This document shows positions 1 through 64,000 of a DNA stretch of 64,000 nucleotides, piece by piece. The position numbers and the translations under genes were made by a program. Source of the stretch: Pseudomonadota bacterium (GTDB lineage Bacteria; Pseudomonadota; Gammaproteobacteria; Burkholderiales; Rhodocyclaceae). The stretch covers positions 1-64,000 of the forward strand of contig JAGTRT010000012.1 in assembly GCA_018261895.1 (NCBI GenBank). The letters run 5' to 3'. Positions within the stretch are counted from its first letter, which is position 1, and each line of letters starts with the position of its first letter. A model generated the notes under the pieces. The model was not told where the DNA came from. It saw nothing but the letters and a program-made list of their open reading frames with translations, and searched no databases.

Positions 1-654
1 GCCGCGCGAACCCGGCTCGTCGGCTTCGATACCCGGACGCGGGTTCTTCAGCATGGCCAGCGCGTGCAGCGGGATGTCAGGACGCGACCAGGCATCCGGT
101 GCCGGCGACAAGTCGTCGGTATTGGTTTCGCCGGTGACCTTGAAGACGGTCAGCTTCTGCGAAGCCGGGACAGCCGGACGCGAGGTGAACCACTCGCCAT
201 CAGCCCAGGACTTCATGACGGCAGTAGCGTTGGCATTGCCGGCCTTGGCCAGTTCGGCCACATCGTGGAAGAAGTCGAAGACCAGCAGGGTCTTCTTCAG
301 GCCTTCAGCCGCAGCGGCGCCGCAGTCGGCGCTGGACAGCAGGTCGATCAGCGGCTTGACGTTGTAGCCGCCCAGCATGGTGCCGAGCAGTTCGGTCGCC
401 TTGACCTTGGAAATCAGCGCGCAGGCTTCTTCGCCCTTGGCCACCTTGGCCAGGAACTCGGCCTTGACCTTGGCAGCATCGTCAACGCCAGCCGGCACAC
501 GGTAGGTGATCAGCTCGACCAGCGCGGCTTCTTCGCCAGCGGGAGGATTCTTCAGCAGGGCCACAAGTTCGGTGGTCTGTTGCTTGGACAGGGGCAGCGG
601 GGGGATACCGAGGGCTGCACGCTCTGCAACGTGGGCGCGATAGGCTTCAAGCAC
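1..654 (-). CDS. acnB: Aconitate hydratase B, N-terminal part (cut by window edge)
   Basis: TCA-cycle enzyme interconverting citrate and isocitrate with a [4Fe-4S] cluster. The minus strand reads MLEAYRAHVAERAA, then LLGTMLGGYNVKPLIDLL and VTGETNTDDLSPAPDAWSRP, all close to the AcnB N-terminal HEAT-like and swivel regions as I know them from E. coli. The cluster-binding domains lie outside the window. I chose the GTG at 654 because it gives the usual family start and has GGAAG five bases upstream. An in-frame ATG at 684, also with a G-rich upstream stretch, would add ten residues. Divergent from the ThDP enzyme gene at 944. Confidence 0.93.
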   Translation of the reverse strand, partial: MLEAYRAHVAERAALGIPPLPLSKQQTTELVALLKNPPAGEEAALVELITYRVPAGVDDAAKVKAEFLAKVAKGEEACALISKVKATELLGTMLGGYNVKPLIDLLSSADCGAAAAEGLKKTLLVFDFFHDVAELAKAGNANATAVMKSWADGEWFTSRPAVPASQKLTVFKVTGETNTDDLSPAPDAWSRPDIPLHALAMLKNPRPGIEADEPGSRG

Positions 655-943
655 GGCGACTTCCTTTCGTATCGGTTCAGGCATTGCCCCCCTTTTCATG
701 TCTTATATATTTTATCTTTTAGAAGGCTTGCTGTGAACTTGCTTTGCAGTTTCATGACGCCAATACGCTCAAATTGCAACACCACACGCCACCTCGGCAC
801 CTAGGCACGACAAATAACTATGAAAAATAAATAAATATGTGAAATGAATCACGGTTTTTATAACCAAAGTAGTAGATATTTCCCTTCGCTTGCCAGATCA
901 AAAAAATCCGAACCAGCAACGAGAACACAGGGAGATTATCCAA
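655..943. promoter_or_regulatory. Divergent intergenic region between acnB and the ThDP enzyme gene
   Basis: About 290 bases between two divergent starts, clearly AT-rich (for example the stretch around 700-720 and 830-850) compared with the flanking genes, so promoters for both directions are expected here. A Shine-Dalgarno-like CAGGGAGA lies at 928-935, upstream of the ATG at 944. I could not assign convincing -35/-10 pairs or an operator palindrome. Confidence 0.4.
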
Positions 944-2806
944 ATGGTCAGCCGAAATATTGCGCTTGCTTATGATGCAGGCAGCGAAAATTCCAGTCCG
1001 ACAGCAACGCACGAGACACCGCAGGTCGCCGACCTCATCGTCTCCTACCTGGAACAAATGGGTGTCGAGTATGTCTTTGGCGTCCCCGGCGGCGCGATCG
1101 AACCGCTCTACAACGCACTGGCCCGTAGCAGCCGACGTGGCGGCCCGCGCCCGATGGTCGCCCGCCACGAAAGTGGTGCCGCCTTCATGGCCGATGGCTA
1201 CGCCCGCGAAACCGGAAAGATCGGCGTCTGCTGCGCCACATCCGGACCCGGTGCAACCAACCTGATCACCGGCGTCGCCTGCGCCTACGACAACGGAATT
1301 CCGATGCTGGTCATCACCGGCCAGCCCTCGCTCCCCTCCTTCGGCAGACGCGCCCTGCAGGAATCCGCCTGCACGGGAATCAACACGCTCGGCATGTTCC
1401 GCCATTGCACCCGCTACAACTCATTGATCTCGCATCCAGCCCAGATCGAATCGAAACTGATCACCGCCCTGCAGCGGGCGATTCGCGCCCCCCGTGGTCC
1501 GGTACACCTGACCATCCCGCTCGACATCATGAAAAGCCCGAGCCCGGTCAGCGAGGCGTCCTATGACATCGCCTCAAAAATGCGCCCCACCTCCTTGCTG
1601 GATGCAGATGCCACGGACCAATTACTGATACTGCTCCAGCAGTCCTCGAACATCCGCCTGCTGATCGGTGGCTCTTGCGGCGAAGCCATTGGCCCCATCA
1701 TGCAGTTTGCCGTGCTGCGCGGCATCCCATTTGTCACCACGCCCGATGGCAAGGGCCTGACCAACCCGGCTCACCCCTTATACCGTGGCGTATTCGGCTT
1801 CGCTGGCCACGCCTCCGCCAGCCAGTTGCTCAACGACGAAAATGTCGATCTTGTCCTTGCCGTCGGCACCAGCATGAACGAATGGACGAGCAGCGGCTGG
1901 AGCGACTCGTTGCTCAACGACAAGCTTGTCCATATCGACGAATCGGCCGAAAGCCTGGCCCGTTCGCCGATGGCCAAATTGCATGTGCGCGGCCGCCTGC
2001 TCAGCATTTTTGACCGCCTGATCGAACGCCCGCACATCGCCCGCGAGAACAGCGGCCACGAATACGAGCGCCATCGCAGCACCCGGGAAGCAAACGCATC
2101 CGACTGGAACCAGGAAGGCATGCTCGCCGAGCCCGCCAAATTTGCAAGCGACGACAGTCCGATCAAGCCGCAAAGGCTGATGTACGAACTGGGTCGCCTT
2201 TTCCCGCCCAGTACACGCTTTCTTGCCGATGCCGGCAACAGCGTCGCCTGGGCTACGCATTACCTGAGTCCCGCCGACCGTAGACTCAGCGAGCGACGCC
2301 TTGGTGGAGGCGGCCGCCTGAGGGAAAGCGGACGACGCCAGACGGAAGGTGGCTGGCTCCGTCTAACCATGGATTTCGCACCAATGGGATGGGCAATCGG
2401 TGGCGCTGTCGGCACGGCCGCAGGCAATCCCAACGTCCCGGTCGTCTGCATCACCGGCGACGGCAGCCTGATGATGAACGGACAGGAAATATCCGTGGCC
2501 GTGGCCGAAGAGCTGACGGTGATATTCGTCATTCTCAACGACCAGGCTCTGGGCATGGTCAAACATGGACAGCGCCTGGCAGGCGCCGAACAGATCGCCT
2601 TCCAGCTCCCGCCCAGCGACTTCGCCGCCATGGCCCGCGCCCTGGGGGCTGATGCCTACAGCATCCGCTCACCGGAAGACATGGCAGCACTCGACATTGA
2701 GGCAATTTGTACAAGGAAAGGGCCTACCCTGCTCGACGTATTCATCGATCCGGAGGAAGTTCCTCCGATGAATCTGCGCATGCAGGTTCTGGGAACCGAT
2801 ATTTAA
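944..2806 (+). CDS. ThDP-dependent enzyme, acetolactate synthase large-subunit-like
   Basis: A 620-residue ThDP enzyme with the three-domain plan of acetolactate synthase and relatives. The N-terminal Pyr domain has the catalytic glutamate E76 in ARHESGAAFMADGYAR followed by ATSGPGATNL; a central Rossmann domain follows; the C-terminal PP domain has the ThDP/Mg motif GDGSLMMNGQE (about 505-515) ending in LND. An Arg/Gly-rich insert at about 442-475 (RRLSERRLGGGGRLRESG) replaces the short loop before the usual GxMG segment and is unusual. Start at ATG 944 is preceded by GGGAGA; an in-frame ATG at 890 lacks this. No small regulatory subunit gene is adjacent, so branched-chain biosynthesis is less likely than a dedicated carboligation or lyase role in the four-gene cluster ending at 5201. 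Substrate unknown. Confidence 0.8.
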   Translation: MVSRNIALAYDAGSENSSPTATHETPQVADLIVSYLEQMGVEYVFGVPGGAIEPLYNALARSSRRGGPRPMVARHESGAAFMADGYARETGKIGVCCATSGPGATNLITGVACAYDNGIPMLVITGQPSLPSFGRRALQESACTGINTLGMFRHCTRYNSLISHPAQIESKLITALQRAIRAPRGPVHLTIPLDIMKSPSPVSEASYDIASKMRPTSLLDADATDQLLILLQQSSNIRLLIGGSCGEAIGPIMQFAVLRGIPFVTTPDGKGLTNPAHPLYRGVFGFAGHASASQLLNDENVDLVLAVGTSMNEWTSSGWSDSLLNDKLVHIDESAESLARSPMAKLHVRGRLLSIFDRLIERPHIARENSGHEYERHRSTREANASDWNQEGMLAEPAKFASDDSPIKPQRLMYELGRLFPPSTRFLADAGNSVAWATHYLSPADRRLSERRLGGGGRLRESGRRQTEGGWLRLTMDFAPMGWAIGGAVGTAAGNPNVPVVCITGDGSLMMNGQEISVAVAEELTVIFVILNDQALGMVKHGQRLAGAEQIAFQLPPSDFAAMARALGADAYSIRSPEDMAALDIEAICTRKGPTLLDVFIDPEEVPPMNLRMQVLGTDI

Positions 2807-2816
2807 GGAGAAAATC

Positions 2817-3566
2817 ATGCAGAAATTCGACGGCAAAACAGTCCTGATTACCGGAGGTAGCAGCGGAATTGGGCTGGCTAGCGCACAACTCTTCCAATCG
2901 GAAGGAGCTCGAGTCGCCATTACTGGCCGAACTGAGTCTAGCCTTGCACGCACTCGTGATTTATTGGGGCCCAAAGCGCTAATCTACGCCAGCGACACCG
3001 GAAAAACGTCCGAAATCGACATTCTGTTTGCCGACCTTGGCAAACGCTTCGATGGTCTCGACATTCTTGTGCTAAACGCCGGTATTGCAGCCCCTGCACC
3101 GCTGGAAGCCATCACTGAAGGAGCCTTCGATGAGCTGCTAGCAGTGAACCTCAAGGGCGTCTTCTTCAGCTTGCAAAAAGCCCTGCCCATGCTCCGTGAA
3201 GGTAGTTCGATCATCGTAACGACTTCAATCACGAACCGGCTAGGCTCACCCAACTTCAGCGTTTATGCTGCCTGCAAGGCAGCCCTCCGGTCACTAGTCG
3301 CATCCCTGTCGCTGGAGTTGATTCCACGAAAAATTCGAATCAATGCCGTCAGCCCCGGCCCAATCGCCACTCCGATGTTCAGCCGCCTTGGACTGCCGCC
3401 TGAAATTAGCGCAGCCATCCAGAACGAGATCACGCAAAAATCGCCATGTCACCGCTTTGGAGCCCCCGAAGAAGTGGCACGGACGATCCTCTTTCTGTCC
3501 AGTGACGAATCATCCTATATCGTAGGCCAGGAAATCGTCGTCGACGGCGGCATGAGTTTGCTTTAG
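2817..3566 (+). CDS. Short-chain dehydrogenase/reductase (SDR)
   Basis: A 249-residue classical SDR, NAD(P)-dependent oxidoreductase. Seen: the TGGSSGIG cofactor motif at about residues 12-19, NAG at about 87-89 (LVLNAGIA), catalytic Ser in TTSITNR, YAACK with the catalytic Tyr and Lys, and a C-terminal VDGGMSLL typical of FabG-like members. It starts ten bases after the ThDP gene with AAGGAGAAAATC before the ATG, so the two are co-transcribed. In this context it probably oxidises or reduces the hydroxy/keto product of the ThDP enzyme; that is inference. The coding sequence is visibly less GC-rich at third positions than the hydrogenase or efflux genes, as are the next three genes. Confidence 0.85.
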   Translation: MQKFDGKTVLITGGSSGIGLASAQLFQSEGARVAITGRTESSLARTRDLLGPKALIYASDTGKTSEIDILFADLGKRFDGLDILVLNAGIAAPAPLEAITEGAFDELLAVNLKGVFFSLQKALPMLREGSSIIVTTSITNRLGSPNFSVYAACKAALRSLVASLSLELIPRKIRINAVSPGPIATPMFSRLGLPPEISAAIQNEITQKSPCHRFGAPEEVARTILFLSSDESSYIVGQEIVVDGGMSLL

Positions 3567-3576
3567 GAAGATGCAA

Positions 3577-4401
3577 ATGAGCGATGAAATCAAGGACGTC
3601 ATTCACAGTCGAATTTGGGAAGAAGAGGCTACAGAAAACGACCCTTTTACCGCACATGCGTGCTTTTGCAACGGCTACAACGTATACAGTGATGTGCTGG
3701 AAAAAGCCTCCTACCCTGAATACCTTTACCTGCTCTTTCGGGGCGAGCGCCCATCGACTCAAGTCGCCCGCGCACTTGAAATTCTCACCATTGCCATCGC
3801 CAATCCAGGGCCACGAGACCCGTCGGTTCACGCCGCCATGGCGGCCGGTGTTGGCGGTTCACCAGCCGCCGCCGCATTGATGGCAGCCCTTGCCGCAGGT
3901 GCAGGCGTTTCCGGCGGAGCGAGGGAAGTCTTTCTGTGCATGCAGTTGTGGGCCGATTGCGGATGCAAGCTTGAGGCTTGGCAAAAAGCTTTACATGCCC
4001 CCAGCGCTATCGGCAAGAAGATGGAAGTCTGGCCGGAAGCCGGGCATCCTCCCGGTTTCGCCCCCTATGCAAAATGCTGCGCCACACCAGTTCAGCAGAC
4101 GTTGGCTGCGCTCGCTTCGCACCTGAACAATGGCAATATTGCATGGCTGCAACAACACAGGGAGTCACTAGAGCTAGTCAGCGGACACCCACTAGCAATG
4201 ACAGGCGTGATCTCTGCCGCCCTGATCGACCTTGGTTTTACCCCCAAAGCCGGCGAAATGCTGACTCTTTATTTTCGCTTGCCGGGTGCGGCGGCCCATG
4301 CTTTGGAACAAGGTGAAACCGGCATCCGAAACTTTCCCTTTTTCGCCATCGACATCCTCAACGACCCAGCTACAAATGTCGACGCCGGAGCAAAGCAGTG
4401 A
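3577..4401 (+). CDS. Divergent citrate-synthase-fold protein (citryl-CoA lyase-like), first of a pair
   Basis: A 274-residue protein resembling the short citryl-CoA lyase/citrate synthase proteins. Seen by eye: an early NGYNVYSDVLEKASYPEYLYLLFRGERPS segment split here as NGYNVYSDVLEKASYPEY and LYLLFRGERPS (family RGYDL...YLL.GE.P), GVSGGAREVF where the family has HGGA.E, PPGFAPYAK where the family has GFGHRVYK, and ALIDLGFTPKAGEM plus AAHALEQ near the C terminus. If this alignment holds, the catalytic His residues are lost and the Asp is doubtful. Start: AGGA eight bases before ATG 3577; an ATG at 3571 sits directly on that SD. The stop overlaps the start of the next gene. Function unknown. 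Confidence 0.65.
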   Translation: MSDEIKDVIHSRIWEEEATENDPFTAHACFCNGYNVYSDVLEKASYPEYLYLLFRGERPSTQVARALEILTIAIANPGPRDPSVHAAMAAGVGGSPAAAALMAALAAGAGVSGGAREVFLCMQLWADCGCKLEAWQKALHAPSAIGKKMEVWPEAGHPPGFAPYAKCCATPVQQTLAALASHLNNGNIAWLQQHRESLELVSGHPLAMTGVISAALIDLGFTPKAGEMLTLYFRLPGAAAHALEQGETGIRNFPFFAIDILNDPATNVDAGAKQ

Positions 4402-5201
4402 ACGAACGAGAAACCCTGGATTCCTGGACCGGCCCTCTGCGCACAACAATGGGCGGGTGTTTCCCTGGCGCACGCGCTGTGTATCGTGGCCACGACTTGC
4501 ATGCCCGCCTGCGTGATACAGACTGGTTGGATCTCTACCTTTTTGGAATTACCGGTCGCCGGCATACGCCTAGCCAACTAAAGGTGCTTAATGCCATATG
4601 GGTAATAACCAGCTATCCCGATCCACGCCTTTGGAACAACCGCGTCGCCGCACTTGCCGGCAGCGCCCGCAGCACCGGATCGCTGGCCTTGGCCGCTGCT
4701 CTGGCTACTTCGGAAGCGGCCATTTACGGACGGCAAATCGATATCGCAATTGCAGACTTCTTGGAGCGCGCCCAACGCCAGTGTGAAGCTGGGACCAACT
4801 TGGAAATCGTCGTACATGAAGAACTGAAACGCAATCGCGGCATTGGCGGCTATGGCCGCCCCGTTGCACGTAGCGAGCCCGACGAGCGGATCGCCCCCAT
4901 GCTCGATGTTGCCTCCCAGTGGGGTCTCGCCAATGGCAAATACGTCCGCCTCGCCTTCGCAATCGAGCAAATCCTGATAAATGGTCGCTGGCGCATGCGC
5001 ATGAATTACGCAGCACTGGCCGCTGCGCTGGCACTGGATATAGGACTGTCGCCGCAAGAATGCTACCTGTTTGGATTTCCAACTTTTCTGGCTGGAATGC
5101 CTCCATGCTACATTGAAGCTGTTCAACGTCCACCACAGGCAACGATGCCTTTGCCCTGTTCCTCAATTCACTTCAGTGGAGCAGATCGTCGATCTTGGTA
5201 A
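4398..5201 (+). CDS. Divergent citrate-synthase-fold protein, second of the pair
   Basis: A 267-residue paralogue-like partner, starting with GTG inside the preceding stop (GTGA overlap), which implies coupled translation and suggests a hetero-oligomer. Seen: VYRGHDLHARLRDTDWLDL and LFGITGRRHTPSQ match the N-terminal citrate synthase segment (RGYdl...yLl.G..P.), and GIGGYGRPVARSEPDER matches the family GFGHp.y...DPR motif with Arg in place of the catalytic His. The other catalytic positions also appear changed. So both members seem to lack the standard triad. Known citrate synthases use one polypeptide of about 370-430 residues; these are short. The role beside a ThDP enzyme and an SDR is not known to me. 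Confidence 0.6.
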   Translation: MNERETLDSWTGPLRTTMGGCFPGARAVYRGHDLHARLRDTDWLDLYLFGITGRRHTPSQLKVLNAIWVITSYPDPRLWNNRVAALAGSARSTGSLALAAALATSEAAIYGRQIDIAIADFLERAQRQCEAGTNLEIVVHEELKRNRGIGGYGRPVARSEPDERIAPMLDVASQWGLANGKYVRLAFAIEQILINGRWRMRMNYAALAAALALDIGLSPQECYLFGFPTFLAGMPPCYIEAVQRPPQATMPLPCSSIHFSGADRRSW

Positions 5202-5242
5202 CAAGATCGTTGCCACGACTTCACCTTTGCTCTAGATTGCAG

Positions 5243-5261
5243 TTTTTGAAAAAATCAAAAA
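5243..5261. repeat. AT-rich inverted repeat before the TonB receptor gene
   Basis: TTTTTGA, five A, TCAAAAA forms a perfect seven-base inverted repeat in the 92-base gap between the citrate-synthase-like gene and the receptor gene. It could be an operator for the receptor gene or a weak terminator for the upstream operon; the stem is AT-only apart from one G:C pair, so a terminator is less likely. Confidence 0.3.
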
Positions 5262-5293
5262 CAAATGCCAAAGTTTCATGGGGGGATTCTTGA

Positions 5294-7363
5294 ATGAGAC
5301 TGGCCAAGATTGCAATTACCGTAACATTGGCACTTTCCTTAGGCGAACAGGCAATTTGCCAAACTGATGAAGAAGAGGATTTGGCGCTTGCCTACGGCGA
5401 CCGTAACTTCGTCAGCATAGCCACTGGTAGCAAACAACTTCTGAGAAAGGCACCATCGGTAGCCACCGTCATTACCGCTCAGGATATTGCAAACATGGGC
5501 GCGAGAACGGTAGACGAAGCACTAGAATCCGTACCTGGGCTGCATGTATCCAGAGCGACCATGAATTATGGCGCGAACTACAGCATCCGCGGGATACTGA
5601 CTGAATCGAACCCGCATGTCTTGCTTATGGTCAATGGCGTTCCCTGGACCAGCGCTTACCAAGGTAACCGCGGAGACATGCCATTCACCCTGCCGGTGGA
5701 AAACGTTTCCCGCATCGAAGTCATCCGAGGTCCCGGTTCCGCGATGTATGGGGCTGACGCCTTTGCCGGCACCATCAACGTCATAACCAAGACAGCCGAT
5801 GAAATTGGAGGCACATCCGTCGGCCTTCGAGCCGGATCATTCAATTCGTGGGATAGCTGGATTCAGCATGGCAGCCGAATTGGCGGACTGGAAATCGCTG
5901 GGTACCTCAAAATCGGCGCAACGGATGGACAACGACAAATTGTGCAAGCTGATGCGCAGACCTCAATTGACGCCTTGGGGTTTTCGCCAGCAGCGTCATT
6001 GGCACCAGGCAGGGTTAACCTTGGCAATGACGATTTCAGTGCTCAATTGGATCTTGCGCTTGGTGGTTTTCGCTGGCGTAACGCATTCAACCAGCGTGAC
6101 AACGCAGCAGCCGGCGTCGGGATTGCCGGCGCCATCGACCCGACCGGACGCTACCGCACTGCTAGGTTTAATAGCGATCTTTCCTGGAACGACGCCAACT
6201 TGACTCCGGACCTTGGAATCAGCCTTCAAGCATCGTTCATGCACATGGCAAACGAGATTACCACCCCGGCAACGCTATATCCGGCAGGCGCATTTTTTGG
6301 CGCCTTTCCCAATGGGATGATTGGCGCACCGGAAAAATGGGAAAAACAGTTCCGTCTCTCTGCATCAGGCATTTACACCGGCTTTGCCGACCATCGGATT
6401 CGTTTTGGTCTAGGTCATGACGAAATGAATATCTATAAAACCAAAGAATGGAAAAACTTTACGCTCTTGGGAGGAGGACCGTTTCCTAGTGCTGTACCCT
6501 GGAGTGAAGCTAGCGGCACAAACCTTTTCCTGTCCCCCCACAAACGCCATGTTGAGTATGTTTACGCGCAAGACGAATGGAGTTTTGCCCGCCAATGGAC
6601 GTTGACTGCAGGTGTCCGCTACGACAATTACTCCGATTTCGGCTCAACGACCAACCCGCGTGTTGCACTTGTGTGGGATGCACATGAAGACCTGACCGCC
6701 AAACTGATGTATGGAAGCGCTTTCCGTGCCCCCTCCTTCGTCGAGCAATACGCCACCAGCAATCCGGTCGCACGTGGAAACAGCAGCCTCTCGCCAGAAA
6801 CCATCACTACACTGGAAGCGTCTCTGGCTTGGCAAACCACTGAACGCCTGCATACGACACTTAGTGTTTTTCGTCACAAGATTCAAGACATCATTGCCCT
6901 CAGCGGTTCCTCATACCAGAACACTGGCAAGCAACGTGGCAACGGTGGAGAAGTCGAAATTTCTTGGGACGCATCCACAAATCTTCGCTTGTCTGGCAAT
7001 TACGCCTATCAGCACAACATTGACGAGCGTACGGGCCAGGACACTGGATACGCCCCCCACCAGATTCTCCACACCCGCGCTGAATGGCGGTTTGCGACTG
7101 GATGGCACCTGAACGGGCAAATCAACTATGTTGCCGACCGCCAACGTGCCCCGGGTGACGCTCGAACTCAGATCCCCGATTACACCTCGATTGACCTGAC
7201 ATTAAGAACAGACCGTAACAAGGCTGGCTGGGATTTCTCAGCCTCGGTTTATAACCTCTTGAATGCAGACATCCGGGAACCAAGCATCACCTCCTCCGGG
7301 ATCGTCTTCGACCTCCCCATGCCGGGCCGTACCGTCTGGTTGCAAGCACGTTACAGTCTATAA
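5294..7363 (+). CDS. TonB-dependent outer-membrane receptor
   Basis: A 689-residue active transporter of the outer membrane, energised by TonB. Signal peptide at about 1-22 (ending AICQ). The plug domain contains APSVATVITAQDI, a TonB-plug pattern, RTVDEALESVPGLHV and IEVIRGPGSAMYGADAFAGTINVIT, the classic end of the plug. The remaining roughly 500 residues are beta-barrel with many aromatic-bordered strands, and the C terminus ends in an aromatic-rich strand (WLQARYSL). Close to vitamin B12/colicin/haem-type receptors in layout; substrate not readable. GGGGG lies eight bases before the ATG. It follows the ThDP cluster by 92 bases and precedes a periplasmic binding-type gene with an eight-base gap. 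Confidence 0.92.
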   Translation: MRLAKIAITVTLALSLGEQAICQTDEEEDLALAYGDRNFVSIATGSKQLLRKAPSVATVITAQDIANMGARTVDEALESVPGLHVSRATMNYGANYSIRGILTESNPHVLLMVNGVPWTSAYQGNRGDMPFTLPVENVSRIEVIRGPGSAMYGADAFAGTINVITKTADEIGGTSVGLRAGSFNSWDSWIQHGSRIGGLEIAGYLKIGATDGQRQIVQADAQTSIDALGFSPAASLAPGRVNLGNDDFSAQLDLALGGFRWRNAFNQRDNAAAGVGIAGAIDPTGRYRTARFNSDLSWNDANLTPDLGISLQASFMHMANEITTPATLYPAGAFFGAFPNGMIGAPEKWEKQFRLSASGIYTGFADHRIRFGLGHDEMNIYKTKEWKNFTLLGGGPFPSAVPWSEASGTNLFLSPHKRHVEYVYAQDEWSFARQWTLTAGVRYDNYSDFGSTTNPRVALVWDAHEDLTAKLMYGSAFRAPSFVEQYATSNPVARGNSSLSPETITTLEASLAWQTTERLHTTLSVFRHKIQDIIALSGSSYQNTGKQRGNGGEVEISWDASTNLRLSGNYAYQHNIDERTGQDTGYAPHQILHTRAEWRFATGWHLNGQINYVADRQRAPGDARTQIPDYTSIDLTLRTDRNKAGWDFSASVYNLLNADIREPSITSSGIVFDLPMPGRTVWLQARYSL

Positions 7364-7370
7364 TACCCGC

Positions 7371-8516
7371 ATGACATTGAGCTTAGTCCGATTCCTGCTG
7401 GCCTGCCTGTTCGCGGCCAGCGCGCTCCAGGTACAAGCCGAAACGACTCGTATCGCGGTGATTTATACGGAGGCCGACGACAGCAGCGCCAGCAGCTTCG
7501 CCGGGATGCTTGGCGGCATCGAAAACACGCCGGGCATCGAGGTCATCCTTCTTTCCCTGAAAGATCTTGAAGAGCCGCGCCTAAGCCAATTGCTGATGGC
7601 TTCAAAACAGCGCTCGGGAACCATTCAACTGGCTGCAGCCGGCGGCAGCGTGGGCCCCATTGCGGTGCTCTATCCCGATATCGGCGAACCGTACCGCAGT
7701 ATCTTTTCGAAAATCATCGAAGGCATTGAAGAAACATCCCAGACCAAGGTCGCCAGCTATGCCGTGGGCAGCAACTTCAATGCCCAGGCCATTTCAGGCG
7801 AACTGAAGCGCCAGGACATTCGCGTCGTTATTGCGCTCGGGCGCAATGGTCTGCGCGCGGCAAGCACGCTCGACAAGGATATTGGCGTCGTGGCGGGCGG
7901 GATTGTCTCGGTCTCCGATTCCGACCAGAGAGGCAATGCGGTTCTCAGCCTGGCACCCGATCCGGCCCTGCTTTTTGCCCGCCTGAAAGCCCTGTCGCCC
8001 AAGACCCAGCGCGTCTTCGTCGTATTCGATCCACGCCAGAACGCCTGGCTGATCAAGCTGGCGAGGGAAGCGGCAAAAAATCACGGGATCGAACTGGTGG
8101 CTCAGGAGGCGGGAGATCTGAAAACCGCGCTGGGCATTTACCAGTCGATTTTCGCAACGGCCGACGCCAAGCGGGATGCCTTGTGGCTGCCCCAGGACAG
8201 CGCCACCGTTGACGATTCTCTGGTCTTGCCGCTTGTCCTGCAGGAGTCCTGGAACAAATCGCTCCCGGTATTTTCCAGCAATGTTTCGCACGTCAAGCGC
8301 GGCGCGCTGTTCGCGCTCTATCCGAACAATTTCGAACTGGGCCGCAATCTGGCCAGTTCGGCGATCGGCATTGCCAGCGGCAGCTCGGCCACCAGGGGCG
8401 TGCTCCCCTTGCGTGACGTCCTGACCGCCTTCAACACCCGAACAGCGAGCCATCTCGGCTTGGCAATGTCGCCAGCCCAGCAGCAGCGTTTCGACCTTCT
8501 GTTCCCGGAGCAATAG
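7371..8516 (+). CDS. ABC_sub_bind-type periplasmic binding protein
   Basis: A 381-residue exported protein resembling the ABC_sub_bind family (Pfam PF04392). Signal peptide MTLSLVRFLLACLFAASA ending LQVQAET. The body shows two Rossmann-like lobes: IAVIYTEAD at the start of lobe 1 and RVFVVFDPRQNAWLIKLARE in lobe 2. No permease or ATPase gene is adjacent; instead the stop is four bases before a giant sensor kinase, so it may present a ligand to that kinase's periplasmic domain rather than feed a transporter (inference). There is no clear Shine-Dalgarno; TATAAT lies at 7359-7364, seven bases before the ATG, overlapping the receptor's stop codon. Confidence 0.75.
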   Translation: MTLSLVRFLLACLFAASALQVQAETTRIAVIYTEADDSSASSFAGMLGGIENTPGIEVILLSLKDLEEPRLSQLLMASKQRSGTIQLAAAGGSVGPIAVLYPDIGEPYRSIFSKIIEGIEETSQTKVASYAVGSNFNAQAISGELKRQDIRVVIALGRNGLRAASTLDKDIGVVAGGIVSVSDSDQRGNAVLSLAPDPALLFARLKALSPKTQRVFVVFDPRQNAWLIKLAREAAKNHGIELVAQEAGDLKTALGIYQSIFATADAKRDALWLPQDSATVDDSLVLPLVLQESWNKSLPVFSSNVSHVKRGALFALYPNNFELGRNLASSAIGIASGSSATRGVLPLRDVLTAFNTRTASHLGLAMSPAQQQRFDLLFPEQ

Positions 8517-8520
8517 CGAC

Positions 8521-11500
8521 ATGGACTGGCTCTCGCGGCGAATCCGTGGGTTCAAGAACGCGACTTTCCGACAACAACTTGCAGTCCTGTTTTCCATTGG
8601 CGTCTTGAGCATTTCGCTGCTGGCCGCCCTCGCCACCTCATGGCAGGGTAGCCGCCAGCTTCACGCGAGCAAGCTCGACGATGGCTTGCGCATCACCCAG
8701 ACGCTCGCCACCCAGAGCCGGCTGGCCCTGGCATTCGGCTCGGCCGAAAATGTCTCCGAAGCCATTGAGGCAGCCTCCGCCTTCCCGGATGTCACGCGAA
8801 TCGAAATCCGGCACACCGATGGCCGGACATTGCTTGAACATGGCAAGGCAATTGTCGGCAACACCCTGCCCGCGCCGTCCAACGACGCCCATTCACCGTA
8901 TCTCGACACGGAAACGTCCGACGGATGGCGGTTCGTTGCCCCCGTCTGGTCGATCTCCGGACCAGAGTCGCAATTCGAGACAACCGAACGCAAGGACATC
9001 CTGCTCGGGTTCGTCATCGTCGATCAGAGCAAGGCAACACTGAAAGCGCTCGTCCGCGAAGTGTTCGCCGTGAATTTTGCCGCCGGCATCGCCTTTGCGG
9101 CCCTCTTTGTCGTCGGGGTTGGCCTGCTTGGACGGCGCCTGACGCGACCGCTGGCCAATCTGTCGGAAACGATGGCGCGAGCCGAAAAAGGAGAGAGCGG
9201 ACTACGTGCGGATATCACCGGCCCGCGCGATCTGGCCGAGATGGCGGGGGCTTTCAACAGCATGATGAAAGCCCTGGAGCAGCGCGAACAGGAATTGCGC
9301 GCAGCGCGCGACAGTGCCTTGCGCTTCGCCAAGCTGAAAGCCGATTTCGCCGCCACGCTCAGTCACGAGATCCGCACCCCGCTGAATGGCGTCATCGGCA
9401 CGCTGGACATGCTCAAGATGGGCCGCATGAATGCCGAACAGCAGGAACTGCTCTCGCTTGCCTGGGACTCCTCGCAATATCTGCTCGAACTGATCAACAA
9501 CATCCTCGACTTTTCGCGACTCGAAGCCGGGCGCATGGAGGTCGACACCAGTGATTTCGCAGTCCAGCCGATGCTTGACGGCGTCATCAACATGTTCCAT
9601 GCGCAAGCACTGGGCAAGGGCCTGGCGCTGAGTGCCAGCGTGGCTGCTGATGTCCCCCCGGTCATCAGCAGCGATCTGGCGCGCATTCGTCAGGTCCTGA
9701 TCAATCTGATCGGTAACGCCATCAAGTTTACCGAGCACGGTTCGGTCAACCTGTCGATCGAACGCGTCGAAAACGGCACGCTGCTGCGCTTTGGCATCCG
9801 CGACACCGGCATTGGCATTGCGGAAAATCTCCAGTCGGACATCTTCGATTCGTTTACGCAGGCCGACACCTCGACAACCCGTCGCTATGGCGGCAGCGGT
9901 TTGGGCCTGTCCATCAGCAAGCAGATTGTCCGCCTGCTGGGCGGCGAAATCGGCCTCAACAGCACGCCGGGACTGGGCAGTCATTTCTGGTTCACCATCC
10001 CGTGCGTGACGGGCACCAGCAGCGCGGAAGTGCGCCAGAGCACGACCAGCAAATCATGCCGATCGGCCAAAGTCCTGATTGCCGAGGACAACACCACCAA
10101 CCAGGTCGTGGCCAGCGGCATGCTGCGCCTGCTCGGTTGCACGAGCAGCATTGCCAGGAACGGGGTGGAAGCCGTCAGCCTCTGGCAGTCGGACAATTGG
10201 GACATGATCCTGATGGATTGTTCGATGCCGGAAATGGACGGATTCGAGGCGACCGCCCTCATCCGGACACAGGAGGCGAACACGGGTCGGCGAACGCCGA
10301 TTGTCGCGATGACGGCCAATACCTTGCCCGCCGATATCGAGCACTGTCTGGCTACCGGCATGGACGACCATCTTCCCAAGCCGATGACGATCGAAACACT
10401 CTCGGCTTGCCTGGAAAAGTGGCTGAACTGGCCCACGGAGCAGTCAAGCAGCACCGCCCAATCCATCGACAGCAGTGACGGGCCGCTCGACAGCATGGTG
10501 TTGAAGCGCTTGCGCGAGTCGCTGGGTGCCTCGACTGGTGAAGCGATCAAACCCTTCCTCGAGGATGTGCCTGGCTACCTGTTGAAACTGGACGGCGCCA
10601 TCGCCGCCGGCGATGCCGAAACGATTCGCCAGGTCGCGCATGTCATCAAGGGTGCTGCCGGCAATCTCGGTGCGAGCGCGCTGTCCGGCGTCGCCAGGGA
10701 ACTGGAGTTGCACGCCGAAGCTGGCGCACTCGCCGAGGCCAGCGAACTCCTGCTGCATTTGCGGACCGAATTTGCCATCGTCGAACCGGCATTGCGCAAT
10801 GAACTCGACGCTTTCCCTGACAATCCGCCCCCGATTCACGACGAAGCGCCGGTTGTCCTGGTCGTCGACGACGACCGCAGCACACGTTCCGCCTTGCGGC
10901 ATGCGCTTCACCGCAGCGGTTTCCGCGTCGAGGAAGCTGGCAACGGCCAAGAAGCGCTGGGCTGGCTGGAGAACAACCTGGCCGACGCCATCCTGATGGA
11001 TGCCCTGATGCCGGTCATGGATGGCTTCGCTGCCTGCGCCGCCCTGAAAAGCCATCCTCGCTGGAAGGAGATTCCCATCCTGATGATCACGGCGCTCGAA
11101 GACCGCCAGTCCATCGAACGCGCATTCGAGGTCGGGGCCAGCGATTTCATTCCCAAGCCCATCCATCTTTCGGTGGTCAATCAGCGCGTGCGCCGGGTCA
11201 TCGAAGCCACCCGTGCGCAACGCCACGTTCATCATCTCGCCTACAACGACGCGCTCACCGGGCTGCCCAACCGGCAGCTGTTCATGGAGCAACTGGCCCA
11301 GGCCATCGAGCGTGCGAACACGCACGACACCATGCTGGCCGTGCTCTTCCTCGACCTCGACCGTTTCAAGTTCATCAACGACACGCTGGGCCACGAAGTC
11401 GGCGACAGGTTGCTGGCCACCATGGCCCAGCGACTCAAGGGCTGCGTCCGGGCGGACGACTGTGTCGCCCGTCTGGGTGGCGACGAATTCACCGTCCTCC

Positions 11501-12549
11501 TCGACGACATCCCGCATTCCTCCATTGCCGCGAGCGTCGCCCAGAACATCTGCCGTACGGTCTCGGCCCCGATGATCATCGATGAACAGGAAATCGTCAT
11601 CACGGCGAGCGTCGGCATTTCGCTGTATCCGCAGGATGGCCCCGACCTCAGCCGCCTGCTGCGCCACGCCGACACCGCCATGTATCGCGCCAAGCACAGT
11701 GGCAGCGGCTTCTGCTACTACGAGGCGACGATGGAGTCGGCCGTTTCGGATCGACTGAAAATCGAAAACGATCTGCGCCACGCGCTGGAGCGTGAGGAGT
11801 TCTCGGTCTTCTACCAACCGGTCATCAACACGGTGACGGGCAAGGTGGCCAGCGTGGAAGCGCTGGTGCGCTGGATCCATCCGGAGAACGGCATCGTCTC
11901 GCCGGCGGAGTTCATTCCCATCGCCGAAGAAACGGGCCTCATCCTGCCCCTCGGCGAATTCGTCCTGCGCAGCGCCTGTCGGCAGACCAAGGCCTGGCTC
12001 GACAACGGCTTGCCGGATCTGCGCGTTGCGGTGAACCTGTCTGCCAAGCAGCTCGAACAGCCCGATCTGAAAAACGTCGTCCTCGACGCGCTGAGCGATA
12101 GCGGCCTGCCCGCATCGGCGCTGGTTCTGGAAATAACCGAAAGCGTGCTGATGGAGCGCGCGGAGGAAAGCATCGACCTGCTGCGCGACCTGCGCAGCCA
12201 TGGGATCAATCTTTCCATCGACGACTTCGGGACCGGCTATTCCTCGCTGTCTTACCTCAAGCACCTGCCGGCCAACACGCTGAAAATCGATCGCTCCTTC
12301 GTCCAGGACATTCCGCACGACGAAGACGCCGTGGCCATCGTCACCGGCATCCTGGCGCTGGCCCACAGCCTGCGCATGACCGTCGTGGCCGAGGGCGTGG
12401 AGACTGAGGCGCAACGCGAAACCCTGGCCCGCCTGGAATGCGACTGGCTGCAAGGCTACCTGTTCTCCAAACCGCTGCCGGCCGAAGTCGTCGAAACCCG
12501 GATGCTCGCGCCCAAACGGCGGAAACGCCCGCTGAACAAGCAAAACTGA
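8521..12549 (+). CDS. Hybrid histidine kinase with REC, Hpt, REC, GGDEF and EAL domains
   Basis: A 1342-residue membrane sensor that joins phosphorelay and cyclic-di-GMP turnover. Order seen: TM about 22-44; periplasmic sensor to about 180; TM about 183-205; HAMP; HisKA with LSHEIRTPLNGVIG (H282); HATPase with DTGIGI and GGSGLGLSIS; REC1 (LMDCSMPEMDGFEA, D566); Hpt (AHVIKGAAGNLG, H707); REC2 (VVDDDRS; LMDALMPVMDGF, D827); GGDEF intact at 986-990 with an RADD I-site just upstream; EAL with VEALVRW at 1112-1118, DDFGTGYSSL and AEGVET. Every catalytic motif looks intact, so it could make or degrade cyclic-di-GMP. Its start is four bases after the ABC_sub_bind gene, the likely ligand partner. Confidence 0.93.
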   Translation: MDWLSRRIRGFKNATFRQQLAVLFSIGVLSISLLAALATSWQGSRQLHASKLDDGLRITQTLATQSRLALAFGSAENVSEAIEAASAFPDVTRIEIRHTDGRTLLEHGKAIVGNTLPAPSNDAHSPYLDTETSDGWRFVAPVWSISGPESQFETTERKDILLGFVIVDQSKATLKALVREVFAVNFAAGIAFAALFVVGVGLLGRRLTRPLANLSETMARAEKGESGLRADITGPRDLAEMAGAFNSMMKALEQREQELRAARDSALRFAKLKADFAATLSHEIRTPLNGVIGTLDMLKMGRMNAEQQELLSLAWDSSQYLLELINNILDFSRLEAGRMEVDTSDFAVQPMLDGVINMFHAQALGKGLALSASVAADVPPVISSDLARIRQVLINLIGNAIKFTEHGSVNLSIERVENGTLLRFGIRDTGIGIAENLQSDIFDSFTQADTSTTRRYGGSGLGLSISKQIVRLLGGEIGLNSTPGLGSHFWFTIPCVTGTSSAEVRQSTTSKSCRSAKVLIAEDNTTNQVVASGMLRLLGCTSSIARNGVEAVSLWQSDNWDMILMDCSMPEMDGFEATALIRTQEANTGRRTPIVAMTANTLPADIEHCLATGMDDHLPKPMTIETLSACLEKWLNWPTEQSSSTAQSIDSSDGPLDSMVLKRLRESLGASTGEAIKPFLEDVPGYLLKLDGAIAAGDAETIRQVAHVIKGAAGNLGASALSGVARELELHAEAGALAEASELLLHLRTEFAIVEPALRNELDAFPDNPPPIHDEAPVVLVVDDDRSTRSALRHALHRSGFRVEEAGNGQEALGWLENNLADAILMDALMPVMDGFAACAALKSHPRWKEIPILMITALEDRQSIERAFEVGASDFIPKPIHLSVVNQRVRRVIEATRAQRHVHHLAYNDALTGLPNRQLFMEQLAQAIERANTHDTMLAVLFLDLDRFKFINDTLGHEVGDRLLATMAQRLKGCVRADDCVARLGGDEFTVLLDDIPHSSIAASVAQNICRTVSAPMIIDEQEIVITASVGISLYPQDGPDLSRLLRHADTAMYRAKHSGSGFCYYEATMESAVSDRLKIENDLRHALEREEFSVFYQPVINTVTGKVASVEALVRWIHPENGIVSPAEFIPIAEETGLILPLGEFVLRSACRQTKAWLDNGLPDLRVAVNLSAKQLEQPDLKNVVLDALSDSGLPASALVLEITESVLMERAEESIDLLRDLRSHGINLSIDDFGTGYSSLSYLKHLPANTLKIDRSFVQDIPHDEDAVAIVTGILALAHSLRMTVVAEGVETEAQRETLARLECDWLQGYLFSKPLPAEVVETRMLAPKRRKRPLNKQN

Positions 12550-12554
12550 GGTTT

Positions 12555-12573
12555 TTGCCTGTTTTTTAGGCAA
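12555..12573. other. Short hairpin after the GGDEF-EAL gene
   Basis: TTGCCT, a seven-base loop GTTTTTT, then AGGCAA, five bases after the stop of the large kinase gene. The six-pair stem has its T-run in the loop and no T-tract after it, so it is a weak terminator candidate at best. The rest of the 12550-12840 gap holds repeat copy 1 and nothing else I can name. Confidence 0.3.
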
Positions 12574-12716
12574 CGCTTTATTTGCCTTGCCGCTCATGGA
12601 CTTGCACCGCTTGTCCCGAGCTTATCCACAGCCTTGTCCGACCCGAATGGGGATAAAGAACGCCCATTTCATCGGCCTTTCGGCCGGCAGCATGGGCAGT
12701 CGGCGGGGTTGGGCAC

Positions 12717-12750
12717 ATTTCGATTTTGGGCTTTTTTTCCGGTTGACCGT
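12717..12750 (+). repeat. 33-bp dispersed repeat, copy 1
   Basis: Reads ATTTCGATTTTGGG, a T-run, then CCGGTTGACCGT. One of ten copies in the window; the motif has an AT-rich 5' half, a T-run, and a GC core in which CGGT-TG-ACCG is palindromic. Intergenic, about 90 bases upstream of the MoxR gene. Confidence 0.85.
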
Positions 12751-12840
12751 CAAATCCCGCCCCACCGACGATCTGCCCGGCCCGGCAACCCTTTCCCGTA
12801 CAATTTGTCCAACTCCACCCTCGCCCACATCCCCAACGAC

Positions 12841-13683
12841 ATGAAATTCGAAGGCACCGAAACCTACGTCGCCACGCGCGACCTGACGCTGGCGGTCAAC
12901 GCCGCCATCGCCCTGCAACGCCCGCTGCTCATCAAGGGCGAGCCGGGCACCGGCAAGACGCTGCTCGCCGAGGAAGTCGCCAGCGCCCTAGGCATGCCGC
13001 TCTTCCAGTGGCACATCAAGTCGACGACCAAGGCGCAGCAGGGCCTCTACGAATACGACGCCGTGTCCCGCCTGCGCGACTCGCAGCTCGGCGACCCGCG
13101 CGTCGAGGACATCTCGCACTACATCGTCCACGGCGTGCTGTGGCAGGCGTTCGAATGCGACCAGCCGTCAGTCGTCCTGATCGACGAGATCGACAAGGCC
13201 GACATCGAATTCCCCAACGACCTGCTGCGCGAACTCGACCGCATGGAATTCCATTGCTACGAGCTGCACCGCACGATCAAGGCCAAACACCGGCCGCTGA
13301 TCATCATCACCTCCAACAACGAAAAGGAGCTGCCCGACGCCTTCCTGCGCCGCTGCTTCTTCCACTACATCAAGTTCCCGGACAAGGAGACCATGCAGCG
13401 CATCGTCGGCGTCCATTTCCCGGTGCTCAAGCACGAACTGCTCAAGGAAGCGCTGGAAGTCTTCTTCGACCTGCGCGACGTCCCCGGCCTCAAGAAAAAG
13501 CCATCGACCAGCGAACTGATCGACTGGCTCAAACTGCTGCTGGCCGAAGACATTCCGCCCGAAGCCCTGCGCGCCAAGGAAGCCAAGGACGCCATCCCGC
13601 CGCTGCACGGCGCCCTGCTCAAGAACGAGCAGGACGTGCATCTCTTCGAACGCCTGGCTTTCATGAGCCGCCGCAAACCGTAA
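12841..13683 (+). CDS. MoxR-type AAA+ ATPase
   Basis: A 280-residue AAA+ ATPase of the MoxR group, chaperone-like proteins that usually act with a von Willebrand A partner on a metalloenzyme or membrane complex. Walker A GEPGTGKTLLAEEVA is at about residues 32-46, Walker B VVLIDEIDKAD at about 111-121, sensor-1 IIITSNNEKELPDAF and the Arg finger region LRRCFFHYIKFP follow. ATG 12841 gives the standard family start MKFEGTETYVAT; the reading frame stays open further upstream but that part only translates repeat copy 1. It abuts the CoxE-like gene directly. Confidence 0.9.
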   Translation: MKFEGTETYVATRDLTLAVNAAIALQRPLLIKGEPGTGKTLLAEEVASALGMPLFQWHIKSTTKAQQGLYEYDAVSRLRDSQLGDPRVEDISHYIVHGVLWQAFECDQPSVVLIDEIDKADIEFPNDLLRELDRMEFHCYELHRTIKAKHRPLIIITSNNEKELPDAFLRRCFFHYIKFPDKETMQRIVGVHFPVLKHELLKEALEVFFDLRDVPGLKKKPSTSELIDWLKLLLAEDIPPEALRAKEAKDAIPPLHGALLKNEQDVHLFERLAFMSRRKP

Positions 13684-14856
13684 ATGCTTGTCGACTTCTT
13701 CCTGCACCTGAAGGCCCGCCAGCTCCCGGTTTCCACCAACGAGCTGCTGGCCTTGCTCGAAGCGCTCGAGGCGCGGCTGGTCAGCGGCAGCCTCGACGAT
13801 TTCTATCTCCTGTCGCGCGCCCTGCTGGTCAAGGATGAATCCCTCTACGACCGCTTCGACCGCGCCTTCGGCGAGTACTTTCGCGGCATCGAAGCCCTGC
13901 CCGGCTTCGCGCCGGAAGTGCCGGAAGAATGGCTGGAACTCGCCGCCCGCAAGCACCTTTCCGAAGCCGACCGCCTCAAGCTGCAGAAACTCAGCTACGA
14001 GAAAATTTTCGAGCAACTTAAGGAACGGCTGGCCGAGCAGAAGGAACGCCACTCGGGCGGCAGCAAGTGGATCGGCACCGCCGGAACCTCGCCCTACGGC
14101 CACGGCGGCTACAACCCGGAAGGCGTGCGCATCGGCGGTGAATCGGTCGGCAACCGCACCGCCATCAAGGTCTGGGACCAGCGCGAGTTCCGCAATCTCG
14201 ACGACACCGTCGACCTCGGCGTGCGCAACATCAAGGTCGCCCTCCGTCGCCTGCGCCGCTTTGCCCGCAAGGGCGCGGCGACCGAACTCGACCTCGACGG
14301 CACCATCGCCGGCACCGCCCGCAACGGCGGCTGGCTCGACCTGCACCTGCGGCCAGAGCGCCACAATGCCGTCAAGGTGCTGCTCTTCCTCGACATCGGC
14401 GGCTCGATGGACGACCACATCCAGGCCTGCGAAGAACTGTTCTCCGCCGCCCGTGCCGAGTTCAAGCATCTCGAGCACTTCTACTTCCACAACTGCGTCT
14501 ATGAAGGCGTGTGGAAGGACAACCGCCGGCGCCATGGCGAAAATCTGTCGACCTGGGACGTCATCCACACCTACGGCCCCGACTACAAGCTCGTCTTCGT
14601 CGGCGATGCCAGCATGAGCCCCTACGAAATCGCCCGCCCCGGCGGCAGCGTCGAACACTGGAACGAAGAAGCCGGCGCCGTCTGGCTCGAACGCCTGCTC
14701 GCCACCTGGCCCCACGCAGCCTGGCTCAACCCGCTGCCGGAAGCGCACTGGGGCTACACATCGTCGATCCAGATGATCGAGCAACTGCTCGGCAAACGCA
14801 TGTTCCCGCTGACCATCGACGGCCTGGAGCGGGCCATGCGCAGTTTGTCGAAATAG
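13684..14856 (+). CDS. VWA-domain CoxE-like protein
   Basis: A 390-residue CoxE-like protein (PF05762 type). The N-terminal 130 residues are helical and charged; a Gly-rich stretch (GTAGTSPYGHGGYNPEG) precedes the VWA domain, whose MIDAS motif is DIGGSMDDH, i.e. DxGxS with Gly where the canonical motif has Ser (positions about 239-243). It starts at the base after the MoxR stop, so the two form the usual MoxR/VWA pair. No carbon monoxide dehydrogenase or other obvious client is nearby, so the client is unknown. Ends about 30 bases before repeat copy 2. Confidence 0.88.
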   Translation: MLVDFFLHLKARQLPVSTNELLALLEALEARLVSGSLDDFYLLSRALLVKDESLYDRFDRAFGEYFRGIEALPGFAPEVPEEWLELAARKHLSEADRLKLQKLSYEKIFEQLKERLAEQKERHSGGSKWIGTAGTSPYGHGGYNPEGVRIGGESVGNRTAIKVWDQREFRNLDDTVDLGVRNIKVALRRLRRFARKGAATELDLDGTIAGTARNGGWLDLHLRPERHNAVKVLLFLDIGGSMDDHIQACEELFSAARAEFKHLEHFYFHNCVYEGVWKDNRRRHGENLSTWDVIHTYGPDYKLVFVGDASMSPYEIARPGGSVEHWNEEAGAVWLERLLATWPHAAWLNPLPEAHWGYTSSIQMIEQLLGKRMFPLTIDGLERAMRSLSK

Positions 14857-14885
14857 CCCCCGCTCGGGGAACGACAACTGGCGCG

Positions 14886-14919
14886 ATTTCAATTTTGGCC
14901 ATTTTTTCCGGTTGACCGT
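14886..14919 (+). repeat. 33-bp dispersed repeat, copy 2
   Basis: ATTTCAATTTTGGCC, a T-run, CCGGTTGACCGT; a near-consensus copy. It begins about 30 bases after the CoxE-like stop; a small CCCCG-CT-CGGGG hairpin lies between the two at about 14860-14875. Confidence 0.88.
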
Positions 14920-15022
14920 GAGAACGGACCGAAGCGCCAATCATTCAATATTTGTGTGAAATAAACCCACGCATCCGACATTGGACGTAAAATCGGCGAG
15001 CCCGCATTTTCGACTTCGATCC

Positions 15023-15436
15023 ATGTCGTACCGCCCCGCTTTCGCTTGCCTGACACTCGCCCTGGCACTGAGCCTGAGCGGATGCGCGCCGGTCATCATT
15101 TCCGCAGCCGGCGTCGGCGCCAGCGCCATCTTTTCGCATCACGCCAACGGTCAGGCCTCGAAGACCTTCACCGCGCCGTTGCCGCGCGTCCATCTGGCGG
15201 TGCTGGCTGCCCTGAAAAAGATGTCGATCAAGCCCGGCACCACCGAAAAGACGGAACAAGGCGAGCGCATCACCGCGAAAGCGGGCGGTCGCAACATCGA
15301 GATCGAACTCGAGATCATCACCGCCAGCACCACCCGGATGCGCGCCGTGGCGCGCAACGAGGGCGGCCTGACCGTCGACGCCGCCACCGCAACCGAAATT
15401 GCCAATCAGACCGAGGCTGCGGTCGGCCGCGGCTGA
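15023..15436 (+). CDS. DUF3568-like lipoprotein
   Basis: A 137-residue predicted lipoprotein. Type II signal with lipobox LSGC at about residues 15-18 (ALALSLSGCAP), a small hydrophobic stretch VIISAAGVGASAIFSHHANG, then an alpha/beta domain (VHLAVLAALKKMSIKPGTT ... ITAKAGGRNIEIELEII) that matches the DUF3568 pattern of small periplasmic proteins. I chose ATG 15023 as it leads straight into the signal peptide; an upstream in-frame ATG at 14981 would put charged residues before it. Function unknown. Confidence 0.7.
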   Translation: MSYRPAFACLTLALALSLSGCAPVIISAAGVGASAIFSHHANGQASKTFTAPLPRVHLAVLAALKKMSIKPGTTEKTEQGERITAKAGGRNIEIELEIITASTTRMRAVARNEGGLTVDAATATEIANQTEAAVGRG

Positions 15437-15497
15437 TTCCCGCCGCTGAAATGGCTACCCGGATTGCTGTCGCACCGGGCGTGCAGAGGGCCTCTGC

Positions 15498-16316
15498 CTA
15501 ACCCCTTTTTTTCCTGCTCACCGGCTCCGTGCCGGTGTTCCGCCCGCTGGTCGGCGCCTCTTCCTTCGCCTGCCCAGGCCGCGCCACAGGCTTGAATTGC
15601 CGCCCGATATCTTCGGCCACACTCGCGGCAATTTTCTGGATGCCCTCATCGAAGCCTTCTTCAGCCAAGCCTGGCTGGCTCATCAGGGCGTCGAAGCTGG
15701 GGAATGAAAATCGCGGACTCGACTGGATATAACCATCGCCCGTGTAAGTCGCATACGTGCCATATGAAAACCACGAACCCGTCATGTAATCGCTGTTGCG
15801 CGCTTTGACCAGGCTGAACGACCCCGTGATCATCGGCTGGTAGTCGAAGCGGAGACGCCGCGAACACATGGCCACTTCCGATACCTGGACGTCCAGCATG
15901 GCATCGTGATTGGCAAACGCCCGCAAGTTCATGTCGTTCTGATCGCTGCGGCTGATTTCACTGCGGCTGGCCAGGCGGATCGTGAAACCCTGGGCCTGGA
16001 GCTCGCGCTGCAAGGCCTTGGTCAGCTTTTCGCCGAATTTCTGCCGGTAAGCCTGATGTTGGGTATTGAAATCGGCCGATTTGTACTTGTCCATGATCGT
16101 GTTGGCGATCCCGGTGACCACCGCGCCGAATACGGGAACGCCGCGATTGTCCGTGAACAGCGCTTCCGGCGGGTCGATCGGCAGAAGCGTGATGGATGCC
16201 AGCGGCACGACCGGATCAACCGGGGCTTCCGGCGCCTGCGCACGATTGTGCGAGCAGGCCGTCAGCACGATGCAGGAAGCCAGGAGGAGCCACACGGAAA
16301 GTCGTTTTGCGATCAT
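15498..16316 (-). CDS. Putative DUF799/GNA1162-like lipoprotein
   Basis: A 272-residue predicted lipoprotein: signal MIAKRLSVWLLLASCIVLTAC with lipobox LTAC. The body contains ITLLPIDPPEALF, a LQRELQAQGFTIRLASR segment and a Lys/Arg-rich tail ending SRKKRG. The pattern (short lead, 'lpp.. pp', periplasmic alpha/beta fold) recalls outer-membrane assembly lipoproteins, but I do not recognise the family firmly. The start at 16316 gives the signal peptide directly; the frame is open further upstream without a better start. Convergent with the DUF3568-like gene; the gap is 61 bases. Confidence 0.6.
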   Translation of the reverse strand: MIAKRLSVWLLLASCIVLTACSHNRAQAPEAPVDPVVPLASITLLPIDPPEALFTDNRGVPVFGAVVTGIANTIMDKYKSADFNTQHQAYRQKFGEKLTKALQRELQAQGFTIRLASRSEISRSDQNDMNLRAFANHDAMLDVQVSEVAMCSRRLRFDYQPMITGSFSLVKARNSDYMTGSWFSYGTYATYTGDGYIQSSPRFSFPSFDALMSQPGLAEEGFDEGIQKIAASVAEDIGRQFKPVARPGQAKEEAPTSGRNTGTEPVSRKKRG

Positions 16317-16500
16317 GATGAAGGGAGATTGAAGGAACAGCAGCGCCGTTCGAGTTGCAGCGGGCCGCGAAAATGCCGACGCGCCGGGCCGCCCATTATA
16401 ATCCAATTGCATATGCCATCGGATTCAACAGGGCGCTTCGGGGGGTCGAAGAATCCGGTGACATTGCCCGCTTTCACGCCAGCACAAGGCCTCACGCCGA

Positions 16501-16533
16501 TTTCAGTTTTGGCCTTTTTTTCCGGTTGACCGT
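16501..16533 (+). repeat. 33-bp dispersed repeat, copy 3
   Basis: TTTCAGTTTTGGCC, a T-run, CCGGTTGACCGT. Lies between the start of the lipoprotein gene and the stop of the cysteine-cluster gene, 17 bases beyond the terminator at 16550-16568. Confidence 0.87.
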
Positions 16534-16549
16534 AAGAAAGAGACCGAGC

Positions 16550-16568
16550 AAAAACGGGGGAACCCCCG
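16550..16568 (-). terminator. Rho-independent terminator of the cysteine-cluster gene
   Basis: On the minus strand CGGGGG, TT, CCCCCG is followed by TTTTTGC, five bases after the TGA of the gene at 16573-16902. A two-base loop is tight, so the top pair probably opens, but the stem plus T-tract is convincing. Confidence 0.65.
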
Positions 16569-16572
16569 GCGC

Positions 16573-16902
16573 TCAGCGCGCGTTTTCTTGCAGCGGTTCG
16601 AGCCCGCAACGCGTCCGGGCGCGGTTGCAGGCGGCGTGTTCGGTATCGAACTCCCGGCAGGGGGATGGGCGGGCGTCGTAGATCGCGCATTGCACCGCCA
16701 CTCCGACCTCGCCGGCGAGCGCCACGCAGCGCGGCGGGCTGGCGTCGGTGCCGCACATGCGGACGATGGCTGGTGTGACGGGCACCGTCATGTCCATCGG
16801 CACGCCCTGCCCCCAGGCAAAGGCGCCGCCGGCCAGCTCGGCCGGGTGGAAATCGACGCGTAGGCTGGCGCAGCAGGCGCCGCAGGTCTGGCAGACGTTC
16901 AT
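16573..16902 (-). CDS. YkgJ-family cysteine-cluster protein
   Basis: A 109-residue protein of the YkgJ/CxxCxxCC family (PF03692). N-terminal MNVCQTCGACCASLR carries the defining CxxCxxCC, predicted to bind Zn or an Fe-S cluster; later cysteines (RMCGTDASPPRCVAL, QCAIYDARPSPCREF, ACNRARTRCG) complete the family pattern. Start at 16902; the frame is open upstream but that region is the 269-bp element, whose end is six bases before the ATG. So the native promoter must lie in or beyond that element. Function in the cell not established. Confidence 0.8.
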   Translation of the reverse strand: MNVCQTCGACCASLRVDFHPAELAGGAFAWGQGVPMDMTVPVTPAIVRMCGTDASPPRCVALAGEVGVAVQCAIYDARPSPCREFDTEHAACNRARTRCGLEPLQENAR

Positions 16903-16908
16903 GGCAGG

Positions 16909-17177
16909 TAGGGCGTGGTCGCCGTGAGCGGCGAGCTGCGCAAGGAGCGGGCGGGGAGGCAGTGCAAGGCGCCGGTCGCGCAGCGCAGTGATCTGCGCAA
17001 GCGACCGGCAACGCCGCAATGCACCCCGCCAGCCCCTTGCCCTTCGGGTTCGCCGGGGCGGGCGGTCGCCGGCGTTACGCGGCTCGGGAATGGAATAACC
17101 ATTCCCAGCGCCGCGCGCCTTGGCGCCCATCCCGCCCCGGCGAACGCAGTCCCGTCGCTCACGGTGACCACGCCCTA
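16909..17177. mobile_element. 269-bp MITE-like element, copy A
   Basis: Ends are TAGGGCGTGGTCGCCGTGAGC and its inverted counterpart at the right (one mismatch over 21). The interior is nearly identical to 48146-48414, including the shared GGCAGTGCAAGGCGCCGGTC and CCCCTTGCCCTTCGGGTT. Both copies are exactly 269 bp. The ends are flanked by TA, as with elements moved by IS5- or IS630-type transposases; no transposase is encoded. The right end lies inside the trmB-like gene and supplies its last codons and stop. Confidence 0.8.
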
Positions 17178-17839
17178 ACCCGGCAGCGCCACAACGCGTG
17201 GCCCGAGGCAAGGTACTTCTTCTCGAAGGGGGTGATCGGATCATCGGTTTGCCAGGGCTCGGCAACCACCGCCTGGCCGCTGAGCAGGCTCAACGCCAGC
17301 GCCATTTCCTCGATGTAGATGCGCCAGTTGCTGCGGCACTCGACCTCACCACCCAGTTCGCACCACACGGGAAAGACGGCATGTCCCTGCCAGCGCCGGG
17401 CCAGATGGCCGATCTTCGGCCACGGATTCGGGTAGAGGTTGTAATGGCGGGCCAAGCGCACACCGTTGTCGGCCAGCAGGCGCCAGAAATCGACCAGATC
17501 GGCCCGGATCAGGGCCGCGTTGGCCGGCATCGGCAAGGGCTTGCCGCGGCTGATGCGGTCCAGCGACTGATCGACGCCGAGCACGAAATGATCGGGAAAG
17601 GTCTCGGCGATGCGCTGCGTGCTCCAGCCGACGCCGCAACCCGCATCAAGGATGAGCGGCGCCTGCGGACGCCAAGCCGCGTGCGCCGTCATCGCTGCCG
17701 CAAAGGCCTCGCGGTTGTAATCGGCCACCGGCTTGCGGAACGGGTGCGCCATGTGCCGGCGGACCAGCGTCTCCAGATCGGCATGCGGGCCGTCCTGAGC
17801 GCTGGTGATGAAGCGGGAGTTGCCGGGGATGTCCGCCAT
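17159..17839 (-). CDS. TrmB-like tRNA (guanine-N7)-methyltransferase
   Basis: A 226-residue SAM-dependent methyltransferase. SAM motif I is LILDAGCGVGWSTQRIAE; the TrmB signature appears as YPNPWPKIGHLARRW (family FPDPWPKxxHxKRR). It most likely makes m7G46 in tRNA, consistent with its one-base start/stop overlap with dusC. The reading frame runs into the 269-bp element: the last five residues (RAWSP) and the TGA stop are element sequence, so the native C terminus has been replaced. GTG/ATG choice: ATG at 17839 overlaps the dusC stop. Some TrmB-like paralogues in proteobacteria are not the main TrmB, so I give no symbol. Confidence 0.75.
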   Translation of the reverse strand: MADIPGNSRFITSAQDGPHADLETLVRRHMAHPFRKPVADYNREAFAAAMTAHAAWRPQAPLILDAGCGVGWSTQRIAETFPDHFVLGVDQSLDRISRGKPLPMPANAALIRADLVDFWRLLADNGVRLARHYNLYPNPWPKIGHLARRWQGHAVFPVWCELGGEVECRSNWRIYIEEMALALSLLSGQAVVAEPWQTDDPITPFEKKYLASGHALWRCRVRAWSP

Positions 17840-18798
17840 CACGCCGCCAACCGTTCCGGCGTCAGCAGCCCCTGCGCCACGAGTGCCGCATCGATCTCGG
17901 CGGCGCCTTTGATCGGGCGCAAAAGATCGTACAGCGCTCCCGCTTCCGGGTAATTCCGGCGCAGCATGGCCAGCCATTGCTTGACCCGGCCGCCGGCATG
18001 CACCGGCACGACCTTCTTGCGCACACCCAGCCAGTAGTCCGCCACCGCCGGCCTGATGTCGTCCCAGCCGCCGGTCGGCTCGCCGCGCACGCGCCGCGCC
18101 AGCAAGGGATCGGCCACGGCGCCGCGACCGATCATGATGTCGGCGCACCCCGTCGCCGCCTGGCAATTGCGGAAATCCTCGACCGTCCACACCTCGCCGT
18201 TGGCAATGAGCGGAATGTCGATGGCCGCCCGCACCCGGTCGATCCATTCCCAGCGTGCCGGCGGACGATAACCGTCCGCCTTGGTCCGTCCGTGCACGAT
18301 CAACTCGTCGATTCCCGCCGCAGCCAAGGCCTGTGCGTTTTCGACAGCCCTGCTGGTGTCGTCGATGCCGAGTCGCATCTTGGCGGTGAACGGGATGTAG
18401 GCCGGCACCACGGCCCGTACAGCGCTGGTGATCGCATGCAGCAATTCCGGCTCGCCGAGCAGGGCGGCACCGCCGCGATGGCGGTTCACCGTCGGTGCCG
18501 GGCAACCGAAGTTGAGATCGATACCCGCCGGATCGAGCGTCACCAGCCTGGCCGCATTGGCCGCCATCAGGGCGGGATCGGAACCCAGCAACTGCACGCG
18601 CATCGGCGTGCCGGCGGCCGTCCTGCTGCCGTTCAGCAATTCCGGACAGATCCGCTCGTAGGTCTTGGCCGGCAGCACATTGGCCGAAACCCGGACAAAT
18701 TCGCAGATGCCCCAGTCGTAGCCGCCAATGGTCGTCAGCACGCCGCGCAACAAGTCGTCGGCGAGCCCTTCCATGGGGGCGAGAAGAATGCGGGACAT
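17839..18798 (-). CDS. dusC: tRNA-dihydrouridine(16) synthase
   Basis: A 319-residue FMN- and NADPH-dependent enzyme that reduces U16 of tRNA. Seen: LLAPMEGLAD start, EFVRVS, VQLLGSDP, DLNFGCPAPTVNRHRGGAAL with the catalytic Cys, KMRLGIDD, VHGRTKADGYRPPARW (the lysine-containing DusC/Dus motif) and IPLIANGEVW, MIGRGA. RICPEL and RVKQWLAMLRRNYPEA are DusC-type rather than DusA/B. Length matches DusC. Transcribed with the trmB-like gene; divergent from the PIN gene with a 48-base shared promoter gap. Confidence 0.9.
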   Translation of the reverse strand: MSRILLAPMEGLADDLLRGVLTTIGGYDWGICEFVRVSANVLPAKTYERICPELLNGSRTAAGTPMRVQLLGSDPALMAANAARLVTLDPAGIDLNFGCPAPTVNRHRGGAALLGEPELLHAITSAVRAVVPAYIPFTAKMRLGIDDTSRAVENAQALAAAGIDELIVHGRTKADGYRPPARWEWIDRVRAAIDIPLIANGEVWTVEDFRNCQAATGCADIMIGRGAVADPLLARRVRGEPTGGWDDIRPAVADYWLGVRKKVVPVHAGGRVKQWLAMLRRNYPEAGALYDLLRPIKGAAEIDAALVAQGLLTPERLAA

Positions 18799-18846
18799 CG
18801 GGCTGATTCCGGAGCGAAGGGAAAGGGCGGCATTATAATCTTCAAC

Positions 18847-19266
18847 ATGTTGCGCTTAGTCCTCGATACCAATGTCGTCCTCGATCTCTTCCACTGGGGC
18901 AACACCGATGCCGTGCCGATCATGGCGGCGCTCGAAGCCGGACGTATCCAGTGCATCGTCGACGCCCGCACCCTCGACGAGTTGCAGCGGGTGCTGACCT
19001 ACCCGCAACTCAAGTTGACGCCCGAGATGATCGCCGAGCGCTACGCCCGCTATACCGGCCTGGTCGAAGTCTTTCCCGAAGGCGAAGCCCCGAAACTACC
19101 CCGCTGCAAGGACCGCGACGACCAGAAATTCCTCGAACTGGCCGCCCGCTGCGGCGCCGATTTGCTGGTCAGCAAGGACAAGGCCCTGCTCAAGCTGCGC
19201 GGCAGAACGACGCTGGGCTTCCAGATTCTCAAACCCGCGGCCGCGTCGCTAATACTGGGCAACTGA
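18847..19266 (+). CDS. PIN-domain protein (putative toxin-type ribonuclease)
   Basis: A 139-residue PIN domain of the TIGR00305-like class. N-terminal LVLDTNVVLDLFHWG has the first acidic pair; ARTLDELQRVL carries the second; CKDRDDQKFLELAARCGADLLVSKD carries the third, seen here as KDRDDQKFLELA and ADLLVSKDKALL. Such proteins are predicted Mg-dependent RNases, many of them toxins. No antitoxin gene lies upstream or downstream, so it is either a stand-alone member or an orphan. TATAAT at 18834-18839 sits seven bases before the ATG and no Shine-Dalgarno is visible, which could mean a leaderless transcript. Confidence 0.8.
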   Translation: MLRLVLDTNVVLDLFHWGNTDAVPIMAALEAGRIQCIVDARTLDELQRVLTYPQLKLTPEMIAERYARYTGLVEVFPEGEAPKLPRCKDRDDQKFLELAARCGADLLVSKDKALLKLRGRTTLGFQILKPAAASLILGN

Positions 19267-19393
19267 CGAAGCAGAAGCTCGTATTTATTTCGCCTTTTGT
19301 TGGTATTATTACTAATGATGTATTTGCAATCTAACAAGAAAAAATAATCGCCCTCCGGATCGCGAGAGCAGCCGAGGGGCAAGGAGAGACACC

Positions 19394-20329
19394 ATGGCGA
19401 ATATCGTCTGGATGCAAGCAGGCGCCTGCAGCGGCGACAGCATGGCCTTGCTCTGCGCGGACCGCCCCAGCCTGGAAGGCTTGCTGCAGCACCATGGCCT
19501 GAATCTCCTCTGGCACCCGTCACTGACCGCTGACCGGCGTTTCGGGCAGGTGCTCGACGCCGTGACCAGCGGCCGCGAGGCGCTCGACATCCTGTGCATC
19601 GAAGGCAGCCTGCTCACCGGCCCCGATGGCAGCGGCCAGTACGACACCTGGAAAGGCCGCGCCAAGATCGACATCATTCGCGAGCTGGCAGCGCTCGCCA
19701 CGCACGTGGTGGCAATGGGGACCTGCTCCGCCTTTGGCGGCGTGCATGCCGCCGGCCCCAACCCGACCGACTGCACCGGACTGCAATTCCTCAAGGACAA
19801 GCCTGGCGGCCTGCTCGGTGCCGACTGGCGGGCACGCAGCGGCCAGCCGGTCATCAATGTCGCCGGCTGCCCGGCCCACCCGAACACCATGACCAAGGTA
19901 CTGGCCATGCTCGGCGAAGGCGAAACGATAGCGCTCGATGCCCTCAACCGGCCTGCCGCCTTCTTCAGCAGCCTCGTGCACCAGGGCTGCACGCGCAACG
20001 AGTATCACGAGTACGACATCGAGGACGACGTGCTGGGCGGACGTGGCTGCATGTTCTTCAGCCTCGGCTGTCGCGGCCCGCAGACCGAAGCGCCGTGCAA
20101 CACGGAACTGTGGAATGGCCGCAACAGCAAGACGCGCGCTGGCGTGCCCTGCTTCGGCTGCACCTCGCCCGACTTCCCGGCCAACCGGGATCTCTTCGTG
20201 ACACCGAAGATCGGTGTCGTGCCGAAGATACTGCCGCTCGGCGTGGCCCGGGCGAAATACATGGCGTACAAGAACCTCGCCCGGGCCGCCGCCCCCGAGC
20301 GTGTCGTCAATCGCGAGATGGAGCCATGA
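19394..20329 (+). CDS. [NiFe] hydrogenase small subunit, cytosolic sensor-like
   Basis: A 311-residue Fe-S subunit with no Tat signal, so cytosolic, as in sensory (HupU/HoxB) and other group 2 enzymes. N-terminal VWMQAGACSGDSMALL has Cys12 but Asp15 where most small subunits have the second Cys of CxxC; the other two proximal ligands appear as MGTCSAFGG (C111) and VAGCPAHPNT (C159). Medial and distal cluster cysteines lie in LVHQGCTRNEY, GRGCMFFSLGCRGP, APCN and GVPCFGCTSPDFP. A 3Cys-1Asp proximal cluster is known from the actinobacterial-type group 1h enzyme. AAGGAGAGACACC precedes the ATG. The stop overlaps the large-subunit start (ATGA). Confidence 0.92.
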   Translation: MANIVWMQAGACSGDSMALLCADRPSLEGLLQHHGLNLLWHPSLTADRRFGQVLDAVTSGREALDILCIEGSLLTGPDGSGQYDTWKGRAKIDIIRELAALATHVVAMGTCSAFGGVHAAGPNPTDCTGLQFLKDKPGGLLGADWRARSGQPVINVAGCPAHPNTMTKVLAMLGEGETIALDALNRPAAFFSSLVHQGCTRNEYHEYDIEDDVLGGRGCMFFSLGCRGPQTEAPCNTELWNGRNSKTRAGVPCFGCTSPDFPANRDLFVTPKIGVVPKILPLGVARAKYMAYKNLARAAAPERVVNREMEP

Positions 20330-21843
20330 GCCGCATCACCGTCGACATCGATCTCAACCGCGTCGAGGGCGACCTCGAATTCCAGCTTGACCTCGAAGAT
20401 GGCGTGGTTGTCGATGCGCGCTGCATCGGCACGCTGTATCGCGGTTTCGAGCAGATCCTGATCGGTCGCGCGCCGCGCGACGCGCTGGTCATCACGCCGC
20501 GCGTCTGCGGCATCTGCGGCACCGCCCAGCTCTACGCTGCGACGCTGGCGCTGGAGCAGATCGCCGGCATCACGCCCCCGCCCCATGCCGTGCTGGTCAG
20601 GAACCTTTGCCTGATGGCCGAAACGCTGCAAAGCGACCTGCGCCAGACTTTCCTGTTCTTCACGCCCGACTTCTGTAACCCGCGCTACGCCGCCCACCCG
20701 CTGGCGGGGGAACTGGCCGATGCCTTCGCGCCGCTCAAGGGCAGCGTCGTCCGCGGCTGCCTGCAAAGCACGCGCGAACTGGTCGGCATCGTCGCCATCT
20801 TCGGCGGCCAGTGGCCGCACTCGACCTACATGCTGCCCGGCGGCATCACCCAGCCGGCCAATGCGCGTCGACTGCTCGATGCCGGCGACATTCTCGCCAA
20901 CGTCCGGAGCTGGTTCGAGCAGGCCGTCATCGGCGGCGATCTCGACGAATGGATGGCACTCGACAGCGGCGACGCCCTGTTCCGCTGGATGGCCGCCACC
21001 CCGGCGCGCCAGCGCAGCGCCCTCGGCCTGTTCAACCGCTTTGCCCGCGACATCGGCCTGCACCAGGTCGGCGCCGGCACCGGCCACCTGCTCAGCTACG
21101 GCGTCAATCATCGCCCCGACGGCGCCGGCAGCGAACTGCCGGCCGGTTTTTTCAATGCCGACACCCAGCAGGTCGAAGCGCTCGACCACCTGCAGATCAA
21201 CGAACACGTCCGCCACAGCTGGTTCCTCGATTACCCCGGCGGACGCCACCCTTGGGCTGGCGAAACCATCCCCGACCACCAGCCGGGCAGCGACCGCTAC
21301 ACCTGGGCCAAGGCCCCGCGCTACGGCGACAAGGTGGTGCAGACCGGCCCGCTGGCCGAACTGCGCATGGCCGGCGAGCCACTGATCACCGACCTGCTGG
21401 CCAGCGAAGGCGACAACACCTGGCTGCGTCAGTTTGCCCGCCTGCGCCGCGCCGGCTGGCTGTTGAATGCAGCGGTCAACGCCAAAAAACAGCTAAAAAC
21501 GAAATGCGACGAACCGCACTTCATCGACCCGAAAATCGACGTCTGGCCGGATGGCGAAAGCTACGGCCTGATCGAGGCGGCACGGGGGGCGCTCGGCCAC
21601 TGGCTGCGCATCAAGGACGGCGTCATCGAGAAATACCAGATCGTCACGCCGACTGCCTGGAACGCCTCGCCGCGCGACAGCATCGGGCGGCACGGCCACT
21701 GGGAACAAAGCATCATCGGCCTGCGCGTGGACGATCCGGAAAACCCGGTGGAGATCGGCCACATCGTGCGCTCCCACGATCCCTGCCTGGTGTGCACGGT
21801 CCATTTCATCGGCAGCCACAGGAAAACGCATTTCAATGTCTGA
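20326..21843 (+). CDS. [NiFe] hydrogenase large subunit, cytosolic sensor-like
   Basis: A 505-residue catalytic subunit holding the NiFe(CN)2CO site. N-terminal [18 protein letters not shown]1 motif [10 protein letters not shown] with C61 and C64; L2 motif DPCLVCTVH with C487 and C490. After H493 there is a 12-residue tail ([12 protein letters not shown]). The short CxxCTVH ending and lack of export partner place it with group 2 enzymes; sensory members such as HoxC are reported as unprocessed, so the tail deserves attention together with the protease domain in the next gene. The stop overlaps that next gene by eight bases. No electron-acceptor subunit and no hyp genes are in the window. Confidence 0.92.
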
Positions 21844-24800
21844 CCGGATGCGCATCCTCTGTTTCGGCAACCCGTTGCACGGCGACGACGGTTTCGGGCC
21901 GACCGTCGCCCTGGCGCTGAAGCGGGCCAACCTGCCGGCAGAGATCAAGGTCATCGAGTGCGGCACGCGCGGGCTCGACGCGCTGCATTTCTTCGCCGAC
22001 TGCCCGCATGTCGTCGTGGTCGATGCCATGGCCGGCAACCAGCCCGGCAAGCTGCACCTGCTCAAGCCCGAGAGCGTGCCGGTGGAAACCGGCGGCAGCG
22101 GCGGTCATGGCGCCGGCGTCGGCTACCTGCTCGCCGCCGTTCGCGAAACCATGGCGGTCAAGCCGATGATCGAGGTCATTGCCGTCGAGATCGGCCCGGT
22201 CAAGACCTTCTCGCCCGGCCTGTCGATCGAGGTGGCGGCGGCCGTGGCCGAAGCCACTGAAGTGATCCGGCGCTGCCAATCCCCCTCGACCTTCGGCCAC
22301 GACTGCGAACTGTCGGCGGAACTCGACGGCTTGCGCCAGGCCAACCTGGCGCTGGAAAGCGAACTCATCAAGAGCACCGGCGCGCTTGAGTTGCTGATCG
22401 CCGAGCAGGAAGCGCAGCAGGACGAACTGCGCCTGCGTTCGCAGGAACTTGCGCAGTTGCATGGCGCCCTGGAACGGGCCATCGGCACGATGGCCGAAAT
22501 CTTTGTCATGCTCGGGCCGGATGGCCGCATCGTCCGCGTTAACCGCCTGATCGCCCGCGAGCTGGGTTACAGCCCGGAAGACATCGTCGGTGGCTATTTC
22601 GAGGATTGCCTGCCCGACGCCGGTCGCGACCAGTTGCGCCGGCTGTTGCCGCCCAACCGCGACACGCCGCTGCTGCTCAACGCCATCCGCGCCGCCGGCC
22701 GCCACTTCGAGGCCGAGCTGAATTTCCGCTACGCCGGGTCGGCCAGCGACGACAAGACCACGGTGCCCTATCTGGTTCGCGCCAGCCTGATCCACAGCCA
22801 GGCCGGCAAGCTGGAAGGCGCCGTCGTCGTGTCGACCAATATCGCCACCCTCAAGGCGCGCGAGAAGGCCCTGCGCGAGAATGAACGCAAGTTGCACGAA
22901 ACTGCCGAGGAATTGCGCGATCACCGCGACAACCTGGCAGCCATGGTCAACGAACAGACGCACGACCTGCGCCAGGCCAAGGAACAGGCCGAGGAAGCGA
23001 GCCGGGCCAAGAGCAATTTCCTGTCGAACATGTCGCACGAGGTGCGCACGCCGCTGACCGCCATCCTCGGCCTTTCCGACCTCTGCCTGCGCACCTCGCT
23101 CGACGACCAGCAGGCGCAATACCTGACCAAGATCCGCCTGGCCGCCAATCACCTGCTCGGCATCATCAACGACATCCTCGATTTTTCGCGCATTGAGGCC
23201 GGCAAGCTCGACATCGAGCAGGTCGCCTTCGACCTGCCCTCGCTGCTCGACGAAATCACTGACCTGCTCATCGAGCGCATCGAGGAAAAGGGCTTGGAAC
23301 TGTGCGTCGATCTTGCGCCCGACGTGGCGGGCAGTTTTGTCGGCGACCCGCTGCGCCTCAAGCAGGTCATCATCAACCTGCTCGGCAATGCCATCAAATT
23401 CTCCGAAAAAGGCACCCTGCGCCTGTGTTGCGAACCGAGCAGCGATGGCGCGAAAGGCCTGCACTTCTCGGTCAGCGACGAAGGCATCGGCATCTCGCCG
23501 GAGGAGCAAGGCATGCTGTTCTCGGCCTTCAGCCAGGCCGACACCTCGACCACCCGGCGCTACGGCGGCTCGGGCCTTGGCCTCGCCATTTCCAAACGTC
23601 TGGTCGAACTGATGGGCGGACATATCTGGCTGGAGAGCGAACCCGGACACGGCAGCACCTTCCATTTCGATGCCGAATTGCAGGCCGCGCCGAATACCCA
23701 GCCATCGGCAACCGAACTCGCCACGCACCTGGCCGCCCACGCCGGCAGAAGCATCCTGATCGTCGACGACAATCCGCGCCTGGCGGAAAGCATGGCCCGC
23801 CATGCCCGCCAGCTCGGGCTGCAGGCGGTGATCAGCCCGAGCGGCGAAGCGGCGCTGAACATGCTGACCGACCCGGCGGCCGACTACCTCGTAGCCCTCA
23901 TCGACTGGCAGATGGCGCCAGGCATGAGCGGCACGGAAACTATCGCCGCCGTGCGGAAGCAGCTCGGCGAGCGGGCGCCGGCCTGCATCCTGCTCGCGCC
24001 GCACAACGCCTGCGCCCTGCCGGCACCGGGCGTTTCGCCAATCGGCGCGACGCTGCTCAAGCCGGCCAGCCTGCGCCGTCTCTATTCGGCGCTCGCCGTC
24101 CCGCTCCACCTGCCGTCCATCCCGACCCTGCCGACGACCACGCCGCTGCCCGACTATGCGTCGGTCGCCCACCTGCACGACGCGGACATTCTGGTCGTCG
24201 ACGATGTCGAGCTGAACCGCGACCTGATGAAGGAACTGCTCGCCACGGCCGGCTTCAAGATCCGCCTGGCCAGCGATGGCAAACAGGCGATTGCGAGCAT
24301 TCACCGCAAGCGTCCGGACCTCGTCCTCATGGATTGCCAGATGCCGATCATGGATGGCTTTGCAGCCACCCGCCAGCTGCGAGCCGAGGCGGAATACGCC
24401 GGGCTGCCGATCATCGCCCTGACGGCCGGCGCGCTGGAGCACGATCGCCAGCAATGCATCGCCGCCGGCATGAACGCCCACATCACCAAACCGGTCGATC
24501 TCGACAAGCTGCTGCGCCTGATTGCCGAGCTGCTCGGGCGCGACGCCGTGCCGGAACGAAGCGTCGAAGTGGCCGCACCCCTGCCGCCGGAAACGCCGCC
24601 CGCAACGCTACCCGACCTGCCGGGCGTCGACATCCAGCGCGGCCTGCGCCTGATGCGCAACAAGGTCGAGTTCTACCGGGTCATGCTCATCCGCTTCCGC
24701 AACAGCTACGGCGCCAACTTCGCCACCGACCTGTGCACGGCCCTCACGCAGCACCGCATGAGCGATGCGCTGCGCCTGGCACACACGCTGAAAGGCATGG

Positions 24801-24955
24801 CGCGCAACCTGGGCATCGAGGAACTGGGCAACCTGGCGGCAGCGCTCGAAGAGGAACTCAAGGACGAGCAAGCTCAGCAAACGCCGCCCAGCCTGGAAAG
24901 CCTGCTGGCCGAGATGGTGAGGATTGCCGACAGCCTGCAGGCGCTCGGCGACTAA
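21836..24955 (+). CDS. Hydrogenase-maturation-protease domain fused to hybrid histidine kinase
   Basis: A 1039-residue soluble fusion. Residues 1-150 are a HybD/HupD-type [NiFe] hydrogenase maturation protease domain: [25 protein letters not shown] and [11 protein letters not shown] align with HybD so that D18, D63 and H91 fall on the Ni ligands E16, D62 and H93. Then a coiled coil (about 160-220), a PAS domain (about 220-330), a second coiled coil, HisKA ([15 protein letters not shown]401), HATPase ([10 protein letters not shown]), REC (D690), REC ([13 protein letters not shown]833) and a C-terminal Hpt ([13 protein letters not shown]983). There is no output domain, so signal must pass to another regulator. 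It overlaps the large-subunit gene by eight bases, so all three proteins are made together; most simply it is the kinase reading H2 occupancy of the hydrogenase. Confidence 0.92.
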
Positions 24956-25021
24956 TTCAGGCGGTCCGCACCGCACCGCAACCGGGCTTACGGCCCGCGT
25001 AGCCCATTCCGGGAGGCTTGC

Positions 25022-25055
25022 ACGGTCAACCGGAAAAAAGGGCCAAAATCGAAAT
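25022..25055 (-). repeat. 33-bp dispersed repeat, copy 4
   Basis: On the minus strand ATTTCGATTTTGGCCC, a T-run, CCGGTTGACCGT. It lies between the convergent kinase and rhodanese genes and directly follows the rhodanese terminator, extending its T-rich 3' side. Confidence 0.88.
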
Positions 25056-25056
25056 C

Positions 25057-25087
25057 CTGAAAATATCGGCCCGACCACGCCGGGCCG
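25057..25087 (-). terminator. Rho-independent terminator of the rhodanese gene
   Basis: Minus strand: CGGCCCG, loop GCGTGGT, CGGGCCG, then ATATTTTC. A seven-pair GC stem followed by a T-rich stretch, 17 bases after the rhodanese stop codon and running into repeat copy 4. Confidence 0.6.
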
Positions 25088-25103
25088 GGCCGAGTATCGA
25101 CGA

Positions 25104-26240
25104 TCAGTTTTCAGTGATGGCGTAACCGCCGTCGGCTGTCCATTTCACGTTGGCGTCGAGGAAATAGGCCTTGATCTTCGGATTGACCTTCCTTGCCTTG
25201 TCGAGCGCATCGCCGCTGCGACCGCCGGCCGAGCAGAAGAAGATGATCGGCTTGTCGGCCGTCAGGTCGACGGCCCGCGTCTCAACCGTCGCCACGGGCA
25301 TGTTGATCGCCCCCTTGAACGTTCCCTTGGCAAACTCCGCCGGATCGCGCACATCGATCAGGACGACCGAGTCCGGCGCTTCCTTGAGGATTTTCTCGAA
25401 CGACGGAATGGCAATCGCATCCTTGTCGGCCGTCGTCTGGATCACCACCTTGGGCGCCACAGCGCCGGTCGTCGGGCCGGCCCCGTAGAGCTTGACCCAG
25501 CCCGGATACCCCTCGGGCACCACCTTGACCTGCGTGTAGCCGAGCTTGACCGCCTTGACCGCCGAGTCGGAGCTCAGCTTGCAGCTCAGCCCTTCACAGT
25601 AGAAATAGAGCGGGCTGGCCTTGTCAGCCGGCAGACGGTCGAGCATCTTGTCGAAATCGCTGTCCGGAATGTTGATGGCGCCCGGAATGTGCCCCTTGTC
25701 GTACTTGCGCTCCTTGGGGCGCGAGTCGACCAGCGTCAGCGGCCCGCCTTCGTCGAGTTTCTTCTTGAGGAAAGGCAGCGACACCGCGCCCATGTTGCCC
25801 TTCTTGAGCCAGTCCGGATAACCGGCGGCATAGACCTTGATGTTGGTGTAGCCCAGCTTTTCCGCCCGGAAAGCCGAGTTGTGGCTGAGCATGCACTCGA
25901 CGCCATCGCAATAGAAGATCAGCAGCGTGCTTTTATCCTTGGGCAACTGATCGACCAGCTTGTCGAAATCGCCATCGGGTAGGTTCATGGCAGTCGGGAT
26001 ATGGCCCGGATCGAACTTGCGGGCCGCCGGCCGTGAATCGATGATCTGGACGCCATCCGGCTTGGGCAGCACGGCGTATTTGGCGACGAATTCGGCGTCG
26101 ACGAGCTGGCTGTACCAACCGGCCTTGCTGGCCTCGACCGTCGCATCGGCCGCCATCGAATTGCCAACGACCACCTCACAGGGCGCGAAAACCAGCGCCG
26201 TGAGCATTCCAGCACAAAGCAGACTGTGACGAAGTTTCAT
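25104..26240 (-). CDS. Periplasmic triple-rhodanese protein
   Basis: A 378-residue exported protein with three rhodanese (sulfurtransferase-fold) domains in tandem. Signal peptide MKLRHSLLCAGMLTALVF ending near NSMAAD. Domain 1 has IIDSRPAARKFDPGHIPTA and the loop FYCDGVECML; domain 2 has LVDSRPKERKYDKGHIPGA and FYCEGLSCKL; domain 3 has VLIDVRDPAEFAKGTFKGA and FFCSAGGRSG. All three keep a Cys at the active-site position. Likely periplasmic sulfur transfer, fitting with the flavocytochrome c genes at 35444-37088 (inference). GAGGG lies six bases before ATG 26240. A possible FNR/DNR site lies about 150 bases upstream. Confidence 0.85.
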   Translation of the reverse strand: MKLRHSLLCAGMLTALVFAPCEVVVGNSMAADATVEASKAGWYSQLVDAEFVAKYAVLPKPDGVQIIDSRPAARKFDPGHIPTAMNLPDGDFDKLVDQLPKDKSTLLIFYCDGVECMLSHNSAFRAEKLGYTNIKVYAAGYPDWLKKGNMGAVSLPFLKKKLDEGGPLTLVDSRPKERKYDKGHIPGAINIPDSDFDKMLDRLPADKASPLYFYCEGLSCKLSSDSAVKAVKLGYTQVKVVPEGYPGWVKLYGAGPTTGAVAPKVVIQTTADKDAIAIPSFEKILKEAPDSVVLIDVRDPAEFAKGTFKGAINMPVATVETRAVDLTADKPIIFFCSAGGRSGDALDKARKVNPKIKAYFLDANVKWTADGGYAITEN

Positions 26241-26387
26241 GTTATTCCCTCTTCCTGAATCGAAAAACGGAACAGCCGTTATTACCGAGCCCAACGGCCC
26301 GTTCCGGAGTACGGATTCATGCCCCGCAGACATGAAAAACCACGCCTAAATATTAGACCTCGAAAATATTAGAGACACGTGATTGAC

Positions 26388-26401
26388 CTGACCCAGATCA
26401 A
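26388..26401 (-). promoter_or_regulatory. Possible FNR/DNR-type operator
   Basis: Minus strand TTGATCTGGGTCAG matches nine of ten defined positions of the Nnr/DNR-type box TTGAT-N4-GTCAA and eight of ten of neither half of classical FNR (TTGAT-N4-ATCAA, seven of ten). It lies about 150 bases upstream of the rhodanese start and 33 bases beyond the yaaA stop. Distance to the gene is large for a direct activator site, and no -10 was fixed. Confidence 0.35.
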
Positions 26402-26433
26402 GGGTCGTGCAAATAAATCAGGTCATCAGCGCC

Positions 26434-27207
26434 TCAGCCCTCCCGGCGACGGAAAACCCAGGTCGTGTCATCCGATGCCGCCGGCGCGAAAGCGTAGCCG
26501 TCGGAGTCGAAATCCTTGAGCCCTTCCGGCTCGCTCAGGCGATTGAGCACCGCGTAGCGCGTCATGAGCCCGCGCGCCCGCTTGGCGTAGAAGCTGATGA
26601 TCTTGTACTGGCCGTTCTTCCAGTCCTCGAACACGGGCTGGACGACCATGCCCTTGATCTTGCGGCCATGCGCCGCCTTGAAATACTCCTCGGAGGCGAG
26701 ATTGACCACCACCGGCCGCGCCATGTCGGCCAACTCGGCATTGATCGCCTTGAGCAGACGCTCGCCCCAGTAGGCGTAGAGATCCTTGCCGGCCTTGTTG
26801 GCAAACCGGGTGCCCATTTCGAGCCGGTAGGGCTGCATGAGGTCAAGCGGCCGGAGGATGCCATACAGCCCGGACAGGATGCGCACGTGCTGCTGGGCGA
26901 AGTCGAGGTCGTTGGCACTCAGCGTTTTTGCCGCCAGCCCGTCGTACACGTCGCCGTCAAAAGCCAGCACGGCCTGCTTGGCATTTTCCGGCGTGAAGGG
27001 CAGCGACCAGTCGGCGTAACGGTTGAAATTGAGCAGCGCCAACGGGTCGGAAAGGTCCATCAGATTGGCGATATCGGCCGGCGACAGCTTGCGCAGCTGC
27101 TTGATCAGCTTTTCCGAGTCCTTCAGCCAGGCCGGCTGGGTGAAGGTGGCGACGTGCGGCGGCGTTTTGTAATCGAGCGATTTGGCGGGCGAGAGGAAGA
27201 TAAGCAT
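26434..27207 (-). CDS. yaaA: Peroxide stress protein YaaA
   Basis: A 257-residue YaaA (DUF328) protein; in E. coli it lowers free iron and limits oxidative DNA damage during peroxide stress. Seen: [13 protein letters not shown] start, [73 protein letters not shown] and [13 protein letters not shown]. Length is as in the family. I placed the start at 27207 to give the family N terminus; the frame is open 18 codons upstream. Divergent from the DUF2863 gene with a 75-base gap. Confidence 0.95.
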
Positions 27208-27282
27208 GGCGGACTTGAAGATTTGTGCGTTGCGCCATTTTACCGGCTGGTAAAATTCCATTTTTGAATTTTTGGATTACCG

Positions 27283-28455
27283 ATGAAACGCACCCGCTTT
27301 GGCTCACGCGACCGTCTTTCCCGCGATGCGGCCGAATTGCAACGTCTGGCCACTGGCCTTTCCGAATCCGGCGGCAAGCTGGAAGACGGCTACTGGGAAG
27401 CGCAACTCGCCGAGGTCGTCGACAACCTGCTCAAGAACGGCGCCGAGGACGACATCAACACCGCGCTCGACCGCCTGTTCGAGGCCAATCCGCGCGCCCA
27501 CGACGAACTGGCCGACATGGTCGAGTCGCGCGCCGAAACCAATCGCCTCGACGTCCAGGGCCAGCCCTGGGACATCCAGCTTTTCGCCGCCCCGATTCTC
27601 GCCTGGTCGCGCTTCTCCATTCCCGCCATGACGCTGCCCAAGAGCACGCTGCAGGCGCTCAATGTCCAGCTCGGCGCCCACGTCTTCGGCGGCGACACGC
27701 GCGTCGCCCTCGCCGATTTCCTGTTCAGCCCGGACCAGTTGCCGCGCAGCTTCTGCGACACCTGGCAACTGACCCGCCTGCTCGGCGAATCCGCCATGAG
27801 CGGCGGCCATCTCGTCATCGACACCAAGGGCATGGCTGAAACCAACCGTTTCCTGTCCGACGTCCGCTACATCGTCGGCGCCATTGCCGTCCCGCGCGGC
27901 AAGGCCTTGTTCCGCTGGAACGAAGTCGACGGCAACAAGGAAGCCGCGCTCAAGGAATGGATCAAGCAGGGCAGCCCGAATCTCGAGCCCCTGCTCACCG
28001 GCTGCGCCTGGCAACCGCTGCTGCCCGACGCCTATCACGCCTCCTGCCGCAATGCCGACCGCCTGTCGCGGCCGTATTCGCTCAAGGCCTCGGTCGCCTT
28101 CCTGCAGAGCATGCTCGGCCTCATGCCGGCCGACATCCGCGCCGTCGTCGGCCCCTGCTACGACCGCCGCATGGAGGAATACCGCGTCGGCCTCGGCCCG
28201 ACGACCGGCGACGAGGTCTATCACGGCATCGTCTGGCCGCTGCTCGGCGCCGAAGACGAAGCGACCGACGCGGCCGGCGAAATCGAAGCCGTGCTGCGCG
28301 AAGCCGGGGTCAAGGACGTGCTCTTCCTCGACCATCACTTCCCGATGGAATTCTGCGACGACTGCGGCGCCCCGCTCTTCCCCAACCGCGAAGCCGAACT
28401 GGTGCACGCCGAAATGCCGGAACAGCCGGCGGCGACGTCACAAGTCCTGCATTGA
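27283..28455 (+). CDS. DUF2863 family protein
   Basis: A 390-residue soluble protein of the DUF2863 family, which I know mainly from betaproteobacteria. Basic start MKRTRFGSRDRLSRDAAEL, an acidic middle, PWDIQLFAAPILAWSRFSIP, and a C-terminal FLDHHFPMEFCDDCGAPLF whose CDDC could bind metal. No signal peptide or membrane segment. Function unknown. Its stop overlaps the bioA start by one base (TGATG), so it is cotranscribed with bioA. Confidence 0.8.
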   Translation: MKRTRFGSRDRLSRDAAELQRLATGLSESGGKLEDGYWEAQLAEVVDNLLKNGAEDDINTALDRLFEANPRAHDELADMVESRAETNRLDVQGQPWDIQLFAAPILAWSRFSIPAMTLPKSTLQALNVQLGAHVFGGDTRVALADFLFSPDQLPRSFCDTWQLTRLLGESAMSGGHLVIDTKGMAETNRFLSDVRYIVGAIAVPRGKALFRWNEVDGNKEAALKEWIKQGSPNLEPLLTGCAWQPLLPDAYHASCRNADRLSRPYSLKASVAFLQSMLGLMPADIRAVVGPCYDRRMEEYRVGLGPTTGDEVYHGIVWPLLGAEDEATDAAGEIEAVLREAGVKDVLFLDHHFPMEFCDDCGAPLFPNREAELVHAEMPEQPAATSQVLH

Positions 28456-29798
28456 TGGGCAAGCCGTCGAACGCCGACTGGCTGGCGCGCAGCCAGGCCG
28501 CCGTCTGGCACCCGTGCACGCAGATGCAGCACCACGCGCAGACCGGCACGCCCGGCCACCTGCCGCTGGTGCCCATCGCCCGCGGTAGCGGCGCCTGGCT
28601 TTACGACTTCGACGGCAAGCGCTACCTCGACGGCATCAGCTCGTGGTGGACCAACCTCTTCGGACACGCCAACCCGCACATCAACGCGGCCTTGCGCGAC
28701 CAGCTCGACACGCTCGAACACGTCATGCTGGCCGGCTTCACGCACCAGCCGGTGGTCGAGCTGTCCGAACGGCTGAGCGCCCTAACCGGCGGCGCCCTCG
28801 GCCACGCCTTCTATGCCTCCGACGGCGCCTCGGCCACCGAGATCGCGCTGAAGATGAGCTTTCACTACTGGCGCAATGTCGGCCGGCCTGAGAAAGCCGA
28901 ATTCCTCTGTCTGCAAGGCAGCTACCACGGTGAAACGGTCGGCGCGCTGGCCGTCACCGACGTCGCCATCTTCAAGGATGCCTACGCACCGCTCGTTCGG
29001 GCGGCAACAGTCGTCCCCTCGCCCGATTTCCGCCAGGCCGAAGCCGGTGAATCACCGGCCGACACCGCCCGCCGCGCCGCCGCTGCGCTGGCAGACCATC
29101 TCGAAAAACACGGCGAACACATCGCCGCCCTCATCGTCGAACCGCTCGTGCAAGGCGCTGCCGGCATGGCGATGTACGACCCGGAATACCTGCGCCTCGC
29201 CCGCCAGCTCTGCGACCGCTACGAAGTCCACCTGATCTGCGACGAAATCGCCGTAGGCTGCGGCCGCACCGGGACCTTCTTCGCCCACGAACAGGCAAGC
29301 ATCCGCCCCGACCTGATGTGCCTGTCGAAAGGCATTTCCGGCGGCTACCTGCCGCTCTCCATCGTGCTGTGCAGCGACACGATCTACAACGCTTTCCTCG
29401 ACGACTCGGTGGCCCGCGCCTTCCTGCATTCGCACAGCTATACCGGCAACCCGCTGGCCTGCCGAGCCGCGCTCGCCACGCTCGATATTTTTGCCGCCGA
29501 CGACGTTCTCACGGTCAACCGGAAAAAAGCGCAAAAATTGAAATCCGTCCTCGCCCCGCTGGCCGACCATCCTCAGGTCAGCCACCTGCGCCAGCGCGGC
29601 ATGATCGCCGCCTTCGACGTCACCACCGCCGACCCGCACTTCTCGCGCAAGTTCTACCGCGCCGCGCTCGACCGCGAAGCGCTGATCCGCCCCATCGGCA
29701 ACACGGTCTATCTGATGCCGCCCTACATCGTCAGCGACGCGGAATTCGACCATCTCGGAGCCGCCATCGCCGGCGCGCTTCAGGCCGCCATCGACTAA
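28455..29798 (+). CDS. bioA: Adenosylmethionine-8-amino-7-oxononanoate aminotransferase
   Basis: A 447-residue PLP enzyme of biotin synthesis that transaminates KAPA to DAPA using S-adenosylmethionine. Seen: VWHPCTQMQHH, DGISSWWTNLFGH, the substrate-loop FYASDGASATEIALKMS, GSYHGETVGALAVTD, DEIAVGCGRTGTFFAHE, LSKGISGGYLPLS with PLP Lys292, and RAFLHSHSYTGNPLACRAA. Length is normal. Residues about 353-364 (LTVNRKKAQKLK) are encoded by repeat copy 5 in reverse orientation, at a surface helix after LDIFAADD; the length of this helix looks unchanged. No other bio gene is next to it. Confidence 0.95.
   Translation: MGKPSNADWLARSQAAVWHPCTQMQHHAQTGTPGHLPLVPIARGSGAWLYDFDGKRYLDGISSWWTNLFGHANPHINAALRDQLDTLEHVMLAGFTHQPVVELSERLSALTGGALGHAFYASDGASATEIALKMSFHYWRNVGRPEKAEFLCLQGSYHGETVGALAVTDVAIFKDAYAPLVRAATVVPSPDFRQAEAGESPADTARRAAAALADHLEKHGEHIAALIVEPLVQGAAGMAMYDPEYLRLARQLCDRYEVHLICDEIAVGCGRTGTFFAHEQASIRPDLMCLSKGISGGYLPLSIVLCSDTIYNAFLDDSVARAFLHSHSYTGNPLACRAALATLDIFAADDVLTVNRKKAQKLKSVLAPLADHPQVSHLRQRGMIAAFDVTTADPHFSRKFYRAALDREALIRPIGNTVYLMPPYIVSDAEFDHLGAAIAGALQAAID
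29511..29544 (-). repeat. 33-bp dispersed repeat, copy 5, inside bioA
   Basis: Plus strand reads ACGGTCAACCGG, an A-run, GCGCAAAAATTGAAAT, i.e. the repeat in reverse. It is translated in frame as LTVNRKKAQKLK, the same LTVNRKK reading that the other reversed copies would give. Confidence 0.85.
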
Positions 29799-29869
29799 GC
29801 TGCCAGCGCAACATCCCGCCGGATTTTGTGTATGCTGATGCAATACCCACCCTGCCGGGAATCGCTGCC

Positions 29870-30115
29870 ATGATGACCCTCGTCGCCGCCCTCGTCGGCT
29901 TTGCCGTTTGCCTGCTCACCGTCAAACAGGCAAACCGGATCAGCAATCGCCTGTTCCGCTATCTCGCAATGATGGCTGGCATCGTTGCCGGTCTTTTCCT
30001 GTGCGGCGCACTGGCACCAAATAACGACGCCGCAGGAACCGCCGGCATGATCATGTTCGGCCTGGCCGCGGTTTACACCGTTATATTCAGGAAAAAGGAC
30101 GCGCCGGAAGCCTAA
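29870..30115 (+). CDS. Small two-helix membrane protein, unknown
   Basis: An 81-residue hydrophobic protein starting MMTLVAALVGFAVCLL. Two membrane helices are visible, at about 3-17 and 30-70 (the second region, YLAMMAGIVAGLFLCGAL and AGMIMFGLAAVYTVIF, may form two passes), with a basic-acidic tail RKKDAPEA. Two ATG codons in a row (29870, 29873); GGGA is about nine bases upstream. It is followed after three bases by another membrane protein gene. No family recognised. Confidence 0.55.
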   Translation: MMTLVAALVGFAVCLLTVKQANRISNRLFRYLAMMAGIVAGLFLCGALAPNNDAAGTAGMIMFGLAAVYTVIFRKKDAPEA

Positions 30116-30118
30116 GCC

Positions 30119-30889
30119 ATGGCCGCCAGCCAGCAACAAGCCCTCGTCGACATCTACAAAAAGATGCCGACGCCGGAAATCGAGCACCGGCTGGAGCGCG
30201 GCGGACTGACCATGCTCGCCAGGCTGGTGGCGGAAACTGAACTGGCGGACCGAAAAAGCCGCTCCCAAGCTGAATCCATGGCAGCCAGCCAGGAACAAAC
30301 CCTCACCGAAAGCTATAAAGCGAAGCCAACGCACGAAATCGAGAGCCGGCTGCAAAGCGGCGAACTGACCATGCTCGAGAAGCTGGTGGCCGATGCCGAA
30401 CTGGCGGACCGGAAAAACCGCCCCCGCACCGAACCTGTGGTTGCCGGCAAGGGCGATACCCGAACCGGAAAACAGGTCGCGCTGGGCATCATCGGCGGCT
30501 CGCTGCTTATCGGGGCCACGGCCTACTGGCTCATGTCATCCGAACTTTTCACGCTCATCACCTTCTCGCTGCTCATCGGTGTTGCCATGGTCCTCGGCAA
30601 GGCTTTCCCGGGCTTCGGCATGAGCGTCGGCGCCCTGCTCACGGCATCGCCGGTGTTGCTCGGCGCCTACCTGTGGCACGACGGCGCCCTGACCCCGAAA
30701 GGCGGCGACTACCGTCCGCTTGGCGCACTCATCGCCTGGGGCTTCCTTTTGTTTGCCGCGATAATTGCCATCAGCCTGGGTTCGGCCTTGATCCGCGGCG
30801 CCCGGCACGAGGGCAGCTGGGGAAAGCTCGAAGACGATATCACCCGGGAACGCGAGAAGGCCCTGGACGGCATGCGCAAACTCGATTAA
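30119..30889 (+). CDS. Membrane protein with tandemly duplicated 53-residue N-terminal module
   Basis: A 256-residue protein. Residues 1-53 and 54-106 are tandem copies: each starts MAASQ, contains a PT.EIE.RL and LTMLxxLV core and ends ELADRK. The second half has three or four membrane helices (VALGIIGGSLLIGATAYWL, LFTLITFSLLIGVAMVLG, GMSVGALLTASPVLLGAYL, ALIAWGFLLFAAIIAISLG) and a charged C-terminal helix. The repeated module looks like a soluble helical bundle, perhaps for oligomerisation. Function unknown. It lies in a run of three small membrane protein genes. Confidence 0.6.
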   Translation: MAASQQQALVDIYKKMPTPEIEHRLERGGLTMLARLVAETELADRKSRSQAESMAASQEQTLTESYKAKPTHEIESRLQSGELTMLEKLVADAELADRKNRPRTEPVVAGKGDTRTGKQVALGIIGGSLLIGATAYWLMSSELFTLITFSLLIGVAMVLGKAFPGFGMSVGALLTASPVLLGAYLWHDGALTPKGGDYRPLGALIAWGFLLFAAIIAISLGSALIRGARHEGSWGKLEDDITREREKALDGMRKLD

Positions 30890-30918
30890 ACCAAGCTCAT
30901 TTTTATCAGGAGAAAGCA

Positions 30919-31251
30919 ATGCCATCTGAAAACCCGCCTCGCCTGCTCGGCGCCTTGCTCATTCTGCTCGGCCTTGCCTTTGCCGGCGGTGGTTTCCATC
31001 TCAACACCAACCTCGGTGGCGGCGGCAGCTACTTCATCGTTGTCGGCCTGCTGGTCGCACTTTCTGGCTATCTGGCCTACGCCGGCAAATCGCTCGCGCT
31101 GGTCGCCTATGGGGTTACACTGCTGATCGTCTGGGCTTGGTCGTTCAAGGAGACCGGCGGCCAGATGGATCAATTGTTACCTCGTGCAGGCCTGCCGACC
31201 CTTATCGGCCTCTACCTGTTTTCATCCAAGATTCGGGAGCGACTTTCCTGA
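30919..31251 (+). CDS. Stand-alone membrane domain resembling the N terminus of quinoprotein glucose dehydrogenase
   Basis: A 110-residue protein with four membrane helices. The succession LLGALLILLGLAFAGGG, GGSYFIVVGLLVALSGYL, SLALVAYGVTLLIVWAWS and PTLIGLYLFSS, with the short connecting loops, closely follows the N-terminal membrane domain of membrane-bound PQQ glucose/quinate dehydrogenases, but the catalytic propeller is absent and no such gene follows. Clear CAGGAGAAAGCA before the ATG. It might be a leftover domain or a small quinone-site protein; not resolved. Confidence 0.55.
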   Translation: MPSENPPRLLGALLILLGLAFAGGGFHLNTNLGGGGSYFIVVGLLVALSGYLAYAGKSLALVAYGVTLLIVWAWSFKETGGQMDQLLPRAGLPTLIGLYLFSSKIRERLS

Positions 31252-31269
31252 CGACCAGGAGAACCGATC

Positions 31270-31716
31270 ATGAACACCGGCACCGTCAAACTTCATCGCG
31301 TCCTCCGGGCCACGCCCGAGCAGATCTACCGCGCCTTTCTCGATGCCGACGCGCTGGCCAAGTGGCTGCCGCCCTACGGCTACACCTGCCGGGTTTTCGA
31401 ACTCGAAGCCAAGGTCGGCGGCACTTACCGGATGGCCTTCACCAACTTCACGACGGGCAACGGCCACGCCTTCGGCGGCCAGTACCGCGAACTGGTACCT
31501 GACGAAAAGATCGTCTATACCGACAGTTTCGAAGACATGAACCTGCCCGGCGAAATGGTCACCACCGTGACCATCCGGCCTGCGTCCTGCGGGGCCGATC
31601 TGAGCGTGACGCAGGAAGGCATCCCGGAACTGATCCCGATCGAGATGTGCTACCTCGGCTGGCAGGAATCGCTGGCCCAGCTGGCCAATCTCGTCGAGCC
31701 GAACATCCAGGACTGA
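31270..31716 (+). CDS. SRPBCC/AHSA1-type protein
   Basis: A 148-residue START-like (SRPBCC) protein close to the AHSA1/activator-of-Hsp90-homologue family. Seen: VLRATPEQIYRAFLDADALAKWLPP at the N terminus, given here as TPEQIYRAFLDADALAKWLP, then GGTYRMAFTNF, GGQYRELVPDEKIVYTDSF, TTVTIRPASCGADLSVTQEG and a C-terminal GWQESLAQLANLVE helix. Such proteins bind hydrophobic ligands; ligand unknown. CCAGGAGAACC precedes the ATG. Its stop is next to the stop of the convergent thioredoxin-like gene. Confidence 0.85.
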   Translation: MNTGTVKLHRVLRATPEQIYRAFLDADALAKWLPPYGYTCRVFELEAKVGGTYRMAFTNFTTGNGHAFGGQYRELVPDEKIVYTDSFEDMNLPGEMVTTVTIRPASCGADLSVTQEGIPELIPIEMCYLGWQESLAQLANLVEPNIQD

Positions 31717-31953
31717 TCAAACCGCCCGGATCCAGCCCAGCAACTCGTCCTTGCTCGGTATCCTGCCTGACACTTTGACCTTTTCATCGATGACCAGCGC
31801 CGGCGTGGTCATGATCGGATAAGCCATGATCTTGTCCATGTCCTTGACGTGTTCGAAGCTGGCCTCGATGCCAAGTTCGGCCACGGCTTCGCGGGTCAGT
31901 TGTTCGAGGCGATTGCACTTGGCGCAACCGCTGCCGAGAATCTTGATCAGCAT
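31717..31953 (-). CDS. Small thioredoxin-fold protein of the ars operon
   Basis: A 78-residue glutaredoxin/thioredoxin-fold protein of the redox-active disulfide protein 2 type (TIGR00412). MLIKILGSGCAKCNRLEQL holds the CAKC redox motif; PIMTTPALVIDEKVKVSGRIPS carries the cis-Pro. Last gene of the arsR-arsC-acr3-permease operon, three bases after the permease stop. Such proteins are often coded next to DUF318 permeases, probably handling a thiol-bound metalloid (inference). Confidence 0.9.
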   Translation of the reverse strand: MLIKILGSGCAKCNRLEQLTREAVAELGIEASFEHVKDMDKIMAYPIMTTPALVIDEKVKVSGRIPSKDELLGWIRAV

Positions 31954-31956
31954 GAT

Positions 31957-33399
31957 TCACTCCTTCCTTGTGGCCAGGCGGCCACGTTCGATCAGGTGCA
32001 GCGAGGTGACGATCAGCGCGACGAAGCCGATCACGCCCGGCGCCAGGATGAGCAAGGATGTGCCATCGACCCAGGCACCGTAAGTCAGGCCGGCCAGCGT
32101 CGAGAACAGCGCGACGAGGCCAACGTAGGTCCACGCCTTGAGCTTGCCGATGATCGCCGAGGTGATCAGGATGCTCTGCAGCGACAGCTCGGGGTCGGCC
32201 ATCAGGTAGGCGATCAGCGGCCCGGGGTGCATGCCGAGCGACAGGAACATCTTGGCGATGGGCACTTCGACCAGGGTCGGGAAATACATGAAGACACCGA
32301 AGACGACGCCGGCCAGGTTGGCGAGCACGGTATTGGCGCCGGCGATGCTGCGTATCCACTCGGGCTGGATGAAGACCCGGATGATGCCGACGAGGAAAAC
32401 GCCGACGACGAGCAGCGGGAAAATCTGCTTCACGAAACGCCAGGTTTCCCACAGCCATTGCTGCACGTCCCACGCCTCGAAACGCCGGGCCAGCGGCCAG
32501 ATGGCGAGACAGAGGGCGGACACGGCGAGCGTTCGGCCCGTTACGGTAAGCAGCACACCGGCTTCGGTGACGCGCATACCAAGCGCGGCGAAGGCCAGGG
32601 TCAGCGCGGTAAGTGCCAGGGCGACCGGGGTCAGGCGGTTGAAGCCGTTATCGACCTGGCCCAGCCCTTTCCAGGCAAAGACGCCGATGGCGCCGAGCAG
32701 GCCGATCAGGATCAGGCCCTGCAGGCTCAGCCCTTCGGCGCCGGCTGCCTCGTTGACCGGCACCAGCAGGTCGAGCCCGGCCTGTACCGCAGCGGCGCCG
32801 GACCAGGGCAGTTCGATCTTGAGCAGGCCGGCGGTCAGGAAATCGAGTTTCAGCGTGCCGGCAATCAGCAGGGCAACGAGCACACCGAGAAAAACGAGCG
32901 TGCGTTTCGGGATGCCCTCGCCAGCCGAAAACGTCTCGACCTCGGCCAGCCGGGCGACATCGCCTTCACGGAACAGCGCGGCCATGATCATCCCGATGCC
33001 GATGCCGAAGGACAAGGCGAGCACGATGCGGGCAATGGCGAAATCGGCGCCGAGCGCCACGCCGGTGTAGGCCAGGGCCAGGATGTTGGCGGCCGGCGCG
33101 AAGAACAGGAAGGTGATGGCCGGCCCCAGCCCGGCGCCCTTCTTGTAGATACCGGCAAACAGCGGCTGGATGGTGCACGAGCAGACGGCGAGCAGGCTGC
33201 CGGCCCCGGCAGCGGCCGGGTAGGACACCCATTTCGAGGCATCCGGCCCGAGAAAGCGGATGATCGATTGCTGCGGCACCAGTGCCGACAGCGCACCGGC
33301 GATGAAAAAAGCCGGCACTAGGCAGAGCAGGACATGGGCCGCGAGGTAGGAGGCCAGGCTGGCCAGGCCGCCCTGTAGTGCGGTGATCATCCATTCCAT
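31957..33399 (-). CDS. arsP: ArsP/DUF318-family permease
   Basis: A 480-residue membrane protein with about ten helices, of the PF03773 permease family; characterised ArsP members export trivalent organoarsenicals. Conserved GSLLAVCSCTIQPLFAG holds the family Cys pair, followed by FLFFAPAANILAL; the second half repeats the fold with GVFLVGIIRVFI and MYFPTLVEVPIAKMFLSLG, another family signature. Operon position between acr3 and the thioredoxin-like gene supports an arsenic role. Substrate range (inorganic or methylated) cannot be read from sequence. Confidence 0.8.
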   Translation of the reverse strand: MEWMITALQGGLASLASYLAAHVLLCLVPAFFIAGALSALVPQQSIIRFLGPDASKWVSYPAAAGAGSLLAVCSCTIQPLFAGIYKKGAGLGPAITFLFFAPAANILALAYTGVALGADFAIARIVLALSFGIGIGMIMAALFREGDVARLAEVETFSAGEGIPKRTLVFLGVLVALLIAGTLKLDFLTAGLLKIELPWSGAAAVQAGLDLLVPVNEAAGAEGLSLQGLILIGLLGAIGVFAWKGLGQVDNGFNRLTPVALALTALTLAFAALGMRVTEAGVLLTVTGRTLAVSALCLAIWPLARRFEAWDVQQWLWETWRFVKQIFPLLVVGVFLVGIIRVFIQPEWIRSIAGANTVLANLAGVVFGVFMYFPTLVEVPIAKMFLSLGMHPGPLIAYLMADPELSLQSILITSAIIGKLKAWTYVGLVALFSTLAGLTYGAWVDGTSLLILAPGVIGFVALIVTSLHLIERGRLATRKE

Positions 33400-33417
33400 G
33401 TCAGACCCCTTTCTGCC

Positions 33418-34485
33418 CTACCCTGCTTCGTACCACCCCTTGGTCGAATTCACCACCTTGACGACGAGCAGCATGGCCGGCACTTCGATCAGCACACCGA
33501 CCACGGTGGCCAGCGCCGCCCCCGACTCGAAGCCGAACAGGCTGATGGCCGCGGCGACGGCCAGCTCGAAGAAATTCGAAGCACCAATCAGGGCCGACGG
33601 GCAGGCGACATTGTGTTTCTCGCCGACCTTGCGGTTGAGCCAGTAGGCCAGCGCCGAGTTGAAGAAAACCTGGATCAGGATGGGCACGGCGAGCAGGCCA
33701 ATGATCAGCGGCTGACGCAGGATGGCTTCGCCCTGGAAGGCGAAGAGCAGCACCAGCGTGGCGAGCAAGGCGGTAATCGACCACGGGCCGATTTTCTCCA
33801 TGGCAGCGTCGAAGGCACCCTGTCCCTTGGCGAGCAAGGCTTTGCGCCAGAGCTGGGCGATCACGACCGGAATGACAATGTACAGCACGACCGAGGTCAG
33901 CAAAGTGTCCCAGGGCACAGTAATCGCCGAAATGCCGAGCAGGAAGGCGACGAGCGGCGCAAAGGCGAAGACCATGATGGTGTCGTTGAGCGCGACCTGC
34001 GACAGCGTGAACAGCGGATGGCCGTTGGTCAGCCGGCTCCAGACGAAGACCATGGCGGTACACGGCGCCGCGGCGAGCAGGATGAGGCCGGCGATGTAGC
34101 TGTCGAGCTGGTCGGCCGGCAACATCGGCGCGAACAACTGGCGAATGAACAACCAGCCGAGGAAAGCCATCGAGAAGGGTTTGACCAGCCAGTTCACGAA
34201 CAGCGTGACGCCGATGCCGCGGACGTGGTGCCGCATCTCGTGCAGCGCGCCGAAATCGACCTTGACAAGCATCGGAATGATCATGACCCAGATGAGCAGC
34301 CCGACCGGCAGATTGACCTGGGCGACTTCCATGCGGCCAATGGCCTGGGACAGGGCCGGGGCGAGTTGCCCGACGGCAATGCCGGCGACGATGCAGAGAA
34401 AGACCCAGACGGTCAGATAGCGCTCGAAGAAACTCATCGGCGCTCCGGCGGCGGCCTTGGCGGTGATTTCACATTGGGCGGACAC
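33418..34485 (-). CDS. acr3: Acr3-type arsenite efflux permease
   Basis: A 355-residue membrane transporter with ten predicted helices, exporting arsenite driven by the proton gradient. Seen: the Acr3 start FFERYLTVWVFLCIVAGIAVG, LPVGLLIWVMIIPML, VNWLVKPFSMAFLGW, LAAAPCTAMVFVWSRLTNG with the essential Cys, and ACPSALIGASNFFELAVA near helix 9. The Acr3 rather than ArsB family is clear from these segments and the length. It starts 11 bases after arsC. Confidence 0.93.
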   Translation of the reverse strand: MSAQCEITAKAAAGAPMSFFERYLTVWVFLCIVAGIAVGQLAPALSQAIGRMEVAQVNLPVGLLIWVMIIPMLVKVDFGALHEMRHHVRGIGVTLFVNWLVKPFSMAFLGWLFIRQLFAPMLPADQLDSYIAGLILLAAAPCTAMVFVWSRLTNGHPLFTLSQVALNDTIMVFAFAPLVAFLLGISAITVPWDTLLTSVVLYIVIPVVIAQLWRKALLAKGQGAFDAAMEKIGPWSITALLATLVLLFAFQGEAILRQPLIIGLLAVPILIQVFFNSALAYWLNRKVGEKHNVACPSALIGASNFFELAVAAAISLFGFESGAALATVVGVLIEVPAMLLVVKVVNSTKGWYEAG

Positions 34486-34496
34486 GAGTTCTCTCC

Positions 34497-34910
34497 TTAC
34501 AGACCCAGTGCGGTACGCACGGCAGGGATCAGGCGGGCGCGGATATCGTCCCGAACGTTAATGAAACTATCCAGCGGCTCGCCGTGCGGGTCATGGAATG
34601 GCAGGTGAAGGCGCGGCACCGGGCGCGGGAAGATCGGGCAGGTTTCCTTGGCGTTGTCACAAACGCTGACCACGAGGTCAATGGGTTCGTTCATCACGGC
34701 CTCGACATCCTTCGGGTACAGCCCCGCGGTCGGCAGGCCGGCCAGCTTGAGCGCTTCGATGGCCCCATCGGCCACCTTGGGCTGCGGCTTGGTCCCGGCG
34801 GAAATCCCGTGCACGAGGCCGGCCAGATCGTGGTTGAGGATGGCTTCGCCCATCTGCGAGCGACAGGAGTTGCCGGTGCACAGCACGAGGACAGTCTTGA
34901 GATTCGACAT
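34497..34910 (-). CDS. arsC: Arsenate reductase, thioredoxin-coupled (LMW phosphatase type)
   Basis: A 137-residue enzyme reducing As(V) to As(III) for export by Acr3. VLVLCTGNSCRSQMGEAIL holds the P-loop CxxNxCRS with the catalytic Cys; VVSVCDNAKETCPIFP has the two cysteines that relay the disulfide; HLPFHDPHGEP has the catalytic Asp of the phosphatase fold. The start at 34910 overlaps the arsR stop (ATGA). A further in-frame ATG upstream lies inside arsR and is not needed. Confidence 0.95.
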   Translation of the reverse strand: MSNLKTVLVLCTGNSCRSQMGEAILNHDLAGLVHGISAGTKPQPKVADGAIEALKLAGLPTAGLYPKDVEAVMNEPIDLVVSVCDNAKETCPIFPRPVPRLHLPFHDPHGEPLDSFINVRDDIRARLIPAVRTALGL

Positions 34911-35266
34911 CAGTTGTTCTTTCCAGTTTTGGCCCGCCGCTTCTCGGTGGTGTCGCAGCAAGCCGTTTTCGGCAGGCAGGGCTTACCCTGGCAGCAGTTG
35001 CTGGTCAGGAAGGCGATCAACTCATCCATCGTGCCGTAGTTGGCCGAGTAGTGGATGAAGCGGCTCTCGCGCTCGCCGGCAATCAGCCCGACCCGGCTCA
35101 AATGCGCCAGATGGAAGGACAGCGTGGCCGGCGCCATGCCCAGTTGTTCGCCGATGGCGCTGGCGTTGATGCCGGCCGGCCCGGCTTCGACGAGCAGACG
35201 GAAGATGGCGAGGCGGGATTCGTGGCCGAGGGCGGCAAGCAGCTCGGCGGCATTCAAGGTTTCCAT
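34910..35266 (-). CDS. arsR: ArsR-family repressor
   Basis: A 118-residue winged-helix repressor. LAALGHESRLAIFRLL starts the domain; IGEQLGMAPATLSFHLAHLSRVGLI is the helix-turn-helix, read here as LGMAPATLSFHLAHLSRVGL. Cysteines are only in the C-terminal tail (NCCQGKPC ... ACC), so metalloid sensing probably uses this tail pair, as in some ArsR subtypes with C-terminal cysteines. First gene of the arsenic operon. The perfect palindrome at 35263-35290 covers its start codon, implying tight autorepression. Confidence 0.93.
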   Translation of the reverse strand: METLNAAELLAALGHESRLAIFRLLVEAGPAGINASAIGEQLGMAPATLSFHLAHLSRVGLIAGERESRFIHYSANYGTMDELIAFLTSNCCQGKPCLPKTACCDTTEKRRAKTGKNN

Positions 35267-35290
35267 AATTCGAGTATTGTCGAATTATGG
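35263..35290. promoter_or_regulatory. Palindromic ArsR operator
   Basis: CCATAATTCGA, spacer GTATTG, TCGAATTATGG: a perfect 11-base inverted repeat with a six-base spacer. This 28-bp palindrome covers the arsR ATG (complement of CAT at 35264-35266), and there is no Shine-Dalgarno in front of that ATG, so the arsR message may be leaderless or start from a promoter inside the operator. Confidence 0.75.
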
Positions 35291-35369
35291 AAATAAGTCC
35301 ACCACCCAGGCTTGCTGAACGGCAGGAATCAAGATCGCCGGCCAGCCCGGACGGGAAAACGGGTCTTGC

Positions 35370-35403
35370 ACGGTCAACCGGAAAAAATGCTCAAAAATGA
35401 AAT
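35370..35403 (-). repeat. 33-bp dispersed repeat, copy 6
   Basis: Minus strand ATTTCATTTTTGAGC, a T-run, CCGGTTGACCGT; the AT-rich half is slightly degenerate (TGAGC for TGGCC). It directly follows the fccB terminator hairpin and supplies its T-tracts. Confidence 0.82.
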
Positions 35404-35431
35404 GGCGGCCGCCAGACTGCGCGGCCGCCAT
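35390..35431 (-). terminator. Rho-independent terminator of the fccB gene
   Basis: Minus strand ATGGCGGCCGC, short loop, GCGGCCGCCAT, then TTTCATTTTTGAGC: an 11-pair GC stem with T-runs. Starts 13 bases after the fccB stop, and its T-rich tail is the AT half of repeat copy 6. Confidence 0.75.
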
Positions 35432-35443
35432 CGAAGCGGAGGA

Positions 35444-36748
35444 TTACTTGAAGCTGTCGGCGAAGATACTGTCAGCCCAGGTAAACATGTCCTGGTAGCT
35501 GTCGCCGTTCACGCCGTTGCTTGGAGCCTCGCCCAAATCCACGCGATGCATGCCCTTGCCCTTCACGGCGCCGTTGACGTCGTAGATGTCGCCATAGATG
35601 AAATTGGCGGACAGCCACGATGCAGTGCGGCCCGTCACTGGGCTGTAACAAGCGGAACCGGTAGCCACGTTGGTGTCCAGCGCCTCGCCGCTCAGCGTAC
35701 GCAGAATGGCGTCGGCGCAAACCTTGGCTTGCGCGTTGGCCATATGCCCCGATTTCGGCACCGCCTTGCCATCACTGGCCGGCACCGCGCAGGAATCGCC
35801 AATGACATGGATGTTCGGGAAGGCCGCCGTGCCGTAACTCAAGGCATTGACCGGCACGAAACCGGCCGGATTGACCCCGAGGCTCGCCGCGATGCCGCCG
35901 GCCCGCTGGTTCGGGATGTAGTTGAGCACCTTGGCGTTGGTGATGTTCATGGCCGTGGTCGAAATGCTGCGTGTCGCGGAGTCGACGCTCAGTACCGTCG
36001 CGTTCCGCACATACTGGATACGGCCGGCATGCGTCACAGTAAAGGCATGGTTAAAGGCTTCCGGCTCGGCCTGGATGTCCGAATTGGCATCGAGGACGAT
36101 GACCTTGGCTCCCGTCCGTCCCTTCACCCGCAGGTAATCAGCCACCACACAGGCCCGCTCGTACGGTCCTGGCGGGCAACGATATGGCGCCTTGGGTACG
36201 GTCATGACGAAAGTATCGTTGGAACGCATGGCGGCCAACTGATTCTTCAGCAGCGTCGTCTGGGCACCGGCCTGCCAGGCATGCGGCGTCAGGTTCGGAT
36301 TCCAGTTGCCCGGGGCCGGCGAAAAATCGACGCCCGGCGACAGAACGAGATGGTCGTAATCGAGCACCCGATTGCCGCTGGAGGTTTGTACCGTCAGCCG
36401 GTTGCCGGCCGGGTCAATGCCCACCGCCTTGCCCTGGAGGAAGGAAACGCCGTGCGTCGTGCGCAGCGTATCGTAGCCCAGCGTGATGCGGCTCATCGAC
36501 AGCGCGCCAGTCACCACCAGGTTGGAAAGGATGCAGGAAATATGGTTGGGATTGGGATCGACCAGGGTGACCTGGACATTGCCGCCCCACATGCGCAGGT
36601 ATTTGGCTACCGTCGCGCCGCCGAAACCACCGCCGACGACGACCACGCGGGCACCGGTAACCGCCGCGCTGACAGCCTTGGGAATGGCCGCAAATGCTGC
36701 AATGGCGCCGGCCGACTTGAGGAAATCTCTTCTATTGAAACGATGCAT
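35444..36748 (-). CDS. fccB: Flavocytochrome c sulfide dehydrogenase, flavoprotein subunit
   Basis: A 434-residue exported FAD protein oxidising sulfide. Tat signal with NRRDFLKSAGAIAAFAAIP. FAD motif VVVVGGGFGGATVAKYLR; active-site disulfide cysteines fit HISCILSNLV and APYRCPPGPYERACVV; C-terminal FAD-binding IHVIGDSCAVP and SGHMANAQAKV; then the flavocytochrome c tail domain. CAGGAGATAAAC precedes the start. The frame is open ten codons upstream but the SD favours 36748. Next to the cytochrome subunit; with the rhodanese protein it points to sulfide handling. Confidence 0.9.
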   Translation of the reverse strand: MHRFNRRDFLKSAGAIAAFAAIPKAVSAAVTGARVVVVGGGFGGATVAKYLRMWGGNVQVTLVDPNPNHISCILSNLVVTGALSMSRITLGYDTLRTTHGVSFLQGKAVGIDPAGNRLTVQTSSGNRVLDYDHLVLSPGVDFSPAPGNWNPNLTPHAWQAGAQTTLLKNQLAAMRSNDTFVMTVPKAPYRCPPGPYERACVVADYLRVKGRTGAKVIVLDANSDIQAEPEAFNHAFTVTHAGRIQYVRNATVLSVDSATRSISTTAMNITNAKVLNYIPNQRAGGIAASLGVNPAGFVPVNALSYGTAAFPNIHVIGDSCAVPASDGKAVPKSGHMANAQAKVCADAILRTLSGEALDTNVATGSACYSPVTGRTASWLSANFIYGDIYDVNGAVKGKGMHRVDLGEAPSNGVNGDSYQDMFTWADSIFADSFK

Positions 36749-36764
36749 GTTTATCTCCTGAAAC

Positions 36765-37088
36765 TCAATCGCCGCCATTGCCCGGCAGGGTGGACAGATA
36801 TTCCGAAATCAGGCGCATCTGTTCGTCGGTATAGCCACGGGCCTGACGATCCATGATGCCCTCGACAGGACGCGACTTCATTTCCAGCAATTCGTTGTAG
36901 ATTTCGCGCGCCGACTTGCCGGCGATCTCGTCAAAACCCGGGCCATTGCCATTTGTGCCGTGGCACTGGGCGCACTGCGCAGCCAGCGTGCGGCCGGGTG
37001 GCGTAACCTGTGCCGAAACGGCAAGGCTCGCCAGGGCGAGCGGAATGCCGACCATCAGGGTCCGCAGGCGCAACATGTTTGGGCTCAT
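36765..37088 (-). CDS. fccA: Flavocytochrome c cytochrome subunit (monohaem type)
   Basis: A 107-residue exported cytochrome c. Signal peptide LMVGIPLALASLAVSAQ; haem motif C39-AQ-C42-H43; C-terminal RQARGYTDEQMRLISEYLS with the axial Met region around EIAGKS and MDRQAR. Seems to be a single-haem class I type, so smaller than the classical dihaem FccA of phototrophs. CGGAGG precedes the ATG; 16 bases separate its stop from the flavoprotein start, and both are in one operon, so it is the electron acceptor of FccB. Confidence 0.8.
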   Translation of the reverse strand: MSPNMLRLRTLMVGIPLALASLAVSAQVTPPGRTLAAQCAQCHGTNGNGPGFDEIAGKSAREIYNELLEMKSRPVEGIMDRQARGYTDEQMRLISEYLSTLPGNGGD

Positions 37089-37242
37089 AAAACCTCCGCT
37101 AATGATTCAAGGAACGAATGAACGTGGGCAAATTTTCCGCACAACCACTCGAACGGGATGCTCCCACATTGCGAGGAATCCGATAGATGTCGTCCGCCCC
37201 CGACACTTTTGATCGTCGGCGCTCTGGCATACGATAGACACC

Positions 37243-38679
37243 ATGAATCGCTACCCGCGCACTTTCCTGCAGCTGATCACCTTCGGCCACGTCCTCTTCG
37301 GCCTGCCCTTGCTGATCGCCGCGGCCTACGTGTTCATCAAGCTCGACACGCTCAACGAGCACTATCAGCGGGCGATCGAACATGCCTCGTCCTCGTCGTC
37401 GCTGCGCGGCGAGCTGAGCGAAGACCTGCTGCACATGGAACGCAGCCTGCGCCGGCATATGGTGCTCAAGGATGCCGATTCGCTGTCCGACTACGCCCGC
37501 GTGCGCGCTGACTGGCGCAGCAACATCGAAGCGCTGGCCCGCCTGACCCCGCTCACCGCGGAGATGGTGAACGAGCTGACGGAACAGCTCGATCTCGAAC
37601 AGAAGGCCTATCTGGCCGTACGCGAGGGCGGCCGGATCGAAGCCCTCGATACGGTGCTGGCCGACATCCGCCAGCGGTCGCAAAAGAGCCTGCGCGACGC
37701 GCAGGGCGTCATCGACCGCGAGCAGCGCCAGTTTCTCGATGAATCGAACACCCTGCGTACCCACCTCCTGCTCTCGGCCGGCCTCGCCGCGCTGTTCGCC
37801 ATTTGCTGCCTGTGGGCCATCCGCAGCCTGCTGGCCCGCCTCATCAGCCGCTTCGAAAAAGCCTTGATCCGCCTGGGCAAAGGCGAGCTGCAGACGGCCA
37901 TCGAGCTGGATGGCCCCGGCGACCTGCGCTGGCTGGGCCGCTGGCTGGAGTGGCTCAGGAAGCGCCTGCTCTCGCTTGAAGAAGCGCGGGCCCAAGTCCT
38001 GCGCCACGTCTCGCACGAACTCAAGACGCCGCTCGCCGCCATGCACGAAGGTGCCTCCCTGCTCAGCGAGGAAGTCCCCGGCCCGCTCAGCGCCGAACAA
38101 CGCCGGATCGTCGGCATCCTGCAGGGCAATTCGCGGCGTCTGCAGGATCTCATCGACGGGCTCCTGCGCCTGCAACAGGCCGGCCATGCTGCGGAACGCA
38201 TCGCGCACGAAACCATCCGCTTCGACCAATTGATCGCGCAGGTTGTCGAAACCATGCACCTGATCGCGGCGGAGCGGAATATCCGCTTCGACTGCGAACT
38301 GGCCGACACGACCATCGTGGCGGGCCGCGAGCCCCTGCTCACCATCGTTCACAACCTGCTGGCCAATGCGCTGAAGTTTTCACCGCCCGACAGCCGGGTC
38401 AAAATCAGCCTCAACCACGACAACACCCGTGCGATACTGGACGTCGAAGATCAGGGTCCCGGTGTCGCCAGGGACGATGCGGCACGGATCTTCGAGCCGT
38501 TCTTCCGAAGCAGCGCGGCGCGTCACGTTGCCGGTGTCGGTCTCGGCCTGGCCATCGCACGCGAATTCGTGCTGGCGCACCGAGGCGAACTAAAATTGAT
38601 GACGTCGACGGCCGGCGCCCACTTCCGCGTCATCCTGCCGCTGAAAGCCACCTACCTGAGACAACTCCCCAATGAATGA
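37243..38679 (+). CDS. Sensor histidine kinase, QseE/GlrK-like
   Basis: A 478-residue membrane kinase. TM at about 13-33, a helical periplasmic or four-helix-bundle domain rich in Leu/Glu to about 165, TM at about 167-186, HAMP, HisKA with LRHVSHELKTPLAAMHEG, HATPase with NLLANALKFSPP, DVEDQGPGV and GVGLGLAIAREF. The gene order kinase - small lipoprotein - Fis-type response regulator is that of qseE-qseG-qseF. The signal is unknown. It starts 154 bases from the divergent fccA start; that gap shows nothing I can name. Confidence 0.88.
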   Translation: MNRYPRTFLQLITFGHVLFGLPLLIAAAYVFIKLDTLNEHYQRAIEHASSSSSLRGELSEDLLHMERSLRRHMVLKDADSLSDYARVRADWRSNIEALARLTPLTAEMVNELTEQLDLEQKAYLAVREGGRIEALDTVLADIRQRSQKSLRDAQGVIDREQRQFLDESNTLRTHLLLSAGLAALFAICCLWAIRSLLARLISRFEKALIRLGKGELQTAIELDGPGDLRWLGRWLEWLRKRLLSLEEARAQVLRHVSHELKTPLAAMHEGASLLSEEVPGPLSAEQRRIVGILQGNSRRLQDLIDGLLRLQQAGHAAERIAHETIRFDQLIAQVVETMHLIAAERNIRFDCELADTTIVAGREPLLTIVHNLLANALKFSPPDSRVKISLNHDNTRAILDVEDQGPGVARDDAARIFEPFFRSSAARHVAGVGLGLAIAREFVLAHRGELKLMTSTAGAHFRVILPLKATYLRQLPNE

Positions 38680-39032
38680 GTCCGTATAACATGCTGAAAA
38701 CCTGCCGTTGCCTCCTGCTCTTCGCTGCCCTTGGCGGCGGACTGGCCGGCTGCGCCACCACCGACGACAACCCGGGTGCCGCCGACGTAACCGACGCCAC
38801 GCCCAGCCCGACCCGTTCTCCCGCCGACATCCAGAAAATCAGCGAACTGGAGCGCCAGTTGCTGCGCGAACAGCGCCAGTGCGTCGCCGACAAGCGTCGG
38901 CTCGAGCTTTCGCTCAAGGATTCGCAAAAGCAGATCGAGGAACTGCAGAAAAAATACGATGACCTGCAGAAGAAACTGGATGCGCTCCTGATCATCGACC
39001 GCGACCTGCGCAACCGTTCCCGGAGTCGCTGA
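38676..39032 (+). CDS. QseG-like coiled-coil lipoprotein
   Basis: A 118-residue predicted lipoprotein. Signal MLKTCRCLLLFAALGGGLAGC (lipobox LAGC) after a possible five-residue lead MSPYN; ATG 38676 overlaps the kinase stop (ATGA), while ATG 38691 would start at MLKTC. After a Pro/Thr-rich linker comes a helix with heptads (ISELERQLLREQRQCVAD ... KQIEELQKKYDDLQKKLD). It fits the QseG slot, an outer-membrane lipoprotein linked to the kinase. Stop adjoins the regulator start (TGAATG). Confidence 0.8.
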   Translation: MSPYNMLKTCRCLLLFAALGGGLAGCATTDDNPGAADVTDATPSPTRSPADIQKISELERQLLREQRQCVADKRRLELSLKDSQKQIEELQKKYDDLQKKLDALLIIDRDLRNRSRSR

Positions 39033-40364
39033 ATGGGGCAGGCAGCCCGTATCCTGGTGGTTGACGACGATCAGGACATGCTGCACCTCATCGGCGTGCG
39101 CCTCAGCGCGGCCGGCTACGAGGTTGCCGAGGCCGATTCCGGCGAATCCGCCCTCATCAGTTTCCGCGCCCATCGCCCGCAAATGGTCATCACCGACCTG
39201 CGCATGGGCAACATGGACGGCCTCACCCTGTTCGATCACCTGCAGGCCGAAGCGCCCACCGTGCCGGTCATGATACTGACCGCCCACGGCACGATCCCGG
39301 ATGCCGTCGCCGCCACCCGGCGCGGCGTCTTCAGTTTCCTGACCAAACCCTTCGACGGCCAGGAACTGCTGCGCCGCGTCGCCGACGGTATCCGCCTGTC
39401 GCCGACACTCGATCCGGCCGACAGCGCTGCGCAGTGGCGCAGCGAACTCCTGAGCGTCAATGTCCGCATGGAAGAATTGCTGCGCCAGGCCCGCCGCGTC
39501 GCCGAAGAACAACGGAGCGCCCTGCTGATCGGCCCGAGCGGCGCCGGCAAGACCACCCTGGCGCGCGCCATTCACCGGGCCGGACCGCGCGCCGACCGGC
39601 CCTTCGTCACCTTTTCCTGCACCGATCACCCGGTCGCCGAGCAGGAACAGATGCTCATCCCCAACAGCCCGCAATGCGTCTGTGCCCAGGCTGACGGCGG
39701 TGTGCTCTACCTGCAGGACGTCGGCGCCCTGTCGCACATCGCCCAGGGCCGGCTGTTTACGCTCTTGCTCGCCCAGCTGCAGGGTGGCGACCCGCTGCAT
39801 CGCCTCGAATCCCCGGGCGACACGCCCGGCCTGCCGGATGTCCAGGTCATCGCCGCCAGCCCGCGCCCGCTCGACACCCCGGTTGCCGAAGGCCGTTTCC
39901 GCAGCGAGCTCTACTACCTCCTCTGCCGCACGACCCTCAACGTACCGCCGCTCAGCGAGCGCTGCGAAGACATCCCGGTGCTGGCCAGCCATTTCCTGAA
40001 CGGATTCGCCCCCGGCAAATCGCTCGCCCCCGAAGCCGTCGCCGCGCTTGAGGAAGGCGGCTGGCCGGGCAATGTCCGCCAGCTGCGCAACATCATCGAA
40101 CGCGTGGCCAGCGCATGCCTGACCCCGGTTATCCCGGAATCCGCCGTGCGCCGGGCCATGCGCGAACTCGAGGACGGCAACCTGATGGCACTCGACGACG
40201 CCCGCCGCGAATTCGAACGCGACTATCTCGTCCGCCTGCTGCAGAGCACGGCCGGCAACGTCTCGCAGGCCGCCCGCATCGCCCAGCGCAATCGCACCGA
40301 ATTCTACAAGCTGCTGGGCCGGCATGACCTCGACCCGGCCCACTTCAAGCGGCATTTCCGATAA
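39033..40364 (+). CDS. Response regulator, QseF/GlrR-like, with a degenerate AAA+ domain
   Basis: A 443-residue REC - AAA+ - Fis-type HTH protein. REC: VVDDDQDMLHL, phospho-Asp D55 in ITDLRMGNMDGL. AAA+: Walker A GPSGAGKTTLARAIH at about 166-180. Where NtrC-type proteins have the GAFTGA loop, this one reads EQEQMLIPNSPQCVCAQADGG with no GAFTGA, and Walker B is VLYLQDVGAL instead of the usual LFLDEIG. The rest (ELYYLLCRTTLNVPPLSERCEDIP, GNVRQLRNIIERV) is well kept. HTH: AGNVSQAARIAQRNRTEFYKLL. So it is of bacterial-enhancer-binding descent but probably does not activate sigma54 in the normal way. Confidence 0.85.
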   Translation: MGQAARILVVDDDQDMLHLIGVRLSAAGYEVAEADSGESALISFRAHRPQMVITDLRMGNMDGLTLFDHLQAEAPTVPVMILTAHGTIPDAVAATRRGVFSFLTKPFDGQELLRRVADGIRLSPTLDPADSAAQWRSELLSVNVRMEELLRQARRVAEEQRSALLIGPSGAGKTTLARAIHRAGPRADRPFVTFSCTDHPVAEQEQMLIPNSPQCVCAQADGGVLYLQDVGALSHIAQGRLFTLLLAQLQGGDPLHRLESPGDTPGLPDVQVIAASPRPLDTPVAEGRFRSELYYLLCRTTLNVPPLSERCEDIPVLASHFLNGFAPGKSLAPEAVAALEEGGWPGNVRQLRNIIERVASACLTPVIPESAVRRAMRELEDGNLMALDDARREFERDYLVRLLQSTAGNVSQAARIAQRNRTEFYKLLGRHDLDPAHFKRHFR

Positions 40365-40382
40365 TCAACAAACATCGCCGGT

Positions 40383-40399
40383 CTTAAGTCGGGCTTAAG
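40383..40399. promoter_or_regulatory. Direct repeat CTTAAG-N5-CTTAAG before the efflux operon
   Basis: Two CTTAAG hexamers start 11 bases apart, a spacing used by OmpR-family regulators on direct repeats. Located in the 80-base gap before the efflux adaptor gene, about 45 bases upstream of its ATG. CTTAAG is itself a palindrome, so chance is possible, but AT-rich hexamers are scarce in this sequence. Confidence 0.35.
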
Positions 40400-40444
40400 C
40401 TCCAGCCCCTAAACTGGCGTGGCCCTGTTCTGGATGAATAACCC

Positions 40445-41527
40445 ATGCCCCGTCGCGTTTTCAATTTTGGCCTTTTTTTCCTGTTGACCGTAACAACCGC
40501 GCTGCACGCCGAGGAAAGCCGCATTACCCTGCAAGCCGCGCAAATCAAGGCGCTCGGCATTGATATCGCGGTAGCCGGCCAGATTGCTGGCGGGCGCGAT
40601 GGCAGTTATCCGGCCCAGGTCCGTGTGCCGAACGAGCAGATGCGCGTCGTCGCGGCGCCGGTCGGCGGCATGGTTGAAATGCTCGCCGTGGCGCCCGGCT
40701 CGACCGTCAAGCGCGGCCAGGTCGTCGCCCACCTGAGCAGCCAGCAGGCGCTGGAACTCCAGCGCGACGCGCTGCAGGCTGGCAGCCAGTCCTCCCTCAT
40801 GCAACAGAATCTGAAACGCGACGAACAACTCTTTGCCGAAGGCCTGATCGCCGAAAGCCGCCTGCAGGCCACCCGCGCCGCCGCCGCCCAGGCCGGCGCC
40901 CAGGCCAGCGAACGGCGTCAGGGCCTGGCCCTGGCCGGCGCCGCCCCAGGCAAGCTCGGCGGCCAACTGGCCCTGACCGCGCCCATCGACGGCGTCGTCC
41001 TCGAACAGGGTGCGCAACTCGGCCAGCGCGTCGAAAGCTCGGCGCTGATCTACCGCATCGCCAGACTCAGCCCGCTGTGGCTGGAAATCCAGGCCCCGGT
41101 CACGGTCGCCGCCACGCTGCGCGAAGGCAGCGCTGTCAAGATCGCCAACAGCGAGGTCACCGGCAAGCTCATCGCCATCGGCCGCGCTGTCGATGCGGCC
41201 AGCCAGACCGTGCTGCTCCGCGCCGAAGTCGGCAAGGGGGCAGAGACGTTGCGCCCCGGCCAGGTCATCGAAGTCGAAATCGCCGGCCCGGCCAGCCAGT
41301 TGCAGCGCCTGCCGGCCACCGCGCTGGCCCGCAATCAGGGCAAGACCTTCGCTTTCGTCCAGGCGAGCAGCGACGACAAGGGCGTCGTCTTCGTCGCCCG
41401 GCCGGTCAAAGTAGTCAGCCAGGGCGGCGACAGCGTCACCGTCGACGGCGTGAAGGCTGGCGAGAAGGTCGCCATCAAGGGCGTTTCCGGCCTCAAGGCC
41501 ATGCTGACGGGCGTGGGTAGCGAATAA
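40445..41527 (+). CDS. RND metal-efflux periplasmic adaptor (CusB/CzcB type)
   Basis: A 360-residue membrane-fusion protein linking the RND pump and the outer-membrane channel. Residues about 5-16 (VFNFGLFFLLTV) are written by repeat copy 7 and, with TTALHAEE after it, form the signal peptide. Then the biotinyl-lipoyl halves (VAAPVGGMVEMLAVAPGSTVKRGQ and TAPIDGVVLEQGAQLGQRV split in the text), an alpha-hairpin of about residues 100-150, and a beta-barrel/MPD C-terminal. No metal-binding Met cluster as in CusB was seen. Starts at ATG 40445; the stop overlaps the pump start by one base. Confidence 0.88.
   Translation: MPRRVFNFGLFFLLTVTTALHAEESRITLQAAQIKALGIDIAVAGQIAGGRDGSYPAQVRVPNEQMRVVAAPVGGMVEMLAVAPGSTVKRGQVVAHLSSQQALELQRDALQAGSQSSLMQQNLKRDEQLFAEGLIAESRLQATRAAAAQAGAQASERRQGLALAGAAPGKLGGQLALTAPIDGVVLEQGAQLGQRVESSALIYRIARLSPLWLEIQAPVTVAATLREGSAVKIANSEVTGKLIAIGRAVDAASQTVLLRAEVGKGAETLRPGQVIEVEIAGPASQLQRLPATALARNQGKTFAFVQASSDDKGVVFVARPVKVVSQGGDSVTVDGVKAGEKVAIKGVSGLKAMLTGVGSE
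40458..40491 (+). repeat. 33-bp dispersed repeat, copy 7, inside the adaptor signal peptide
   Basis: TTTTCAATTTTGGCC, a T-run, CCTGTTGACCGT (one change, T for G, in the core). Translated in frame as FNFGLFFLLTV, the hydrophobic part of the adaptor's export signal. Confidence 0.85.
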
Positions 41528-44500
41528 TGCTCGACGCCCTGATCCGTTTCTCGCTGACCCAGCGCCTCTTGGTGCTGGTGCTCACGGTCATGCTCGTCGG
41601 CGCCGGCGTGCAGGCTTTCCTCGGGCTGCCCATCGACGCCTTCCCGGACGTCTCGACGACGCAGGTCAAGATCATTCTCAAGGCCCCCGGCATGACGCCG
41701 GAAGAGGTCGAAACGCGCCTCGCCGTGCCGGTCGAGCAGGAACTGCTCGGCATCCCGCACCAGAAGCTGCTGCGCTCGGTTTCGAAATACGCGCTGACCG
41801 ACATCACCCTCGACTTCGAGGACGGCACCGACATCTACTGGGCGCGCCAGCAGGTCGGCGAGCGCCTCGCCGCGGCCATGGGCAACCTGCCGCCCGGAGC
41901 AACCGGCGGCATGGCGCCGATCACCACGCCGCTCGGCGAAATGTTCATGTTCACCATCGAGGGCGAGCTCTCGCTGGCCGACAAGCGCGCCCTGCTCGAC
42001 TGGGTGATCCGCCCGCAACTGCGCACCGTGCCCGGCGTCGCGGACGTCAACAGCCTGGGCGGCGAGGTGCGCACCTTCGAGATCGTGCCCAATCCGCAGA
42101 GCCTGGCCGCCCGTGGCCTGGCGCTCAAGGATCTGCAGACGGTGCTCGAAACGAACAACCGCAACGACGGCGCCGGCCGCCTTAACGACGGCGAGGAATC
42201 GCTGCTGGTCCGCGCCGAGGGTGCGATTGCCACGGTCGATGACGTCAAGTCCATTGTTTTGCAGGCCAGGGACGGCGCCGTGGTGCGCGTCGCCGATGTC
42301 GCCGAGGTCCGCCTCGGCGCCCTGACCCGCTACGGCGCGGTGACCAAGAGTGGCAATGGCGAAGCGGTCGAAGGGCTGGTTCTCGGCCTGCGCGGCGCCA
42401 ATGCGCAGAGCGTGGTCGAAGGCGTCAAGGCACGGCTGGCCGAGATCGCGCCGACCCTGCCGCCCGGCGTCACCATCGAGCCGTTCTACGACCGTTCCAA
42501 TCTGGTCGGCCGTGCCGTCGGCACCGTTTCCAAGGCGCTGCTCGAAGCCATCGTCCTCGTTGTCTTTCTGCTTCTCGCCTTCCTCGGCAACCTGCGCGCC
42601 GCGCTGGTCGTCGCGCTCATGCTGCCGCTGTCGGCGCTCGCCACCTTCATTTTGATGCGCATGTACGGCCTGTCGGCCAACCTCATGAGCCTCGGCGGCC
42701 TGGCCATCGCCATCGGCATGCTGGTCGACGCGGCTGTCGTCGTTGTCGAAAACGTCGAGAGCCAGCTCGCCGAAGCCCAGGAAAACCTGCCGACGCTGCA
42801 CCTGATCTACCGCGCCGCCCGCGAAGTCGCCTCACCGGTCACCTCGGGCATCGTCATCATCATCATCGTCTTCCTGCCGCTGCTCACGCTGCAGGGGCTC
42901 GAAGGCAAGATGTTCGGTCCGGTCGCGCTGACCATCGTCTTCGCGCTGGCCTCGTCGCTCCTGCTCTCGCTGACCGTCGTGCCGGTGCTCGCCTCCTACC
43001 TGATCAAGCGCGGTGTGCATCACGAGCCGTGGCTGGTCAAGAAGCTGGCCGCCATCTACGACCGCACGCTGAGCACTGCCCTCAACAACAGCCGGACCTT
43101 CATGATCGCCGCGACCATCGCGCTGGCTGCCGCGGCCGGCGCCTTCCTGCTGCTCGGCAAGAGCTTCATGCCGACCATGGACGAGGGCGACATGATCATG
43201 CAGCTCGAAAAGCTGCCGTCCATCGGCATCGACCAGACCATCGCCATCGACAGCCGCGTCCAGCAGGCCATCCTGGCCGAAGTGCCGGAGATCAAGTCCA
43301 TCGTCGCCCGCGCCGGTTCGGACGAACTCGGCCTTGACCCGATGGGCCTCAACCAGACCGACACCTTCATGGTCCTCCAGCCGCGCGACACCTGGCGGAA
43401 ACCGGACCCGGCCTGGCTGGCCGACCAGCTGCGCGCCGTCATGGAGAATTTCCCGGGCATCGGTTATTCCTTCACCCAGCCCATCGACATGCGTGTCTCG
43501 GAAATGCTGACCGGCGTGCGCGGCGACCTGGCCATCAAGATTTTCGGCCCCGACCTCGCCACGCTGAACCGCCTGTCGAACGAGATCGTCGCCGCCGTCA
43601 AGAAGGTGCCGGGCGCCGAGGACACCTTCACGCTCAAGAACGACGGCGTGCAGTACCTCAAGATTGCCGTCGATCGCCTGGCGGCCGGCCGCATCGGACT
43701 CAACGTCGACGACATCCAGAACGACCTCAAGGCCCTGCTCGAAGGCCGCAACGTCGGCGTCGTCATCGAACAGGGACGCCGTGTGCCGGTCGTCCTGCGC
43801 GGTCCGACCAGCCTGCTCAACTCGCCGGCCGACTTCGAGGCCCTGCGCATCTCGGTCCCGGGCGGCGGCAGCGTGCCGCTGGCCAACGTCGCCAAGATTG
43901 CCCGCATCGACGGCCCGGTCAAGGTCGACCGCGAAAACGCCCAACGTTACGTCGTCGTCCAGTCCAATGTGCGCGACCGCGACCTCGTCGGTTTCGTCGA
44001 CGAAGCGCGCGCCGCCGTGGCCCGCGACGTCAAGCTGCCGAACGGCTACCGCCTGGCCTGGGGCGGCCAGTTCGAGAACCAGCAACGCGCCGCGGCCCGC
44101 CTCATGATCGTCGTGCCGGTGGCGTTGGCACTCATCTTCTTCCTGCTCTTCTCGACCTTCCGCTCGGTACGCCAGGCCCTGCTCGTCCTCTCCAACATCC
44201 CCTTCGCCATGATCGGCGGCGTCTTCGGCCTGCTCATCTCGGGCGAATACCTGTCGGTACCGGCCTCGGTCGGCTTCATCGCCCTGCTCGGTATCGCCGT
44301 GCTCAACGGCGTGGTGATGGTGACCTACTTCAACCAGCTGCTGGCCCGCGGCATGGCAGTCGGCGAGGTCGTCGTCGAGGGCGCCAAACGCCGCCTGCGG
44401 CCGGTCATGATGACCGCCAGCATCGCCGCCTTCGGCCTCGTGCCCATGCTCTTCGCCACCGGCCCCGGTTCCGAGGTGCAGCGTCCGCTGGCCATCGTCG

Positions 44501-44616
44501 TCATCGGCGGACTGCTCACCTCGACGGCGCTGACGCTCGTCCTGCTGCCCATCCTCTTCCGCCGCTTCGGTGTCAAAGCCACCGTATCCTTCACGGAGAC
44601 CCGCCGCCATGGCTGA
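41527..44616 (+). CDS. Heavy-metal RND efflux pump (CusA/CzcA type)
   Basis: A 1029-residue inner-membrane proton antiporter with twelve helices and two large periplasmic loops. Start MLDALIRFSLTQRLLVLVLTVMLV; DAFPDVSTTQVKI is the family mark. Helix 4 reads GLAIAIGMLVDAAVVVVEN: D401 and E408-like acids are kept but the first Asp of the CzcA DFGxxxD motif is Ala395, which places it nearer to the CusA-like monovalent-metal group than to Zn/Co/Cd CzcA (by family knowledge; metal not proved). Operon: adaptor, pump, DUF3240, TolC-like. Overlaps the DUF3240 gene by eight bases. Confidence 0.92.
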   Translation: MLDALIRFSLTQRLLVLVLTVMLVGAGVQAFLGLPIDAFPDVSTTQVKIILKAPGMTPEEVETRLAVPVEQELLGIPHQKLLRSVSKYALTDITLDFEDGTDIYWARQQVGERLAAAMGNLPPGATGGMAPITTPLGEMFMFTIEGELSLADKRALLDWVIRPQLRTVPGVADVNSLGGEVRTFEIVPNPQSLAARGLALKDLQTVLETNNRNDGAGRLNDGEESLLVRAEGAIATVDDVKSIVLQARDGAVVRVADVAEVRLGALTRYGAVTKSGNGEAVEGLVLGLRGANAQSVVEGVKARLAEIAPTLPPGVTIEPFYDRSNLVGRAVGTVSKALLEAIVLVVFLLLAFLGNLRAALVVALMLPLSALATFILMRMYGLSANLMSLGGLAIAIGMLVDAAVVVVENVESQLAEAQENLPTLHLIYRAAREVASPVTSGIVIIIIVFLPLLTLQGLEGKMFGPVALTIVFALASSLLLSLTVVPVLASYLIKRGVHHEPWLVKKLAAIYDRTLSTALNNSRTFMIAATIALAAAAGAFLLLGKSFMPTMDEGDMIMQLEKLPSIGIDQTIAIDSRVQQAILAEVPEIKSIVARAGSDELGLDPMGLNQTDTFMVLQPRDTWRKPDPAWLADQLRAVMENFPGIGYSFTQPIDMRVSEMLTGVRGDLAIKIFGPDLATLNRLSNEIVAAVKKVPGAEDTFTLKNDGVQYLKIAVDRLAAGRIGLNVDDIQNDLKALLEGRNVGVVIEQGRRVPVVLRGPTSLLNSPADFEALRISVPGGGSVPLANVAKIARIDGPVKVDRENAQRYVVVQSNVRDRDLVGFVDEARAAVARDVKLPNGYRLAWGGQFENQQRAAARLMIVVPVALALIFFLLFSTFRSVRQALLVLSNIPFAMIGGVFGLLISGEYLSVPASVGFIALLGIAVLNGVVMVTYFNQLLARGMAVGEVVVEGAKRRLRPVMMTASIAAFGLVPMLFATGPGSEVQRPLAIVVIGGLLTSTALTLVLLPILFRRFGVKATVSFTETRRHG

Positions 44617-44911
44617 TGTCCTGCTCTCGCTGACCATGCGCAACGACGTTGCCCAGGTGGTCGAAGACCTGCTGCTCTCCCGCCCCGACCTGGCACGCGG
44701 CTTTACCGTCAGCCTGGCCGAAGGGCACGGCGCCGTGATCCCGCTCGTCGAACCGGCCGAACTGGTCAGCGGCCATTCGCCGCGCACCCAGATCCGCATG
44801 GTCGGCCCGGAGGATCGCATGCGCGCCATCCTCGACCTGATCAAGGCCGAACTTCCCGGCACCAACATCTTCTTCTGGCTGATCCCGGTCATCGAAATGG
44901 GGCGCTTATGA
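44609..44911 (+). CDS. DUF3240 small protein of the efflux operon
   Basis: A 100-residue cytosolic protein of the DUF3240 family (PF11582), which resembles P-II proteins in size and fold and is found beside heavy-metal RND pumps. Seen: MADVLLSLTMRNDVAQVVED, RPDLARGFTVSLAEGHG and a C-terminal LDLIKAELPGTNIFFWLIPVIEMG. No signal peptide. It may sense or regulate pump activity in the way GlnK acts on AmtB, which is inference. Overlaps both neighbours, so it is translated with them. Confidence 0.8.
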   Translation: MADVLLSLTMRNDVAQVVEDLLLSRPDLARGFTVSLAEGHGAVIPLVEPAELVSGHSPRTQIRMVGPEDRMRAILDLIKAELPGTNIFFWLIPVIEMGRL

Positions 44912-46218
44912 ATTTCGAATTTGGCCATTTTTTCCGGTTGACCGTGGGATCGTCCCTTGTCCGCCTCGTCGTGGTCTTTGGCATCAACGGCATCGGCGGC
45001 ACCGGCTTCGCGGCCGAGGCCATGCCCAATCTGCCACCGACCGAGGTCGTCACCCGCGTCCTGCTCGCCAGCCCGACCGTGCAGGCCGCCGCCGGCCAGG
45101 TGCGCGTCGAGGAAGCCAACCGCACGCGTCTCGAAGCCGGGCAATACGAATGGAACGTCCGCCTTGGCGGCCAGCAGCGCCGGAGCAAGCCGGCCACCGG
45201 CACGGACGAACGCTTCAACGAGTGGAATGCCGCCATCGAACGCCCCTTGCGCCTGCCCGGCAAGGCCGGCATCGACGGCCAGCTTGGCGCGGCCGGTGTG
45301 GCGCTGGCCGAAACGGGGCACGGCGACGCACTGCACGAAACCAGCCGCAACCTGCTCAAGTCCTGGTTCGTCTGGCTCAAGGAAAGCGCCTCGGCGACAC
45401 AGTGGTCGGAACAGGTCGCCCTGCTCGACAAGCAGGCCAAGGGCATCCAGCGCCGCCAGCAGCTCGGTGACGCCGCCCGCCTTGAAGCCATCCAGTCCGA
45501 CGCCGCGCTGGCCCAGGCCGAAGCGGCCCTGGCTCAGGCCCGAGTTCGCCAGCAGACGGCCGCCGAGGACCTGCGCCGGCGCTACCCCGGCCTGCCGCTC
45601 GCCGCGCAGAACACGATTGCCGAACCGCTACCGGTCAATGGCAACGAAGCCGACTGGATCAACGCCATCCTCGAACACAGCCACGAACTCGAACTGTCGC
45701 GCGGCGAAACCCGACGCGCCCAGATTTTCGCCGGCCGCGCCAGCCGTGATCGCCTGCCCGACCCGACCATCGGCATGCATGTGTCGCGCGAACGCGCCGG
45801 AGAAGACCAGATCGTCGGCGCCTACATCAGCATCCCGCTGCCCGGCGGCGCCCGCCGCGCCAGCTCGGATGCGGCGCTCGCCCAGGCCGATGTCGCCGGT
45901 CGCCGGGAAGCCGCGGTGACCCAGCGAATCACCGCGGAGGCCGCGATGCTCTACCAGTCGGCCACTGCCGCCTACGCCACCTGGCAGGCCAGCCACGGCG
46001 CCGCCGAGCGCCTTGGCCAGGCCGCCGACATGACGGCACGCGCCTATCAGCTCGGCGAAGGCAGCCTCAACGACCTGCTCGCCACCCGCCGTCTGGCCAA
46101 CGATGCCCGCCTGGCCGCCCGCCTGAGCCAGCTCGATGCGCTCGAACTACGCTACCGCCTGCTGCTCGACGCCCACCGCCTGTGGGTCATGGACGAGGAA
46201 AAGCACGCCGGCGACTAG
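44908..46218 (+). CDS. Outer-membrane efflux channel (TolC/CusC-like)
   Basis: A 436-residue TolC-family channel of the metal-efflux system. The N-terminal MNFEFGHFFRLTVGSS is encoded by repeat copy 8 and is followed by RLVVVFGINGIGGTGFAAEA, a possible signal peptide. The mature part has two OEP halves with long amphipathic helices: LPPTEVVTRVLLASPTVQAA, RLEAGQYEWNVRLGGQ, then QLGDAARLEAIQSDAALAQA and in the second half AYQLGEGSLNDLLATRR. GTG/ATG: starts with ATG 44908 in the DUF3240 stop (ATGA). Completes the tripartite pump. Confidence 0.85.
   Translation: MNFEFGHFFRLTVGSSLVRLVVVFGINGIGGTGFAAEAMPNLPPTEVVTRVLLASPTVQAAAGQVRVEEANRTRLEAGQYEWNVRLGGQQRRSKPATGTDERFNEWNAAIERPLRLPGKAGIDGQLGAAGVALAETGHGDALHETSRNLLKSWFVWLKESASATQWSEQVALLDKQAKGIQRRQQLGDAARLEAIQSDAALAQAEAALAQARVRQQTAAEDLRRRYPGLPLAAQNTIAEPLPVNGNEADWINAILEHSHELELSRGETRRAQIFAGRASRDRLPDPTIGMHVSRERAGEDQIVGAYISIPLPGGARRASSDAALAQADVAGRREAAVTQRITAEAAMLYQSATAAYATWQASHGAAERLGQAADMTARAYQLGEGSLNDLLATRRLANDARLAARLSQLDALELRYRLLLDAHRLWVMDEEKHAGD
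44912..44945 (+). repeat. 33-bp dispersed repeat, copy 8, at the start of the TolC-like gene
   Basis: ATTTCGAATTTGGCC, a T-run, CCGGTTGACCGT. It begins one base after the ATG codon and is read in frame as NFEFGHFFRLTV, the second case of the repeat giving the N terminus of an exported efflux protein. Confidence 0.85.
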
Positions 46219-46276
46219 GGCACGTTCAGCGTAACCGGCGGAATGACTTCGCTTGCTGCGAATACGCCTCAAGCGC

Positions 46277-46546
46277 TCAGTTCGTGACCTTCTGCCAGCC
46301 CTTCGCCTGCATGCAGTCGTGCATGCGGCGCACGCTGGCGTTGGTCACGAAGCCGTCCGTGCCGGTGTAAACCAGTTGTTTGCAGAAGGTTTCGTCGCGC
46401 GCGTACTCGCCCTCCTGCGCCCCGCGTTTTTCCCAGTGCCAGGACGAGCAGGCCACCAGGCCGAGACAGAGCAGGAACAGCGGCTTCCGCCAGAAGGCGC
46501 GACAGGGATAGCAGCCATCAGCCACACCCGACTGCCCGAGACTCAT
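46277..46546 (-). CDS. Small lipoprotein, unknown
   Basis: An 89-residue protein with a predicted lipobox LGLVAC (positions about 28-33) after the hydrophobic stretch PLFLLCLGL, though 20 residues precede it (MSLGQSGVADGCYPC). The mature part is short and carries two further Cys (FCKQL, HDCMQ) and FVTNASVRRMHDCMQAKGW. The start codon lies in the stop of the REC-GGDEF gene (ATGA), so the two are translationally coupled. Not a family I recognise. Confidence 0.55.
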   Translation of the reverse strand: MSLGQSGVADGCYPCRAFWRKPLFLLCLGLVACSSWHWEKRGAQEGEYARDETFCKQLVYTGTDGFVTNASVRRMHDCMQAKGWQKVTN

Positions 46547-47481
46547 GCCACTTCCGCCCGGTTGCGCCCGGCGTCCTTGGCTTTGTAGAGCAGGTCGTCG
46601 GCCAGGCGAAACAGCGTCTTGATCTCGCCCATCGCGTGCGGGAAGCAGGCGGCGCCGACCGAAATGGTGACCACGCCATGCTGGCCGTTCTCGGCATGGG
46701 GAATGCCCAAGGCCGATACGGCCGCCACGATGTCGGCCGCAACGCCGGCGTGCACGCCGGGTTCGGCATCGGGAATGATCACGGCGAATTCCTCGCCGCC
46801 GTAACGGGCGACGAAGGAACCCGGCGCCCGCCGCGCATCGTTGATCTGCTGAAGCTGCCGCGCCAGGCAGGCCGCCACGGCCCGCAGGCAGTCGTCGCCG
46901 ACGAGGTGGCCGTAGTGGTCGTTGTATTTCTTGAAATTGTCGACATCGACCATCAGCAAGCTGAATGGACTCGATGCCGTCCGTGCCTGCTCCCAGGCCG
47001 CATCCACCCGCAGGTCCATGGCCCGGCGATTGAGCAGGCCGGTCAGGCCATCCTGGTTAGCCTGATCCTGGAGCTTGTTGTTGGCCAGGCAAAGGCGGGC
47101 GCGCAGCGCGGCAATCCGGGACATGGCCTTCATCTTGGCCTGCAGGATGTTCTCCGGCACGGTCTTCGAAATGAAGTCGTCACCGCCCGCCTCGATGGCC
47201 GTCACCAGATTGGCTTCGGTATCGGTGGCCGTGACAAAGATGATTGGCGTCCAGGCCCAGGGTTCCTGGCCTTCCAGCGCGCGAATCCGGGTCGTCACCT
47301 CGAAGCCGTTCATGCCCGGCATCTCGATGTCCATGAGGATCAGGTCGAAGTGCTCGTTGCGGAAATACTGGAGCGCAGTCTCGCCGTTGATGGCGTGTTT
47401 GACTTCGTGACCGAACGATTCCAGCCGCGCCCCCGTCAGCATGGCAATCGCTCGCGAATCGTCGACCAGCAAAATCTTCAT
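46543..47481 (-). CDS. Response regulator with diguanylate cyclase domain (PleD-type)
   Basis: A 312-residue REC-GGDEF protein. REC: LLVDDSRAIAML, phospho-Asp D51 (LMDIEMPGMNGFE), TATD and SKTVPEN. GGDEF: NQDGLTGLLNRRAMD, VDVDNFKKYNDHYGHLVGD and ARYGGEEF with an intact active site. The inhibitory I-site RxxD seems absent: the residues before GGEEF are RAPGSFVARY. So this cyclase may lack product inhibition. It forms cyclic-di-GMP on phosphorylation by an unknown kinase. Coupled to the small lipoprotein gene. Confidence 0.9.
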   Translation of the reverse strand: MKILLVDDSRAIAMLTGARLESFGHEVKHAINGETALQYFRNEHFDLILMDIEMPGMNGFEVTTRIRALEGQEPWAWTPIIFVTATDTEANLVTAIEAGGDDFISKTVPENILQAKMKAMSRIAALRARLCLANNKLQDQANQDGLTGLLNRRAMDLRVDAAWEQARTASSPFSLLMVDVDNFKKYNDHYGHLVGDDCLRAVAACLARQLQQINDARRAPGSFVARYGGEEFAVIIPDAEPGVHAGVAADIVAAVSALGIPHAENGQHGVVTISVGAACFPHAMGEIKTLFRLADDLLYKAKDAGRNRAEVA

Positions 47482-47703
47482 CCCGCATCCATTCCGTCAA
47501 AAACCATTCGGCGGAGTGTACCGCCAAGCGCGAGACCGGAAGTCGATTCGCGGGAAAATCTTCGCCATGCCGCCCCCGACCAAGTCCGCCGGCGGAACTT
47601 ACACGCCGACCCACTATCCAATCAGCATCCTGGCCACCATGCGTTTTCAATCGTCTGGCCGTCGTCGGGATTTGCTTTAAAGATGAATCCGGGAAGGACG
47701 ATC

Positions 47704-48072
47704 ATGCACAACCCCGTCGGCTGGTTCGAGATTTACGTGCAGGACATGGCCCGCGCCAAAGCCTTTTATGAAGCGGTTTTCGAGGTGAGCCTGACCCGCC
47801 TGGAAAATCCCGAACTGGAGATGTGGGCCTTCCCCATGCAGCCCGAGGGCTACGGCGCCTCCGGCGCGCTGGTCAAGTTTCCCGGTTGCGAATCCGGCGA
47901 CAACAGCGTGATCGTCTATTTCAGTTCGCCCGACTGCACCATCCAGGTCGCGCGGGCCAAGGCCGCCGGCGGCATCATCCACCGGGACAAGATGTCGATC
48001 GGCCAATACGGCTACATCGCGCTGATCGTCGATACCGAGGGAAGCATGATCGGCCTGCATTCGATGCAGTGA
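47704..48072 (+). CDS. VOC-family (glyoxalase-like) protein
   Basis: A 122-residue vicinal-oxygen-chelate fold protein. NPVGWFEIYVQDMARAKAFYEAVF opens the domain, written here as WFEIYVQDMARAKAFYEAV; then GALVKFPGCESG, VYFSSPDC and GQYGYIALIVDTEGSMIGLH with the acid that completes the metal or ligand site. Start: GGGAAGGACGATC before ATG 47704 suits better than the ATG at 47683. Small stand-alone members often handle thiols or toxic electrophiles; substrate unknown. The 222-base gap upstream, divergent from the cyclase gene, shows nothing I can name. Confidence 0.85.
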   Translation: MHNPVGWFEIYVQDMARAKAFYEAVFEVSLTRLENPELEMWAFPMQPEGYGASGALVKFPGCESGDNSVIVYFSSPDCTIQVARAKAAGGIIHRDKMSIGQYGYIALIVDTEGSMIGLHSMQ

Positions 48073-48085
48073 TCGGCCGACACCC

Positions 48086-48120
48086 GATTTCAATTTTGGG
48101 CATTTTTTCCGGTAGACCGT
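48086..48120 (+). repeat. 33-bp dispersed repeat, copy 9
   Basis: GATTTCAATTTTGGG, C, ATTTTTTCCGG and TAGACCGT: the GC core has A for T (GGTAGACC). It starts 14 bases after the VOC stop and is followed after 25 bases by the 269-bp element. Confidence 0.85.
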
Positions 48121-48145
48121 CAAAGTCGGCCGGCAAACGCCAAAT

Positions 48146-48414
48146 TAGGGCGTGTTCACAGTAAGCAGCGGGCGGCGCAAGGGGATGGCGGGGAGGCAGT
48201 GCAAGGCGCCGGTCGCGCGGTGCAGTGATCTGCACAAGCGAGCGGCAACGCCGCAATGCGCCCCGCCAACCCCTTGCCCTTCGGGTTTGCCGTAGCGGGT
48301 GGTCGCCGGCGTTGCTCGGCTCGGGAATGGAACAACCATTCCCAGCGCCTCGCGCCTTGGCGCCCCTCCCGCCACGGCAAACGCCGTCCCGCAGATTACT
48401 GTGAACACGCCCTA
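48146..48414. mobile_element. 269-bp MITE-like element, copy B
   Basis: Ends TAGGGCGTGTTCACAGTAA and TTACTGTGAACACGCCCTA: a perfect 19-base terminal inverted repeat. Interior nearly identical to copy A at 16909-17177, and the same length. Flanks read TTAG at the left and CTAG at the right, which fits the YTAR target of IS5-type transposition (by family knowledge). No transposase. The last three bases (CTA) are the complement of the lolA stop codon TAG. Confidence 0.85.
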
Positions 48415-49032
48415 GTCGCTCACGACATCGACACCCGCCGGAGGGACGAACTTGAAGGTCGTCGCCGGCAAGGCCGGATTGCGTTCGATTTTCGTGAAGC
48501 GGATATGCGTCGTCTGGCCGAAGCTGTCCTGCAACTCCATGGCCTTGAGGTCGTTGCCGGCAAAGCCGAGGCGAACCTTTTCGAAGCCGCTGTCGCCCGC
48601 CTTCGGCCGGGCCTCGACCCAGCTCATGCCGTCGGCCTCGCCGGCTTCGCTCAGCGTGAAATTCTTTTCCAGCTCGTTACGGCCCGAGAGCAGGGCCGCC
48701 GGCGAACTGCCGATGGCCTGCCCGGCCTTGCGCACGGTGACCTGCTGCAGGTCGGGGTCGTGAATCCAGACCTTCTCGCCGTCGCCGACGACGAGTTGCG
48801 GATAGGGCTTGAGAATTTCCCAGCGCAGCTTGCCGGGCCTGGAAATGGCGACGGTGCCGGATGACTGCTGCGGCTTGCGGCCGTTCTTGCCGATGACCAT
48901 CTGGGCAAAGTCGGCCTTCAGCGTGCGCGTGCTTTTCAGGAAGTCGTGCAGTTGATCGACCGCGCCGGCCTGGGCGAACAGGGGAAAAACCGCGCAGGCT
49001 GCGGTCAACAGGAGTTTTTGGGCAATTTTCAT
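48412..49032 (-). CDS. lolA: Outer-membrane lipoprotein carrier protein LolA
   Basis: A 206-residue periplasmic chaperone that carries lipoproteins from LolCDE to LolB. Signal peptide MKIAQKLLLTAACAVFPLFAQA. The mature part shows the LolA strand pattern: TLKADFAQMV, GTVAISRPGKLRWEIL, YPQLVVGDGEKVWIHDPDLQQVTV and FVPPAGVDVVSD at the C terminus. The TAG stop is exactly the outer end of the 269-bp element, so the natural C terminus probably remains but its stop is element DNA. Next to ftsK, the usual gene order. Confidence 0.92.
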   Translation of the reverse strand: MKIAQKLLLTAACAVFPLFAQAGAVDQLHDFLKSTRTLKADFAQMVIGKNGRKPQQSSGTVAISRPGKLRWEILKPYPQLVVGDGEKVWIHDPDLQQVTVRKAGQAIGSSPAALLSGRNELEKNFTLSEAGEADGMSWVEARPKAGDSGFEKVRLGFAGNDLKAMELQDSFGQTTHIRFTKIERNPALPATTFKFVPPAGVDVVSD

Positions 49033-49097
49033 GCGGCTAGCTTATCGGGTTGCGCCGGGGCGTGCTGTTTCAGGGTGTAACAAATTGCTGGCAGAAA

Positions 49098-51407
49098 TCA
49101 CTCCGCCGGCTTCTTCATCAACACTTCGCGCCCACCGCGGCCGTCCATGCCGGACACCAGCCCGGCCTTTTCCATGGCCTCGATGAGCCGCGCCGAGCGG
49201 TTGTAGCCGATGCGCAGATGGCGCTGGACGAGCGAAATCGAGGCACGCTGGTTCTTGAGCACGATATCGACGGCCTGGTCGTAGAGCGGATCGCTCTCGG
49301 CATCACCGCCCTCGCCGCCTTCGCTGCCGCCCTCTTCGTCGTCGCTGCCGCTACCGCTCAGGATGTCCTCGATGTACTCCGGCGCGCCGGTGGTCTTGAG
49401 ATGCTCGACGACGCGATGGACTTCGTCGTCGGACACGAAAGCGCCATGCACGCGGGTCGGATAGCCCGTGCCCGGCGCGAGGTAGAGCATGTCGCCCTGG
49501 CCGAGCAGCGCTTCGGCGCCCATCTGGTCGAGGATGGTGCGCGAATCGATCTTGCTCGACACCTGGAAGGACAGGCGGGTCGGGATGTTGGCCTTGATCA
49601 GGCCGGTGATCACGTCGACCGACGGCCGCTGCGTCGCCAGCACGAGGTGAATGCCGGAAGCACGCGCCTTCTGGGCGAGACGGGCAATCTGTTCCTCGAC
49701 CTTCTTGCCGACGACCATCATGAGGTCGGCCAGCTCGTCGATGATGACGACGATGAACGGCATGGTCTTCAAGGGTTCCGGCGTTTCCGGCGTCAGGGTC
49801 AGCGGATTCGGGATGTGCTCGCCCTTCTTCTCGGCGTCCTTGATCTTGGTGTTGAGGCCGGCGATGTTGCGCACGCCCATGGCCGACATGAGCTTGTAGC
49901 GCTTCTCCATCTCGGTCACGCACCAATGCAGCGCGTTGGCCGCCTGCTTCATGTCCGTGACGACCGGCGCCAGCAAATGCGGAATGCCTTCGTAGATCGA
50001 CAGTTCGAGCATCTTGGGGTCGACCATGATGAGGCGGACCTGGTCCGGCTCGGCCTTGTAGAGCATCGACAGGATCATCGCATTGACGCCCACCGACTTG
50101 CCCGAACCGGTCGTCCCGGCGACCAGCAGGTGCGGCGTCTTGGCCAGGTCGGCGACCACCGGCAGGCCGCCGATGTCCTTGCCGAGGCAGACCGTCAGCG
50201 GGCTGCTCATGTCGTTGTACGGCCGGCTGGAGATGATTTCGGACAGCTTCACCGTCTGCCGCTTCGGATTCGGCAATTCAAGCGCCATGCACGACTTGCC
50301 GGGCACCGTCTCGACGACGCGGATCGACACCATGGCCAGCGCACGCGCCAGATCGCGCGCCAGATTGACGATCTGGGCGCCCTTGACGCCGACAGCCGGC
50401 TCGATTTCGTAGCGGGTAATCACCGGCCCCGGCATGGCGGCCAAGACCTTGACCTGAACGCCGAAGTCGGCGAGCTTGCGCTCGATCAGGCGTGAGGTGT
50501 ATTCGAGGGTTTCCGGGCTGACCGTCTCGGTGGCCGGCGGGGCGGGGTCGAGCAGATGCAGCGGCGGCAATTGCCCGCCAATGATGGCTTCCGGGAACAG
50601 AGCCACCTGCTTTTCGCGCTCGACGCGCTTCTCGGCCTTCTTCGAGACCGGGACTTCAACCGGTGCCGGCGTCTCGATGATGATCGGATCGTGCAGTTCG
50701 ACGCGGCGCTTTTCTTCCTCGACGACCACCTCGCGCTGCTGCGCGACTTCCTTGCCGATCTGCCGGTCACGCCAGGCATCGACCCGGCCGTAGAAGAAAC
50801 CGACGAAGTTTTCCAGGAAGTAACCGAGCTTCTCGAAGGCCCAGACCCAGGACATCCCGGAAAAGATGCTCCAGCTGGCCGCCATGACGGCCAGCAGGAA
50901 GAGCGTCGAACCGGTGTAGCCAAACTGCGTCGACAGCACGCGGCCCAGCTCGATGCCGAGCATGCCGCCCGGCGCCAGCGGCAACACAGTCTTGGCCGAA
51001 TAGAAGCGCAGGGCCTCGAGCGACGAACTGGCCACGAGCAGGAGCGAAAATCCGGTCAGCGCGATGAACAGCGGGTGTTGCTTGTGGTCTTCCGGCGAAT
51101 GGTATTTGCGAAAGCCCCACCACACGAACATGCCGAGCAAGACTACCCACCACCAGGCCGAGAGCCCGAAAATGTAGAGCATGAGGTCGGCGATCCAGGC
51201 GCCGGCACGCCCGGCGGGGTTATGCAGCGCGCTCGAACCGACCGCATGCGACCAGCCCGGATCATCCTTGCTGAACCCCCACAGGGCCATGGTGAGGAAC
51301 AGGGCCACGGCGCCGACACCCAGCCAGCGCGATTCCTGAAGCAATGAACCAATCTTCTCCGGCAGCGGGCTAGGCGCCGCCGCCCGGTTGACCATCCGTG
51401 CCGCCAC
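49098..51407 (-). CDS. ftsK: DNA translocase FtsK
   Basis: A 769-residue septal DNA pump that segregates the chromosome terminus and activates XerCD. Four membrane helices in the first 170 residues; a short linker rich in charged residues (about 200-300); the alpha/beta motor with Walker [15 protein letters not shown] (about 432-445), [11 protein letters not shown], and [20 protein letters not shown]; a C-terminal gamma winged helix ([28 protein letters not shown]). The linker is far shorter than in E. coli. GTG 51407 starts three bases after the upstream regulator stop; ATG 51395 is an alternative. Confidence 0.95.
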
Positions 51408-51409
51408 TG

Positions 51410-52075
51410 TCAGGCGACTCCGGGAATGACCAGCTGATCATTCTCGACGCGGATATAACCGCTCAATTCCAGATCGCGCATGACCTTGCTGACCATTTCG
51501 CGCGACGCACCAATCATCTTTGCCATATCCTGCTTCGAAATCTTTTTCTTCACCACGCGATTGCCATCGACCACCTCGGACATGTCGAGCAGCAGGCGCG
51601 CTACCCGGCCGTAAACGTCGAGCAGGGCCAGGCTTTCGATCTTCCGGTCGGCCTCGCGCAGGCGCGTGACCAGAATCTTCATGAGTTTCTGGGCGACCTG
51701 GAAGTTATCCTGCATGCAGCGCTGCAGGGAATCCTTGTCGAGGAACAGCAGTTCGCAGGCTTCCGCCGCAACGACGTTGGCCGAACGCGGGCTGCCGTCG
51801 ATCAGGCCCATTTCGCCAAAGAATTCGCCCGGACCCAGCCAGGCCAGGATGATCTCGCGACCTTCCTCGTCGGTGTTGGTGACCTTGGCCCGACCACTGA
51901 TCAGGACATAAAGGGAATCCGTACTGTCGCCGGCGCGCACGATGGAGGCGCTGCGCTCGACCCGCTTGCGTCCGGCAACCCGGGAGAGCTTTTCCAGCTC
52001 ACTCTGATCCAGCCCCGAAAACAGGGGGACGTTGCGCAAGACGACCAGGCTCAAACCACATGGAGTTGCTGACAT
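51410..52075 (-). CDS. CRP/FNR-superfamily transcription regulator
   Basis: A 221-residue CRP-type regulator. Effector domain: [21 protein letters not shown] is a phosphate-binding-cassette-like segment with an Arg-Ser pair as in cAMP-binding CRP. A dimer helix ([20 protein letters not shown] ... [14 protein letters not shown]) leads to the [32 protein letters not shown], given here in pieces. No N-terminal Cys cluster, so it is not an oxygen-sensing FNR; the ligand could be cAMP or cyclic-di-GMP. Divergent from trxB; the 129-base gap holds both promoters. Confidence 0.85.
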
Positions 52076-52186
52076 AAATCAGTTTCCGTTCATAGAGTTA
52101 CAGAAAGATTATAAACCGCTTTCCCAAATTACATAGGAACTTCGGAAAAATTGCAGCCTCAGACAACGCTATAATTTTCCCATTAA

Positions 52187-53161
<975 letters not shown>

Positions 53162-53163
53162 AT

Positions 53164-53913
53164 TTGATCGACCCGGAAGACCTTGCTGCCTTCCAGGCGG
53201 AAGTGGCCGATATCAAGCCGCTTCCGCCGATTAACCGCGTTCAGTTGAACAAGCCGAAACGCGCCGCACCACCCCGCCCGGCTCCGAAAGAAGCAAAGGC
53301 GCCCGAGCGGAAAAAGCCCGCCGGCGACGACCTGCCGGCCCATTGGCGCGCCATGGGCGAATCGGCGCCTCCTCCGGTCCATCTTGCGCCCGAGCAGCGC
53401 GAATTCCGGGCCGCCATGGCCGGCGTCAAGCCGCTCCCCCCGGCCAACCTGGTCGAACACAGCAAACGCCCACCGCCGCCCCGGCCACTGCAGCATCTGG
53501 CCGACGAGCAGGCCGCCCTGCACGAAAGCCTGCACGGCTTCATCGGCCTGCAGGACCGACTGGAAGGCGGCGACGAGCCGCATTATTTGCGCAGCGGACT
53601 GGCCCAGAACGTCCTGCGCGACCTGCGTCGCGGGCGCTGGGTCATTCAGAACGAGATCGACCTGCACGGCCTGAATCGCGACGAAGCCAGGCACCAGCTC
53701 GCCACCTTCCTCGCGGCCTGCCTGCACCATGGCAAGCGCTGCGTGCGCGTCGTTCATGGCAAGGGGCACGGCTCTCCGCAGAAGACCTCCATCCTGCGCC
53801 AACTGGTGCGCGGCTGGCTGGCCCAGCGTCAGGAAGTGCTGGCCTATTGCCAGGCCAAGCCTCCCGACGGTGGCGAAGGCGCGCTGGTTGTTCTGTTGCG
53901 CAACCAGAAATGA
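53164..53913 (+). CDS. Smr-domain protein
   Basis: A 249-residue protein ending in a Smr (small MutS-related) domain, probable nicking endonuclease fold. Smr domain: EIDLHGLNRDEARHQLATFL and VRVVHGKGHGSP (about 165-205), with the DLHG and HGKG marks. The N-terminal 110 residues repeat a short motif: FQAEVADIKPLPPINR and FRAAMAGVKPLPPANL. TTG start at 53164, two bases after the trxB stop, is the only start in frame before the conserved EVADIKPLPP; the next ATG would remove it. Followed by a strong terminator. Confidence 0.82.
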   Translation: MIDPEDLAAFQAEVADIKPLPPINRVQLNKPKRAAPPRPAPKEAKAPERKKPAGDDLPAHWRAMGESAPPPVHLAPEQREFRAAMAGVKPLPPANLVEHSKRPPPPRPLQHLADEQAALHESLHGFIGLQDRLEGGDEPHYLRSGLAQNVLRDLRRGRWVIQNEIDLHGLNRDEARHQLATFLAACLHHGKRCVRVVHGKGHGSPQKTSILRQLVRGWLAQRQEVLAYCQAKPPDGGEGALVVLLRNQK

Positions 53914-53915
53914 CG

Positions 53916-53945
53916 AAGGGCAGCCGCAGCTGCCCTTTTTCGATT
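53916..53945 (+). terminator. Rho-independent terminator of trxB-smr
   Basis: AAGGGCAGC, CGCA loop, GCTGCCCTT followed by TTT: a nine-pair stem with T-run. Its T-tract merges with the AT-rich 5' half of repeat copy 10. Confidence 0.85.
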
Positions 53946-53970
53946 TTGGCCCTTTTTCCCGGTTGACCGT
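53937..53970 (+). repeat. 33-bp dispersed repeat, copy 10
   Basis: TTTTCGATTTTGGCCC, a short T-run, CCCGGTTGACCGT. It begins within the T-tract of the smr terminator and lies between that convergent gene and glnB. Confidence 0.87.
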
Positions 53971-54000
53971 GAAATCCGGTCCCCCAGGGCCGAAGCGCGC

Positions 54001-55982
<1,982 letters not shown>

Positions 55983-55987
55983 AGCTC

Positions 55988-56148
55988 AGAGTCTGTGAAT
56001 TATTTGGGCGCGCCCGAGCAACGGGTTCAAGCGTGCACGATCAAGGCGCAAAGCACAGCCATAGTTCAAACTATGGCGAGCATTTGCAACGCCGAGCGGG
56101 CTCGCTTGGGCACGTGGAGCGGGCGTGAACGAATATTCCACAGGCTCT
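55988..56148. repeat. 161-bp inverted-repeat element between ppa and nadE
   Basis: Ends AGAGTCTGTGAATTATT and AATATTCCACAGGCTCT are inverted repeats of 17 bases with three mismatches. Inside is GCCATAGTT, CA, AACTATGGC (56058-56077), a perfect nine-pair hairpin, and palindromic GGGCGCGCCC at 56006-56015. It reaches from five bases upstream of nadE to the last base of the ppa stop codon. A MITE or a large REP-like unit; no second copy is in this window. Confidence 0.55.
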
Positions 56149-56696
56149 TAGTAAGCCGGCTTTTCTTTCGCGTCGTTGTAGGTCTTGACGCCAGCTTCGA
56201 TTTCCTTCTTGGCCTCTTCAGGACCGCGCCAGCCGTTAACCTTGACGAACTTGCCCGGCTCGAGATCCTTGTAGTGCTCGAAGAAGTGAGCGATCTGGTC
56301 GAGCAGCAGGGCCGGCATGTCGGAGTGGGTCTGGATGTTGCGGTACATCGGGGTCAGCTTGTCGACCGGTACGGCGAGCAGCTTGGCGTCTTCACCTGCC
56401 TCGTCGGTCATGGCCAGCATGCCGATCGGACGGCAGCGAACGACCACGCCCGGCGGCAGCGGGAAGGGGCTGACAACCAGCACGTCGACCGGGTCGCCGT
56501 CGCCGGCGATGGTGTGCGGAATGTAGCCGTAATTGCAGGGATAGTGCATCGAGGTCGACATGAAGCGGTCAACGAAAATCGCGCCGCTTTCCTTGTCGAC
56601 TTCGTACTTGACGGGGTCGGAATGCGCCGTGATTTCGATAATGACGTTGAAATCGTTGGGAAGGGACTTGCCTGAGGGGACGTTGTTGAGTGCCAT
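56148..56696 (-). CDS. ppa: Inorganic pyrophosphatase (family I)
   Basis: A 182-residue Mg-dependent enzyme cleaving pyrophosphate. Seen: [42 protein letters not shown] with catalytic Tyr residues, [16 protein letters not shown] holding the metal-binding Asp triad (DxDPxD), and [13 protein letters not shown]. Length is normal. Its TAA stop starts on the last base of the inverted-repeat element. It has its own promoter gap of 60 bases to the exonuclease gene. Confidence 0.96.
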
Positions 56697-56756
56697 CGTT
56701 ATCTCTCTGCAGTTAGGTTTGAGAATTTGTAATTATAACGCCGGACTGGCGTGCGA

Positions 56757-57542
56757 TCAGTGCCAGGCGGCGAGAAACTCCTGCCAATGCGGCGCACCAA
56801 TCCGGGTCAATTGCGCTTTCACGAATTCGCATTCCGCCGCCTCTTCTTCTGCCGTCAGCTCACCGCGCATGCGCCGGAAACGGTTATAGACGAGGTAGGT
56901 ATTGATCACATCGGTTTCGCAGTAATCGCGGATCTCGGCGCTCTTGCCGCCCTGCCAGGCTTCCCAGACTTTGCCGCCATCCATGCCGAGCTTGCCGGGA
57001 AAGCCATAGAGCTTGGCCAGATCGTCGAGCGGCGCATTGGCACGCGCGTTGTACAACGCCAGCAGATCCATCAGATCGAGATGGCGCATGTGGTAGCGAC
57101 TGATGTAGTTGTTCCACTTGAAATCGCGCGAATCGGCGTAGTCGCCATCCCCGAGATCCCAGTAGCGCGGCGCCGCGACGCCATGTAACATGCCCCGATA
57201 GTGGAGTACCGGCAGATCGAAACCGCTGCCGTTCCAGGACACGATCTGCGGCGTGAATTTCTCGATGCCATCGAAGAAGCGCTGGATGATCGCCCCTTCA
57301 TTCAGGTCCGGTTCCGACAGCGACCAGACCTTCAAGCCTTCGCCTGTGCGCAACACGCAGGAAATCGTGACCACCCGCTGCAGGTGCAACTGGAGAAAAT
57401 CATTGCCCGTCTTGGCACGACGTTGCTGAAAGGCCAATTCCGCGACCTCATCGTCCGAAAGCCCGGCCGGCAGGTCATTCAGCCGGCGCAGGCCGGCGAC
57501 ATCAGGAATGGTCTCGATGTCGAAAACCAGGACCGGCTTCAT
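56757..57542 (-). CDS. DnaQ/PolB-type 3'-5' exonuclease
   Basis: A 261-residue DEDD exonuclease-fold protein of the PolB-exonuclease-related family (PF10108). VLVFDIETIPDVAGLRRL holds the first DxE, SWNGSGFDLPVL the second Asp and YCETDVINTYLVYNRFRRMRGEL the last Asp. Conserved ISRYHMRHLDLMDLLALYNARA also fits. The ATG 57542 overlaps the cysM stop. Role in repair or RNA processing not established. Confidence 0.85.
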   Translation of the reverse strand: MKPVLVFDIETIPDVAGLRRLNDLPAGLSDDEVAELAFQQRRAKTGNDFLQLHLQRVVTISCVLRTGEGLKVWSLSEPDLNEGAIIQRFFDGIEKFTPQIVSWNGSGFDLPVLHYRGMLHGVAAPRYWDLGDGDYADSRDFKWNNYISRYHMRHLDLMDLLALYNARANAPLDDLAKLYGFPGKLGMDGGKVWEAWQGGKSAEIRDYCETDVINTYLVYNRFRRMRGELTAEEEAAECEFVKAQLTRIGAPHWQEFLAAWH

Positions 57543-58438
57543 GCAGGGAATACGCCCGTCGACAAGTAACGATCTCCCCGATCGCAGATAATCGTGACAA
57601 TCACCGCATTTTCCAGCGTCTGCGACAGGCGAAGCGCCACCGCCGTCGCGCCACCGGACGAAATACCGGCAAAGATGCCTTCTTCCATCGCCAGCCGGCG
57701 CGTCATGGCTTCGGCATCGGCCTGGCTGACACTTTCCACGCGATCCACGCGGCTTCGATCAAAAATCTTGGGCAGATAGGCTTCCGGCCATTTGCGAATA
57801 CCCGGAATCTGACTCCCGTCCTCAGGCTGGCAGCCGACGATCTGAATCGCCGGGTTCTGCGACTTCAGGTAAGCCGAGGTACCCATGATGGTCCCGGTCG
57901 TCCCCATGCTGGAAACGAAATGGGTAATCCGCCCTTCCGTGTCACGCCAGATCTCCGGACCCGTCCCTTCGATATGCGCCAACGGATTGTCGGAATTGCC
58001 AAACTGGTCAAGGATGATGCCCTTGCCTTCGTCACGCATTTTCTCGGCCACGTCACGACACAACTCCATACCGCCATCCTTCGGCGTCAGGACCAGTTCG
58101 GCCCCATAAGCACGCATGCTCTGGCGTCGCTCGATGCTCTGATTCTCGGGCATGACCAGAATCATCTGGTATCCCTTGATGGCCGCCGCCATGGCCAGCG
58201 CAATGCCCGTATTGCCGGAAGTGGCCTCGATCAGCGTATCGCCGGGCTTGATGTCACCCCGCGCCTCGGCATGCGTAATCATCGACAGCGCCGGACGGTC
58301 CTTCACCGACCCGGCCGGGTTGTTTCCCTCGAGCTTGGCGAGAATGACGTTGTTGCGTTTATCGTTGTCGGCACCGGGAATACGCACCAGACGAACCAGC
58401 GGTGTATTTCCGACAAAATCCTGAAGGGTTTTATACAT
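57539..58438 (-). CDS. cysM: Cysteine synthase B
   Basis: A 299-residue PLP enzyme making cysteine from O-acetylserine and sulfide or thiosulfate. Seen: [19 protein letters not shown] with the PLP Lys, [51 protein letters not shown] binding the phosphate, and [20 protein letters not shown], which is of CysM type (not CysK). Starts inside the hldD end (eight-base overlap). Part of a cysM-exonuclease unit. Confidence 0.93.
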
Positions 58439-59429
58439 TGCGGTTGAGCCACTCGATATATTGGGAGACGCCCTCCTCTACCGTGGCCATCGGGGCTTCA
58501 TAACCAGCGTCCCGCAGGCGCGTGAGGTCGGCCTGGGTAAACGCCTGGTACTTGCCCTTCAAAGCCTCGGGGAAGGCGACATATTCGAGCAAGCCTTGTG
58601 CCCACAGTTCAGCCAGCCCCAAAGGTGCATCACCCTTTGCCTTACGGCAGCCGTTTACGGCAGCAACCGCCACATCGTTGAAACTCTGCGCACGCCCGGA
58701 TCCCAGATTGAAAATACCGGAGGTTTCCGGATGATCCAGGAAAAATAAATTCACCTTGGCCACGTCGCCGACAAAGACGAAGTCCCGTTGCTGCCCGCCA
58801 TCAGGATAGCCATGAGACCCTTCAAACAGCTTGACCTTGCCGTCGGCACGGAACTGGTTGAAGTTATGGAAGGCAACCGACGCCATGCGTCCCTTGTGGG
58901 TCTCGCGCGGACCATAAACGTTGAAGTAGCGGAAACCGACAATCTGCGAAGAAGGATTCTGCGTCAGGCGTTGCCGGACGATCTGATCGAACAGGAACTT
59001 GGAGTAGCCGTAAACGTTGAGCGGACCTTCGTACTGGCGCTCCTCCTTGAAAACGCTGCTGGCACCATAAGTCGCCGCACTGGAGGCGTAGAGGAACTGG
59101 ACATCCTGATCGAGACACCAGTCGAGCAGAATGGAGGAATAACGGAAGTTGTTCTCCATCATGTAACGCCCGTCGGTTTCCATGGTGTCCGAACAAGCGC
59201 CTTCATGAAAGATCGCATCGATCTCGCCATCGAAATGCCCGGCCTGGATGCGGGCAATGAAGTCGTTCTTGTCGATGTAATCGGCAATCTCGCAGTCGAT
59301 CAGGTTTCGGAACTTGTCGGCCTTGGTCAAATTGTCGACGGCGATGATTTTGGTCACACCGCGCTCGTTGAGTGCCTTGACGATATTGGAACCGATAAAG
59401 CCGGCTGCGCCGGTAACGACTGTGTACAT
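58431..59429 (-). CDS. hldD: ADP-L-glycero-D-manno-heptose 6-epimerase
   Basis: A 332-residue NADP-dependent SDR-type epimerase for LPS heptose. [20 protein letters not shown] cofactor motif; [11 protein letters not shown] with the catalytic Ser/Thr; [16 protein letters not shown] with Tyr and Lys; [19 protein letters not shown] and [19 protein letters not shown]. These and the length are HldD (RfaD). Forms an operon with rfaE1 and ugd upstream. Confidence 0.95.
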
Positions 59430-59438
59430 GGTTATTCC

Positions 59439-60374
59439 TTACAGAGCTTCGGCAAGTTCGTGACGACTGACAACCGCAGTTCCCAGCTTGCCCACAACAA
59501 TTCCCGCTGCGATGTTGGCAACGCGAATGGCCTCAGCCCAATCCGCACCTGCCGCGATCATGACCGCCAGCGTGGCGATCACCGTATCGCCAGCACCGGA
59601 CACATCGAAGACCTCACGGGCAACGGCAGGTTGATGGTGAGCCTCATCGGCAAACAAGGTCATTCCCTCTTCGCTACGGGTAACCAACAAGGCTTCGAGC
59701 CCCAGCTCGCCGCGCAATTTGCGCGCTTTTGCCGCCAACTCGTCTTCGGATGACCAACGGCCAACCACTTCTTTCAACTCGGATCGATTGGGAGTAATGA
59801 CGGTGGCACCGGCGTATTTCCCCCATTCGTCGCCTTTCGGGTCGACGAGCACAGGCTTGTCGTGAGCGCGGGCAATGCGGATCATGTCCACAATATGCGT
59901 CAAGCCACCCTTGCCATAGTCGGACAGGATCACCACATCCGACTGAACAACCCGACTTTCGAAATCGGCCAGCTTGGCCTGAAGAATCTCGTGGGATGGC
60001 GTGGTTTCAAAATCGATGCGCAATAGTTGCTGCTGGCGCCCGATGACGCGCAGTTTGACCGTCGTATCGATCTTGCTATCAACATGCAGGCTGGCATCGA
60101 TTTGGCCTTCCTCGAGCAAGCGACCCAGCGTGCGTCCAGCCTCGTCATCGCCAACGACCGACAGCAATGCTGAAACGGCCCCCAGCGACGCGGCGTTTCG
60201 CGCCACATTGGCTGCTCCACCAAGGCGCTCCTCCATACGCTCGACCTTTACGACAGGCACCGGCGCCTCAGGCGAAATTCTGCTGACATCGCCGAACCAG
60301 TAGCGATCCAGCATGACATCCCCGACCACCAGCAGACGAACCCTGGATATTTTGTCCAACATGCTGCTACTCAT
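59439..60374 (-). CDS. rfaE1: D-glycero-beta-D-manno-heptose-7-phosphate kinase
   Basis: A 311-residue PfkB/ribokinase-fold kinase, domain I of the E. coli HldE protein as a separate gene. LLVVGDVMLDRYWFGDVSRI start, PVVKVERMEERLGGAANVARN binding the sugar, and EVFDVSGAGDTVIATLAVMIA with the catalytic Asp of DTGAGD-type motif (here GAGD). The nucleotidyl-transferase half is not present and must be elsewhere. Nine bases before hldD. MSSSM has two ATG options 12 bases apart. Confidence 0.93.
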   Translation of the reverse strand: MSSSMLDKISRVRLLVVGDVMLDRYWFGDVSRISPEAPVPVVKVERMEERLGGAANVARNAASLGAVSALLSVVGDDEAGRTLGRLLEEGQIDASLHVDSKIDTTVKLRVIGRQQQLLRIDFETTPSHEILQAKLADFESRVVQSDVVILSDYGKGGLTHIVDMIRIARAHDKPVLVDPKGDEWGKYAGATVITPNRSELKEVVGRWSSEDELAAKARKLRGELGLEALLVTRSEEGMTLFADEAHHQPAVAREVFDVSGAGDTVIATLAVMIAAGADWAEAIRVANIAAGIVVGKLGTAVVSRHELAEAL

Positions 60375-60377
60375 CTA

Positions 60378-61697
60378 TCAGCGTCCGATCGCAAAATATT
60401 CGATCCCCTGGCTACGTACGAATTTCGGATCGTAAAGATTTCGCCCGTCAAAAATGACTGGATTCTTCAGTGCAAGCTTGATGGCATCGAAGTCCGGGCT
60501 ACGGAATTCCTTCCATTCGGTGACAATCAGCAGCGCGTCGGCGTCAGCCAATGCCCCCATGGGATTCTCGGCGTACTTAATCCGTGGCTCGTCACCATAT
60601 ATGCGCTGTGTTTCGTGCATGGCAACGGGGTCATAGGCAGTCACAGTCGCGCCAGCAGCAAAAAGGTCAGCGATCAACTCTCGGCTTGGCGCTTCCCGCA
60701 TATCATCGGTATTCGGCTTGAAGGCTAACCCCCACAAGGCAAAATGCTTGCCTTTAAGGTCGCCAAAACGTCCTTTTAGCTTGCCAGTCATGACATGCTT
60801 CTGAGCATCGTTGGCTTCTTCGACGGCTGTCAGGACCTTGAGCGTGATGCCCGCGTCGTCCTTGGCTGTTGCGATAAGCGCCTTGACGTCCTTCGGGAAA
60901 CAGGAGCCACCGTAGCCACAACCGGGGTAAAGGAAGTGATAACCGATACGCGGATCGGAACCGATGCCCTGGCGAACCATTTCAATATCCGCCCCCAGCA
61001 CCTCGGCAAGGTTGGCCAGTTCGTTCATGAAGCTGATGCGCGTTGCCAGCATGGCATTGGCCGCATATTTGGTCAGTTCGGCGCTCTTGACATCGGTAAT
61101 GATCAAGCGCTCATGGTTACGCTGGAACGGCGCATACAGCGCACGCATCAGATGGATGGCCTGCTCTTCCTCGGCGCCCACCACGATACGGTCCGGACGC
61201 ATGAAATCCTCGACAGCAGCCCCTTCTTTCAGGAACTCCGGATTAGACACCACGCTGTAAGGTATATCGATCCCGCGCTTGGCTAACTCTTCGGCAACAG
61301 CGGCCTTGACCTTGGCACCGGTACCAACCGGAACAGTACTTTTGTCCACCACCACCTTGTAGTCGGTCATCAGGCGGCCGATATTGCGGGCAGCACCTAG
61401 AACATACTGGAGATCGGCAGAGCCATCTTCATCAGGAGGGGTGCCAACGGCAATGAACTGAATGGTTCCATGCTGTACGGCTTTCTCGACATCCGTCGTG
61501 AAGTGCAAGCGGCCGGCTGCAACATTGCGACGAACCATATCCTGCAATCCAGGTTCGAAAATCGGGATACCACCTTCTTCCAGAATACGGATTTTTTCAG
61601 GGTCGACATCGAGACAAAGGACATCATTCCCGACTTCAGCCAGACAGGTGCCACTCACCAAACCGACATAGCCAGTCCCGACAACGGTGATCTTCAT
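60378..61697 (-). CDS. ugd: UDP-glucose 6-dehydrogenase
   Basis: A 439-residue enzyme making UDP-glucuronate with two NAD+. [20 protein letters not shown] cofactor motif; [53 protein letters not shown]; and [17 protein letters not shown] with the catalytic Cys; [12 protein letters not shown] near the end. Length normal. Just three bases precede rfaE1; all belong to surface polysaccharide or LPS synthesis. Confidence 0.96.
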
Positions 61698-61705
61698 ATT
61701 GCTTC

Positions 61706-62878
61706 CTACAAGGATTGATCGAATTCTTCACTACGGCGCGGTGGATAGGTTTCCCAACCGCCACAGGCCGGACAACGCCAATAGAACTGGCGAGCCTTGA
61801 ACCCGCAATTATCGCATCGATAGCGCGACAAACGTTTCGTGTAACCATGAATTATGCTTTTCGCCAATTCAACGTCGGGACGTACCTCCGGCGCCACCAG
61901 AGGCAGGCGAGCACTCATCAATTTTTCCAAGCCCAACAAGGTTGGATTCCGCTGTAATTCTGCACGCACCAATCGATATGACGACTCGACGCCTTCGCTC
62001 TCCAGAACCAGCTGATAGACGACTTCCAGCAAATCCAATGAGGGGTAGCGCTCCAGATAGCCGCTCAACAGGGCAATACCTTCCGCTGGTCTCTCCAGCT
62101 TCCTATATGACTCCAATAGCCGCTGAGCAACCAACGCCAGGTAAGCAGGGTCCTGGAGTTCAATTTGTTGCCATGCCTCGATTGCCCCTTTGACTTCCCC
62201 TTCCTGCAACAACAAGTCCCCTTGGAGAAGGCTGGCGCGCACGCATTTCCGGTTTTCCCGGGTAGCAATCTCCAGATAGCCGCGCGCGGTATCAGGACGT
62301 GATCGCATTATTTCATTTGCGGCCAACTCGCAGTAGTACTCGGCCACATCGCGATGCGACGCAACATCGGGGAGCTCTCTTGCGATCTCTATGGCTTTGA
62401 GCCACTCTTTTTCAACTTGATAGATTTCCAGAAGATTGCGCTTTGCCTCATCCTCAAAGGCTGTACCTAGCAGCTTATTGAAAATTTCTTCAGCGCGATC
62501 CAGCAACCCAGCCTTCAGATAATCCTGCCCCAATTCAGAAAGCGCCTGCAGACGCAATTTTTCATCAAGATCAGGCAATTCGATCAGATTCTGGTGCATA
62601 CGGATGGCGCGCTCAGTCTCGCCACGGCGCCGAAAGAGATTTCCTAACGCAAAATGCAACTCGACGGTCTGCGAATCGACCTTGGCCACTTCCAGAAACG
62701 AATCGATGGCTTTGTCGGGCTCTTCATTGAGCAGAAAATTCAACCCTTGAAAATACGACCGTGGCAAAGTCCGCGATTCATGCACCACCTGCCGCATATC
62801 CACCCGCGCAGCAACCCAGCCAAGCGCAAAAAAAGCCGGGATGAGCAGTAACTGCCAATACTCGAAAAGTTCACTCAT
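61706..62878 (-). CDS. lapB: LPS assembly regulator LapB (YciM)
   Basis: A 390-residue membrane-anchored TPR protein that controls FtsH-mediated turnover of LpxC. TM about 8-24 ([17 protein letters not shown]); about nine TPR-like repeats (for example [40 protein letters not shown]); and a C-terminal rubredoxin-like metal site [21 protein letters not shown]. Overlaps the lapA stop by four bases. The surrounding LPS genes fit the role. Confidence 0.95.
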
Positions 62879-63156
62879 GGTATCGGCGACACTTCCTGCC
62901 TAGCGACGCTCGGAGCCTGATTGCCACTGCGTTTCAGAAGGGCAATTTCTCGACGCTGTCGAAACAACACGGCCAAAAGGGAAAGTCCCCCAAGCAATAC
63001 GCCCCCAACAAAAAACACCAGCAAGGCAATCACCAGCGGCGGTTGCCAAACAACTCCGGGTAGCAGATTGAGAACAACCGGGTCCGTATTCTGGGTTGCA
63101 AATACGACCAGAAATACAAAGATAGTTAGCCTTATGGCCCAAGTAATTGCTGTCAT
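62875..63156 (-). CDS. lapA: LapA (YciS) family membrane protein
   Basis: A 93-residue DUF1049 protein, partner of LapB. Two helices: ITWAIRLTIFVFLVVFATQN and VIALLVFFVGGVLLGGLSLL, joined by DPVVLNLLPGVVWQPP; basic tail RQRREIALLK. The pattern QNTDPVVLNLL is the family signature. Starts just after the terminator of ihfB, so lapAB has its own promoter or comes from readthrough. Confidence 0.9.
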   Translation of the reverse strand: MTAITWAIRLTIFVFLVVFATQNTDPVVLNLLPGVVWQPPLVIALLVFFVGGVLLGGLSLLAVLFRQRREIALLKRSGNQAPSVARQEVSPIP

Positions 63157-63160
63157 GAGA

Positions 63161-63197
63161 TTAAATAGAAAAGGGCAGTGAAATAATTCACTGCCCT
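63161..63197 (-). terminator. Rho-independent terminator of rpsA-ihfB
   Basis: Minus strand AGGGCAGTGAA, TTAT loop, TTCACTGCCCT then TTTCTATTT: an 11-pair perfect stem with T-rich tail, 30 bases after the ihfB stop. The strongest terminator in the window. Confidence 0.9.
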
Positions 63198-63226
63198 GAA
63201 TCTACCACATTGGGCCAAGCCCGGCG

Positions 63227-63511
63227 TCAGATCGCCTGATCGACCCTTTCGCGCAATTCCTTTCCGGCCTTGAAGTGGGGAACCCACTTGGCCGGGACGC
63301 CAACCTTTTCCCCGGATTTCGGGTTTCGGCCAGTACGCGGTGGCCGATAGTTGAGCGCAAAGCTGCCGAATCCGCGGATCTCGATACGATCCCCTCGCAC
63401 AAGTGCTTCGGACATCGCATCGAGAATCATCTTGACCGCAAAATCAGCATCTTTCGCCACCAGCTGTGGGAACCTTTCGGCCAGCCGGGCGATGAGCTCG
63501 GATTTGGTCAT
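63227..63511 (-). CDS. ihfB: Integration host factor subunit beta
   Basis: A 94-residue DNA-bending subunit. [15 protein letters not shown] start, [28 protein letters not shown]: the beta-arm with the RGFGSF and GRNP motifs (Pro intercalates into DNA), [16 protein letters not shown] end. IhfB rather than HU or IhfA by MTKSELI and the length. In the standard position after rpsA, 12 bases apart. Confidence 0.95.
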
Positions 63512-63523
63512 GCTATTGCCTTA

Positions 63524-64000
63524 TCAGCCTTGCTGGTTGAGCTTGGCCTTCAAAAGGGCACCCAGGTTCGTGGTACCTGAAGCAGCAGCAGAAGATTCAG
63601 CAGAAAGCTTCTGCATGGCTTCGTGTTGCTCAGCACTGTCCTTGGCCTTGATGGAAAGGTTGATACCACGGGTCTTGCGATCCACATTGATGATCATGGC
63701 TTCAACGGTATCGCCCACCTTGAGGTGCTGCGACAAGTCGTCGATGCGATCACGCGAGAACTCGGAAGCGCGCAGATAGCCTTCGTTTTCCCCATCCAGC
63801 GTCAGCACGGCACCGCGAGCATCAACCGACTTGACGGTGCAGTTCACGATGCTGTTCTTCTCGTGGGTAGCAATGAAGTTGGTGTACGGATCACCTTCCA
63901 TCTGCTTGATACCGAGGGAGATACGCTCCTTCTCGACGTCGATGCCGAGGACCAGCGCCTCAACTTCGTCGCCCTTCTTGAAGTTGCGGATGGCTTCTTC
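63524..64000 (-). CDS. rpsA: 30S ribosomal protein S1, C-terminal part (cut by window edge)
   Basis: The last about 158 residues of S1. The frame remains open beyond the window edge. Seen: end of one S1/OB-fold repeat (VEALVLGIDVEKERISLGIKQ), a whole last repeat (NSIVNCTVKSVDARGAVLTL, GYLRASEFSRDRIDD, DTVEAMIINVDRKTRGINLS) and the tail LGALLKAKLNQQ. S1 binds mRNA and helps start translation. Followed by ihfB as in other proteobacteria. Confidence 0.95.
   Translation of the reverse strand, partial: EEAIRNFKKGDEVEALVLGIDVEKERISLGIKQMEGDPYTNFIATHEKNSIVNCTVKSVDARGAVLTLDGENEGYLRASEFSRDRIDDLSQHLKVGDTVEAMIINVDRKTRGINLSIKAKDSAEQHEAMQKLSAESSAAASGTTNLGALLKAKLNQQG

Follow-up and report, generated by a model that had tools for sequence, protein, structure and literature searches.

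A hydrogenase maturation protease domain joined to a hybrid histidine kinase beside a putative group 2c [NiFe] hydrogenase

In the HydDB scheme, group 2b [NiFe] hydrogenases are listed as histidine kinase-linked and group 2c as 'Diguanylate cyclase-linked (putative)', with the role of the latter given as undetermined (PMC5037454). HoxJ and the regulatory hydrogenase are described as an H2-sensing complex (PMC10073562), and the group 2b large subunits as having no C-terminal extension (PMC7294309). Various combinations of 1d, 1e, 2c and 3d hydrogenases are reported from Methylobacter (PMC12810054). The group 2a/Huc operons are described with HucS, HucL, the Rieske protein HucE and HycI (PMC12319191). 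The maturation proteases HybD, HycI and HupD (PF01750; E. coli HybD is 1cfz) are free proteins, whereas the protease of the locus described here, which has the same fold, the same metal ligands and the same place beside an extension-bearing large subunit, forms the N terminus of a histidine kinase.

The window, that is the whole 64-kb stretch of DNA analysed, is one contig of a source genome (G000) of 3.3 Mb in 93 contigs that is 85% complete. Three genes in overlap occupy positions 19394 to 24955, as the preliminary description had recognized, and they encode the hydrogenase small subunit, the large subunit and the protease-kinase fusion; all features given below lie on the plus strand. The small subunit (311 aa, 19394 to 20329) was identified by Pfam Oxidored_q6 and NiFe_hyd_SSU_C. 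It starts straight at the FeS part with no space for a Tat signal, and its residue 4 is already position 53 of NCBIfam hydA. The large subunit (20326 to 21843), of group 2 type and putatively of group 2c, matched Pfam NiFeSe_Hases at 2e-79 and was also placed in a 12-row alignment. Its sequence ends with a C-terminal extension of 12 residues (21805 to 21840). The fusion gene (21836 to 24955) is one reading frame of 1039 aa with Pfam matches along its length. The locus is flanked on one side by genes for a PIN-domain protein and a dihydrouridine synthase, and on the other by genes for a rhodanese, encoded on the opposite strand, and for YaaA. There is no response regulator among these four annotated neighbours. 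When 19 upstream regions, 18 from fused loci and 1 from a free one, were searched with simple patterns, no sigma-54 or FNR site was found ahead of the operon.

How does this system compare with the described groups? The window large subunit is 60-61% identical to Methylobacter ones with GGDEF-EAL output, and the putative assignment to group 2c is based on this similarity and the inventory in PMC12810054 rather than on a HydDB classification. As in group 2c, a group 2 hydrogenase stands beside a PAS-bearing output protein. The link to a diguanylate cyclase is absent, however, as the output here is a hybrid kinase with the protease fused to it. HoxJ has PAS-type regions, and the group 2b systems (HoxBC-HoxJ, HupUV-HupT) share with the window a hydrogenase and a PAS-bearing histidine kinase in one locus. 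The earlier comparison with HoxJ holds to that extent, but it is a loose one, as the 2b large subunits are extension-free whereas that of the window carries 12 additional residues. The solved chain closest to the window large subunit is that of Huc (7uus), and the free protease and Rieske protein of the group 2a operons are also found around 2c-like relatives. Yet Huc is an uptake enzyme with no tie to a kinase, whereas the window system is kinase-linked. The system fits neither the 2b nor the 2c label exactly: it has a kinase, yet also an extension and a protease.

Residues 1-147 of the fused protein (21836 to 22276) form the HycI/HybD-type protease domain, as delimited by Pfam, AlphaFold2, Foldseek and VIA-align to HybD. 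The PF01750 profile scored 51.8 bits against a curated cut-off of 23, and it also matched in the fused loci L054, L055, L207 and L208. The AlphaFold2 model of the N-terminal part adopts the protease fold, and Foldseek and VIA-align relate it to HybD. Structure prediction, which the preliminary description had proposed as a check, is thus in agreement with its assignment of residues 1-150 to a maturation protease. A chance match was ruled out, as the profile, a PDB sequence search and the fold all agree. In the HybD alignment, D18 (21887 to 21889), D63 (22022 to 22024) and H91 (22106 to 22108) fall on the three positions, D/E, D and H, that we take to be the metal ligands of HybD, the same three residues to which a Ni-ligand role had been given beforehand. 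They are kept in 17/17 fused proteins (L207 and L208 lie outside this count) and in 74/74 free proteases of the surveyed loci.

The protease domain is followed by a junction linker (residues 148-155, 22277 to 22300), seen in the AlphaFold2 model as a short, low-confidence gap whose letters vary among the fused proteins. A coil-PAS module (22301 to 22840; HMM search and AlphaFold2) comes next, with a continuous 63-residue helix (156-218) that runs into the PAS domain (219-335). The coil and PAS folds rest on Pfam and on the AlphaFold2 model of residues 1-389, for which the pTM was 0.54 and which does not fix the orientation of the protease relative to PAS. After a second signalling helix in the same model (residues 336-390, 22841 to 23005), Pfam identified HisKA (residues 391-456, 23006 to 23203) with the phospho-acceptor H401, HATPase_c (503-614, 23342 to 23677), REC 1 (about 645-770, bounds approximate, 23768 to 24145) with D690, REC 2 (785-896, 24188 to 24523) with D833 and Hpt (964-1031, 24725 to 24928) with H983. 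The hybrid kinase is therefore complete with its phospho-sites, and Pfam and AlphaFold2 reproduce the domain order read earlier from the sequence. Across the 17 fused proteins, H401 and D833 are present in all 17, H983 in 16 and an Asp at position 690 in 13. The fused protein of Thiorhodococcus drewsii stops before Hpt. That the kinase is also translated on its own, from an internal ATG, was considered and rejected: no Met column in residues 140-175 is common to more than 5 of the 17 fused proteins.

Selection on the parts of the fused protein was compared in the 16 fused genes of the genus. The median dN/dS was 0.29 for the protease domain, 0.26 for PAS, 0.26 for HK, 0.23 for REC 2, 0.38 for Hpt, 0.59 for REC 1 and 0.63 for the linker before Hpt, all of them rough values because synonymous sites are well changed (median pS about 0.5). 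REC 1 is thus the fast-evolving domain in which the phospho-acceptor Asp is also not always kept. The full metal site and the adjoining 12-residue extension make the protease domain look like a working enzyme beside its substrate, that is, an active maturation enzyme and not a relic. That the domain is instead an inactive leftover, either dead or devoted to another substrate, is highly improbable given the invariant metal ligands, the purifying selection on the domain and the retention of the adjoining extension in 19/19 fused loci.

A profile built from residues about 158-357 recovered the coil-PAS module, at more than 150 bits, in 49 proteins (L036 and L074 are one record). The module is preceded by HycI in 7 of them, the fused ones, by a Rieske domain in 21 and by neither in 21; the outputs are HK in 26, GGDEF-EAL in 20 and undetermined in 3. 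It leads the proteins downstream of free proteases, kinases and GGDEF-EAL proteins alike, and in the more distant of the best 80 of 582 loci its score is weak or absent. What emerges is one coil-PAS receiver whose front domain (protease, Rieske or neither) and output (kinase or GGDEF-EAL) can both be exchanged. Since the module exists without the protease domain in unfused relatives, it is the likelier receiver, and the hydrogenase signal is probably received by the coil-PAS part. Likewise, because 21 of the 49 relatives have neither front domain, signalling in this family can probably do without the protease domain. A different role for the domain, close to the one put forward in the preliminary description, was weighed here, namely that of an input or checkpoint domain in which precursor binding or release after cleavage alters the kinase, so that maturation or Ni supply is reported with or without H2. 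The domain does sit right before the continuous helix into PAS, which is a usual place for an input domain, and the same place is held in the 21 relatives by Rieske, another likely hydrogenase-contacting domain. But an equal number of relatives have the same coil-PAS module with nothing of either kind in front, and the intact metal ligands give no sign of a change to a pure sensor, so that we regard the input-domain role as rather unlikely.

The fusion was found in 19 distinct genomes, 16 in the genus of the source genome (one per species) and 3 gammaproteobacterial. In the genus, a threshold of E <= 1e-25 gave this protease type in 17 of 76 genomes, 16 of them fused and one, G543, not. Among 146 genomes of the T. 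drewsii family there were 7 with a match: G590 (T. drewsii), G713 and G641 are fused, G708 and G634 carry the protease as a free gene within a similar operon, and G715 and G731 are weaker matches next to a different type of hydrogenase. A protease match at 0.001 was obtained in 89 of the 150 genomes sampled from the source genome's own family, and among the 20 best loci examined only G000 and G112 were fused. The class sample of 369 genomes gave matches in 83 at 1e-12, with the window's locus alone fused among 30 loci. From the phylum sample of 398 genomes two matches reached 1e-25, the window's and one in a 171-residue frame. No fusions of other origin were seen among the loci checked for an HK in the protease frame, a check that left out the long frames of G121, G009, G055, G088 and G143, the 782-residue frame of G029 and, in the class sample, the long frames of G233, G269 and G467. 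A sequencing or assembly artefact was ruled out by the 19 fused genomes, among them the single-contig G112, G518, G529 and G563 of the genus.

The surroundings of the protease were surveyed with a large-subunit alignment scan of genome contigs, from which the best 80 of 582 confirmed candidates were used. Five of the 80 loci are fused (L051-L055, of which L051, L052, L053 and L055 are the same records as G535, G567, G550 and G562), 64 have a free downstream protease on the same strand, and in 11 none was found. When the distance was measured (n=56), 55 of the free proteases started within 200 bases of the large-subunit end; the one in L094 lies about 4 kb downstream. In the fused loci, the protease motif begins 16-28 bases after the large-subunit stop in 18/18 measured, and the nineteenth, L208, has the same gene order by frame coordinates. 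The search for PF01750-HisKA fusions, suggested in the preliminary description, thus placed all 19 directly behind a large-subunit gene. Together with the free proteases of the 64 loci, it bears out the association of the domain with the hydrogenase.

The trees trace the fusion to a single clade. On the large-subunit tree of 59 rows, the 7 fused rows form one clade with an SH-aLRT of 99, and on the protease-domain tree of 65 rows the 16 fused rows form one clade at 97.7; the fused or free state changes once on each. Both are quick trees, made with no bootstrap and with some long branches, and 26 of the 62 inner branches of the protease tree are weak. The fusion appears to have arisen once, and no re-split descendants were seen on either tree. 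Would joining the two genes have altered anything? It may have been neutral, with protease and kinase each working alone and the tether doing nothing but keeping their amounts equal. Protease and sensor genes adjoin in unfused relatives, and in the unfused L035 the protease (9457-9924) and the sensor gene (from 9921) overlap by 4 bases; the model shows two units with a short, weakly predicted linker between them, and the linker letters are variable. Set against these points, the fusion is kept in the 16 genomes of one genus and the 3 gammaproteobacterial ones, the domain is still joined after marked divergence (the six further fused rows that were compared share 53-79% identity with the domain of the window), and each tree has its one change with no reversal. 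We consider neutrality unlikely, though a contender to be taken seriously.

On balance, we favour the reading that the fused protein is bifunctional, with a working maturation endopeptidase tethered to the kinase that serves as sensor partner of the same hydrogenase. It would have originated when a protease gene merged with the sensor gene that followed it into one reading frame. The Hyp machinery would insert Ni and Fe into the large subunit, and the N-terminal domain would then inspect the Ni-loaded precursor and cut off the 12-residue extension, by which the kinase would end up on the hydrogenase just completed. H2 oxidation by the mature enzyme would alter the kinase via the coil-PAS module, like in the unfused relatives, and phosphate would pass from HisKA through REC and Hpt to a response regulator encoded away from the locus. 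We infer cleavage, H2 response, contact and phosphate path from the families to which the parts belong. The initial observation of a protease domain at the kinase N terminus, and with it the proposal that one protein unites maturation with signalling, is upheld by the single frame. The further proposal, that the protease-derived domain serves to dock on or read the NiFe site, did not fare as well and is regarded as rather unlikely, as the full metal site is kept in fused and free proteases, the extension is kept beside every fused gene, and the coil-PAS module occurs without the protease on kinases and GGDEF-EAL proteins. A dual role, in which the domain would first detect Ni in the precursor and remove the extension, and only this step would enable the kinase to sense H2, is a distinctly speculative and unlikely extension of the tethered-endopeptidase reading; if true, a maturation checkpoint and a gas sensor would be combined in one chain.

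Full-text searches of the open-licence literature turned up no description of a HycI-histidine kinase fusion. The parts are of known kinds and the layout is new relative to the literature searched. As a natural fusion, it is evidence at the genome level for joint action of the protease, the hydrogenase and the output protein, and the assembly of a probable H2-sensing hydrogenase appears to be physically tied to its signalling. Several carrier genomes are single-contig, which makes the fusion testable.

Then, is an extension always accompanied by its protease? In the best 80 of 582 loci, an extension of five residues or fewer was seen in four, L103 (0), L106 (5), L115 (4) and L119 (5), all without a nearby protease. 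The other seven of the 11 loci without a found protease have an extension of 11-17 residues: L079 (at a contig end), L102, L110, L116, L121, L124 and L126. A strict rule of extension only with a neighbouring protease therefore fails, and a protease encoded elsewhere can apparently serve. Outside the best 80, L042 and L044 have a protease with an extension of just 5-6 residues. The fusion also sets apart two designs of H2 sensor, 2b without an extension and 2c with an extension and mostly a neighbouring protease. In G000, PF01750 matched twice, in the fused domain and in a protease adjoining another hydrogenase large subunit on C41, taken as group 1. This second protease could in principle process the large subunit of the window too. 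G000 also encodes a further large subunit of 2b-like type, whose sequence stops precisely at DPCMVCTVH with no extension, and an NtrC-type regulator is present in its cluster, in line with the description of regulatory hydrogenases in PMC7294309.

The coil-PAS receiver is paired with interchangeable outputs, which can be a plain histidine kinase, a hybrid histidine kinase or a GGDEF-EAL protein, as exemplified by the hydrogenase loci L056, L059, L073 and L035. An N-terminal Rieske [2Fe-2S] domain precedes the coil-PAS module in 21 of the 49 coil-PAS proteins; these are group 2c-like output proteins and comprise both kinases and GGDEF-EAL types. The Pfam match to the Rieske domain was above the cut-off in all three of L037:8453-10588, L059:10989-13619 and L206:3063-5189, and the CxH...CxxH motif was present in 19/21 Rieske-fronted proteins. 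At L076 and L082, the Rieske match falls in its own frame, upstream of the sensor frame. The placement of a Rieske [2Fe-2S] domain in front of the coil-PAS module suggests a path for electrons from the hydrogenase to the sensor.

In the fused kinase, the first REC (window 23768-24145) evolves fast, with a dN/dS of 0.59 (median over 16 fused genes of the window's genus). The position of its Asp is a gap in 3/17 fused proteins and is occupied by His in 1/17. Based on the fast evolution and the altered Asp position in these 4/17 proteins, the first REC is probably dispensable.

The genome of the window also carries a second, 2b-like hydrogenase without the C-terminal extension (G000:C41:22965-24896, equivalent to L011:5965-7896), so that two H2-sensing systems may operate in parallel. 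Among distant relatives, the large subunit at L103:9001-10485 terminates at DPCLVCTVH, without an extension, and no protease was found near its gene. The C-terminal motif DPCLVC is replaced by DACLVC in the large subunits of the distant relatives L094, L098, L100, L115, L117, L118 and L124, and by DHCMVC in that of the distant relative L107.

HycI proteases of about 370 residues lie downstream of a hydrogenase of another type (L041:9986-11095, L043:7135-8244 and L049:5660-6772). As read from the frames, they have a putative N-terminal addition of about 215 residues; a Pfam search with this part of the L041 protease, the one tested of the three, returned no match.

Within the window, a PIN-domain gene (18841-19266) is located immediately upstream of the hydrogenase operon. 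A separate gene at 8521-12549 encodes a protein of 1342 residues in which Pfam recognises HAMP, HisKA, HATPase, Hpt, REC, GGDEF and EAL domains, so that a single chain is predicted to combine phosphorelay and c-di-GMP turnover.
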